A stretch of DNA of 45,955 nucleotides from Gilvimarinus sp. 2_MG-2023 (GTDB lineage Bacteria > Pseudomonadota > Gammaproteobacteria > Pseudomonadales > Cellvibrionaceae), in contig NZ_JAUOQM010000021.1 in NCBI RefSeq assembly GCF_030547685.1, positions 35,445 through 81,399 on the forward strand, given 5' to 3'. Positions 1-45,955 of the stretch are shown here, piece by piece; position 1 is the first letter of the stretch, and each line of letters opens with the position of its first letter. The notes beneath the pieces were generated by a model that saw nothing but the letters and a program-made list of their open reading frames with translations, had not been told where the DNA came from and ran no database searches. Both the position numbers and the translations under genes were made by a program.

Positions 1-608
1 AAGTGAGCATGAGTGGCTGCACCCAACTGAGCACCCATGGCGACGCTGGCGTCAATGAGTGCACCGGTCTTGCAGCGGTGCATATGCTCAAGCTGAGCCA
101 GAGTCAGGGTTTGGTTGACGGCGGCCAAATCGATGGCTTGCCCCAGTACCATACCGCGCGCGCCAGCACTTTGGGCGAGGGTTTGGATTAAGCTGATGCG
201 GGTAGTAGCGCTGACTTCGGGGGCTTGAGCCAGTAATTCAAAAGCCAGCGTTTGCAGAGCGTCGCCGGTGAGAATAGCGGTCGCCTCATCGAAAGCAATG
301 TGGCAGGTTGGTTTGCCGCGGCGTAAGTCGTCATCGTCCATAGCGGGCAGATCGTCGTGCACCAAGCTGTAAGCGTGAATCGCTTCAATGGCGCAGGCCA
401 AGTGGTCGAGAGCGGAGTGGTCTCGCTCGGCGTTGACGGCATAAAAACCGGCAAATACCAACAGTGGGCGAATACGTTTACCGCCGCCGGCCAAGGCGTA
501 GTGCATGGCCTCGCTGAGGGGGTTGTCGCGAGTTGTGGGGATGGCTTGGGTGAGAGCCCGATCAATACGCGCTCGAACCGCCTTTGAAAAGTCTGCGTAG
601 GCGGACAT
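1..608 (-). CDS. ispA: Farnesyl diphosphate synthase IspA (3' end outside window)
   Basis: Polyprenyl synthase that condenses IPP with DMAPP/GPP to give farnesyl diphosphate for quinones, undecaprenyl carriers and similar products. About 202 N-terminal residues are present; the family is usually about 295-300 residues, so roughly a third (including the second Asp-rich motif) lies beyond base 1. Seen: the GGGKRIRPLL substrate-binding segment, the first Asp-rich motif DDLPAMDDDDLRRG, and GQAIDL and KTGALI segments. The ATG at 608 shares a base with the xseB stop (TAATG), the classical xseB-ispA translational coupling; dxs is expected next, outside the window. The identification is secure; the C-terminus cannot be judged. 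Confidence 0.95.
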   Translation of the reverse strand, partial: MSAYADFSKAVRARIDRALTQAIPTTRDNPLSEAMHYALAGGGKRIRPLLVFAGFYAVNAERDHSALDHLACAIEAIHAYSLVHDDLPAMDDDDLRRGKPTCHIAFDEATAILTGDALQTLAFELLAQAPEVSATTRISLIQTLAQSAGARGMVLGQAIDLAAVNQTLTLAQLEHMHRCKTGALIDASVAMGAQLGAATHAH

Positions 609-850
609 TACAGTGTTTCCGGCTGGTCAAAATCGTTGAGGGTTAATTCGCCATTTTGCTCAAGCAGCAGTTTTACCTGTGTTTCGGCATCGGTTAGGCG
701 CTGTTGGCATTCGCGGGTTAGTTTTATGCCTTGCTCAAAAGCTTTCAGTGATTGCTCCAGTGATAGCTCGCCGGACTCCATTTGGCTGACAATGCTTTCT
801 AGCTCTTGTAGAGAAGTCTCCAGCTCGACTTTTTTTTTGGTTGCGGGCAT
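608..850 (-). CDS. xseB: Exodeoxyribonuclease VII small subunit XseB
   Basis: Small subunit of exonuclease VII, which together with XseA degrades single-stranded DNA. The protein has 80 residues, the usual length for the family, and is predicted to be almost wholly helical, with the family pattern (LETSLQELESIVSQMESGEL, then LEQSLKAFEQGIKLTRECQ). It is followed by ispA with overlapping stop and start. It is divergent from pomAB; the putative sigma-28 promoter of pomAB begins about 30 bp upstream of its start codon. Confidence 0.95.
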   Translation of the reverse strand: MPATKKKVELETSLQELESIVSQMESGELSLEQSLKAFEQGIKLTRECQQRLTDAETQVKLLLEQNGELTLNDFDQPETL

Positions 851-881
851 AACTAAACCTGTTACTTGGGGGATTGCGTCC

Positions 882-908
882 TTAATGTTAAGGGCTTGTG
901 GCCGATAA
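882..908 (+). promoter_or_regulatory. Putative sigma-28 (FliA) promoter for pomAB
   Basis: TTAA at 882-885, exactly 15 bp, then GCCGATAA at 901-908. The known FliA consensus is TAAA-N15-GCCGATAA, so the -10 is an exact match and the -35 has one mismatch. It points toward pomA, whose GTG is at 1045, giving a leader of about 130 nt. Late flagellar control of stator genes is known in related bacteria; its use here is inferred. Confidence 0.6.
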
Positions 909-1044
909 GTAGGGTGTATCCCATGAATGTGGGCTTATTATAACGCTTTTAGAGCTGTTTTTTATTTTTACTGTCGACAGTGGTTTGCGGCTAGAATAGA
1001 TGGTAAGTATGTCAATATATCCAGAGGCCGTTAAGGAGTAAGGT

Positions 1045-1809
1045 GTGGATTTAGCAACACTAATTGGGCTGTTGGGGGCCCTCGCCCTGATCGTCACCGC
1101 GATGTTTATGTCGGGCGAAGTCGGTATGTTCGTCAATGCCCCGTCTCTGGTGATTGTGGTCGGGGGGAGTATCTTTGCGGTGATGGCCAAGTATGGTTTG
1201 GGCCAGTTTTTAAGTGCGTTTAAAGTCGCCGGAAAAAGCTTTAGCAATAAGCTGGACGATCCGTTGGATATGATCGATGAAATCGTCGATCTGGCCGATG
1301 CGGCACGTAAAGGTGGCTTGTTATCGCTGGAAGGCAAAGAGGTGACCAACGGCTTTCTGCAAAAGGGCATTCAATTGCTGGTGGATGGTCACGACCCCGA
1401 TGTGGTGCGTACGATGCTATCTAAAGATCGTTCGCTCGCGGAAAAACGCCACACCTTGGGCTCTTCAATTTTCGCCTCCATGGGGGACGTGGCGCCGGCC
1501 ATGGGGATGATCGGGACGCTGATCGGTCTGGTGGCTATGCTGGCGAATATGGATGACCCGAAGGCGATTGGCCCGGCCATGGCAGTGGCTTTGCTGACCA
1601 CTCTTTACGGTGCCGTCATTGCCAATGCCATTGCCCTGCCCATAGCCGATAAGTTAAAGCTGCGCGCGACGGAAGAGTATTTGATTAAAAGTATGATCAT
1701 CGACGGTTTGCTGGCTATTCAAAATGGCCAGAACCCACGGGTGATCGACACTATTTTGCGCACCTATTTGCCGGAGCGTAAACGCGAAGTCGCCGATGCG
1801 GCGGAGTAG
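1045..1809 (+). CDS. pomA: Flagellar motor stator protein PomA (MotA family)
   Basis: Inner-membrane ion-channel subunit of the flagellar stator. The 254 residues match the Vibrio-type sodium motor protein PomA rather than E. coli MotA (about 295 aa): the N-terminus MDLATLIGLLGALALI and the VIVVGGSIFAVMAKYGLGQF stretch are typical, followed by a cytoplasmic segment carrying charged residues for the rotor contact and the ASMGDVAPAMGMIGTLIGLV transmembrane stretch. The start is a GTG at 1045 preceded by AAGGAG at 1033-1038. pomB follows 14 bp downstream. Na+ specificity is inferred from resemblance to PomA and not from a single decisive residue. Confidence 0.93.
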   Translation: MDLATLIGLLGALALIVTAMFMSGEVGMFVNAPSLVIVVGGSIFAVMAKYGLGQFLSAFKVAGKSFSNKLDDPLDMIDEIVDLADAARKGGLLSLEGKEVTNGFLQKGIQLLVDGHDPDVVRTMLSKDRSLAEKRHTLGSSIFASMGDVAPAMGMIGTLIGLVAMLANMDDPKAIGPAMAVALLTTLYGAVIANAIALPIADKLKLRATEEYLIKSMIIDGLLAIQNGQNPRVIDTILRTYLPERKREVADAAE

Positions 1810-1823
1810 CGGGAGTAGCGACA

Positions 1824-2804
1824 ATGGATGAAGAAGAGAACGAATGCGAATGTCCCCCCGGCCTCCCGGCTTGGTTGGCGACCTTTGGCGACCTAATGTC
1901 GCTGCTGATGTGCTTTTTCGTACTGCTGCTTTCATTTTCCGAGATGGACGCGATGAAATTTCGCCGCCTGGCGGGCTCTCTTGCCCAGGCGTTTGGGGTC
2001 CAAGCTCAGATTAACGTCAACGAAATACCCAAAGGCACCAGCATCATTGCCCAGGAGTTTAGTCCGGGCAAGCCCGACCCGACCCCGATCACCGAGATTT
2101 ATCAGCGCACCCAAGACATTACCAAAATGAGTCTGGAGGTGCGCGACGCCGAAGAGTACGACATTGAGCGCGGTGAGCCCAATGTCGATGACAGCGCCAA
2201 AGACCGGCTGCAAAAAATCATCGAGGGCCTGGTAGAGCAAACCCGCCAAGACGCTGCCGAGCTGGCCAGTAAGCTGGAAGAGCAAATCGCTAACGGTGAA
2301 CTTGAGATCGAAACCGAAGGCCGACAAATTATTATTCGCATCCGTGAGAAAGGTTCATTTGAGTCGGGCTCGGCACGCCTAGCGCCTGATTATTACGACG
2401 TTATCGACGAAATTCGCGCTGTATTGATGCTGAAGCCTGGGCGCATTCAAGTCCAGGGGCACACGGATAGCGTGCCCATTAGCTCGTCGCAATTTCGCTC
2501 TAATTGGGATTTATCCGCTATGCGGGCCGCCTCGGTGGCATCGCAGTTAATGCGCGGTGGTTATTTACAACCTGGGCGCTTTGAGGTGTCCGGATTTGCC
2601 GACGTTAGACCGCTGGCGGCTAACGACAGCGCCGCAAGCCGAGCTCGCAATCGCCGGGTGGAAATTGTGATTCGGCAAGGTCTGCAGGCGGAGCTGGCGC
2701 CGCAAGATATGGAGCTGCTGCAAGAGGAAGGGGATGACATTATCCGAAATCTGGATATAGAACCCCAGTACTTATTCGACCTGGATCCGGAGGAGGTATT
2801 CTAA
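1824..2804 (+). CDS. pomB: Flagellar motor stator protein PomB (MotB family)
   Basis: Partner of PomA; anchors the stator to peptidoglycan. It has 326 residues: a short acidic, Cys-containing N-terminus (CECPPGLPAW), a single membrane helix from about 17 to 38 with the essential ion-binding Asp23 (FGDLMSLLMCFFVLLLSFSE), a periplasmic plug/linker, and an OmpA-like peptidoglycan-binding domain at roughly 190-300 (QGHTDSVPI, SASRARNRRVEI). The segment PKGTSIIAQEF is characteristic of Vibrio-type PomB. It is in an operon with pomA. No terminator follows at once; the next one is at 2979, inside a putative small RNA gene. Confidence 0.93.
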   Translation: MDEEENECECPPGLPAWLATFGDLMSLLMCFFVLLLSFSEMDAMKFRRLAGSLAQAFGVQAQINVNEIPKGTSIIAQEFSPGKPDPTPITEIYQRTQDITKMSLEVRDAEEYDIERGEPNVDDSAKDRLQKIIEGLVEQTRQDAAELASKLEEQIANGELEIETEGRQIIIRIREKGSFESGSARLAPDYYDVIDEIRAVLMLKPGRIQVQGHTDSVPISSSQFRSNWDLSAMRAASVASQLMRGGYLQPGRFEVSGFADVRPLAANDSAASRARNRRVEIVIRQGLQAELAPQDMELLQEEGDDIIRNLDIEPQYLFDLDPEEVF

Positions 2805-2820
2805 AGTGTGCCGAGGATTT

Positions 2821-2838
2821 TGTGAGACATATCCTACA
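2821..2838 (+). promoter_or_regulatory. Putative GacA (UvrY/VarA) upstream activating sequence
   Basis: An 18-bp imperfect palindrome, TGTGAG-ACATAT-CCTACA. The known GacA box upstream of rsmX/Y/Z genes in Pseudomonas is TGTAAG-N6-CTTACA; 10 of the 12 specified bases match with the exact 6-bp spacer. It lies about 45 bp before the probable -10 (CATAAT, 2883-2888) of the RNA described in the next entry, which is the layout seen for rsmY/rsmZ promoters. Function is inferred. Confidence 0.55.
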
Positions 2839-2894
2839 AATGCTAGTGACAATGGCGCCTTTTTTTATTCCCTCGACCTTGCCATAATTTAACC

Positions 2895-3012
2895 AAGGAC
2901 TAAGACATATGGACGTGAGGCAAGGAGTAGACGGATCTCGCCATCAATGAGCCCAAGGCTGGACTCCATCCTGCAGAACCCTACAACAGGCCCCCTTGTT
3001 GTAGGGTTTTTC
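2895..3012 (+). ncRNA. Probable RsmY/CsrB-type small RNA that sequesters RsmA/CsrA
   Basis: Between pomB and the MFS gene is a stretch of about 118 nt with no credible protein gene, a CATAAT -10 box (2883-2888), a GacA-type palindrome upstream and a strong terminator at the end. Four perfect ANGGA motifs occur within 41 nt (AAGGA 2895-2899, ATGGA 2909-2913, AAGGA 2922-2926, ACGGA 2931-2935), plus another GGA at 2961-2963. A stem GUGAGG/UCUCGC (2915-2920 with 2936-2941) would place two of the ANGGA motifs in its loop, the preferred presentation for CsrA/RsmA. AGCC-CAA-GGCU (2950-2960) forms a second small hairpin. The length is close to Pseudomonas RsmY (about 120 nt). The 5' end is estimated; the -35 is poor, as expected for an activator-dependent promoter. 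Confidence 0.6.
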
Positions 3013-3016
3013 TTTT
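2979..3016 (+). terminator. Rho-independent terminator of the RsmY-like RNA
   Basis: Perfect 10-bp stem CCCTACAACA (2979-2988) with TGTTGTAGGG (2997-3006), an 8-nt loop, then TTTTTCTTTT. It closes the putative small RNA and would also stop pomAB transcription. Confidence 0.9.
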
Positions 3017-3136
3017 CTGGGGCCGATAAGTGCCGGTTTATCTTGTCGTTTGCTAAGGTGGTATGGAGCCGTAGAGGTAGATTTCCCCGCAACCCGCCCA
3101 GAGTATGGTTAAATAGAACGACTAAAAAATCACAAT

Positions 3137-3176
3137 AAAAAGCCGGTGTTATGCATAGCGCAGCGCCGGCTTTTTT
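3137..3176 (+). terminator. Second, bidirectional-looking terminator
   Basis: AAAAAGCCGG (3137-3146) pairs with CCGGCTTTTT (3166-3175), enclosing a 19-nt loop that itself contains the palindrome TATGCATA. It has a T run on one side and an A run on the other, so it could work on either strand. Together with the terminator at 2979 it isolates the MFS gene from upstream transcription. The bases between the two terminators (3017-3136) show nothing recognisable. Confidence 0.75.
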
Positions 3177-3212
3177 GTGGTTGTCCGTTTTATAACTGCA
3201 CGATGGGGTTTT

Positions 3213-4616
3213 GTGAGACAAACATCCAATCCAGATGAGTCGACTTCGCGCTGGTCAGTGCTGATTATGGTCTGTTTGGGTGCTTTTATTGCCCCGCTGG
3301 GCATGGCCTCTGTCAATGTGGCGATACCAGCCTTGGCCGAAGAGCTGTCGGCCAATGGTATTTTGGTCAGCTGGATTCCCACCGCCGTCTTGGTGGCCAA
3401 TATCGTCTGCATGCTACCCGCTGGTAAGCTGGCCGACATTTGGGGCAGAAAGCGTGTTTTTCAGTTGGGCATAGTAATTAATGCTCTCGCCGGCATCAGC
3501 GCTTTTTTTGCTACTGATATGTTGTGGTTGCTCGCCATGAGATTTATGCAGGGCACCGGCTCGGCGATGATCTTCGCGACCAGTATGGCCATGCTAATCT
3601 CAGTTTTTCCGTCTCACCGTCGAGGTTTGCCTCTGGGGTTAAACGCCGCCTGTATCTACTTAGGTTTAACGCTGGCGCCCGCTTTAGGGGGGTGGGTTAC
3701 CCAGTTTTGGGGGTGGCGCTATGTGTTCTTAATGCCTTTGCCGCTGGTTGCGGTGGTACTGGCACTGTCGTATTGGCGCGTAACTGATGAATGGCGCGAG
3801 GCCAGTGGAGGGCGTTTCGATTGGCCGGGCGCTTTACTGTTGGCGGCGTGGGCGGTGACATTAGTATTAGGCTTTACTCATCTGCCGAGCTGGCAAGGCA
3901 TAGCGACCTTGTTGGCATCGGTGCTGTTTTTTACTGGATTTGTGGTATTACAAGTGCGCTCTAAAGCGCCGCTGATTCGTGTGCAAATGTTCACAGAGTC
4001 CAAGTTCTTTTCCCTGTCATTAGTGGCAGCGGTGTTGATGTACGCCTCCAGTTACCCATTGGGTTTTTTGCTCAGCCTGTATTTACAATATGTACTTGGG
4101 TTGAGTGCGGCCAATGCCGGGCAGGTTATGCTCTCGCAGGCTTTAGCTATGGCCTGCGTGGCACCATTTGCGGGTAAATTGGCCGATTTTATCTCGGCGC
4201 GAATATTAACCTCAGTGGGTTGCGTGATGACATTGCTAGGCTTGTACCTGCTGCATCGACTACAGCTCGGAAGTACGGCTATCTATATCAGCGTGGCACT
4301 GGCGTTAGTCGGGGTCGGGTTTGGTTTTTTCTCCAGTCCCAATAATCACGCGGCGATGCAGGCGGTGAGTGCCTCCGAGGCAGGCGTCGCCTCGGCGACG
4401 TTAAATTTGGCACGGGTTAGCGGCAATTTGGTCGGGATGAGCTTGGTTAACTTAATCGTTTATTCGTATATTGGCGAGCGAACCTTGAGTAAAGCACTCG
4501 CGCAGCCGATATTGTCGACTTTTTTGCAGGCTCTGGAGTTATCCATGACGTTTGTCGGTTTGGCGCTGTTGGTCTCAATTATGCGGGGGCGACTGTCGGA
4601 GGAAAACTCGGGGTAG
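3213..4616 (+). CDS. MFS drug-efflux type transporter (DHA2/EmrB-QacA-like)
   Basis: Proton-coupled inner-membrane exporter of 467 residues. It has many hydrophobic segments, consistent with the 12-14-helix DHA2 group, and the MFS loop 2-3 signature GKLADIWGRKRVF. WIPTAVLVANIVCMLPAGKL is the usual second-helix context of EmrB/QacA-like proteins. The reading frame is open from a GTG at 3177, but that codon sits at the foot of a terminator; the GTG at 3213 is preferred because it leaves a short N-terminus before the first helix. It stands alone: no periplasmic adaptor (EmrA) or regulator is adjacent, so the substrate is unknown. Confidence 0.85.
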   Translation: MRQTSNPDESTSRWSVLIMVCLGAFIAPLGMASVNVAIPALAEELSANGILVSWIPTAVLVANIVCMLPAGKLADIWGRKRVFQLGIVINALAGISAFFATDMLWLLAMRFMQGTGSAMIFATSMAMLISVFPSHRRGLPLGLNAACIYLGLTLAPALGGWVTQFWGWRYVFLMPLPLVAVVLALSYWRVTDEWREASGGRFDWPGALLLAAWAVTLVLGFTHLPSWQGIATLLASVLFFTGFVVLQVRSKAPLIRVQMFTESKFFSLSLVAAVLMYASSYPLGFLLSLYLQYVLGLSAANAGQVMLSQALAMACVAPFAGKLADFISARILTSVGCVMTLLGLYLLHRLQLGSTAIYISVALALVGVGFGFFSSPNNHAAMQAVSASEAGVASATLNLARVSGNLVGMSLVNLIVYSYIGERTLSKALAQPILSTFLQALELSMTFVGLALLVSIMRGRLSEENSG

Positions 4617-4681
4617 GTGCGCTCGGTCGGAACAGGTAGAACATGAGATAATCGATTTTAAATACTCAAGCTGAGGCAGAG

Positions 4682-5308
4682 ATGGCCCAATCGTATCAAG
4701 CGCTGGCTCAGGCGTGTCGTTATCTTTATGAAGAAAAACGCAGTACTTTTACTGCTATCCTTACGCCGGTAGAAAGCCGTGAGGATGCCATGGCAGTGCT
4801 GAATGAAATAAGGCAAGCCCACCCAGGGGCCAGCCACTATTGCTGGGCGTATATCGTCGGTAGCGCCCAGCAGCCCAAATTAGTCGCCTTTAGCGACGAT
4901 GGCGAGCCCTCGGGTACAGCCGGAAAACCCATTTTAAATGTGCTCACTCATCGCCAGGTGGGCAACTGTTTGGCTGTTGTGGTGCGTACTTTTGGTGGAG
5001 TAAAGTTAGGGGCGGGTGGTTTAGTGCGAGCTTACGGCGCCAGTGTTTCCCAAGCGGTTGACATCGCAACACTGCGTCAGGTGGTACCGCAGCAATCGTT
5101 AAAAATTGACGCACCTTTCGCGTATGAGCAAAAAATTCGCCTAGCGCTTAATGAACAGCAAGCCACATTAGAAGACGTTGCCTATGCTGAAGGTGTCAGT
5201 CTTAGTGTTTGCCTGGCTGAAGATCGCGTGGCCGCGCTTATCGATCATATACGATTATTGACCTCCGGTCAGGCGAGTGTGGATCAGTCCCCCGAGGGTA
5301 ATACTTAA
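4682..5308 (+). CDS. IMPACT/YigZ family protein (UPF0029)
   Basis: Member of the YigZ/IMPACT family (E. coli YigZ is 204 aa; this protein is 208), a conserved bacterial protein whose eukaryotic relative regulates eIF2-alpha kinase GCN2; the bacterial role is not established. Seen: the N-terminal UPF0029 domain with SDDGEPSGTAGKPIL and the family signature VVRTFGGVKLGAGGLVRAYG, then a C-terminal DUF1949-type ferredoxin-like domain (about residues 140-200). The ATG at 4682 is preceded by GAGGCAGAG. It is probably transcribed on its own or with the preceding exporter. Confidence 0.9.
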   Translation: MAQSYQALAQACRYLYEEKRSTFTAILTPVESREDAMAVLNEIRQAHPGASHYCWAYIVGSAQQPKLVAFSDDGEPSGTAGKPILNVLTHRQVGNCLAVVVRTFGGVKLGAGGLVRAYGASVSQAVDIATLRQVVPQQSLKIDAPFAYEQKIRLALNEQQATLEDVAYAEGVSLSVCLAEDRVAALIDHIRLLTSGQASVDQSPEGNT

Positions 5309-5387
5309 TTGAGTCGGTAGTCTTTGCGACGGGTGATTAAAGGGCTCTTAATTGAGTAGGCAACTCGAGCAAAACACGGTACATTTG

Positions 5388-5425
5388 ACACACTAGCGTC
5401 ACAGTTATTCGACACAGTAGTGTGT
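5388..5425. repeat. Inverted repeat upstream of the HNH gene
   Basis: ACACACTA (5388-5395) and TAGTGTGT (5418-5425) form a perfect 8-bp inverted repeat with a 22-bp spacer, 69 bp before the HNH gene start. The repeat overlaps a TTGACA hexamer at 5385-5390, but no good -10 was found at the right distance. It could be an operator or a cruciform; function unknown. Confidence 0.4.
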
Positions 5426-5493
5426 ATGGCGAGTTTGTCAGGTCTTTTGCCAATCCTGCATCACATCCGTGGTGAAAACGACAGGAGGTGCCC

Positions 5494-6054
5494 ATGGACG
5501 AGAGGATATTGCGGCTTAATATTGCCGGGCAGCCGATAGAATGGCTGCATTGGCAGGACGCGGTTTGCCTCTATGCTCGTGACTTGGTGGCTTGGAGTTT
5601 AGGCGGCCCGGTTCGCAACGTGGTGGGCGGTTACGCCCGCTGTAGTCATCTTCGTTCACAAATTACCTTGCCAGCCATTATTGCCTGCGGCGGAAGTCGC
5701 ATTGCTCGTTATCGGCACATTCCCCCCTTAACCAACCGCGCACTGTTCGCCCGCGATGACCACTTGTGTTTATACTGTGGTAAGACCTTTACCACAGGTT
5801 TGCTGTCGCGCGATCATGTCCACCCTCTCAGTCGTGGTGGTAAAGATATTTGGCAAAATGTGGTTTCGGCCTGCAAACGTTGCAATCAACGTAAGAGCAA
5901 TCATTTGTTGCAGGATATTGATATGCAGCTATTAGCCTTGCCATTTCGCCCTAATATTGCTGAGTATCTAGCTTTGACCAACTCAGAGCGGATTCGCGGT
6001 GATCAGATGGAATTTCTTCGTCCGCAGTTTTCAGAAAATCGCCAGTGGCATTGA
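5494..6054 (+). CDS. HNH endonuclease family protein
   Basis: Putative zinc-supported HNH nuclease of 186 residues. The N-terminal half (LNIAGQPIEWLHWQDAV, DLVAWSLGG) is the conserved non-catalytic part of a stand-alone proteobacterial HNH group; the C-terminal half holds the HNH fold with CLYCG, the catalytic DHVHPLSRGG and ACKRCNQRKSN, so two Cys pairs and the His/Asn residues are intact. A GTG at 5488 is in frame, but it overlaps the ribosome-binding site AGGAGG (5483-5488), so the ATG at 5494 is chosen. No restriction or phage genes are nearby. Substrate and biological role are unknown. Confidence 0.85.
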   Translation: MDERILRLNIAGQPIEWLHWQDAVCLYARDLVAWSLGGPVRNVVGGYARCSHLRSQITLPAIIACGGSRIARYRHIPPLTNRALFARDDHLCLYCGKTFTTGLLSRDHVHPLSRGGKDIWQNVVSACKRCNQRKSNHLLQDIDMQLLALPFRPNIAEYLALTNSERIRGDQMEFLRPQFSENRQWH

Positions 6055-6121
6055 GAAAATTAAGGTAAAATGTTCTGCATGCTGGTGTGATAAATAATAA
6101 TTCAACGATCGAGGTAAATTT

Positions 6122-7069
6122 ATGGCGCAGATGTCTCGTCGCCAATGCTTGGCTGGGCTAGGCTCCATATTTGCAGGTAGTGTCTTGGCGGGTGGGGCGC
6201 CAACTTGGGCGGTTGCCCCCAAACCCTACCATTTTGATATTTCTTTGGCGCAATGGTCCCTTAATAAATCTTTTTTTGATAAATCCTTAAGCACGCTGGA
6301 TTTTCCCGCTGTGGCTCGTACCAGCTTTGATATTGGTGCGGTGGAGTATGTGAATCAGTTTTTTATGGATAAGGCCACGGACTCTGTTTTTTTAACGGCA
6401 TTGAATCAGCGCGCGGCCGATCACAATGTGAAAAGTTTGCTGATCATGGTAGACGGAGAAGGCGATTTGTCGGTGGTGGATGATAAACGTCGTCGCCAGG
6501 CGGTAAGCAACCATTATAAATGGGTCGAGGCGGCCGCACACTTAGGCTGCCATAGTATTCGGGTGAACTTACATGGTTCTGGGCGGGCCGAGGATTGGCA
6601 TCGCTCTTCGGTACAGAGTTTATCTGAGTTAAGTGAGTTCTCGGCCACCATGGGAATAAAAATATTGGTGGAGAATCACGGGGGGTTTTCATCACACGGT
6701 GCCAAGCTGGCGGGCGTATTGGCACAAGTGGGTTCACCGTTTTGTGGGTCTATGCCCGACTTCGGCAATTTTTGTTATCAGCGCGCCAGTGGCGACTTGT
6801 GGGATTCGCCTTGTGTAAAAGAATACGATATTTATCAAGGTATTGCCGAGTTGATGCCCTATGCCGGCGCGGTGAGTGCAAAAGCGTATCGGTTTGATAG
6901 CGAAGGCAATGAATCCCAAATTAATTTTCAGCGCATCTTTAATATTATTAAAGCGGCCGATTATAGGGGCTATGTTGGCATCGAGTACGAAGGTCATGAG
7001 CTGTCAGCCGAAGATGGCATACGGGCGACCAAAAAACTGATCGAAAGGATACGGGGGGAGCTGGCTTAA
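6122..7069 (+). CDS. Exported sugar phosphate isomerase/epimerase-like TIM-barrel protein
   Basis: 315 residues. The N-terminus (MAQMSRRQCLAGLGSIFAGS) carries a twin-arginine and a hydrophobic stretch ending near TWAVA, suggesting Tat export as a folded metalloprotein. The mature part is an AP-endonuclease-2/xylose-isomerase-type TIM barrel. Acidic and His residues expected as metal ligands are visible in ILVENHGG, MPDFGNF and VGIEYEGHEL. Members are often annotated as sugar phosphate isomerase/epimerase or hydroxypyruvate isomerase-like; the substrate cannot be read from the sequence. It is followed by a converging gene, so it is the last gene of this plus-strand group. Confidence 0.75.
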   Translation: MAQMSRRQCLAGLGSIFAGSVLAGGAPTWAVAPKPYHFDISLAQWSLNKSFFDKSLSTLDFPAVARTSFDIGAVEYVNQFFMDKATDSVFLTALNQRAADHNVKSLLIMVDGEGDLSVVDDKRRRQAVSNHYKWVEAAAHLGCHSIRVNLHGSGRAEDWHRSSVQSLSELSEFSATMGIKILVENHGGFSSHGAKLAGVLAQVGSPFCGSMPDFGNFCYQRASGDLWDSPCVKEYDIYQGIAELMPYAGAVSAKAYRFDSEGNESQINFQRIFNIIKAADYRGYVGIEYEGHELSAEDGIRATKKLIERIRGELA

Positions 7070-7138
7070 CAATAATGACATCAAAAATGTAGGGGGGCTG
7101 TTTGCGGCTGCCTTTATTGCTGCGTTGTAACACCTTGG

Positions 7139-8014
7139 TTATTTCAGAACCTTCCAGTGTGCTATTTGAGGGTGATGAAAACCGCTTTCCCGGTAAGCCC
7201 TCTCCAGCGTGCCGCTGGCTTTTAACTGTGCCAACCCCTTCTGTAGTGCGACGAAGTAGGAGTCTCCCTCGGGGTGTTTAGCGCTAACGATCCAGTGGCG
7301 ACTACCGGTCAATGCCACTTTGATGCCGGGTATGGGAATCAGCCGTCCTTCGCTTTGGTTAATCGCCATATTATTACCCGGTTGAAATGGCGCTAGAGTG
7401 ATATCCGCACGGTGAGCTGCCAACATTCGCACCATGGATACCCAGGTATTGGTTAAGTAGATATTGTCGAAACCCAATTGTTGCAGGGTTTGTATGTCGG
7501 TTTTCCAATGGGTGTTGCTGACGACTTTAAGAGTGGCAAGTGCTTGGCGTTCGGTGTTAAGTGCTTTTTGATTGTTATGAGCGGTATACAAGCCGACTTG
7601 AAAGTCGCCGTTTTCAATGACCGGATCTGATAATAATATATCTTTACCCAGATCGTGGGTGTCGGCTTTCCAGGTTAACGCACCAGAGCTTATAAGTTCC
7701 CCTGCCGCCACTTGGTGCAAAGTTCGCCGGTAATTTTCCTCAGGCACGATCTCTAATGGTTTGTGATATCCGCCCAAGTGCAGTGCTTGATGTAAGAGCA
7801 CCAGTTCTATCACGTCTCTTCTGGCACCCTCTCCGCCATAATAATCTATCTCGGTTGGGTCACGGCCCGCGGTGAACAGGTCGTAATCGCTTAGGATGTC
7901 AGTGGTGGCGGTTATGCGGGAGGCTTCGGCAATTAATTCAGGCGCAGCAGTAAGCAACCAAAGCGTACATAGCAGCGCTAGAGGGCGACGGCTTTGCAAG
8001 AGGGGGGTGGCCAC
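7139..8014 (-). CDS. Orphan periplasmic solute-binding protein (SBP_bac_3-like), paralogue A
   Basis: 291 residues from the preferred start. The frame is open from a GTG at 8047, but its only ribosome site overlaps that codon, whereas the GTG at 8014 has a perfect GGAGG (8025-8021) six bases away and gives a clean signal peptide (LALLCTLWLLTAAPELIAEA, cleavage near AEA). The mature part looks like the amino-acid-type extracellular binding proteins (COG0834-like). It shares many motifs with the protein at 8647-9576: GRDP, RRDVIE, YRRTL, HWIVS, LQKGL and ERAYRESGF. A TATAAT at 8059-8054 lies just upstream. No permease or ATPase gene is nearby, so transport, sensing or another role is open. Confidence 0.75.
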   Translation of the reverse strand: MATPLLQSRRPLALLCTLWLLTAAPELIAEASRITATTDILSDYDLFTAGRDPTEIDYYGGEGARRDVIELVLLHQALHLGGYHKPLEIVPEENYRRTLHQVAAGELISSGALTWKADTHDLGKDILLSDPVIENGDFQVGLYTAHNNQKALNTERQALATLKVVSNTHWKTDIQTLQQLGFDNIYLTNTWVSMVRMLAAHRADITLAPFQPGNNMAINQSEGRLIPIPGIKVALTGSRHWIVSAKHPEGDSYFVALQKGLAQLKASGTLERAYRESGFHHPQIAHWKVLK

Positions 8015-8053
8015 AAATCGCCTCCGGTCATAATAGTTGAGGGTCACTCCTTA

Positions 8054-8059
8054 ATTATA
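8054..8059 (-). promoter_or_regulatory. Possible -10 box for the paralogue A gene
   Basis: Perfect TATAAT on the minus strand, about 40 bp upstream of the GTG at 8014. The -35 region at 16-18 bp spacing is poor, so this is only a candidate. Confidence 0.35.
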
Positions 8060-8094
8060 ACGGACTTGCAGTTTTGTGCTGAGCTCACAGAGTT

Positions 8095-8460
8095 TTAATC
8101 GTAAATAACCTGCCCGCGATAAATTCTGGTTTTATGCTGCGGTTGTGCGTGGTTTGACGTGTAATCTGGGCTGGGTACCGTGTTCAGACTGACTTGTCCG
8201 CGATAGACCTTGACTTGCGATCGAGAGGCTGGCTGATCTGGGACTTTGGGGGCATTAAGGCGCTGCAACCAAGTGTCGCCAGCCATCATTAATAATTCTT
8301 TGATAAGCGCACGAGTGACATTGTCTTTGGAGTCGGGGTAGTGACTAATAAGTTCATTGAGTACCTCAGGGTTAGCCAGTTTTATACCCGGCTTGAGGCT
8401 CGATGGTGCGCGACGGCGCAGCTCTAATATTAAATCTATCATGGGCTTACTGTATTGCAT
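8095..8460 (-). CDS. Hypothetical protein with two YRGQV motifs
   Basis: Unrecognised. 121 residues from the ATG at 8460, chosen because GAGG lies six bases upstream; the frame is open to 8517 without a better site, and a second ATG at 8442 is possible. No signal peptide from this start. The N-terminal half is helical (IDLILELRRR, LNELISHYP, LIKELLMMAGDTWLQRL). The C-terminal half is low-complexity and contains VYRGQV and, at the very end, IYRGQVIYD; the spaced YRG motif recalls DUF4278-type short repeats, but this is a weak resemblance. It lies between two paralogous solute-binding protein genes on the same strand. Confidence 0.6.
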   Translation of the reverse strand: MQYSKPMIDLILELRRRAPSSLKPGIKLANPEVLNELISHYPDSKDNVTRALIKELLMMAGDTWLQRLNAPKVPDQPASRSQVKVYRGQVSLNTVPSPDYTSNHAQPQHKTRIYRGQVIYD

Positions 8461-8646
8461 TAAGGGCCTCGGGCAGTCATTTTTAGTGTATTGCAATATG
8501 AGCAGTACAAGATACAAGCAATAATGCCGCCAACAATAAAATCCACCTGTAGCGGTGCATGCCGTTGGCGATACCGTGAATCTATGCGCCTAAATGGAGC
8601 GGCTGCACTGTGGGTGGGTCAAATTAGGTGCGCAAGTGGATGTGTG

Positions 8647-9576
8647 CTAATCAAATGACAGATCTGCAGGTTTTATGGTGGGCGGCAGTATAGCCCAATG
8701 CTGTGTTTTATTATTAAAGAAGCCAGCTTGTCGATAAGCTCGGATAACTGTGCCCTGTTCGCGCAATGCTGAAAGCCCTTTTTGTAATGCTTGAAATAAA
8801 TGTTGTCCTTGAGGGTGAGTTTGACTGACGAGCCAGTGGCGCTGGCCGGGTATATGTAAGCGTATATTCTGAACGGGAGTCAGTGTGTCCTCATCTGCCT
8901 CCATCGCCAGGTTGGCGCTGTTGGGGAAGGGCGCCGCAATGATATCGCCGCGTCCTGCCTGTAACATTCGCAGCATAGATCGCCAATCAGAGCCGTAGAC
9001 AACATTGTTAAAGCCGGCAGTGGTGATGGCGTTGATGTCGGCCCGCCACTGCAGGCTGGTTATGATGGGGTGCTCGGTAATATTGGCGATGGTTAGTTGG
9101 GCCAGCTCAGGGCGGGACTCTAAATGATAGAGGCCGACGAGAAATTCACCGTCGCGGATCAAAGGCGTAGTGATGAAAAGATGTTGTTTTAAAGGTTCGA
9201 AGTCGAGGTACCACTTAGTGGTGCCAGTGCTGATAATTTGCCCTGATATTAATTGTCGTAATGAGCGACGGTAAGAAATCTCCGGGACAAAATTTATCTG
9301 ACCTTCAAACCCACCAGCAGCCAGTGCTTGTTGGAATAGAATGACCTCAATGACATCGCGTCGACTGTGTGTGCCACTGTAATCTTTAACGGTAAGCGGG
9401 TTACGGCCATCTAAAAAGAGTTGATAGTCAGCCAAAATGTCATTGGCTACAGCGACATTTATTGCGTTATCGGAAACTTGCCCATGGCTAAATACGGCAA
9501 AAGCCGTTAATAAAAAAACAAGTAGCCATCGTCCTGTGCGTTTTGCGTGTCCCTCTCGGTGTGAGGTGTATAGCAA
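8647..9576 (-). CDS. Orphan periplasmic solute-binding protein (SBP_bac_3-like), paralogue B
   Basis: 309 residues, with a signal peptide (RWLLVFLLTAFAVFSHGQ). Clear paralogue of the protein encoded at 7139-8014, sharing the order DYQLFLDGRNP, RRDVIE, YRRSLRQL, HWLVSQTHPQG, LQKGLSALREQGT and RAYRQAGF. The start is uncertain: the only in-frame candidate before the signal peptide is a TTG at 9576 with GAGGGG some 12 bases upstream. As for its paralogue, no ABC permease or ATPase gene is close. The family resembles polar amino-acid binding proteins but may act in sensing or as a non-transport periplasmic protein. Confidence 0.72.
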   Translation of the reverse strand: MLYTSHREGHAKRTGRWLLVFLLTAFAVFSHGQVSDNAINVAVANDILADYQLFLDGRNPLTVKDYSGTHSRRDVIEVILFQQALAAGGFEGQINFVPEISYRRSLRQLISGQIISTGTTKWYLDFEPLKQHLFITTPLIRDGEFLVGLYHLESRPELAQLTIANITEHPIITSLQWRADINAITTAGFNNVVYGSDWRSMLRMLQAGRGDIIAAPFPNSANLAMEADEDTLTPVQNIRLHIPGQRHWLVSQTHPQGQHLFQALQKGLSALREQGTVIRAYRQAGFFNNKTQHWAILPPTIKPADLSFD

Positions 9577-9727
9577 GTGACTAAAGCCCCTCGATTGTTT
9601 GGCTATATGGTTCGCTCGATAGACGCAGTGGTCAATGGCAAGCTGCGGCTGTAACTAAGTGGTTACCTAGAGTGATGCGCCCCTAGTGGTGTTAAAAATC
9701 AAAGCAAGGGTTAAGCCATTTTTTTGA

Positions 9728-10528
9728 TTACTGCTCAATGGTGTGATTCATTGCCCGAGAAGGGTGGCTGCAATCGGCCGAGCCAACCACTTTTGCAGGC
9801 ACTCCCGCCACGGTCGTACGCGCGGGCACGGAGTGCAGTACGACGCTACCGGCACCCACTTTAGCGCAATGGCCAATTTCAATGTTGCCGAGAATTTTAG
9901 CACCTGCACTGATAAGTACACCGCTGCGTACTTTGGGGTGTCGGTCGCCGGTTTCTTTGCCGGTGCCGCCGAGGGTAACCGCTTGCATAATGGAGACGTC
10001 ATCTTCCACCACAGCGGTTTCTCCAATCACAATGCCGGTGCCGTGATCGAGCATAATGCCGCGGCCAATTTGTGCGGCCGGGTGGATATCCACCGAAAAC
10101 ACCATAGAGATACGGTTTTGCAAAAACAGCGCCATTGCGTGACGATTGTTTTTCCAGAGCCAATGCGCAACACGGTAGGCCTGTAGGGCGTGAAAACCTT
10201 TAAAAAATAAAAACGGGGTGGTCAGAGAACAGCTGGCCGAGTCGCGCTCATTGATGGCTTGAATATCCGCGCGTACCGCGGCACCAATGTCACTGTCTTG
10301 AGCTAGAGCATGGTCTATAACTTCGCGTACCGATATGGCGGGCAGGGCTTGGCTTTCTAACTTGTTTGCCAAGTGAAAACTGAGGGCATCTTCCAGCGAG
10401 TGATGATTGAGTATGGTGGCGTATAAAAAGCTTGCCAGCATAGGCTCTTGCGAGGCCTGTTCAAAAGCGCGCTCGCGAATCTCATCCCACACAGGGTCTG
10501 CGCTGGCGGCAGCCGTCTCGGTTGTCAT
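9728..10528 (-). CDS. cysE: Serine O-acetyltransferase CysE
   Basis: Cytoplasmic acetyl-CoA:serine acetyltransferase, the first step of cysteine synthesis. 266 residues, close to the E. coli-type enzyme (273). An N-terminal helical domain (VWDEIRERAFEQASQEPMLA) is followed by the left-handed beta-helix of hexapeptide repeats, with the catalytic region LDHGTGIVIGETAVVEDDVS and TLGGTGKETGDRHPKV. It starts at an ATG preceded by AGGAGTTAGC. The gene is monocistronic or transcribed with srkA, whose stop is 86 bp upstream. Confidence 0.95.
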   Translation of the reverse strand: MTTETAAASADPVWDEIRERAFEQASQEPMLASFLYATILNHHSLEDALSFHLANKLESQALPAISVREVIDHALAQDSDIGAAVRADIQAINERDSASCSLTTPFLFFKGFHALQAYRVAHWLWKNNRHAMALFLQNRISMVFSVDIHPAAQIGRGIMLDHGTGIVIGETAVVEDDVSIMQAVTLGGTGKETGDRHPKVRSGVLISAGAKILGNIEIGHCAKVGAGSVVLHSVPARTTVAGVPAKVVGSADCSHPSRAMNHTIEQ

Positions 10529-10614
10529 GCTAACTCCTAAGGCCTGTATACATTAATCGATGGTCTGCCATTATTGGGGGTGGGCGGCGAAATATCCAGC
10601 CCTAGGCTTGGTGT

Positions 10615-11607
10615 TCAATAAACACTTAAGGCTGGTTCGTCTAGGGCAGCCAGTTGCTCGCGTAACTCCAGTATATGCTCGGCCCAGTAGCGCTCAGTGT
10701 TAAACCAGGGAAAACTGTGGGGGAAGGCTGGGTCGTGCCAGCGTCTGGCCAGCCAACCGGCGTAGTGCATAAGGCGCAGTGTGCGCAAAGCTTCAATAAG
10801 CAATAATTCGGCACTGTCGAAGTCACAAAACTCTTGATAGCCCTCCAAGATTTCCGCCAGCTGAGCGGTTTGCTGGGGTCGGTCGCCTGACAGTAGCATC
10901 CATAAATCCTGTATCGCCGGCCCGTTACGCGCATCGTCGAAGTCGACAAAATGAGCGGTATCATCGCGCCAGAGTATATTGCCTGGGTGGCAGTCGCCAT
11001 GCAGTCGGATTCGCTGGTAATTCACTTTGCCGAGTATTGAGCGGCAGCGTTCAATTAAATCGCGCCCCAGGGTTTCATACGCAGGTATAAGCGATTGAGG
11101 GATAAAATCATTACCCAGCAAAAAGTCATAGCTGGCTTGGGCAAAACTTTCGGTGTCCAGTTCCGGGCGCTCGGCAAACGGGCTGACCTGACCTAAGGCG
11201 TGAATGCGCCCCAGTGCCCGGCCGAGGCTGAGCAGATGATCGAAGTTGTCCAGTGTTGGGGCGTGCCCGCCTTGGCGCGGGTAGAGTGCGAAACGGAAGC
11301 CGGCGTATTCATGCAGAGTTGATTCATTCAACTGGCTCGGGGGGACTACCGAGACGCCCAAATCGAATAGGGCTTGAGAGAAGCGGTGTTCTTCCAAAAT
11401 TTGCTCATTGCTCCAGCGTTCGGGGCGGTAGAACTTGGCAATCAGGGGAGCCTGCTCTTCAATACCCACTTGGTAAACCCTGTTTTCGTAGCTGTTGAGG
11501 GCAAATACACGGGCATCGCAGGTGTAGCCCAAATGCTCAACAGCATCCATCACTAGATCCGGCGTCAGTGTTTCGTAGGGGTGGCCCGTTTGGGTTTCGT
11601 CGCTCAT
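10615..11607 (-). CDS. srkA: Stress response Ser/Thr protein kinase SrkA (YihE/RdoA)
   Basis: Protein kinase of the APH/choline-kinase fold that protects cells from stress-induced death in E. coli. 330 residues against 328 in E. coli. Seen: the N-lobe with NRVYQVG and LIAKFYRPERWS (ATP-binding Lys), the catalytic loop LHGDCHPGNILW and the metal-binding FVDFDDARNGP. The ATG at 11607 has a modest ribosome site. It lies between comF and cysE on the same strand; the linked dsbA of E. coli is not present here. Confidence 0.92.
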   Translation of the reverse strand: MSDETQTGHPYETLTPDLVMDAVEHLGYTCDARVFALNSYENRVYQVGIEEQAPLIAKFYRPERWSNEQILEEHRFSQALFDLGVSVVPPSQLNESTLHEYAGFRFALYPRQGGHAPTLDNFDHLLSLGRALGRIHALGQVSPFAERPELDTESFAQASYDFLLGNDFIPQSLIPAYETLGRDLIERCRSILGKVNYQRIRLHGDCHPGNILWRDDTAHFVDFDDARNGPAIQDLWMLLSGDRPQQTAQLAEILEGYQEFCDFDSAELLLIEALRTLRLMHYAGWLARRWHDPAFPHSFPWFNTERYWAEHILELREQLAALDEPALSVY

Positions 11608-11676
11608 AAGCCGCTCTGTTGGGTAAAACGGCTATTGTACGTTGTCGTGGCCGCTCTGTGTCCAGCACCTAGTGGT

Positions 11677-12348
11677 TTACCGTGCGCTTGGTGTGCGCGC
11701 CAAGGCCCAAATATACACTTGGCTGGCCCCAGCGCGGCGCAGTTGCTTGCTCAATTGGCGCGCTGTGGTGGCGGTGGTGACAATGTCATCGACTAACGCG
11801 ACCACTTGCCCTTGCAATGGTTTGCAGGCAAAACATTGTTTGAGATTTCGTGTGCGGTCTCGCTTTTTTAGGCCGTGTTGGGCAGGTGTGGCGCGCGTTT
11901 TATGGAGTATTTGGGTGTTGATGTGCATATTTAAGCCGCGAGCGGCGGCTGTGGCCAGGCGTTGTGATTGGTTATAGCCACGCTTAATGTGACTGCGCCA
12001 GTGAAGTGGGGTCGGTACGATAAGGTCGGGCTTGGGGGCGTGTCGGGCGATAAAGTGCGCGAACAGCTCGGTCATTAGTTTTTCTGAGGCAAGGCAGCCA
12101 CTGAATTTATAACGGCCAATCAGGTAATCCAGCGGGAACTGGTATTGAAAGGGAATAAAAGCGCGCTCAAAGGCCGGGGGCTTGGCTAGGCATTCGCCGC
12201 AAAAAGGCGTGTCGGCGGCCATTGGCAATGCACACTGCTGGCATTGGCGCTGACCAATTAAGAGCTCGCTTAGGGCGTTGTGGCAATCTGGGCACAACCG
12301 GTCATGGGCGGGCTGGTGGCACAATAAACAGTGGGGGTGAAATAGCAT
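11677..12348 (-). CDS. comF: ComF family phosphoribosyltransferase-like protein
   Basis: 223 residues. An N-terminal zinc module with paired cysteines (CLLCHQPAHDRLCPDC, then CQQCALPMAADTPFCGEC) and a C-terminal type I phosphoribosyltransferase domain with the PRPP loop VALVDDIVTTATT. ComF/GntX proteins take part in DNA uptake or use of DNA as nutrient; the enzymatic substrate is unknown. The gene is divergent from bioB, and its ribosome-binding region (GAGGTTAACTA before the ATG) overlaps the left half of the putative BirA operator. comF-like genes lie next to bioB in many Gammaproteobacteria. Confidence 0.92.
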   Translation of the reverse strand: MLFHPHCLLCHQPAHDRLCPDCHNALSELLIGQRQCQQCALPMAADTPFCGECLAKPPAFERAFIPFQYQFPLDYLIGRYKFSGCLASEKLMTELFAHFIARHAPKPDLIVPTPLHWRSHIKRGYNQSQRLATAAARGLNMHINTQILHKTRATPAQHGLKKRDRTRNLKQCFACKPLQGQVVALVDDIVTTATTARQLSKQLRRAGASQVYIWALARTPSAR

Positions 12349-12402
12349 TAGTTAACCTCGAACTCCATTTCAGGTTGACAGCGCTCGCTGGCCCTCTATT
12401 AT
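12349..12402 (+). promoter_or_regulatory. BirA operator overlapping the bio operon promoter
   Basis: TAGTTAACC (12349-12357), 15 bp, GGTTGACA (12373-12380) matches the known proteobacterial BirA box (TTGTAAACC-N14/15-GGTTTACA) with the right spacing. The right half contains a perfect -35 TTGACA (12375-12380), and TATTAT follows 16 bp later (12397-12402), placing the start of transcription near 12409. Binding of biotin-loaded BirA would cover the -35, as in known bio operons. Operator function is inferred from the motif and position. Confidence 0.82.
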
Positions 12403-12461
12403 GGAGCCTTTAAAACAGTCTAATCCTAATCTGCGCTCTGCGCACTAACTGTGGACTTATT

Positions 12462-13532
12462 ATGAACGCCCCTGTCAGTCATGCGCCTGTTGGCGCTGTG
12501 CGCCACGATTGGACGCGCAATGAAATATTGGCGCTGTTTGCGCTGCCATTTAACGACTTGTTGTTTCAGGCGCATACCGTTCATCGGGCGCACTTTAATC
12601 CTAATGAGGTGCAGGTCAGTACCTTGTGCTCCATTAAAACGGGCGCCTGCCCGGAGGATTGTGCTTACTGCCCGCAGAGTGCTCGCTACGACACCGGGCT
12701 TGAGCGCGAAAAACTGATGCAGGTCGAAAAAGTTGTAGAAGAGGCGCGTGCGGCCAAGGCCTCTGGAGCGACCCGCTTTTGTATGGGGGCCGCCTGGCGC
12801 TCGCCCAAGGGTAAAGATATGCCCTATGTCACCCAAATGGTGCAAGAGGTAAAGTCCCTTGGCCTGGAAACCTGTATGACCCTGGGTATGCTGGATCAGG
12901 ATCAAGCCAAGTCGCTGGCCGACGCAGGGCTCGACTATTACAATCACAATTTGGATACCTCGCCGGAATACTACGGTGAAATTATCACCACTCGCACCTA
13001 CCAAGATCGCTTGGACACACTGGCCAATGTGCGTTCGGCGGGCATGAAAGTCTGTTGCGGCGGCATCGTCGGTATGGGTGAAGAGGCGGGCGATCGCGCC
13101 GGTTTGCTGCAGCAGTTAGCCAATATGGCCGACCACCCCGAGTCTGTACCGATTAATATGCTGGTTAAAGTCGAGGGCACACCGCTCGATCAACTGGATG
13201 ACCTTGATCCACTGGACTTTGTCCGCACTATTGCTGTGGCACGCATCATGATGCCAGAGTCCCATGTGCGCCTGTCGGCGGGCCGCGAAGAAATGAGCGA
13301 TGAAATGCAGGCAATGACGTTTTTTGCCGGTGCCAATTCCATTTTTTACGGCGAAAAGCTATTGACCACGGCTAACCCCGAGTCCAATAAAGATATGCAG
13401 CTGTTTTCCCGCTTGGGTATTCAGCCTGAGCAGCGCCATGTGCATGACGATGACAGCGCCGTGGCCGCACAAATTTCCGATGCCCTCGAGGCGTCTCACA
13501 ACGACCAGTTCTTCTACGACGCAGCCAAATAA
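12462..13532 (+). CDS. bioB: Biotin synthase BioB
   Basis: Radical SAM enzyme that inserts sulfur into dethiobiotin, the last step of biotin synthesis. 356 residues (E. coli 346). The SAM-cluster cysteines are C63, C67 and C70 in [12 protein letters not shown]; further family motifs are [17 protein letters not shown] (substrate pocket) and [13 protein letters not shown]. It is the first gene of the bio operon, with about 55 nt of leader after the predicted promoter; the ribosome site is weak. Confidence 0.97.
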
Positions 13533-13551
13533 AGGCAACTTGCGCCCTCAC

Positions 13552-14736
13552 ATGAACCCGTTTGAACAACATCTGGCGGCGGTGCTCGACGAGCGCCGCG
13601 CGCTCAGTCGCTATCGCGTACGCCCTCATATCGAGTCGCCGCAAGGTCCCGACTTGGTGGTGGACGGCAAGGTCTATACGGCCTTTTGCAGCAACGATTA
13701 TCTGGGGCTAGCCAACCATCCCGATGTGGTATCAGCGATGGCTCAGAGTGTCGGTCAATGGGGTGTGGGCAGTGGAGCCTCGCACCTTGTGTGTGGGCAC
13801 AGTGCCGAGCACCACGCACTGGAGCAAGAGCTGGCCGCCTTTTGTGGTCGCGAGCGCGCACTGGTGTTTTCCACCGGTTTTATGGCCAACTTGGGCGCCG
13901 TGACGGCCTTGGTGGGGCGCGGCGATCACATTCTGCAAGATAAGTTAAATCACGCATCGCTGCTCGATGCGGGCCTATTGAGCGGCGCTCGGTTTAGCCG
14001 TTTTTTGCACAGCGACCTAAACTCTTTGCGCGCCCGCTTGGCGAAAGCTGACACTGGCCGCACCTTGGTTGCGGTGGATGGAGTGTTCAGCATGGATGGC
14101 GATATAGCCCCGCTGCAAGAGCAAGCTGCGCTCGTGCGAGAGCATAACGCCTGGTTGATGGTGGATGATGCCCACGGCTTCGGTTGCCTGGGGCAAGGTG
14201 GCCGAGGCACCACGGAGTTGTTGGGACTAGATGCCCAGGATGTGCCAGTGTTGATGGGGACCCTGGGTAAGGCGCTGGGCACTTTTGGGGCCTTTATTGC
14301 TGGCTCCGACACTCTGATTGAAGCTCTGATTCAGTTGGCGCGCCCTTATATTTATACAACGGCGCTGCCGCCTGCCGTGGCGGCCGCCAGCCGCCGCAGT
14401 TTGCAGTTGGTGACTGACGAACCTTGGCGCCGGCAGCGCTTGGCTGAGTTGATCGCTCAGTTTCGCGCCGGTGCGCAAGTGCTTGGCTTGCGCTTGATGC
14501 CCTCGGAAACGGCAATTCAGCCGATAATAGTGGGCGCTGATGCCGATGCTCTAGAGATGTCTTTTCAATTGCGTCAACGCGGCTTTTGGGTCAGCGCGAT
14601 TAGGCCGCCCACTGTCGCCGAAGGCAGTGCGCGCTTGCGGGTCACCCTGACCGCGTCGCACACCCACCAGCATGTAGAGGGACTACTGCAAGCATTGGCC
14701 GATATTCTGTCCGACCCATCCAAGGCTTCGTCGTGA
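13552..14736 (+). CDS. bioF: 8-amino-7-oxononanoate synthase BioF
   Basis: PLP enzyme that joins pimeloyl-ACP/CoA and alanine. 394 residues from the ATG at 13552; the frame is open further upstream, but that part overlaps bioB and does not look like the family, and this ATG gives the typical beginning. The PLP lysine is K240 in [25 protein letters not shown] and FCSNDYLGL are also characteristic. The gene lies 19 bp after bioB and overlaps bioHC by four bases (GTGA). Confidence 0.96.
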
Positions 14737-16304
14737 TTGCGCCGCAAATTTATCCCGCTTATTCGACTGCTGGTGCTAGCCCCATTGTGCTTCTTCACGG
14801 CTGGGGTTTTTCTGCGGCCAGCATGGCGCCATTGATTGAGCCTTTGCGCCAAGTGAGAGATGTCTGGTGTGTCGACCTGCCGGGTTTTGGAGATCAGCCC
14901 AGCCTTGAGTCTTTCGATGTGGATTCGCTGATGGGGTTTCTGGCTGAGTGCTTGCCGGTCAAGGCCTGCCTGGTGGGGTGGTCTTTAGGTGGTGTATTAG
15001 CGCTGACTTATGCTGAGAGGTTCCCCGCGCGGGTTGATGCTGTGGTTAGTCTTGCGGTCAATGGCAAGTTTGTCGCCAGTGCCGACTGGCCCGAGGCCAT
15101 GGAGCGCAAGGTTAATCGATTGTTCAGTCACGGCTTTGCCGCCGAGCCCACGGCGACGTTAAAACGTTTTTGTGGCTTAGTGGCGCAGGGCAGCTGGGAT
15201 GAGCGCGCCCGCTTGCGCAGCCTGAGAGCACTGATGCAACTGCCGGAGTCCGGGCAACTGCCTAGTTGGCGGGCCGGGTTGGAGCTATTGAGTAAAAGTG
15301 ATTTGCGCTTGGTGTTGCACAACTTAAATCTGCCGTGTCTGCACATTTTAGCCGAGGGCGATGGTTTAGTGCCCGCTTCGGCGCAGCAGGACTTGGGCGG
15401 TTTAAATCGCCTGCATCGGGTGGAATGTGTGGCAGATGCAGGCCATGCCGTACACTGGGATCAGTCGGCTTATGTAGCGCAGCTGATCACAGCCTTTTTG
15501 CTGCCGGCGGGGGCTGGATCTCAGCCGAGTCAACTCGATAAGCGCTGGGTGGCGAAATCATTTTCACGCGCGGCCGCCAGCTATGATTCGGCGGCGCGGC
15601 TCCAGCGGCAAGTGGGTGAGCGCTTGCTTACACGCTTGCGTTCATCAGCCGGCCCGGTGATTGATTTGGGTTCAGGTACCGGTCACTTTCTGACTGAGCT
15701 CAGGCAGCTCAACCCTGGCGCCGAACTGCTGGCGCTGGATATTGCTGAGGGCATGTTGTCCCACTCGCGCCGCTGCCAGCGTCCTGCCGATGCCTGGCTG
15801 TGTGCCGATGCCGAGGCATTGCCCTTTGCCGCTGGCAGTATCGATACCTTTTTTTCCAGTCTAGCTATTCAGTGGTGTGAAGATCTACTGCAATTGTTTT
15901 CTGAGTTGTTACGCAGTTTGCACCCGGGTGGTCAACTTTGCCTATCAACGTTAACCGAGGGCACCTTGTTGGAGCTCACACGGGCTTGGCAGGCGGTCGA
16001 TGGCTATGTGCACGTTAATCATTTTGTCACTGTTGATGTGCTGCGCGAGGCGTTGCTCGGGGCGGGTTTCGTCGATATCAATATTCAGCAAGAGCCGGTT
16101 GTGTTGCACTGCGCTAGTTTGCGCGAGCTGAGCACAGAGCTCAAATCACTCGGCGCGCACAACGTGAATACCGGCCGGCCCAAGGGGCTGACCGGGCGTA
16201 TGCGTTTGGCGAAACTGGAGGCGGCCTATGAGCGCGAGCGCACAGTATCCGGGCTGCCAGTGACCTACCAAGTTTGCTATATACAGGCATATAAACCGCA
16301 ATGA
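14733..16304 (+). CDS. bioHC: Bifunctional BioH-BioC fusion (pimeloyl-ACP methyl ester esterase / malonyl-ACP O-methyltransferase)
   Basis: 523 residues joining two separate enzymes. Residues about 1-255 are BioH: an alpha/beta hydrolase with VLLHGWGFS, nucleophile Ser84 in VGWSLGG, and the late Asp and His in LAEGDGLVP and DAGHAVHWD. Residues about 270-523 are BioC: the SAM-dependent methyltransferase with [11 protein letters not shown] and [12 protein letters not shown]. BioC methylates malonyl-ACP to disguise it for fatty acid synthesis; BioH removes the methyl group once pimeloyl-ACP is made. The start is a GTG inside the bioF stop (GTGA); the stop overlaps bioD (ATGA). Such fusions are known in Saccharophagus/Teredinibacter relatives. 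Confidence 0.93.
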
Positions 16305-16981
16305 ATCACTACTTTGTCACCGGCACCGATACCGATGTCGGCAAAACCCAAGTAGCTTCGGCGCTGCTGCATTTGGCGGTAAAACAAGGGCTGTCCACGG
16401 CGGCGTCGAAACCGGTAGCTGCCGGGTGCGACATGACGCAGGTGGGCCTGCGCAACGACGATGCGCAAACTTTGATGGCGCAGTCCACCCAGGCTTTACC
16501 GTATGAGACGGTAAATCCGGTGGCCTTGGCTCCACCCATTGCCCCGCACATAGCCGCCCAGCAAGCGGGCATTGAATTGAGTGTCGCGAGCTTACTGCCG
16601 CGAGTGCAGCAGGTGCTGGCAGGGCAGGCAGATTTTGCAGTGGTTGAGGGTGCTGGTGGTTGGCGGGTACCGCTCAGTGAAACGCAAACGCTGGCTGACC
16701 TGGCGCAAGCGTTGCGCCTACCTGTGATTTTGGTGGTGGGTATACGTTTGGGGTGCATCAGTCACGCCCTGTTAACTGCCGAGGCAATCGAGCGCGACGG
16801 GCTAACACTGGCCGGTTGGGTGGCCAATATCATCGACCCCGACAGCGCCTGCATCGCTGACAATATCGCCACCTTAAAGCGCCGATTATCGGCCCCGTGC
16901 CTGGGTGAGGTGCCTTTTTTACCCGAGCCTAATGCAGCGCTAATAGCGCACTATTTGTCGCTGCCAGAAGTGGCGAGTTAA
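16301..16981 (+). CDS. bioD: Dethiobiotin synthetase BioD
   Basis: ATP-dependent carboxylase that closes the ureido ring of dethiobiotin. 226 residues (E. coli 225). P-loop at the N-terminus in VTGTDTDVGKTQV; the substrate/ATP region is visible as SKPVAAG and VEGAGGWRVPL. It is the last gene of bioB-bioF-bioHC-bioD and overlaps bioHC by four bases. The operon lacks bioA, which must be elsewhere or replaced. No Rho-independent terminator was recognised in the 230 bp that follow. Confidence 0.96.
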   Translation: MNHYFVTGTDTDVGKTQVASALLHLAVKQGLSTAASKPVAAGCDMTQVGLRNDDAQTLMAQSTQALPYETVNPVALAPPIAPHIAAQQAGIELSVASLLPRVQQVLAGQADFAVVEGAGGWRVPLSETQTLADLAQALRLPVILVVGIRLGCISHALLTAEAIERDGLTLAGWVANIIDPDSACIADNIATLKRRLSAPCLGEVPFLPEPNAALIAHYLSLPEVAS

Positions 16982-17213
16982 CCCCCCATTTTCTCTATTG
17001 GTCTTCTTGCCGCGTCCTGTTTTTATAATCACAAGTGCTTTAATGCTAGGTTTTTAATGCAAAGCAGTCTTACCTGAGTAATTATCAACCCCACTTTTGA
17101 TTGTTTTTTGTACGCACTAGGGGCTAAAATAAAGAATAAGTGTCGCTAAGTTTTGAACAATTGCGATCTGTGGTTGGATAAAACCATTATTACATATGGT
17201 TTGAGAGGTGTTT

Positions 17214-17444
17214 ATGGACGTTGGCTCCGTGGTAAATCAAAGCCTGATTGGCCTGCAAAGCTCGCAAACTGAGATTGCTAAATCTGCTCAGCAGGTGGCG
17301 CAGGTTGCGCAAGGCGATCAGACGCAAGGCGTGGTTGAGCCCTTGATCAACATTCAAGCCCAGCAACAAGTCTTTGATAGTAATGCGCGAGTGCTTGAGG
17401 CGGCTGACGAAGCCATCGGCACCCTGCTCGATACCAAAGCATAA
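17214..17444 (+). CDS. Small helical hypothetical protein upstream of the SprA-like gene
   Basis: 76 residues from the ATG at 17214, chosen because GAGAGG lies six bases before it (a GTG at 17208 overlaps that site). No signal peptide. Rich in Gln, Ala and Ser with a helical pattern: VNQSLIGLQSSQTEIAKSAQ and NIQAQQQVFDSNARVLEAAD. The beginning and end resemble the terminal helices of flagellar rod/hook-like proteins, but no family can be assigned. The gene is 11 bp upstream of the SprA-like gene, so the two are very probably co-transcribed. Confidence 0.7.
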   Translation: MDVGSVVNQSLIGLQSSQTEIAKSAQQVAQVAQGDQTQGVVEPLINIQAQQQVFDSNARVLEAADEAIGTLLDTKA

Positions 17445-17455
17445 GGGCCCGCGCT

Positions 17456-18346
17456 GTGATTAACTCACTTCCCTCCAATTTTGCCAACGCTGTGACGCCT
17501 TATGCGCCACTGGGGCGGCAAGCTGTGAGCGAAGAGAGTACAGAATTAAAATCCACCAGTTTTAAACCGCTGGAGGAGAGCGCCGCTTCGGCTCGTGGTG
17601 CCAATGAGCGCTCACCCGAGCAGCGCCCGGGTGAGGTGGAAGAGCGCGAACGAACTCGTATCAACGGTGAGTCTGCCGAAGGTGATGCTGAGCAAGAGGA
17701 GCGCGATACCGATGAGGGGGAGGCGCTTTCTCGCAGTGAGCGCCGCGAGCTAGAGCAGCAACAGGAAACAATTCGTGAGCTGGCTGCTCGCGATCGTGAA
17801 GTTCGCGCCCATGAGCGCGCCCACGCGGCTGTAGGTGGGCAGTACGCCGGTGCCCCTAGCTATCAGTACGAGCGAGGTCCCGATGGTGTCAGCTATGCGG
17901 TATCGGGTGAAGTTGGAATCGATGCCAGTGCTGTGCCGGGCGATCCCCAAGCGACGTTGGATAAAGCCGAACAAGTCCAGCGCGCCGCATTGGCTCCCGC
18001 TGAACCTTCTGCCCAAGATCGCCGTGTGGCAGCCCGGGCCTCTCAGTTGGCTGTAGAGGCACGCGCTGAGATTCAGGTGCAGCAGCGAGAAGAGCGTCGG
18101 GTTGAACAGGAGGCGGCGGCCGAGGCTCGTGAGCAGCAATCAGAGCAAAGCTCAGTGCAAGGTGCAGAGGAAGACACTAGTCAGGTGCGTGAAAGTCAGG
18201 CCGAGGAGCAACAGCGGCGCGAGGAGCGCGCTCGTGAATTTGCCGAGGCGAGTGCACGCAACATTGATATTAATCGCCGTTTAATCGAGATCGGTGTGAT
18301 TGAGCCGCCGTCGAGTAGTGGCGCGTTGCTGAATCAGCGAGTTTAA
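17456..18346 (+). CDS. SprA-related putative metalloprotease (CJM1_0395-like family)
   Basis: 296 residues, starting at a GTG 11 bp after the preceding small gene. The first 95 residues are charged and low-complexity. The conserved core begins at about 100 and contains REVRAHERAHAAVGG, in which H119-E120-x-x-H123 forms an HExxH zinc motif, followed by the strong family stretches GAPSYQYERGPDGVSYAVSG and ALAPAEPSAQDRRVAA. This matches my memory of the SprA-related family, annotated as putative metalloprotease. A Glu/Gln/Arg-rich coiled-coil-like tail follows. No signal peptide. The function is unknown; the motif makes peptidase activity plausible but unproven. Confidence 0.78.
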   Translation: MINSLPSNFANAVTPYAPLGRQAVSEESTELKSTSFKPLEESAASARGANERSPEQRPGEVEERERTRINGESAEGDAEQEERDTDEGEALSRSERRELEQQQETIRELAARDREVRAHERAHAAVGGQYAGAPSYQYERGPDGVSYAVSGEVGIDASAVPGDPQATLDKAEQVQRAALAPAEPSAQDRRVAARASQLAVEARAEIQVQQREERRVEQEAAAEAREQQSEQSSVQGAEEDTSQVRESQAEEQQRREERAREFAEASARNIDINRRLIEIGVIEPPSSSGALLNQRV

Positions 18347-18541
18347 CGTCGCCCCAAAAGACTTATGCCCATCGGTAGGCTCCCAGGTTCCTGGGTAAAA
18401 GTTATCCTGTAGTCTTTATTCCCTTTAATTGTTCTTCATTTCTGTTACTTAGTGGATCGTGCTTCTGCGGGCGTGAGTTTCTGGTTCATTGCTGGTAATC
18501 TTTGAAATATAAATCGAACAACCCCTAAAGGTGAAACAGCA

Positions 18542-18721
18542 ATGGCGAGTAAGTTATCGGCAGAAGATCAGGCGCGTGTGGATAGCGTATTGCATCGTGG
18601 TGTGAACAGCACTGAACGCAAGCCGTTTAAGGTCTGGACATTGTTTGCTTTTCTTTTGATGGTGTTAACGGTGATGAGTTTGTTTAGCTTCTATATAGCT
18701 TGGCGCCACGGGGTCGTTTGA
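18542..18721 (+). CDS. DUF3094 family small membrane protein
   Basis: 59 residues. A soluble N-terminus (LSAEDQARVDSVLHRGVNS, then ERKPFKVW) is followed by a single hydrophobic helix (LFAFLLMVLTVMSLFSFYIA). The order of D-Q-x-x-V, ERKPFxxW and one membrane helix matches the small DUF3094 proteins of Pseudomonas and relatives. AAAGGTGA lies upstream of the ATG. It stands alone, about 50 bp before the tRNA promoter. The role is unknown. Confidence 0.75.
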   Translation: MASKLSAEDQARVDSVLHRGVNSTERKPFKVWTLFAFLLMVLTVMSLFSFYIAWRHGVV

Positions 18722-18772
18722 GTCGGTTCAGTCGTTTAGTTGCAAACAATTAAAATTAAACGGAATTTCCCC

Positions 18773-18801
18773 TTGACCGATAGCAGTCCCCTCCCTATAA
18801 T
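18773..18801 (+). promoter_or_regulatory. Strong sigma-70 promoter of the tRNA-fMet/rimP operon
   Basis: TTGACC (18773-18778), 17 bp, TATAAT (18796-18801), followed by a GC-rich discriminator (GCGCGTCC), the type linked to stringent control of stable RNA promoters. It should start near 18808, about 36 nt before the tRNA. Confidence 0.88.
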
Positions 18802-18843
18802 GCGCGTCCTCGGTTAGGGCAAAGCCCGACACTGAGTTGCGAA

Positions 18844-18920
<77 letters not shown>

Positions 18921-19075
18921 AATTTAGATTTAATAGCCTTTGGTTGTTAAGTCGCTACTGTTAAAGTAGCAGTGCCACAGCAGGTGGCCCCCGGTGAGAA
19001 ATTGCTGGATTCAATGGCGCAGGTCGTCTATCGTGATGACTTAGCCAAGCTCCACATCGTTGTGGATGCGACCTG

Positions 19076-19098
19076 AGGCCCCTGCATGGGGCTTTTTT
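19076..19098 (+). terminator. Terminator 1 in the rimP leader
   Basis: GCCCC (19078-19082), loop TGCAT, GGGGC (19088-19092), then TTTTTT. Likely separates tRNA synthesis from downstream mRNA, with regulated read-through into rimP. Confidence 0.8.
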
Positions 19099-19162
19099 GT
19101 ATCTGAAAGATGGTGGAGTGCCACTACTGCAAGTTTCGAACTTGCAGTCATCAGTATTAAAG

Positions 19163-19186
19163 TGGGCCTCTAGGCCCATTTTTTGT
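19163..19186 (+). terminator. Terminator 2 in the rimP leader
   Basis: TGGGCC (19163-19168), loop TCTA, GGCCCA (19173-19178), then TTTTTT. It lies 80 bp before the rimP start, so read-through or antitermination is required for expression from the upstream promoter. Confidence 0.8.
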
Positions 19187-19267
19187 TTGTAGCGTCTGTG
19201 TGCGAGAGCTGGCGCTGTCGGTAACCACGGGCATCACCCTGCTGGTTAAAGCTTCAGGATTTGAATT

Positions 19268-19723
19268 ATGGCGTCGAAAGAACAGCAGTTGGTGGACTTA
19301 TTTACACCGACCGTCACCGCTTTAGAGTGCGAGCTCTGGGGGGTTGAGTATATGACCGGCGGGCCGAAAAAAATCCTGCGGGTGTATATCGATGCTGAAA
19401 AAGGCGTCATGCTGGAGGATTGCGAAAAAGTCAGTCGTCAGCTAAGCGCCTTAATGGATGTAGAAGACCCAATTGCCGGAGAGTACACGCTTGAAGTGTC
19501 TTCGCCGGGTATGGATCGCCCGTTGTACACACTTGAACAATTTAAACAATTTGTGGGTAGTGTTGCTGCCGTCAAGTTACGCATCGCTTTTGAAGGTAGA
19601 CGAAAATTTAAAGGTGTAATTAGCGCCGTTGAAGAGAATGACGTCGTGCTGGTAGTCGATAACGAAGAGTACCTACTGCCGATTGAATCTATCGATAAAG
19701 CAAATATTGTCCCCCAGTTCTGA
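19268..19723 (+). CDS. rimP: Ribosome maturation factor RimP
   Basis: Binds ribosomal protein S12 and helps mature the 30S subunit. 151 residues, the usual length. Seen: TALECELWGVEYMTGG (N-terminal domain), ILRVYIDAEKGVMLEDCEKVSRQL in broken form as LRVYID and GVMLEDCEKVSRQL, and YTLEVSSPGMDRPLYT, which is the best-known RimP signature, followed by a C-terminal SH3-like barrel. First gene of the conserved cluster; nusA follows after 41 bp. Confidence 0.96.
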   Translation: MASKEQQLVDLFTPTVTALECELWGVEYMTGGPKKILRVYIDAEKGVMLEDCEKVSRQLSALMDVEDPIAGEYTLEVSSPGMDRPLYTLEQFKQFVGSVAAVKLRIAFEGRRKFKGVISAVEENDVVLVVDNEEYLLPIESIDKANIVPQF

Positions 19724-19764
19724 TCGAAAGCTCGATCTGCTGCAGGAGTTGAAGAGGCTGACTC

Positions 19765-21246
19765 ATGAACAAAGAAATTTTGCTGGTCGCTGATGCCGTT
19801 TCTAACGAGAAAGGTGTCGACAAGGACGTGATCTTCGAGGCCATTGAAAGTGCCTTGGCGATGGCGACCAAAAAGCGATTTGACGAAGACTCCACTATCG
19901 ATGTAAAAATCGATCGCACCACGGGTGATTATATTACTCATCGCAGTTGGGAAGTCGTGGCCGATGATGTGCTGGCCGAGCTGGGCACCCAGTGGACCAC
20001 GCAAGAAGCGGCGGAAGTGGATGAGAGCTTGCAGATAGGTGACGTTTATCGCGAGCAAATCGAAAACGTTGAGTTTGGTCGTATTGCCGCCCAAACCGCC
20101 AAGCAAGTTATTGTGCAGAAAGTGCGTGAAGCTGAGCGCGCCCAGATGGTGGATGAATACCTCGACCGCGTTGGCGAGCTGGTTAACGGCACCGTTAAGA
20201 AAGTCACCCGCGACAGCATTATTGTCGATTTGGGCAACAACGCCGAAGCGTTATTGCCGCGTGATCAATTGGTTGGGCGTGAAATCTTTCGTATGGGTGA
20301 CCGCGTGCGCGCTCTGCTGCAAGATGTTCGTTCCGAGTCTCGTGGTCCGCAACTGTTCTTGAGCCGCTCGTGCCCAGAAATGTTGGTTGAGTTGTTTAAG
20401 ATTGAAGTGCCGGAAATTTCGGAAGGCATTATTGAAATGCGCGGCGCAGCCCGTGACCCTGGCTTACGTGCCAAGATTGCGGTGAACACCAATGATGGCC
20501 GTATCGACCCAGTCGGCGCTTGTGTTGGTATGCGCGGTTCGCGTGTACAGGCTGTTTCTAACGAGCTTGGCAATGAGCGAGTTGATATCGTCCTTTGGGA
20601 TGATAACCCAGCGCAGTTTGTTATCAATGCCATGTCTCCGGCTGAAATTGAATCGATCGTGGTTGACGAAGAAGCCAACTCGATGGACTTGGCCGTCGGT
20701 GAAGACAATCTGGCGATGGCAATTGGTCGCGGTGGGCAGAATGTTCGCTTGGCTTGCGAGCTCACCGGGTGGGACATCAACGTGATGAGCACCGCAGAGT
20801 GGGAAGAAAAGCAAGAAGCCGAAACCGGCGGTTACATTCAGGTGTTTATTAATGCATTGGATGTGGATGATGATATTGCTCAAGTATTGGTAGAAGAAGG
20901 CTTTACCAGTATCGAAGAGGTCGCTTATGTACCTCTGGAAGAAATTGCTTCCATTGAAGGGTTTGATGAAGACGTTGCCGATGAGCTGCGTGCACGAGCC
21001 AAAGATGCTCTGCTGACACAAGCCCTGGCATCAGAAGAGCAGCTCGAAGGTGCAGCTCCTGCAGATGACCTGGTGGCGATGGAAGGCATGGACCGCGAAT
21101 TGGCGGTGAAGATGGCAAGCCGTGGCATTGTGACCATGGAAGACTTGGCAGAGCAATCCATCGATGAATTACTCGATATTGACGGTGTTGATGAAGAGCG
21201 CGCGGCGGCATTGATTATGAAAGCCCGCGAGCCCTGGTTTGCCTAA
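19765..21246 (+). CDS. nusA: Transcription termination/antitermination factor NusA
   Basis: RNA polymerase-associated factor for pausing, termination and antitermination. 493 residues (E. coli 495). Order: N-terminal polymerase-binding domain with the beginning [18 protein letters not shown], an S1 domain ([18 protein letters not shown]), two KH domains ([33 protein letters not shown]) and two C-terminal acidic repeats (about 350-490) as in E. coli, absent from many other phyla. Feedback of NusA on its own operon is known in E. coli and fits the structured leader here. Confidence 0.97.
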
Positions 21247-21311
21247 ATCCACACGTTAACGACGTGTAGACGTGTGAGCTAGAAGGCAAAATTTACAACT
21301 GAGGAAATAGA

Positions 21312-24041
21312 ATGGCAGAAGTAAAAGTAAGCGAACTCGCCAAGTCAGTGGGAACTCCCGTTGAGCGACTGCTTAAACAAATGCAGGAGGCAGGGCTCAA
21401 TCATACCGCTGAAGATCAGATTGTTTCTGATGATGAGAAGCAACAATTACTCGCCTATTTGAAAAACAGCCACGGCGAGTCGGCCAGTGAGCCTCGCAAG
21501 ATTACGCTGAAGCGTAAAACCACAACCACCTTGAAGGCGGGCAGTGGCAGCGGTCGCAAAACGGTCAATGTTGAAGTGCGTAAAAAACGCACTTACGTTA
21601 AGCGCAAGCCGACTGACGACGCACCTGAAGTAGATGAAAATCTGCTGAGCGAAGACGATGCTCAAGAGCAAGAGATTGCTGAAGTTGAGCCCGTTGTTGT
21701 GGCAGAAGAAGTTGCGCCTACCCCAGAGCCTGAGATTGAAGCTCAGCCGGAGCCTGAAGTTGAGCCGGAGCCTGAAATTGAGCCCGTTGCACAAGAAAGC
21801 TCGGAGGAGGCGGAGAAGCCTGTCCCTGCAGAGCCGGTGCGCAGTTCATTTGTGGACGATGTTGAAGAGAAGCGTCGCGCCGCACAAGAGCGTCGCCAAG
21901 CCGAAGAAGCCGCTCGCGAGCAAGAATTGAAAAAAGCGCGAGAAGAGCAAGCCGCTGCTGCGGAAGCGTCGAAAAAATCTAAGCAAGAAGCTGCTAAGCC
22001 AAAGCCTGCCGCAAAGCCTGTGGCAGAAGCGCCGGCGCCTAATAAGCCCGACACCAAGCACGGTCGCAAGAAAGACAAAGGCCGTGGCAATTTTGACGAA
22101 GATGAGTCGCCGCGCACTAAGCGCTCTAAAGGCAGCAAGAAAGGTATGGGCCCGAAAAAGTCATCCAAAGCAGATTTGTATGAGCTGGCTGATGACGATA
22201 TGGATCAGGCGTTTATGCAACGCCGTCGGGCCGCCCGGGCTGCGCACAAAGCCTCTAACCAGCACGGCTTTAAAAAGCCAACGCAAAAAAGAGTGCACGA
22301 AGTAGAAGTGCCAGAAACCATTACCGTGTCAGACTTGGCTCAGCGCATGAGCATCAAAGGCGGTGAGGTTGTCAAGCAACTGATGAAGCTGGGCGTTATG
22401 GCCACGATTAATCAGCCGCTCGACCAAGAAACCGCGCAACTTGTGGTTGAAGAGCTAGGACATAGTGCACGCCTGGTCAGTGAAAACGATATTGAAACCA
22501 ACCTGGAGCAGCATGTTCAGCTTGAGGGTGAAGAGCAGCCGCGCGCGCCAGTCGTCACCGTTATGGGTCACGTGGACCACGGTAAAACGTCACTGCTGGA
22601 TTATATTCGCAAAGCGAAAGTTGCCTCGGGCGAAGCCGGTGGTATTACTCAGCACATTGGTGCTTATCGTGTGCCTACCAGTCACGGTGAGGTTGCGTTC
22701 CTAGATACCCCGGGCCACGCCGCGTTTACCGCCATGCGTGCTCGTGGTGCTCAGTGTACGGATGTGGTTATTTTGGTGGTGGCAGCCGATGACGGTGTTA
22801 TGCCACAAACCGAAGAGGCGATTACCCACGCTCGCGCCGCTGGCGTGCCACTGGTGGTTGCCATCAACAAGTGTGACAAAGAAACAGCCGACCCAGACCG
22901 CGTGAAAAACGAGTTGGTCGCTAAAGAGGTGATCCCGGAAGATTGGGGTGGTGACATACAGTTTATTGAAGTGTCAGCACACACCGGCGTAGGGGTTGAT
23001 GAACTGTTGGAAGCGGTATCACTGCAAGCTGAACTGCTTGAGTTGAAAGCCGTTGCCGATGCACCCGCTCAAGGTGTTGTGGTTGAATCGCGAGTTGATA
23101 AAGGCCGCGGTGTGGTTGCCACATTGCTGGTACAACAAGGTACTTTGAATCACGGCGATCTGGTACTGGCTGGTCAAAGTTATGGTCGCGTACGCGCGGC
23201 GATGAACGAAATGGGGCAGCAGGTTAAGCACGTAGGACCGTCGTCACCGGTAGAAATTTTGGGTTTGGATAACGCACCGAGTGCGGGTGACGAATTTGTG
23301 GTTCTGGAAGACGAGCGCAAAGCCCGAGAAGTAGCTGAGTTCCGCGCTGAGAAAGAACGCAAAGAGCGTATGCAGCGTCAGCAAGCCGCTAAGCTGGAAA
23401 ATATGTTTGCCAATATGGATGGAGGCGAAACTAAAATTCTGTCGGTGGTTGTGAAGGCTGATGTACGCGGTTCCCTGGAAGCTATCTTGGCCTCTTTGGC
23501 TGATATTGGTAACGAAGAAGTTGAAGTTCAGGTGATCTCGTCGGGTGTGGGTGGTATTACCGACAACGACATTAACCTGGCGATGACGTCCAATGCCATT
23601 GTGATTGGTTTTAATGTGCGCGCATCGGGGGCAACACGCCGTCTGGCCGAGCAAGAAAGCATTGAAATTCGTTACTACAGTATTATTTACCAATTGTTGG
23701 ACGATGTGAAAAGTGCATTGTCTGGCATGCTGGACCCAGAGCGGGTGGAAGAGATTGTCGGTATTGCCGATGTGCGTGAAGTGTTTAGCTCACCTAAGTT
23801 TGGTCAAGTGGCTGGCTGTATGGTGACCGAGGGTACCGTGTATCGCAATAAGCCAATTCGCGTTCTGCGTGACAACGTGGTGATCTTTGAAGGTGAGCTC
23901 GAATCTTTGCGTCGCTTTAAAGATGATGTCGCCGATGTTCGCAACGGTATGGAGTGTGGTATCGGTGTGAAGAACTACGACGTTAAAGTTGGCGATCAAA
24001 TCGAAGTGTTTGAAGTAAAAGAAGTCGCTCGCGAGCTGTAA
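21312..24041 (+). CDS. infB: Translation initiation factor IF-2
   Basis: GTPase that brings initiator tRNA to the 30S subunit. 909 residues (E. coli 890). An IF2_N domain at 1-50 ([20 protein letters not shown]), then about 270 residues of variable charged linker with a Glu-Pro tract ([13 protein letters not shown]) and Lys/Ala-rich segments, a second IF2_N domain ([20 protein letters not shown]), the G domain with [19 protein letters not shown] and NKCDK, and the C-terminal fMet-tRNA domain. It is encoded in the same transcription unit as the initiator tRNA that it uses. No internal start was assigned, although alternative IF2 forms are known in E. coli. Confidence 0.97.
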
Positions 24042-24116
24042 AGCGCCGAGTGCTTTCGCAATGCCTCGGCGTATAATGCGTCGGGGCATTGTCGTCTCTA
24101 ATTGACAGGAATTAAA

Positions 24117-24500
24117 ATGGCCAGAGAATTTTTTCGATCAGATCGTGTCGGCGATGCCATTCAGCGGTATCTGGCGAATATGATTCAACAGGAAATTCGC
24201 GACCCCCGCGTTGGTATGGTTAATATCAACGGCGTTACGGTTTCCCGCGATATGGCCTACGCCAAAGTATTTTTTACTTTGGTCGGGGGCGATCAAGCCG
24301 AAGGGCTTGCCAGTGCCGATGTGTTGAATAAAGCTTCAGGCTTTTTGCGTTCACTATTGGCTAAAGAATTGAATATGCGCAGTGTGCCAAAACTGCAATT
24401 TAAGTATGACCATACCTCCGTGCGGGGGCAGGAACTGTCGTCCCTGATTGATAAAGCAGTGGCGGAAGATCGGGCCAAAGGAAGTGACGAGGACGAATAA
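24117..24500 (+). CDS. rbfA: Ribosome-binding factor A RbfA
   Basis: KH-like protein for late 30S maturation and cold adaptation. 127 residues from the ATG at 24117, which has AGGA eight bases upstream; an in-frame TTG at 24102 is unlikely. Seen: the start AREFFRSDRVGDAIQRYLA, EIRDPRVGMVNINGVTVSRD and LRSLLAKELNMRSVPKLQF. Its stop overlaps the truB start (TAATG). Confidence 0.96.
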   Translation: MAREFFRSDRVGDAIQRYLANMIQQEIRDPRVGMVNINGVTVSRDMAYAKVFFTLVGGDQAEGLASADVLNKASGFLRSLLAKELNMRSVPKLQFKYDHTSVRGQELSSLIDKAVAEDRAKGSDEDE

Positions 24501-25447
24501 TGGCGCGCAAAAGAAAAGGCCGCGCCATTGATGGTGTGCTGTTGCTAGATAAGCCCTTGGGGGTTAGCTCCAATCACGCTTTGCAGCATGCAAAGCGTTT
24601 GTTTTTTGCCGCCAAGGCTGGGCATACCGGCAGTCTCGATCCGTTGGCGACAGGTGTATTGCCTATCTGTTTTGGCGAATCGACCAAGTTTTCGCAGTTT
24701 TTGCTCGATGCAGATAAGAACTATCGAGCTACTTTTGTTTTGGGTGAGAAAACCACCACTGGTGACGCCGAAGGAGAGGTGCTGGAAAGCGTTGATGCCT
24801 CAGCCTTAACAAAGCCAAAGGTGGCCAGTGCCATGACTCAATTTCTGGGTGAAATTGATCAGGTTCCCCCCATGTACTCGGCACTGAAAAAAGATGGTCA
24901 GCCACTGTATAAGTTGGCACGTAAGGGTGTTGAAGTGGAGCGTGAGGCTCGTCAGGTGGAAATTCTTGAGTACGATCTGTTAGCTTTTCGCCCTGGGGTT
25001 CGCGCCGAGGTGGATGTTGAAGTGCATTGCACCAAGGGAACCTATATCCGCTCTATGGCCGAAGACTTGGGTGAGGTTCTTGGTGTAGGTGGGCATGTCA
25101 GTGCCTTGCGCCGCACCTTCACCGGTGGTTTTGACGAGACTCAGTGCATTAGCCTGGAGTCGCTGAGCGAGGAGCGCGGTGAGGGCCGGGCCGAAACTCT
25201 GGACCACCACCTACTGCCTGTCGATGCACCAATCGATCATTTAGCTTCGGTTGAGTTGGGCGCCGACGGCAGTCACTTTTTCCGTATGGGTAATCCGGTT
25301 ATGGACGCCAAGGTCTATCGCGCGGGCGAAGAAGGTGATATGGTGCGTGTCTTTTGTGAAAGTGGACAATTTTTAGGCGTTGCCACCATTGAAGAGGGGC
25401 GTGTGGCGCCCAAGCGGCTGGTTGCCAATCGCAACACCGCAAGTTAA
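24500..25447 (+). CDS. truB: tRNA pseudouridine-55 synthase TruB
   Basis: Makes pseudouridine 55 in the T-loop of tRNAs. 315 residues. The catalytic Asp is D47 in [16 protein letters not shown]; also visible are [54 protein letters not shown] (thumb/active site) and [15 protein letters not shown]-terminal PUA-like domain follows. It is translationally coupled to rbfA by one shared base. Confidence 0.97.
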
Positions 25448-25569
25448 CCGAATTTGCCGCCAACGGCGGTAAACCCACCTGCGCAAGCGGGTGTACGCAG
25501 TCTGGCCTACCTGTAAATATGCACGGGTACGGCTGTAAATGTATGGCATATTGTAATGAGGAAATGATC

Positions 25570-25839
25570 ATGGCACTAAGTGCACAAGAGAAAGCTGAAA
25601 TTGTAAAAGAGTATCAACAAGCAGAAGGTGACACTGGTTCACCGGAAGTGCAAGTAGCCCTGTTGACCCACAACATCAACAAGCTGCAAAACCACTTTTC
25701 CGGCCACAAGCAGGATCACCACTCCCGTCGCGGTTTGATCCGCATGGTAAACCAGCGTCGTAAGCTGCTGGACTACCTGAAAGGGAAAGATACCAGCCGT
25801 TACGCGTCTTTGATTCAAAAACTGGGTCTACGCCGCTAG
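25570..25839 (+). CDS. rpsO: 30S ribosomal protein S15
   Basis: 89 residues, exactly the usual length, from the ATG at 25570 with GAGGA upstream; the in-frame ATG at 25519 would add an implausible Cys-rich extension. Seen: [38 protein letters not shown] and [20 protein letters not shown]. It is followed by a terminator and then pnp, the standard order. Confidence 0.98.
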
Positions 25840-25844
25840 TTGCA

Positions 25845-25873
25845 AAAGTGCCCGCATTTGCGGGCACTTTTTT
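25845..25873 (+). terminator. rpsO terminator
   Basis: GTGCCCGC (25848-25855), loop ATTT, GCGGGCAC (25860-25867), then TTTTTT, with an A run on the 5' side. In E. coli the equivalent terminator is partly read through into pnp. Confidence 0.92.
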
Positions 25874-25944
25874 GTTGAATATCTGTATTTGAGCCCAAAA
25901 GCTGCGTAGAACAACGCAACATCAGGTAAGTAAAGGATAGAAGA

Positions 25945-28092
25945 GTGAATCCGATTATTAAGAAATTTCAATATGGTGACGCCACTGTAACACTGGAAAC
26001 TGGCCGTATCGCGCGTCAGGCCACCGGTGCAGTGATGGTGACCATGGGTGAAACATCCGTTTTATGTACCGTGGTTGGCGCTAAAGAAGCCAAGCCGGAT
26101 CAGGCATTTTTCCCGCTGTCTGTACATTATCAAGAAAAAGCCTACGCCGCCGGTAAGATTCCCGGTGGTTTCTTCAAGCGCGAAGGTCGTCCGTCAGAGA
26201 AAGAAACCCTAACCTCTCGTTTGATCGACCGCCCTATTCGTCCGCTGTTTCCCAATGGTTATATGAACGAAGTACAGGTTGTCTGTACCGTTATGTCGAC
26301 CTGTAAAACAGTAGATCCGGACATTCCAGCTATGATTGGTACCTCGGCAGCTCTGGCTGTTTCGGGCATTCCGTTTAGCGGCCCGATTGGTGCGGCACGT
26401 GTTGGTTATACCCAAGATGGTGGCTACCTGCTGAATCCAAGCTACGAAGCTTTGAAGACTTCTGAGCTGGATATGGTTGTTGCCGGTACCTCAGATGCAG
26501 TATTGATGGTTGAGTCAGAAGCCAATGAACTGCCCGAAGATATTATGTTGGGCGCCGTACTTTATGCTCACCAAGAAATGCAATCAGTCGTTCAAGCCTG
26601 CGCTGAATTGGCACGTGATGCCGGTAAGCCGCAGTGGGAATGGCAGCCAGAAGCTGTTAACGCTGAATTACAGGCATCACTTGAGCGTGAATTTGCCGAC
26701 TCCATTGGTGTGGCTTACCGCATCACCGACAAAGCGAAGCGCTACGATCGCCTGTCTGAGTTGCGCAGCCAAGCCATTGCGGAGCTTGCCAAAGACGGCA
26801 GTGACGTAAATGATGACGACGTGAAAAAAGCCTTTGGCAAACTGGAAAAATCCATTGTGCGTACTCGCATCGTCGACGGCGAGCCTCGCATCGATGGCCG
26901 CGATCAGAAAACTGTTCGCGCCATCGAAGTTGAAGTGGGTGTATTGAATAAAGCACACGGTTCGGCGCTTTTTACCCGTGGCGAAACTCAGGCATTGGTT
27001 GTATCAACCTTGGGTAATGCCCGCGATGCACAAATCATTGATGCCCTGGAAGGTGAGCGTAAAGATCCTTTCATGCTGCACTACAACTTCCCTCCTTATT
27101 CAGTGGGTGAATGTGGTCGTATGGGCGCTACCGGTCGTCGCGAAGTGGGTCACGGTCGTTTGGCCCGTCGCGGTATTGCTGCGGTATTGCCAGATCAAGA
27201 GGCTTTCCCTTACACCATGCGTGTGGTGAGTGAAATCACTGAATCTAACGGCTCGAGCTCAATGGCTTCCGTTTGTGGTTCGTCGCTGGCACTGATGGAT
27301 GCTGGTGTACCTTTGAAAGCCCCTGTTGCCGGTATTGCCATGGGCTTGGTAAAAGAAGGTGAAAAGTTTGCTGTTCTGACCGATATCCTCGGTGATGAAG
27401 ATCATCTGGGTGATATGGACTTTAAAGTGGCAGGTACCTCTTCGGGTATTACAGCGCTGCAAATGGACATCAAGATCGAAGGTATTACCGAGCAAATCAT
27501 GGAAATTGCTCTGGAGCAGGCACTGCATGCACGTCTGCATATCCTGGGCGAAATGAACAAAGTGATTGCCGTGTCGCGTGAAAGCGTTAGCGACAACGCC
27601 CCACGTTTTGAAACCATCAAAGTTCATCCAGACAAGATTCGCGACATTATCGGTAAAGGTGGCGCTACCATTCGCGCTATTACCGAAGAGACTGGCGCGT
27701 CTATTGATATCGATGACGATGGTACCGTTAAGATTTACGCCAGTGAAGGCGATGCCTTACGCGCTGCGGTTAACCGTGTCGAAGGTATTACTGCTGAGGC
27801 TGAAATCGGTGCAATTTACGAAGGTACTGTAGTGCGAATTGTCGACTTCGGTGCGTTTGTGAACTTCTTGCCGGGTAAAGATGGTTTGGTTCATATCTCG
27901 CAAATCGCTGAAGAGCGTGTTGCCAGCGTTGGCGATTACCTGAAGGAAGGCGAAGTGGTTCGCGTTAAGTGTCTTGACGTTGACCAGCGCGGTCGTATTA
28001 AACTGTCGATCAAAGAAGCAAAAGCGGAAGAGGGCGGTGCTGATGCACCCGCTGCAGAAGCTCCGGCTCAAGAAAGCAGTGAAGAGTCTTAA
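25945..28092 (+). CDS. pnp: Polyribonucleotide nucleotidyltransferase PNPase
   Basis: 3'-5' phosphorolytic exoribonuclease and degradosome component. 715 residues (E. coli 711). The GTG start at 25945 has AAAGGA eight bases upstream. Two RNase PH domains ([30 protein letters not shown]; the second with [18 protein letters not shown]), a KH domain ([20 protein letters not shown]) and an S1 domain ([29 protein letters not shown]) are all present. The acidic, Ala-rich tail is typical. pnp is often autoregulated through its 5' leader, but no clear leader stem beyond the rpsO terminator was seen. Confidence 0.98.
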
Positions 28093-28127
28093 TCTCGGTT
28101 AGTTGTGAATTAGCCTTCGAGTTAAGC

Positions 28128-28161
28128 AAAAAGGCCCGGCAGTGACTGCCGGGCCTTTTTT
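28128..28161 (+). terminator. pnp terminator
   Basis: Perfect 10-bp stem GGCCCGGCAG (28133-28142) with CTGCCGGGCC (28146-28155), loop TGA, flanked by an A run and TTTTTT. Ends the rimP-pnp cluster and, given the A run, may also serve the converging chrR-like gene. Confidence 0.95.
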
Positions 28162-28182
28162 ATTATCTGTTGTTTGAGCTGA

Positions 28183-28833
28183 TTATTTCCAGTTAAAAAA
28201 CAGATTAAACCAGCGTAAGAAAGGCCCGGTAAATTTTATCGGCGCGTCTAGTACAGTGAGGCAAATACAGTCTTCATTTTGCAGCGCGGTGGGCGTGTGT
28301 TTATGACTGGCGTCGCGTGCAATAAAATCTCCTGCGTGATACACCCCTAGCTCATCAGAAAAACCGCCATTGAGTATTACGGTCAACTCTTGACCTTTAT
28401 GGGTGTGCTCAGGCACTCGGGCGCCGGCTTTAATTTTTTGCAGTGCCACGCGATAGCCGCTCACGCCTAAAACTGAGCTGAGGTCGTATTCGGCAATTTC
28501 TTTCGTTTGTTGACGCCAGTTGATATCAGTAAGACGCTCGGGTAAAAATTGGGCCAAAGGGTGTTGTCTCGATCCCTCCATTTTGGTGGGTTCGGCGGTG
28601 TTAGTGGGGTTTTCGTCAAGGTCCGCCATAAACTGATCAAAGTCTTGAACGCTGATGTTTTGCGGCGTTGACTGCTCTAGTACCACCCCGCCTAGCGTAT
28701 TGAGTTGTGCCGCTCGGCTGCGGCAGCTTTCGCACAAAAACAAATGCACGGCGATAGCCAGAGATTGTGCCATTGGCAAAGTTCCGGCGGTGTAGTCGAG
28801 CATTGTGATGTCATCTGGGTGGTGGTTGCTCAT
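28183..28833 (-). CDS. ChrR-type zinc-binding anti-sigma factor (cupin)
   Basis: 216 residues. An N-terminal zinc anti-sigma domain with H5, H30, C34 and C37 (HLFLCESC), the same arrangement as H6, H31, C35 and C38 in Rhodobacter ChrR, then a cupin-like domain with probable metal ligands H143, H145, E149 and H177 (PEHTHKGQELTV, DASHKHT). In Rhodobacter the N-terminal part holds the sigma factor and the cupin part senses singlet oxygen. It overlaps the upstream sigma gene by four bases (ATGA), so the two are made together. Whether the signal here is singlet oxygen is inferred from the family. Confidence 0.92.
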   Translation of the reverse strand: MSNHHPDDITMLDYTAGTLPMAQSLAIAVHLFLCESCRSRAAQLNTLGGVVLEQSTPQNISVQDFDQFMADLDENPTNTAEPTKMEGSRQHPLAQFLPERLTDINWRQQTKEIAEYDLSSVLGVSGYRVALQKIKAGARVPEHTHKGQELTVILNGGFSDELGVYHAGDFIARDASHKHTPTALQNEDCICLTVLDAPIKFTGPFLRWFNLFFNWK

Positions 28834-29456
28834 AATTCTTTAGCCTCCAGCATCACTTTCAGTTTTTTCATAGATAATCGCAATCGCCCTTTGAGTGTTC
28901 CCAGTGGGACGTTAAGTTCTTGTGCAACTTCCTGGTGAGTTTTCCCTTCGTAATAAACCTTGCGTACCGCTATTAACTGTTCCTCGGGAAGTTGTGACAT
29001 GCTCTGGCGTAGATGTTTTTCCGCAGCAAGTGCTTGAATGGAGTGCACGGTCGTGTCATTTTCTGTGGGTATCTGCCACAGTTCTTCGGTTTCGACATTG
29101 ATCTCAGCTTTTAGTCGCCCTAGCTTTCGAAGTATGTCGATCCGCTGATTGCGGGTAATGGTGAAAATCCAAGTAGATGGAGAAGCTAAAGTATCCACAT
29201 ACTTATCGGCACTGCGCCATACGCTTATCATTACCTCTTGAACAAGCTCGTCGGCCTGCTGACTAATACCTTGATTTAACGCATAGGCTTTAATTCTTGG
29301 AGCAAAATATTGGTAAATTTCCCGAAACGCTGAGCGGTCGCGATTTACTGCCACGAGTTTGAGCAGATGAGCCCATTTTTTGGCCTCATCTGAGCCCATT
29401 CCAGTTTTCACCGATTCCATGGGTGTGACCTTTGCTGTCGTCTGATGTTGGGCCAC
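28830..29456 (-). CDS. ECF RNA polymerase sigma factor (RpoE/ECF11-like)
   Basis: 208 residues. Region 2 (FREIYQYFAPRIKAYAL, ADELVQEVMISVWRSADKY) and region 4 (LPEEQLIAVRKVYYEGKTHQ, EVAQELNVPLGTLKGRLRL) are intact with the helix-turn-helix. The start is a GTG at 29456 with AGAGG at a good distance. An N-terminal extension of about 25 residues precedes region 2. Partner is the ChrR-like anti-sigma factor that overlaps its 3' end. A candidate self-directed promoter lies 37 bp upstream. Confidence 0.93.
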   Translation of the reverse strand: MAQHQTTAKVTPMESVKTGMGSDEAKKWAHLLKLVAVNRDRSAFREIYQYFAPRIKAYALNQGISQQADELVQEVMISVWRSADKYVDTLASPSTWIFTITRNQRIDILRKLGRLKAEINVETEELWQIPTENDTTVHSIQALAAEKHLRQSMSQLPEEQLIAVRKVYYEGKTHQEVAQELNVPLGTLKGRLRLSMKKLKVMLEAKEL

Positions 29457-29870
29457 TTGTTACCTCTGATGTTAAATCACTGTGAAGTAATCTACGTTTT
29501 GGGCGTGGCCTTAGATCACAAGCTTAGCACGTTGAAGGTGTGCGATCGTTGTTGTAGGACTGTGCCGGCACAATTTATATGAATTATAGGGGTATTTGGT
29601 TGATGATTGAGTGATTTCGACGAAGTTACAGACTCACTTTAGTCGAATTGTTGGTCCGCAGTCTGCGAATTGGGCGTGTAAAGTCTTGCTAATTGGCTAT
29701 TGACTCAGAATATAGAGCAGGGAAGGCCGTGGTCAGGGCTTGGTCGTATTTTAACCAGTTAAAAGTGTGCGCCAGTTGGCATTCAGGCTATAATAAGAGT
29801 TACACTGATTAGGATAGGGTCCGGGTTGAGCTCTATTGGGTGGGCCTAATAATTTTACAATGAATAAATC
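29457..29870. other. Intergenic region between the ECF sigma gene and the DUF1631 gene
   Basis: A 414-bp divergent gap without a credible protein gene. Contents: the candidate ECF promoter (29493-29518); a perfect 12-bp palindrome TGTGCCGGCACA at 29561-29572 that could be an operator; and a TATAAT at 29789-29794 facing the DUF1631 gene, with a poor -35. The bases between about 29580 and 29780 are AT-richer than the genes and show nothing else recognisable. Confidence 0.5.
29493..29518 (-). promoter_or_regulatory. Candidate ECF11-type autoregulatory promoter
   Basis: On the minus strand TGATCT (29518-29513), 16 bp, CGTA (29496-29493), about 37 bp before the sigma gene start. Promoters of the Rhodobacter RpoE/ChrR group have a TGATCC-like -35 and a CGTA-like -10 element with similar spacing. 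It fits autoregulation, but the consensus is short and the match could be chance. Confidence 0.5.
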
Positions 29871-32240
29871 ATGGACACTTTCAGCGAACAGGGGATGAAC
29901 AAGTTGCAGGAATCAGGTGATGCGGCGCCTTCGTATGGGTCACTTTCTCAAGCACAGACTCGGCATTGTGTAGAGGTATGCGCGGCGACTTCAGTAGAGT
30001 TTATTCAGGAGCACTTTGCCTCTTTTTGGTCAGAGTGGATAGCCTCTGTCGAAAAGCGTGAGGAAAACGCCCGCTCGAATAAGGAACAGTTGGCACTGAG
30101 TGAAATCATCAAGCGCTTAAGAAGCACTGGCCCTTCTGTAGAGCGGGGCTTGATAGATTTTTGTCGGCAAAACTTTGATGACTTTACGGCCCAGCAATTA
30201 AAAACGCCCACAGGCCAAGAGCGCTTTAGTGCTCACGCCGGATTGTCGTTGGTGGAAAATGCTGAACTTGAAGAAACTATTGCTATTACCTCCATCTGTC
30301 ACCGGGCAGACTCGCAATTTGCCGAAACTCTCTGGGCCTTGCATCAACGTTTGGCTTTGCTCAATGATGGTAAGAAGCTGGATGAGCGCAGTAATCCCGC
30401 GAGCCCCATACAGTTTTGTGAAGCCTTTCGGAAATCTATCGCCGAATACAAGCTTGAAACTCGAGTTAAAGTTATTGGCTATAAGCACTTTGAGTCTTCG
30501 TTCGTAAAGCTCTTGGGAGGTCTATATCAAGAGCTTAATAACCGACTGGCTGAGGCCGGTGTCTTACCCAACCTCCGCTTCACCGCGGGACCGGCGCAGG
30601 GTGAAGGGCGGCCGGCGGCAGGGCCGGAGAGTGGATCGTCACTTGCGAGCGAGGAAGCACAACCCCCACAGCGAAGAGCAACCGATCGCGAGCCTGAACC
30701 TAGACGTCGGGCTACTGATCAAGCCCCGCAAGCGAGTGAGAAGGGGCCGGAGGAGTATCAGCAAGGGTTAGTCAGTGCGATACGACTTTTACAGACGCAC
30801 CTAGGGGGCGCTTTAACCTCAATGCCCGCAGGTAGTGGATTTGGTGCCGCTGCTCCGTCATCAGGTGCAGGGCAGGCACCGCCCGTCGTTCAGGATGGTG
30901 CCACAGGTGCAGTTTCGGCGCAGGTTATGGGTGTCGTGCAACAGGCACAGGCTCAGCAAGTCGCGCAGGTGCAGTCGTTTATGAATGCGCCTATGGGGCA
31001 AGTGCAGCCACTGGCGGTGAATTCCGTTTCCAGCGAGTTGGCGGATGCTCTCGCAAAAACCGATTCCGATGCCGATGATATGCACACCATTGAGTTGGTG
31101 GGTTTATTATTTGAATACATCTTATCCGAAGATCAGCTGCCCGACTCGGTTAAAGCTCTGTTGAGTTATCTACACACCCCAGTGTTGAAGTTGGCATTTA
31201 TTGATACAGAGTTCTTTGAAAATGTCGATCACCCCGCCCGTTTATTGCTTAACCAAATGGCAGAGGCCGGTGCGCGCTGGGTAGGTAATGACGATACAGA
31301 TCAGTACGACATGTACGAGAAGATTAAAACGGTAGTGTTCAATGTTCTGAAAAACTTTGGTAATGATGCTAAGGTTTTTGCTGAGGCTTTAATTGAATTT
31401 AGCGGTTATACGCGCAACATATCCCGTCGCCAAGATTTAATGGAAAAGCGTGCATTGGAAAAAGCACGCGGTGAAGAAAAGCTGCGTGAAGCAAAAATTT
31501 TAGTGAATGATGAGGTGTCAAAGCTCATCGATGGCAAAGACTTGCCTTCCCCAGTACTTTTACTGATGTTGCTGCCTTGGTCCGACTATCTTTCCTTTGT
31601 TATTTTACGTTATGGGACCGAATCAGAGAACTTTACCAACGCCCTGCGGGTGGCTCGCGACCTAATTTGGAGTGTTGAGCCCAAGTTATTGGAGACCGAT
31701 AAGGTTAAGCAGTTGGAAATTCAAGACGGATTAATGAAAACGGTGCAGTCCGGCTTTGAAACCATTGGCTACGAACAGGATAAGGCTCGCAAGCTGATTG
31801 ATGCGATCCGCTCATTGCAAAAACTCGCCCTAAAAAGTCAAAAAGCCGAGCCCGCTCCTAAGCCAATGCGCGATAAGTTGGAAAGTATGGCCGCTGAAAA
31901 AGCAGGCCGTATAGAGCCTGCCCAAGGTGTGGCGACCGAAGAGGAGTCACAGCTGGTGGAAAAATTAAAGCTCATTGAATTTGGCACTTGGCTCGAAGAC
32001 GATGACGGCAAGCGTATGAAGGTGGCTTGGTACAACCATAAGACCAATCATTATATGTTGGTTGATCAGCAGGGAAAAAAGGTATCCATGACCTCCGCCC
32101 TGCAAATGGCTCGGGCAATGATTGCAGGTAAGTTACGCGTGATTGCCGGTAGTGCCAAGCCGTTCTTTGAGCGTGCGCTGGAAAATATTTACCACAGCCT
32201 GAATGCTAAAGCATCCGGTGAGCTGCTTAATCAGGAGTAA
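29871..32240 (+). CDS. DUF1631 family protein
   Basis: 789 residues, cytoplasmic, with no signal peptide. It fits the DUF1631 proteins of Pseudomonas and related bacteria, sometimes mislabelled thymidine phosphorylase. The N-terminal third (about 1-220) and C-terminal part (about 390-785) are helical and conserved (VELVGLLFEYILSEDQLPD, DTEFFENVDHPARLLLNQM, GTWLEDDDGKRMKVAWYN). They are joined by a low-complexity linker with two RRATD repeats and a Gln/Ala/Gly-rich segment. No Shine-Dalgarno site stands before the ATG at 29871; an in-frame ATG follows at 29895. A PilZ gene follows after seven bases, suggesting a link to c-di-GMP or surface behaviour, but the function is unknown. Confidence 0.82.
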   Translation: MDTFSEQGMNKLQESGDAAPSYGSLSQAQTRHCVEVCAATSVEFIQEHFASFWSEWIASVEKREENARSNKEQLALSEIIKRLRSTGPSVERGLIDFCRQNFDDFTAQQLKTPTGQERFSAHAGLSLVENAELEETIAITSICHRADSQFAETLWALHQRLALLNDGKKLDERSNPASPIQFCEAFRKSIAEYKLETRVKVIGYKHFESSFVKLLGGLYQELNNRLAEAGVLPNLRFTAGPAQGEGRPAAGPESGSSLASEEAQPPQRRATDREPEPRRRATDQAPQASEKGPEEYQQGLVSAIRLLQTHLGGALTSMPAGSGFGAAAPSSGAGQAPPVVQDGATGAVSAQVMGVVQQAQAQQVAQVQSFMNAPMGQVQPLAVNSVSSELADALAKTDSDADDMHTIELVGLLFEYILSEDQLPDSVKALLSYLHTPVLKLAFIDTEFFENVDHPARLLLNQMAEAGARWVGNDDTDQYDMYEKIKTVVFNVLKNFGNDAKVFAEALIEFSGYTRNISRRQDLMEKRALEKARGEEKLREAKILVNDEVSKLIDGKDLPSPVLLLMLLPWSDYLSFVILRYGTESENFTNALRVARDLIWSVEPKLLETDKVKQLEIQDGLMKTVQSGFETIGYEQDKARKLIDAIRSLQKLALKSQKAEPAPKPMRDKLESMAAEKAGRIEPAQGVATEEESQLVEKLKLIEFGTWLEDDDGKRMKVAWYNHKTNHYMLVDQQGKKVSMTSALQMARAMIAGKLRVIAGSAKPFFERALENIYHSLNAKASGELLNQE

Positions 32241-32247
32241 ATACGAG

Positions 32248-32595
32248 ATGGTTAGCCTCATTGATCACGAAGGCCGTAAAATCGAAAGGCAAGGGGTCAG
32301 TCAGAGTATTGATGTGTACGATAATATTCACGATGTCTATCTTGGGCGGGTAGTGAATATTCACAGCGATGGATTGATGATGATGGGCGATCAGCCTTTT
32401 CAGGAGGATTGCCTGTACCGGCTCGATCTACATTTGAGTGCCCCTGTTAATGGCCGCAACAGTGTGCAGCTAGGGGTTGATTGTTTATGGGTGCGCAACG
32501 CCGAAGACAACGGCAAGCATTGGGCGGGGTTCAGCATTATTGATGCCTCCCCCCAGGCGATGGAAGACATCACCTCTCTTGCCGAGCTGCATTAA
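32248..32595 (+). CDS. PilZ domain protein
   Basis: 115 residues from the ATG at 32248; the upstream in-frame extension overlaps the preceding gene. The PilZ fold is suggested by RKIERQGV near the N-terminus (RxxxR, R10-R14), GRVVNIHSDGLMMMG (a degenerate D/NxSxxG strand) and LGVDCLWVRNAEDNGKHWAG near the end. The second c-di-GMP motif departs from consensus, so binding is uncertain. It is 7 bp downstream of the DUF1631 gene and almost certainly in the same operon. It converges on hemL. Confidence 0.78.
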   Translation: MVSLIDHEGRKIERQGVSQSIDVYDNIHDVYLGRVVNIHSDGLMMMGDQPFQEDCLYRLDLHLSAPVNGRNSVQLGVDCLWVRNAEDNGKHWAGFSIIDASPQAMEDITSLAELH

Positions 32596-32600
32596 TACGA

Positions 32601-32615
32601 GGCTCGCTAAGAGCC
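32601..32615. terminator. Short stem-loop between converging PilZ and hemL genes
   Basis: GGCTC (32601-32605), loop GCTAA, GAGCC (32611-32615) within the 22-bp convergent gap. There is no T run on either side, so it is at most a weak or factor-assisted terminator. Confidence 0.35.
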
Positions 32616-32617
32616 AA

Positions 32618-33901
32618 TTATGCCAGCTGAGCAAACACCTTTTGTGCGCAAGCAATGGTGTGTTCGATATCTTCATCCGTGTGAGCTTGTGACATAAAGC
32701 CTGCCTCGTAAGACGCGGGTGCCAAATATACCCCGGCATCTAACATACCGTGAAAAAATCGATTAAAGCGCTCAGTGTCGCAAGCCATGACTTGTTGGTA
32801 ATTTGTGACCTGACTCTCTTCGGTAAAAAACCCACCGAACATACTACCCACGTGGTTAGTGGTAAAAGCGATGCCCGCGCTATCGGCAGCAGCTTGCAAA
32901 CCCTCCACCAATTTTTGGGTTTTGCGGCACAGTTCTGGGTAAAAGTTGTCAGCATCCAGTAATTGTAAAGTGGCGATGCCAGCCGCCATGGCCACCGGGT
33001 TGCCCGATAGAGTACCGGCTTGATAGACCGGCCCGGCGGGGGCGATCTTTTGCATAATATCAGAGCGCCCACCAAACGCGCCCACTGGCATGCCGCCGCC
33101 CACAACCTTGCCTAGGGTGGTCAGGTCGGGTTGAACATGGTAGTGCCCTTGCGCGCCCGTGGCGCTTACACGAAAACCTGTCATTACTTCATCAAAAATT
33201 AACACGCTGGCGTATTGGTCACAGACATCTCTTAGAGTTTGTAAAAAACCGGGTACGGGAGGAATGCAATTCATATTGCCAGCTACGGGCTCAACAATAA
33301 TGCAGGCGACCTTGTCGCCGTGCTGAGCAAAAAATTCCCGCACCTGTGCGCTATCATTGTAATTAAGAGTAACGGTGTGGTCGGCCAAAACCTTGGGGAC
33401 CCCTGGCGAGCTGGGTACCCCTAAGGTAAGGGCGCCGGAGCCGGCTTTCACCAGTAGCGAGTCCGAGTGGCCGTGATAACAGCCTTCAAACTTTACAATG
33501 GTGTCGCGGCCGGTGTGGGCGCGGGCCAGGCGAATGGCACTCATGGTCGCCTCAGTGCCGGAGTTTACGAAGCGCACTAAATCCATACCGGGCATGCGCT
33601 GGCACACCATTTCAGCCAAGTGAGTTTCCCGCTCGGTGGGTGCGCCAAAAGTAAGCCCGGATTGGATCGCATCCAGCACGGCGGCGATCACCTCCGGGTG
33701 GTTATGACCGAGAATCATTGGCCCCCAAGATTGTACATAGTCGATGTAATTTTTGCCGTCGACATCGGTAATGCGTGCCCCCGCGGCACTTTGTAAAAAA
33801 ACAGGTGTGCCACCCACCGCTTTAAACGCGCGCACAGGGGAGTTTACCCCGCCTGGTATAAACTGCGCAGCTTGGGCAAATAACTGATCGGATCGGCTCA
33901 T
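32618..33901 (-). CDS. hemL: Glutamate-1-semialdehyde 2,1-aminomutase HemL
   Basis: PLP enzyme that converts glutamate-1-semialdehyde to 5-aminolevulinate, the precursor of heme. 427 residues from the ATG at 33901 (GAGGACATC before it); the upstream in-frame extension overlaps thiE. The PLP lysine is K265 in [48 protein letters not shown] and [10 protein letters not shown] are also typical. It lies 10 bp after thiE, an arrangement also seen in Pseudomonas. Confidence 0.97.
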
Positions 33902-33911
33902 GATGTCCTCG

Positions 33912-34553
33912 TTATAAATCGGCCTGTGCGCACTTAAAAGCGTTGGCATAGGCTTTGGGGTCAATGTGATGGCAAATCTCGTGGCATATAGCCACATAGT
34001 TCGCACCGGATTGGATTAACTGCTCGGCATTGTGCGCTGTGACACCACCAATGGCCACTATACAGATATTCGGCCAGCGTTGACGGGCATCGCGCAGTAA
34101 TTGCTGAGGCGCCGGTGGTGCCTCGGGCTTGGTGCGCGAAGGGAAAAAGCGACCAAAGGCAATATAGTCAGCACCCTGATTCAAGGCGTGCTCCGCTAAA
34201 GCAAGCTCAGCATGACAAGTAATACCAATAATGGCTTTCTCGCCCAGCCTTTGTCGGGCGTGCGTAATACTGGTATCACCTTGCCCGAGATGAACACCAT
34301 CGGCGCTTACGGCTCGGGCCAGTTCGATGTCATCGTTAATAATAAGCTTGGCGTTCGATTGTTGACATAGGGCGAATAATTGGCGCGCTTCGCTAAGGCG
34401 CCGGGATTGATCCCGAGACTTATCCCGATACTGCACTATAGTACAGCCACCTGCTAAGGCTTGCGCAATACGATTATAAAGAGTATCCCAAGGTAGGTGA
34501 GCGCAGTCGGTAATGGTATAGAGGTGGTTATTGGACAAAAGTGATATCGACAT
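33912..34553 (-). CDS. thiE: Thiamine-phosphate synthase ThiE
   Basis: Joins the thiazole and pyrimidine phosphates to make thiamine phosphate. 213 residues of TIM-barrel type with [39 protein letters not shown] and [14 protein letters not shown]. No TPP riboswitch was recognised upstream; the 77-bp gap to hemJ is too short for one plus a promoter. It is probably co-transcribed with hemL. Confidence 0.95.
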
Positions 34554-34630
34554 AGCGGCTATTTTAGCAAGCGTTAATCCGGTTGCGAAGTAATAACCCC
34601 GGCGTGAGGCATTATTGTGCCCAGCTGGGG

Positions 34631-35053
34631 TTAAAAAGGTTTTACTACCGCTAAAATAACGATAGCAACGAGAGCAAAAACCGGCAGCTCATTAAAAATA
34701 CGATAAAAGCGATCGGTGTGAGGATTGTCGTCGCGCGCAAAGCGTTTTAAATATGCCCCGCACAGATGGTGATAACCGATCAGAAGGGCCACGAGTCCCA
34801 TTTTTAGCCAAAACCAATAAGTGGTCTTGAGGTACTCCCACTGAAAATGCACCAGCCCCAAGCCAAACACCAAGGTGGCAATCATGGCCGGGGTCGCGAT
34901 ACCGCGGTAAAGTTTGCGCTCCATGACTTTAAAGCGCTCGCTGCCTACATCATCGCGACACATCGCATGATAGACAAACAGTCTCGGTAGGTAAAAAAGC
35001 GCGGCGAACCAGCAGATCACAGAGATGATGTGCAGGGCTTTTATCCACAGCAT
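34631..35053 (-). CDS. hemJ: Protoporphyrinogen oxidase HemJ
   Basis: Integral-membrane enzyme of heme synthesis (UPF0093). 140 residues with about four hydrophobic helices; the conserved N-terminal IKALHIISVICWFAALFYLP and the central KMGLVALLIGYHHLCGAYLK carry the conserved histidines and lysine. Divergent from argC, as in Pseudomonas. Downstream, partly complementary sequences AACCCC and GGGGTT (about 34597-34635) could form a stem-loop but without a T run. Confidence 0.9.
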   Translation of the reverse strand: MLWIKALHIISVICWFAALFYLPRLFVYHAMCRDDVGSERFKVMERKLYRGIATPAMIATLVFGLGLVHFQWEYLKTTYWFWLKMGLVALLIGYHHLCGAYLKRFARDDNPHTDRFYRIFNELPVFALVAIVILAVVKPF

Positions 35054-35199
35054 AAAAACAATCCTCGATAATTCAGCGCTCTATTATGCCATCGCCACTG
35101 TGTGGCGCACAGCGACTGGCAATTTTTCGGCTGCACTCTTATGATAGGCTTCTTTATTGGCGCTGCTCTAATGGCGCAAACCAACGAGAGGTTGCTATC

Positions 35200-36246
35200 G
35201 TGATTAATGTGGGGATTGTCGGGGGAACCGGTTATACCGGGGTCGAGCTGTTGCGTTTACTGTGCAAGCATTCACAGGTACAGGTGAGCGTGATTACGTC
35301 CCGCGCCGAGGCAGGTTTGCCGGTCAGTGATCTCTACCCTAACCTGCGTGGCCATGTTGACCTTTGCTTCACCGAACCGGATGTGGAGGTGTTAGGACGC
35401 TGCGATGTGGTGTTTTTTGCCACCCCACATGGCGTTGCGCAAAATTTAATGCCAGCCTTGATGGCGACCGGTACCCGAGTGGTTGACCTGTCGGCCGATT
35501 TTCGTATCCGCGACGCTGAACTGTGGGCGCATTGGTACAATCAGGCCCACGGCTGTCCGGAATTAATTGATCAGGCGGTTTATGGCTTACCAGAGAATAA
35601 TCGCGACGCTATTAAGCAGGCTAAATTGGTGGCTTGCCCAGGTTGCTACCCTACTGCGGCACAACTGGGCTTATTGCCCCTGTTGGAAAATCAACTGGTG
35701 GATCCCAACGGACTGATTATAAGTGCAGCCAGTGGTACCACCGGTGCAGGTCGTCAGGCCAAAGTGGGTATGTTGCTGGCTGAGAACAGCGGCAGTTTTA
35801 AAGCGTATGGCGTTGCCGGTCACCGCCATTTGCCTGAAATCGAACAAGCCCTGCACGACGCTCAGCCTGCGGGTGCAACACCCCCCGAGGTGACATTTGT
35901 GCCTCACTTGTTGCCTATGGTACGCGGTATTCATGCCACCTCCTACGCTCGTGCTTTAGCGCCTGAGTCCCTACCTGATCTACAGAGTTTGTTTGAGCAA
36001 CGCTACGCGGATGAGCCATTTGTCGATGTTTTACCCGAAGGCGTAGTACCTGAAACTCGCTCGGTCAAGGGCTCGAATATGTGCCGCATTTCCGTGTGCC
36101 AGCCGCAAGGGCGAGATACCATAGTGGTGTTGTCGGTTATCGACAACCTCACCAAAGGCGCTGCGGGGCAAGCCATTCAGAATATGAATATTATGTTTGG
36201 CTTTGAGGAAACCGCAGGCTTAGATGTAGTGGCGCTGCTTCCCTAA
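35200..36246 (+). CDS. argC: N-acetyl-gamma-glutamyl-phosphate reductase ArgC
   Basis: NADPH-dependent third step of arginine synthesis. 348 residues from the GTG at 35200, chosen because GAGAGG lies eight bases upstream and because the frame then begins with the nucleotide-binding [20 protein letters not shown]; an in-frame ATG at 35086 would add an atypical 38 residues. The catalytic Cys149 is in [17 protein letters not shown] near 35140 may be a -10 box with a poor -35. It is first in the group argC-DUF6776-bactofilin-erpA. Confidence 0.96.
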
Positions 36247-36269
36247 TAACCAGTGATAAACGGAACAAT

Positions 36270-37010
36270 ATGAGCGCAGTTAAAGGCAGTAAACAGCACC
36301 CGCTACGCGTAGTGCCACACCGTCCGGTCAGGCGTTTTTTGATGTTTGTACTAACGCTTTTGGTGATAGCAGCCTGTGTGGCAGGCGCTTATTGGGGCGG
36401 CTATTGGCAAGGTATGGGTACGCAAGCAGGCGCTCTTAAACAGGTATCTATCCTGCGCGATCAATTGCAAGCCTCTGAGCAAGAATCCGCAGATTTGCGC
36501 CAACAAGTGGCCAATTTATCGCTAGCATCCGAGGTAGATCAATACGCCAGCGAAGAGGTGCGCAATGAAATCGTCTCCTTGCGCCAAGAAGTTGCAAATC
36601 TGGAAACCGACATCTCATTTTATCGCGGTCTAATGGCGCCCAGTGAGGCCAACAGTGGCTTGACGATTGGAGAGGTGAATATTGTTGAATCGGCGGTGCC
36701 TGGGCGTTATACGTTTAAAATCGTTATGCAGCAATTGGCTACCAACCATCAAGTGCTTAATGGTGAGCTGCGAGTGGATGTCGTGGGGCGGCGCGATGGC
36801 GTGATTACACGGGTACCGCTTTACCAGTTGGCAGACTCGATTGAAGAGGAAGACATAAAATTACGGTTTAAATATTTCCAAAATATTGAGGGTGAGTTGA
36901 CCTTGCCCGAAGGGTTTGAAGTACAAAAGCTTGAGCTGTCGGCTGAGTCATCTGGCCGCAACAGCGTCAAGGTTCACAAGAGCTACGGTTGGCTCGTCGA
37001 AGATCGATAA
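36270..37010 (+). CDS. DUF6776 family membrane-anchored protein
   Basis: 246 residues. A basic N-terminus, a single membrane helix (about 24-43, FLMFVLTLLVIAACVAGAYW), then a coiled-coil region (about 58-118, heptad-like LRDQLQASEQESADLRQQVA) and a C-terminal beta-rich periplasmic domain. This organisation and the place between argC and a bactofilin gene are the same as in Pseudomonas. The topology fits a periplasmic scaffold; the function is unknown. It begins 23 bp after argC. Confidence 0.78.
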   Translation: MSAVKGSKQHPLRVVPHRPVRRFLMFVLTLLVIAACVAGAYWGGYWQGMGTQAGALKQVSILRDQLQASEQESADLRQQVANLSLASEVDQYASEEVRNEIVSLRQEVANLETDISFYRGLMAPSEANSGLTIGEVNIVESAVPGRYTFKIVMQQLATNHQVLNGELRVDVVGRRDGVITRVPLYQLADSIEEEDIKLRFKYFQNIEGELTLPEGFEVQKLELSAESSGRNSVKVHKSYGWLVEDR

Positions 37011-37032
37011 TAAGTGCGGGAGCATAAGCATA

Positions 37033-37434
37033 ATGGCGTTTAGCAATAGTCACACCTTAATTTCCAAAGGAACCAGTATCGTCGGCGATATTCATTTTAG
37101 TGGGGATCTGCAAGTTGAAGGCACGGTTAAAGGCAATATTATTGTCGAGGGCGGTGCTGATGCCAAATTAGTTGTGGCGGCCAAGGGCACCGTTGAGGGC
37201 GAAATCCGTGTTCCAATGGTCGTTATCAATGGCAAAGTGATTGGCAATGTGTATTCCGGTAAGCATGTGGAGCTGGCTGCCAAGGCTGTGGTAGAAGGAA
37301 ACGTCCACTATCAATTGATTGAAATGGTGAAAGGCGCGCAGGTTAATGGCGCTTTGGTTTACGGTGAGCCGCCCCAGGCAAATAAAGGTACCGGTAAGTC
37401 TGCGGATAAGAATCAGCAGGTTGATGCGAAATAG
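37033..37434 (+). CDS. Bactofilin (polymer-forming cytoskeletal protein)
   Basis: 133 residues from the ATG at 37033; the frame is open further upstream, but that overlaps the DUF6776 gene. A right-handed beta-helix bactofilin core (DIHFSGDLQVEGTVKGNIIV; VNGALVYG at its end) with short disordered tails. Bactofilins self-assemble into membrane-associated filaments involved in cell shape and wall synthesis. The neighbouring membrane protein with coiled coil may be its membrane partner (inference). Confidence 0.93.
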   Translation: MAFSNSHTLISKGTSIVGDIHFSGDLQVEGTVKGNIIVEGGADAKLVVAAKGTVEGEIRVPMVVINGKVIGNVYSGKHVELAAKAVVEGNVHYQLIEMVKGAQVNGALVYGEPPQANKGTGKSADKNQQVDAK

Positions 37435-37493
37435 TTGACTGTTTTACTCTGGTATTGGGATAATGTGCGGTCAGCCAGTATCGGAGTTTGTCT

Positions 37494-37847
37494 ATGTCTA
37501 CCCCAGAAGTTTTTACCCCAGAGCCAATATACGTCAGCGCCCAAGCTGTGGCCAAGGTAAAAAGCCTGATTGAGGAAGAGGGTAACGATGAGCTCAAGCT
37601 GCGTGTTTATGTAACAGGCGGCGGCTGCTCAGGCTTTCAATACGGCTTCACCTTCGATGATACCACCGCTGAAGACGACACCGTGGTAGAAAAAGACGGC
37701 GTTAAAGTCGTGGTAGATGCCATGAGCTACCCTTATTTGGTCGGCGCAAATGTTGACTACAGTGAAGGGCTGCAAGGGGCCAAATTTGTTGTGACCAACC
37801 CCAATGCGGCCACTACTTGCGGCTGCGGCGCCTCTTTTTCTGTTTAA
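37494..37847 (+). CDS. erpA: Iron-sulfur cluster insertion protein ErpA
   Basis: A-type carrier that delivers Fe-S clusters, for instance to IspG/IspH. 117 residues from the ATG at 37494 (GGAG seven bases upstream; the in-frame TTG at 37488 is unlikely). Conserved cluster ligands C45 ([11 protein letters not shown]), C109 and C111 (CGCGASFSV) are present. It ends the argC group; a stem-loop follows. Confidence 0.96.
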
Positions 37848-37853
37848 GGCTGA

Positions 37854-37873
37854 TTGGCGATATAGATCGCCAA
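37854..37873. terminator. Stem-loop between converging erpA and the large beta-repeat gene
   Basis: Perfect 8-bp stem TTGGCGAT / ATCGCCAA with the loop ATAG. No T run follows on either strand, so it may mark an mRNA 3' end formed by other means. Confidence 0.45.
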
Positions 37874-37929
37874 ACCCGTAAATTGACCGCTCAACGTTTA
37901 GCCTCTACAGAGTAGACTCTCTCTTAAGG

Positions 37930-40900
37930 TTATCTTTTCTCTCGCGGGAACAACCTCATTCCTGTCAAGGAAAGTAACAGTGCTAACAAACCTAATCCAG
38001 GTAGCCCAAAAGTTGGTAATGCATGTGGAGTGCTTGTAACTTCGTTTGTAACCACCAAATTTATCTCCCCTGGGTTGGTGGTATCAAGCGCGGCATTAAA
38101 GTCTGAGGGTTGTGAGCTAATATCCAGGCCATTGTCGACGAAAGTACCCGTGTAGGTAATTAATCGATAGGTGCCTGCGCCATACCCACCCCAGTCGATA
38201 ATTTCTAGGGTTCCGTCCAGCGTCAAGTTGCCACTCACCACTATCAAGTCACTGTCCACTCCGGCGGTGCCGGCGGGACTGCTCAGTTCAAACTCCAGAA
38301 TAGAGGCGTTATTTAGTAGTAGTTCACCCACAGTGAGGGTGCCGGGGGAATTGCCAGCTGCAATAGTGGCGTTGTCGTCTACCCTGACTGAGCCTGTAAT
38401 AGTGCCATCGCCACTGAGTCTACTGCCGCTGACTAGCGTCACACTGCCTGTTCCGGTGGCACTACCTGTAAGATTATTAATCAGAAGAGCGCCACTGTTG
38501 ACAGTAGTGTCACCGGTATAAGTACTGGCCCCATTTAGTGCCAATGTTTCACTTCCGTTTTTGGTCAGGGAGGTAGTATTAGCCTGCCCCCCTTGGATCG
38601 AGCCACTAAAATTACCGCTAGAGACCGCTATTGCGCTGCCATTCCCGTGAAGATCAATGAGGGCCATACCGTTGCCATCGTCACTTATGGTACTTACTGT
38701 TTCAGTGGCGGCTGCCCCGACGCCAACTTGTAACTGTGCATTGCCTGTAAAGGTGAGGTTCGATGTGTCAGCAATCTGCTCGTCGTTGGCCACCACCACT
38801 ATCGACTCCTGTTGAATGGCGACATCCCCTGCGATGGCAGTAACGTTAGCGCTTTTGGACAGTTGTAACGACACGTTGGACTTCACAACCGTGTTGCCGG
38901 TGTAGGTATTTGCTTGGGTTCCATCCATGGCGAAAAATACCACGTTACCTCCGGGGGCCAATCCTTTATCGGACAGGACTAGGCCGCCGCTGGAAATAAC
39001 ACCGCCCAAAGTAACCTGGCCGAAGTCGAATGCATTAAAGTCCGATGTATTGGTGATCGTACGGTCGCCTCCTTGCAAGTTTATGTTGCTGTCCAGCTCA
39101 AAAGCTGAGGTGTTGACGATGGTGCCATGCGGAAAGAGGCTGAAGTCGCCGTTCGCGGCGATATCGTTGTGGATGCGGCGAGGATCGCCGTCGGTGGCCA
39201 GTGTTGTGCCATCGCCTATGGTCAATAGCCCGGTGCCAAGTGCGTCATCGTTGCCGATGACGAGAGTGCCGGCATTAATGTGAGTGCCGCCATTATAGGT
39301 GTTACTGCGGATCAGGCTCAGTGTGCCAGCGCCTGTTTTGGTTAAACGGCCATCTCCGCTAACGGTAAGGTTGATGGCGGCACCTGTGTCGCTGTCAACA
39401 CGAATTTCGGCCCCATTGTTAGCCAGCATCAAGCCGCCATTAGCGTTGGCGTCTTGTATTCGATAGCCATCGGTGGCGAACTGCAGGCCACTCACTGTAT
39501 GTGTGCCGTCTACTTCGACCGTGCCTGTTGCGCCGCCAAAAACGGCTACTAGAGATCCCCAGGTAGAGTTCACATCGCCGGATTGATTGGTCCAGTTGCT
39601 GGCGGAAGAGCTCCAGGTTCCATTGCCCCCGGCAACAGTGTTATCAGCGATAGTGTTGTTACCATCCCAAAACTGCAGGCCTGCGAAACCAGCCACCAGT
39701 GAGATAACACCTGGTGTGGAGGTGTCAATGCGGTAGCTGTAACCAGTCAATAACCCAGCGCCAAATTCCATGGCATTATCAACCAGTGTGCCTGCGTAGT
39801 TGAACAGTCTGTAGGTGCCGCTGTCGCCGAGGTCCGAGGCGAAGTCAAACCCGCCGAGGTCGGTGATGTTGAGAATGCCGTCTAGGGTTAGGTCGCCGGT
39901 AACCGTAATCAAGTCGTTATCAATACCCGCGGTGCCACTGGGCGCGTCCAATTCAAAGTCGAGAACTGAGGCGTTATTCAATAACAGCTCGCCTAGTGTG
40001 AGGTTTCCCGGCGAGTTGCCCGCGGCAAGATGGCCGCCACTGGCGATGATGACGTCACCGGCAATATGACCACTGCCGGTCAGGCTGGCACCGCCGGCAA
40101 TGCTGACACTGCTGTTGCCGGTGGCACTGCCTGTTACATTATTGACGTTGAGGGTACCGCCATTGACGGTAGTGTTGCCACTGTAGGTATTGTTGCCTGA
40201 CAGTGTGGTGGTTCCGGAATAGAGATCGATCGAGCCATCGCCCGCGATGTTGGATGCAAAGTCGTAATTGGTGTTGGTGTGATTGAATACAATATGACTA
40301 GCGTCGGATTGTAAGGTTACCCGGACGGCCGTTAAATTCCCCGCCGCTATTGCACTGTCACTCGCAGCTGCACCAATATTGAGTGTGCCACTCGCACTGG
40401 ACGTACCCAAAAACACATCGCCCTTCAGGAAATGGGTTTGAAAATTGTCGACCGTAACGTTAACACTGCCGCCATTGCTGATGGTGAGTGCTCCAGTATT
40501 CATAGTACCCACGTTGATTTCATATGCATCCCAGCGCGACCCAGCACCATCGACCGTCATATGACTGGTGCCACCCGCGTCGGCAATAATGCCAGTCCGG
40601 CTCTTAACGCTGCCACCATTGTTCAGGGTTACGGCACCGTTATCGATAGTAAAGGTTTGCACGTCGCTACTACCGGTCAGATTAAGAGTGCCGATATTTC
40701 TTTTGATCAGGTTGCCGTAACCGTTACCAGCAACGTTTCCGGCAAAAGAGATGTTGTCTGATCGGTTGAATGCCAGCGTTGCGCCGCTCGCAATGGAGAC
40801 ATTGCCCGCGAGACTGCCGCTGGTACCGCCATTGCCCACATTCAGCTGGCCATTGCTGATGGTTGTTCCCCCCTCGTGGGTAAGATTTCCCGTTACGGTG

Positions 40901-43212
40901 AGAGTTTGCAGATTGTTGTTGAGTGTTATGGATCCGCTGCCATTGATGTTCCCCGTATGGGTGTGCGAGGTACTGCGGCTAAAATCCAATGAGCCGTTAT
41001 TGATAATATTGCCGGCAATACTGCCTCGTGAACCTGGCGCTCCAATGATAAGTTTGCCGCCATGAATGGTGGTGTCGCCCGTATAAGTCTGAAATTCAGT
41101 GAATCTGGTGGTGCCCGCGTAAAGATCAACCGAGCCGCCACCCGACACGCTTTCGCTGAAGGTAATGTTGTTGGTGTGATTGAAAATCAGTTTGCCTGAG
41201 CCGCTGCCAAATTGCATTGAACCTGCTGACAGTGTGCCGGCGGCGATGGGGGATTCGCCCACGGCGGCCCCAATGTTCAGGACCCCGTTACTGCCAGCAT
41301 TGAGACCAATGGTCACTTGACCGCTAACATTCGCACGGCCACCATTGGTTAAATTCAGACTACCTTGGCCGTTGCTGCCAATTACCAACGAATTGCTGTT
41401 GAGGCGAGAACCTGCGCCATCTACATTGACGACGCCCGTGACTGCAGCGTCTGCACCTATTAGGCCGCCAACGGCTGCTACCACACCGCTGTCAGTAATT
41501 GTTAATTCACCGCTACTTTCATTGCCAACAAAGAGGTCGCCGAGGTTGTTCCAGGTCGATCCCTCGCCGCTGACAGTGGCGCTACCGGTGCTGCCAGCTT
41601 TATCGCCGATAACTGCCAGAGTGTTGATTGTTGTGCCAGCGTCATTGATGCTCAGATTGCCGGTGCCAAAGTGGCCAACAATAAGGTTAGCGTCAATGCT
41701 CCAGATGGCATTGACGCCGGATACATTGACATTGCCGTCGCTGTTCGCGACATCTCCAATAGAACCGTTAGCGCTGTTCAGAGTTGAGTCGTTAATCTCG
41801 TCCACTTTGCTGCCACGGGTAACCGTAAGAGTACCGGCGTTTACATTGACGTCGCCCGTGTTGTTGACCCGAGCCGTCAGTGCGAGTCTGTTGTCCCCAC
41901 CTTTAACGAGAGTGCCAACCCCACTTAAGCTGTGTTCATAAGTCCGGTTGTGGGGGTGATGAAAGGTCAGTGTCCCGTTATTGGTAATATCGCCGTCAAT
42001 CCACCCTGTGCCACTACCATTACCAATCGACAGCTCGGCCTTATTGTGGATAATAATGTCACCCAAAAAATCCATCGGATTACCAAAAACATCACTGCCA
42101 CGTGACAAGACGTTCCCGGTAAGAGTGGTGGTGCCAGCAAAAAAATCAATTCTGGGCAGAGGCAGGAGTCTGTGATCAATGATGATATCGGGCCCGAATT
42201 CAAAATTGCTACTGCTGTGATTAAAGACGAGGCTGTTTGTCCCTTGGCCAAAAACGATGCTCTCAGTATTAACGCTGCCTGGCCTCACTGGCGTTCCGCC
42301 CGCGGCTGCACCAATGTTAAGAGAGTTGACGGTATTGGCGGCGTCGGGATCAAGCGCGCCTGCGCCATAAAAATCTAGGTCATGTTGAGAAATGTCGGAA
42401 AGATCTCGCCCGATTTTGACGTCGTAGTTTGTCTCGGTGGAGACTCTCGCCTCCCTGCTGACGGTGAGCGTGCCATCACCCAATGAGCCAACCTCAATGC
42501 CCATTGTTTTCCAGTGCGACGTTGTGCCGTCAAAAGGGTCTGAGCCATCGACAATAACGGTTCCGCTCTGGTTGGCCAGGTTGCCGAGTGTGTTTATTTT
42601 GGAGTCGACCACCCCCCCGTTCCTGATTGATAAAGTCATGCCGCCGTTGGAGTTGATGTTTGTTTCATTTTGATTCAGCTTCAACTCAGATCCGCTGTAT
42701 TGTACCGAAATAGTGTTTTCGCCAAGGGCATTTAACATGCTCGGTATATTGGCAACACCGCCGTGACGCACAATAAGATTACCGCTGTTCAGCTCTAAAC
42801 GATCCAATATCCGCAATGTCGTTGGGGTGCCTAGAAGGGCGGTGGCGGTACCGTCGATGATAACGCTGGAGTTATTGTTGATCTGGAGCTCATAGGCAAA
42901 CGGATTTTCAGATGTAATAATGGCACTGCCGCCATTATTGATAACGGCAAATGTGGTTGCGTCAGGAACAGCCCCGTCACTCCAGAAACTTGTGTCAGAC
43001 CAACTCCCGCTTGCTGGGTGTAGCCACGTGCCCGCGGAGGCTGAATTAACAATAAGTAGCCCAAGTAGGGTGGTGGTCAATCGTGGGCGGCAGGGCGAGA
43101 GAGGTGTTTTGCGCGTCGCTCTGCGAGCCTTGACTTTGGTTTTCGCCAGTTCACCTACGACCACCCATTGCCCACGGATAGCGTTCCAGATAACGTGGTG
43201 ATATCGATTCAT
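37930..43212 (-). CDS. Giant secreted beta-repeat protein with ESPR signal, no beta-barrel, IPTL-like C-terminal anchor
   Basis: 1760 residues. Residues 1-30 are an extended signal peptide region of type V secretion proteins (MNRYHHVIWN, GQWVVVGELAK), followed by a basic stretch and hydrophobic core (LTTTLLGLLIVNSASA, cleavage near residue 60). The long middle is a Gly/Asn/Thr-rich beta-helix built from autotransporter-associated strand repeats (TYSGNTTVNGGTL, AAGNSPGNLTLGELLLNN) and T5SS/PEP-CTERM-type repeats (DGAGSRWDAYEINVG). There is no C-terminal autotransporter barrel. Instead it ends with ALPTFGLPGLGLLALLLSL and a basic tail (FPREKR), a tripartite layout like IPTL/PEP-CTERM sorting signals. 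The ATG has AAGGAA upstream. The residue composition is unlike that of its neighbours. Probably a surface or envelope structural/adhesive protein; role and route are inferred. Confidence 0.85.
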   Translation of the reverse strand: MNRYHHVIWNAIRGQWVVVGELAKTKVKARRATRKTPLSPCRPRLTTTLLGLLIVNSASAGTWLHPASGSWSDTSFWSDGAVPDATTFAVINNGGSAIITSENPFAYELQINNNSSVIIDGTATALLGTPTTLRILDRLELNSGNLIVRHGGVANIPSMLNALGENTISVQYSGSELKLNQNETNINSNGGMTLSIRNGGVVDSKINTLGNLANQSGTVIVDGSDPFDGTTSHWKTMGIEVGSLGDGTLTVSREARVSTETNYDVKIGRDLSDISQHDLDFYGAGALDPDAANTVNSLNIGAAAGGTPVRPGSVNTESIVFGQGTNSLVFNHSSSNFEFGPDIIIDHRLLPLPRIDFFAGTTTLTGNVLSRGSDVFGNPMDFLGDIIIHNKAELSIGNGSGTGWIDGDITNNGTLTFHHPHNRTYEHSLSGVGTLVKGGDNRLALTARVNNTGDVNVNAGTLTVTRGSKVDEINDSTLNSANGSIGDVANSDGNVNVSGVNAIWSIDANLIVGHFGTGNLSINDAGTTINTLAVIGDKAGSTGSATVSGEGSTWNNLGDLFVGNESSGELTITDSGVVAAVGGLIGADAAVTGVVNVDGAGSRLNSNSLVIGSNGQGSLNLTNGGRANVSGQVTIGLNAGSNGVLNIGAAVGESPIAAGTLSAGSMQFGSGSGKLIFNHTNNITFSESVSGGGSVDLYAGTTRFTEFQTYTGDTTIHGGKLIIGAPGSRGSIAGNIINNGSLDFSRSTSHTHTGNINGSGSITLNNNLQTLTVTGNLTHEGGTTISNGQLNVGNGGTSGSLAGNVSIASGATLAFNRSDNISFAGNVAGNGYGNLIKRNIGTLNLTGSSDVQTFTIDNGAVTLNNGGSVKSRTGIIADAGGTSHMTVDGAGSRWDAYEINVGTMNTGALTISNGGSVNVTVDNFQTHFLKGDVFLGTSSASGTLNIGAAASDSAIAAGNLTAVRVTLQSDASHIVFNHTNTNYDFASNIAGDGSIDLYSGTTTLSGNNTYSGNTTVNGGTLNVNNVTGSATGNSSVSIAGGASLTGSGHIAGDVIIASGGHLAAGNSPGNLTLGELLLNNASVLDFELDAPSGTAGIDNDLITVTGDLTLDGILNITDLGGFDFASDLGDSGTYRLFNYAGTLVDNAMEFGAGLLTGYSYRIDTSTPGVISLVAGFAGLQFWDGNNTIADNTVAGGNGTWSSSASNWTNQSGDVNSTWGSLVAVFGGATGTVEVDGTHTVSGLQFATDGYRIQDANANGGLMLANNGAEIRVDSDTGAAINLTVSGDGRLTKTGAGTLSLIRSNTYNGGTHINAGTLVIGNDDALGTGLLTIGDGTTLATDGDPRRIHNDIAANGDFSLFPHGTIVNTSAFELDSNINLQGGDRTITNTSDFNAFDFGQVTLGGVISSGGLVLSDKGLAPGGNVVFFAMDGTQANTYTGNTVVKSNVSLQLSKSANVTAIAGDVAIQQESIVVVANDEQIADTSNLTFTGNAQLQVGVGAAATETVSTISDDGNGMALIDLHGNGSAIAVSSGNFSGSIQGGQANTTSLTKNGSETLALNGASTYTGDTTVNSGALLINNLTGSATGTGSVTLVSGSRLSGDGTITGSVRVDDNATIAAGNSPGTLTVGELLLNNASILEFELSSPAGTAGVDSDLIVVSGNLTLDGTLEIIDWGGYGAGTYRLITYTGTFVDNGLDISSQPSDFNAALDTTNPGEINLVVTNEVTSTPHALPTFGLPGLGLLALLLSLTGMRLFPREKR
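38119..38526 (-). repeat. Internal duplication in the beta-repeat gene, copy 2
   Basis: Encodes the segment from TYTGDTTVNSG through AAGNSPGTLTVGELLLNN and GTYRLITYTGTFVDNGLDI. It is clearly similar to the segment encoded at 39761-40187, with the same motif order; the second copy is some 20 bp shorter, mainly before GTYRL. Confidence 0.8.
39761..40187 (-). repeat. Internal duplication in the beta-repeat gene, copy 1
   Basis: Encodes TYSGNTTVNGGTL, AAGNSPGNLTLGELLLNN, GIDNDLITVTGDLTLDG and GTYRLFNYAGTLVDNAMEFG, paralogous to the segment at 38119-38526. It marks the end of the first large beta-helix block; a second block starting with LQFWDGNNTIADNTVAGG follows. Confidence 0.8.
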
Positions 43213-43213
43213 G

Positions 43214-43245
43214 CCCGTTCCTTTTAATAGTGATGTATGAACGGG
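43214..43245 (-). promoter_or_regulatory. Possible hairpin over the ribosome site of the beta-repeat gene
   Basis: In the minus-strand mRNA, CCCGTTC (43245-43239) can pair with GAACGGG (43220-43214), leaving an 18-nt loop. The 3' arm ends one base before the ATG and takes in part of the ribosome-binding site (AAAAGGAA). This could limit translation or respond to temperature or a ligand; function is inferred. Confidence 0.45.
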
Positions 43246-43583
43246 ACTACAGCGCCGTTGCCGCCAAATGATACTTAAGGCGCAACACTGCCACTATCCA
43301 CTTTCCGCAAAATGAGATGTGATTAAGCTATTGGTGTGTCGTTACTTGTAGGGCCAGAGAGGTGACATTGCTTTGGAATATTCGTCAAAGAGATGCTTAT
43401 TAGGGAAAGCGCCACCCCAGCGCTATGTACAGTTTTACAGGTTTTGTTTAGTCGAAGCTGGTATCTAGAGCCTGTAAACGATACTGGAAAATGCGCTTGT
43501 GGGGGTTTCAGGTAAAAAATGGCATGTTAATTAAACTGAAAAACAATCTTAAGAATTTCTCAGGATTCGCACGTATGGAGATT
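43246..43583. other. Intergenic region between the beta-repeat gene and anmK
   Basis: About 340 bp, AT-rich towards 43500-43560, with no credible protein or RNA gene. No convincing promoter for the large gene was found (a TATCAT on the minus strand near 43270 has no partner -35), and no clear terminator for anmK was seen. Confidence 0.4.
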
Positions 43584-44696
43584 TTACGCAGGGTAAATTC
43601 CGCCCAGCACAACCGCTTTGCGAGCGCCGGTCACACTCGGCAGATTGCCGGGTAAACCTGCTAGAGTCTGCTGTGCCAGCCAGGCAAAGGTGGCTGCTTC
43701 CACCCATTCGGGGTCGATGCCTAGCGCTCGGGTGCTGGCAATCGGATGGGGCGTCAAACGAGTGACCAGACTTTCTATCAACGTGGTGTTCAATGCACCG
43801 CCACCGCAAATGTATACTTCACACCCAATCTCGCGTCGCAGATGATTTTCTATGCTACGGGCGATGCTCTCTACCGACAACGCCATTAATGTTGCCTGTA
43901 CATCCTCTGGGGTCAGATCGTTAACTTCTTCCAGTTGGCAATCTAGCCATCCCAGATGAAAATCTTCACGTCCTGTGCTCTTGGGCAGCGGCAGGGCGAA
44001 ATAGGGGTGTTCTAACAGGATTTCCAGCAGGGGCGTATTAATACGGCCAGTGCGGGCCCAGTCACCATTAGTGTCGTATCGTTGTTCTCGGTGGCGCCCA
44101 ACCCAGGCGTCCATTAGGCAGTTGCCGGGGCCGGTATCAAAGCCCAAGGTTGGCCGGTTATGGCTCAGCCAGGTGATATTGGCGATACCGCCAATATTGA
44201 CAATGGCGCGGTCGATATTGGGGGCGGCAAAAGCTGCGCGATGAAACGCTGGTACCAGCGGTGCACCCTGACCGCCCATTGCCATGTCACGGCGACGAAA
44301 GTCGGCCACGGTGGTAATACCGGTGCGTGCGGCAATAATATTAGGGTCGGCAATCTGTAGGGTGAAGGGGTGTGCTACGCTGCCTGGCGGCCGGTGACGT
44401 ATAGTTTGGCCGTGGCTGCCGATGGCGGCAACCTCGCTGGCTGCGATGCCGGCGTCCTCCAGCAGCTTGAGTGCAGCTTGGGCAAACAGCTCACCCAGCT
44501 CGTTATCCATGGTGCCTGCTCGTTCAATCTCTTCGATGCCACTGGCGCATAGGGCGTGGATACGCTCACGCATCTGATGATTAAAGTCGTGGCCATGGTG
44601 AGCGAGTAGCTGAGTGCGCTCGTCATTAATATCGACCAGTGCGGCGTCTATTCCGTCGGCACTGGTACCGGACATTAGGCCAATATACAGCGCCAT
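43584..44696 (-). CDS. anmK: Anhydro-N-acetylmuramic acid kinase AnmK
   Basis: Opens and phosphorylates 1,6-anhydro-MurNAc during cell-wall recycling. 370 residues (E. coli 369). Seen: the ATP-binding YIGLMSGTSADGIDAALVD, IGSHGQTIRHRP, ADFRRRDMAMGGQGAPLVP, NIGGIANITWL, GFDTGPGNCLMDAW and CGGGALNTTLIESL. It starts two bases after the stop of the upstream M23 peptidase gene, so the two form a wall-recycling/remodelling pair, as in Pseudomonas. Confidence 0.97.
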   Translation of the reverse strand: MALYIGLMSGTSADGIDAALVDINDERTQLLAHHGHDFNHQMRERIHALCASGIEEIERAGTMDNELGELFAQAALKLLEDAGIAASEVAAIGSHGQTIRHRPPGSVAHPFTLQIADPNIIAARTGITTVADFRRRDMAMGGQGAPLVPAFHRAAFAAPNIDRAIVNIGGIANITWLSHNRPTLGFDTGPGNCLMDAWVGRHREQRYDTNGDWARTGRINTPLLEILLEHPYFALPLPKSTGREDFHLGWLDCQLEEVNDLTPEDVQATLMALSVESIARSIENHLRREIGCEVYICGGGALNTTLIESLVTRLTPHPIASTRALGIDPEWVEAATFAWLAQQTLAGLPGNLPSVTGARKAVVLGGIYPA

Positions 44697-44698
44697 GA

Positions 44699-45955
44699 TC
44701 AGTTGATAGTGCGTTCAGTAGAGTTCATGGCTAGACGAGATGCGTTATAGCGTTGCTCTAGCGAGGCTATAATCGGCTGTGTCTGGCTGACGAAGTCCTG
44801 CATCTGTGCATCGGCAATAGACTTAGCTTTAGGCAGCTTCTGCACAATGGTGCGTGGGTTGCGGTGTACGCCATCGAGCAAGAATTCATAATGCAAATGC
44901 GGGCCCGTTGAATAGCCTGTTGAGCCGACAGTGCCAATGGTTTGCTTTTGTTTCACTCGCTGCCCTTTTTTGACGTGCCGTTTGTGCAGGTGCAAATATT
45001 TGGTAACAACATTGTTGCCATGTTGGATAAACACATAATTACCGTTGGCTTTGTTGTAGCTAGAGGCAATAACTCGGCCGTCGCCAGAGGCCCAAACGGG
45101 GGTGCCGCGGTTGGCTGCGTAATCGGTGCCGCGGTGAGGCCTGGCCGTTTTAAAAATGGGGTGCAGACGGCGCGGGTTGAAATTGCCACTGATGCGGCGG
45201 AAATCCACAGGTGCCAGTAAGAAGGCCTTGCGCATACTCTGCCCCTCGGGGGTGTAGTAGTGAGCTTCGCCATTGGCGTGGGTGTAGCGAACCGCACGGA
45301 ACTTGTCGCCCCGATTAGTGAACTCTGCCGCTAGAATTGCGCCGTTGCCAATCTTTTCACCATCGAGAAACTTTTCTTCATAGAGCACACTAAAATGGTC
45401 GCCCTTGCGTAAGTCGAGGGCAAAGTCGATGTCCCAGCCAAAGACGGTGGCCATTTCCATAATCAAGCTGTCGGGCATGCCGACGCCGGTTGCTGCCATA
45501 TACAAAGAGCTATTAATGGTTGCCTCTTGGTATGCGTTGCGGATCTCAGGCTGTTTTATTTCTTTAATGCTGACATAGCTGTCTGCATTTTTCTCAAAAT
45601 GGGTTGAATTTAAGCGGTTGGTGATATGGCTCAGCTTCTGCAGGTTGCCGCTATTATCCAGATAAAACACAATTTCGTGGCCGGGCATGATACGGGTGAG
45701 AGATTTAGCTTCTGGGCAGGAGTGAGTCAGATCGTACACATCGCGATCGGTTAATCCGGCGCGTTTGAAGATGCTAGACAGGCTGTCACCAGAGCGCACA
45801 GTGAATCGCTGCTGCTCTAAATCGGGGAGGCTGGGCTCGGCGACTTGAGTGACGGCAACCGGTTGGGTGACTACTTGCAGATTAGGCGTATTTGGCTCGA
45901 TCTGAGTCGTCGGCAGTATTTCCTGGCTGGGAAGTGTTTGCAAAGGCTTCGCGTT
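44699..45955 (-). CDS. M23 family murein endopeptidase (5' end outside window)
   Basis: Peptidoglycan hydrolase of the MepM/ShyA-like group. 418 C-terminal residues are present; the frame stays open to the window edge, so the N-terminus (with its membrane anchor or signal) is missing and a TTG near 45943 need not be the start. Order: a Pro/Gln-rich segment, a LysM/OapA-like domain (RFTVRSGDSLSSIFKRAGL), a linker domain, and the M23 metallopeptidase domain with zinc ligands in HRGTDYAANRGTPVWASGDG and GPHLHYEF, plus HLHKRH. It lies upstream of anmK in the same operon. Confidence 0.93.
   Translation of the reverse strand, partial: NAKPLQTLPSQEILPTTQIEPNTPNLQVVTQPVAVTQVAEPSLPDLEQQRFTVRSGDSLSSIFKRAGLTDRDVYDLTHSCPEAKSLTRIMPGHEIVFYLDNSGNLQKLSHITNRLNSTHFEKNADSYVSIKEIKQPEIRNAYQEATINSSLYMAATGVGMPDSLIMEMATVFGWDIDFALDLRKGDHFSVLYEEKFLDGEKIGNGAILAAEFTNRGDKFRAVRYTHANGEAHYYTPEGQSMRKAFLLAPVDFRRISGNFNPRRLHPIFKTARPHRGTDYAANRGTPVWASGDGRVIASSYNKANGNYVFIQHGNNVVTKYLHLHKRHVKKGQRVKQKQTIGTVGSTGYSTGPHLHYEFLLDGVHRNPRTIVQKLPKAKSIADAQMQDFVSQTQPIIASLEQRYNASRLAMNSTERTIN

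Follow-up and report, generated by a model that had tools for sequence, protein, structure and literature searches.

The Rsm RNAs of Pseudomonas carry GGA motifs in loops and end in a terminator, CsrB is much longer than the RNA of about 120 nt described here, and Pseudoalteromonas fuliginea belongs to another lineage than Gilvimarinus. A paper in NAR from 2006 is said to have predicted CsrA-sRNAs, and an earlier prediction in related species is possible. For RsmX-2 a length of 110 nt with six GGA motifs is given in PMC7911923. The UvrY site of E. coli csrB is published as TGTGAGAGATCTCTTACA (PMC4682653). Csr sRNAs Pf1-Pf3 have recently been described from P. fuliginea, a non-model marine bacterium (PMC9927453 and PMC11882849).

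Here we describe a locus from a member of the genus Gilvimarinus, which belongs to the Cellvibrionaceae. The window, i.e. the whole stretch of 45,955 nucleotides that was analysed, corresponds to G000:C32:35445-81399, and positions 2821-3016 very probably hold the gene of a Gac/Rsm-type sponge RNA. This reading as an RNA of the RsmY/RsmZ type, first proposed in a preliminary description of the sequence, is supported by relatives, covarying stems, a CsrA gene and a second box in the genome. Transcription of the window RNA, its control by GacA, its binding to CsrA and any effect on motility are what we infer from these features.

With RsmX/RsmX-2, RsmY and RsmZ of Pseudomonas the predicted RNA has in common a GacA-type palindrome, a short length and several GGA motifs; unlike these, it is predicted to have a large loop, closed by GGC/GCC, in which two GGA motifs lie together, and it carries a conserved AUCCUG element. 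GGA motifs are also common to CsrB and CsrC of E. coli and Salmonella and CsrB1/B2 of Shewanella, and the second predicted RNA of the same genome (301 nt, 16 GGA) resembles the longer CsrB type. The box of the window shares 15 of 18 bases with the UvrY site of E. coli csrB and lies centred at about -65 from the inferred start, as compared to about -183 in csrB (PMC4682653); it also resembles the Shewanella box TGTAAGN6CTTACA (PMC3171408). The window RNA sits behind pomAB(-pilZ), whereas rsmZ of P. brassicacearum needs an enhancer in the rpoS coding region (PMC7911923). Pf1-Pf3 are likened to it by description alone, as Csr sRNAs of a marine bacterium (PMC9927453, PMC11882849).

The covariance search with the Rsm and Csr models that had been suggested as a check turned out negative: with models run without a positive control, no Rsm/Csr family of Rfam was found in the window at the gathering score, nor in 2750-3250 at E values up to 10. 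Ten related loci and 20 order-level loci likewise gave 0 matches to Rfam at gathering. Because no Rfam Rsm/Csr family matches, the window RNA is filed as a new putative member of the Gac/Rsm functional class, one whose synteny is unusual, and not as RsmX, RsmY, RsmZ or CsrB. Among the matches listed from the open-licence literature, titles and abstracts mention neither an Rsm RNA beside pomAB nor the window RNA, and no Csr/Rsm RNA of Cellvibrionaceae is named.

Anatomy of the predicted RNA gene

The features of the locus are summarized in Table 1. The product of pomB contains the Pfam domains MotB_plug and OmpA, and the GacA box starts 16 nt past the pomB stop. The 18-bp box, the CATAAT about 45 bp behind it, the four ANGGA motifs, the strong terminator and the length of about 118 nt had all been named in the preliminary description and were found again, the length now being estimated at about 118-122 nt from a start inferred near 2895. 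The four ANGGA motifs start at 2895, 2909, 2922 and 2931, within a span of 41 nt. ORFs of 63 and 110 aa overlap the gap that holds the predicted RNA. Elsewhere in the window, an S15 ribosomal leader of Rfam was noted at 25503-25626 and a tRNA at 18844-18917.

Table 1. Features of the pomAB region and the predicted RNA gene (positions in the window)
Feature	Position	Strand	Evidence
pomA, flagellar stator	1045-1809	+	NCBIfam NF006527 PomA, 415 bits (cut-off 341)
pomB, MotB-family stator gene	1824-2804	+	NF006508 MotB family, 404 bits (above cut-off)
Predicted GacA/UvrY-type upstream activating palindrome TGTGAGACATATCCTACA (TGTGAG-N6-CCTACA), 18 bp	2821-2838	+	aligned in 19 promoters, own included
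Conserved linker between palindrome and -10, consensus GACATTnGCCACTATT region	2846-2866	+	19-promoter alignment
Predicted -10 box CATAAT	2883-2888	+	44 bp past palindrome; 19-promoter alignment
Predicted small RNA, about 118-122 nt	2895-3016	+	start inferred from -10, end from terminator; covariance model matches
ANGGA motif 1 (AAGGA), RNA 5' end	2895-2899	+	
Predicted hairpin H1, CAU/GUG stem, AUGGAC loop with ANGGA motif 2 (2909-2913)	2906-2917	+	covariation
Predicted hairpin H2, GGC (2919-2921)/GCC (2940-2942) stem, 18-nt loop with ANGGA motifs 3 (2922-2926) and 4 (2931-2935)	2919-2942	+	comparative structure
Predicted hairpin H3, GAG.CC/GG.CUC	2949-2966	+	comparative alignments
AUCCUGY element, near-invariant, complementary to GGA motifs	2968-2974	+	alignments
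Predicted intrinsic terminator, stem-loop 2975-3010 (16 pairs), U-rich tail	2975-3016	+	

In the window, TGTRAG-N6-CYTACA is matched exactly at this box and nowhere else; allowing one mismatch gives two matches against 0.51 expected, which is weak evidence if taken alone. Dinucleotide shuffling of the whole window, with both strands counted, gave an ANGGA cluster of equal density in 5 of 200 trials; shuffling of the gap gave one in 1 of 2000. The strict palindrome TGTNNGANATNTCNNACA, which was derived from relatives, was absent from all 200 shuffled windows and has two sites in the 3.76-Mb genome, as compared to none for the reversed control pattern; both sites precede GGA-rich predicted RNA genes. 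A chance origin is unlikely for the ANGGA cluster and for the strict palindrome. The looser pattern TGTRAG-N6-CYTACA has three exact sites in the genome; at the third (C5:286940), no GGA-rich stretch follows by eye. Allowing one mismatch yields 29 matches in the genome versus 15 for the control.

The second strict box, at G000:C5:478801, is followed by 301 nt that contain 16 GGA and 9 ANGGA motifs. This second predicted Gac-box RNA gene (L210:4072-4372; G000:C5:478871-479171) lies downstream of a ppnN-type gene and, by eye, ends in a terminator. Its region has partial matches at E <= 0.001 in six of the seven other Gilvimarinus genomes, G007 being the miss.

Distribution and structure in relatives

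DNA of the gap has matches in all seven other Gilvimarinus genomes compared (E <= 3.3e-11), mostly across the RNA part; near full length of the query is reached in G005 alone among these relatives. For the promoter comparison, the best 30 pomB loci were taken from 58 genomes searched. A box scoring at least 14/16 within 1500 bp downstream, followed by the RNA, is present in 19 of the 30, and no box of that score was found over the same distance in the other 11. The 19 aligned promoters, including that of the window, were chosen for having the box, so that its presence in all of them is by choice; where it is present, the box, the linker, the -10 and the spacing of the GGA motifs align, as the preliminary description would have it for related genomes. 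Columns G28, C36 and T40 of the linker and A66 and T68 of the -10 are invariant in these promoters, and A64 and A67 are nearly so. The selection of rows by the box and the control for the looser pattern weaken the conservation argument a little.

In the family Cellvibrionaceae, covariance model R2, whose 14 training rows come from the same 144 genomes that were searched, matches 131 genomes at E <= 0.01 and 109 at E <= 1e-6, with no match in 13. At E <= 0.01 these include 119 of 128 good-quality genomes and 28 of 32 genera. Since R2 also matches the second Gac RNA of the genome (E 2.6e-5), its weak matches may be other Gac-box RNAs. At the level of the order, 37 of 244 genomes match, 10 inside the family and 27 outside. 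Fourteen loci outside the family were inspected by eye; a scan near the centre of each locus found a strict box in eight and none in six, and at least three of these six have a near-box. GGA-containing stretches follow the box in the box-bearing loci. Because the bodies of these stretches differ, the RNAs are treated as the same kind as, and not the same family as, the Gilvimarinus RNA.

Longer forms of the RNA, by about 70 nt, were noted in two Gilvimarinus rows (L061:2545-2733 of G002 and L062:2548-2735 of G006), with 8 and 7 ANGGA motifs as compared to 3-4 in the other Gilvimarinus rows. Tandem second copies were also noted: L213 and L214 have two model matches each, and L067 and L073 carry such a copy as GGA-rich sequence further downstream.

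MAFFT alignments of distant members were set aside, as the H2 stem was misaligned in them; for this reason covariance model R1 was built from six Gilvimarinus rows and used to realign 14 of the 19 sequences (alignment A6), leaving out the long forms L061 and L062 as well as L067, L075 and L078 (weak score or divergent). A further alignment, A9, was made from 44 loci, which gave 46 matches at E <= 1e-6 and 44 distinct rows. Both are fitted to the model structure and are therefore biased in its favour. With this bias, 90.4% of the cells are paired in A6 and two-sided changes occur in 7 of 11 pairs; the covariation score is 0.397, versus 0.077 or less for slid controls. The corresponding figures for A9 are 89.5%, 11 of 11 pairs (98 two-sided cells) and 0.487 versus 0.003-0.069. 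The 44 distinct rows have a median of five ANGGA motifs per RNA body, about 0.34 being expected at equal base frequencies.

H1 is paired in 92.5% (A6) and 84.5% (A9) of cells. H2, a stem of only three pairs, is paired in 100% of cells of both alignments; it is invariant in A6 and has two-sided replacements in 2-3 rows per pair in A9. Support is poor for one H3 pair (columns 220-283), in which 19 of 38 cells of A9 are unpaired; the H3 loop carries an ANGGA motif in many other genera and none in Gilvimarinus. The claim that two ANGGA motifs share one hairpin loop is borne out by the comparative structure of H2 and not by the energy fold of the single sequence, which did not recover the consensus stems of the window RNA; 188 of 200 shuffles of the RNA body fold at least as well as the real one. 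RNAalifold on A6 prefers to pair the first of the two GGA motifs in H2 with the AUCCUG element. Such a pairing is possible, and the covariation data neither support nor exclude it, as the columns concerned hardly vary. The AUCCUGY element might cover a CsrA site or serve to close the RNA.

The pomAB neighbourhood and alternative readings

A physical link of the RNA to the stator genes had been proposed in the preliminary description. The adjacency is real and conserved: with PomB presence defined as E <= 1e-50 (67 of 144 family genomes), at least 41 of the 67 have the RNA on the pomB strand and downstream of that gene, at least 39 of them within 750 bp. In at least 13 it is directly behind pomB (6-84 bp), in at least 26 at 558-743 bp and in at least two further away; the count is a lower bound resting on 62 listed matches of PomB-bearing genomes. 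Among the matches listed (to about E 1e-4), 26 of the 67 have no RNA match behind pomB. The gene between pomB and the RNA encodes a PilZ protein in the one locus checked (L065). Among the best 80, named, of 559 confirmed PomB-relative loci, the RNA follows pomB on its strand in six, namely two Gilvimarinus, Marinimicrobium agarilyticum and three MAGs; the other 74 have no forward RNA match at E up to 1.

The functional side of the link fared differently. Family genomes without PomB have a model match in 75 of 77 cases (70 at E <= 1e-6), which means that pomAB is not needed for the RNA and that a functional link to motility is no more than a possibility. In G071 the RNA adjoins a polyprenyl synthetase gene and xseB, which in the window flanks pomA on the side away from the RNA; an HNH gene follows the RNA in G010, G066 and G011, and the window has an HNH gene further on (5488-6054). 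The shared xseB and HNH neighbours suggest that the place of the RNA may be old and that pomAB may have been lost from it in these genomes. In another family, a box-bearing model match (L238, G047:C334:8946-9102, minus strand) was observed about 750 bp downstream of a PomB match on the same strand, and the pomAB neighbourhood may accordingly reach beyond the Cellvibrionaceae.

That the RNA is mainly the 3' UTR of the pomAB mRNA, a GGA-rich terminator acting in cis on the stability of the stator mRNA, fits several observations. In 28 of the 30 best-scoring R2 loci the upstream ORF, pomB or PilZ by length and place, ends 2-170 nt ahead of the box, and no terminator between the two was found by a simple search in any of these 28 assessable loci (G071 and G086 were not assessable); a terminator 3' of the box is present in 29 of the 30, with none found in G157. 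The strand of pomB is moreover shared in all of the at least 41 neighbouring cases. Yet between pomB and the RNA stand a conserved GacA palindrome, linker and -10, nearly all PomB-less family genomes have the match, as given above, and the same design recurs at the second locus of the genome, so that a role as 3' UTR in the main is very unlikely. Chance, i.e. a GGA-rich spacer with a fortuitous palindrome, can draw on the shortness of each element and on the missing Rfam match; it is extremely improbable, given that the features are conserved jointly in 8 of 8 Gilvimarinus genomes and across most of the family, and that the stems covary.

It is equally improbable that the RNA serves the downstream MFS transporter gene (3177/3211-4616) as its leader or attenuator. 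The strand is shared, and the RNA terminator as well as a terminator-like hairpin at about 3139-3174 precede the MFS gene, but other genera keep the RNA with a different next gene, HNH in L206, L208 and L209 and an acyltransferase in L207, and the second hairpin has, by eye, a promoter-like site of its own ahead of it. In this region of the window, 3090-3176, it was noted by eye that TATGGTTAAATAG resembles a promoter and that a strong terminator-like hairpin comes after it, immediately ahead of the MFS gene; the arrangement is similar in G005, G003, G004 and G007 and could be an attenuator or a tiny RNA.

As no terminator was found between stator operon and RNA in the 28 assessable loci, stator transcripts may run into the RNA. 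A tentative extension, which we consider rather unlikely, is that the RNA is at once a built-in 3' end of the stator operon, beside its existence as a Gac-driven short RNA. If true, read-through from pomAB(-pilZ) would give a stator mRNA with a CsrA sponge of its own; stator expression would feed the CsrA pool and couple motor synthesis to the motile/sessile switch in cis, and where the PilZ gene intervenes, the operon of a likely c-di-GMP-binding protein would also feed this pool.

Predicted mode of action and meaning

The genome encodes one CsrA of 61 aa (NF002469, 118 bits versus a cut-off of 73). The GacA candidate is a 216-aa response regulator encoded beside uvrC, with UvrY/SirA/GacA as best family and 250.6 bits, below the curated NCBIfam cut-off of 280; the GacS candidate is a 924-aa hybrid kinase with BarA as best family and 743.5 bits, below the curated cut-off of 890.

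With these partners, a BarA/GacS-type kinase would phosphorylate GacA, which would bind the palindrome 2821-2838, centred near -65. Transcription would begin near 2895 and stop at the terminator 2975-3010, and the RNA of about 120 nt would present four ANGGA motifs, one at the 5' end, one in the H1 loop and two in the H2 loop. These sites would bind CsrA (RsmA) and hold it off its mRNA targets, and part of this task would fall to the second, longer Gac-box RNA of about 300 nt elsewhere in the genome.

Should the prediction hold, this would be a Csr/Rsm RNA for the large family Cellvibrionaceae, in which Rfam 15 recognised the RNA in 0 of 31 sequences scanned. The alignment yields a covariance model with which the RNA could be annotated in most Cellvibrionaceae genomes. 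Since the order pomA-pomB-(pilZ)-RNA is conserved, it can be tested whether motor genes and the CsrA switch are directly linked.
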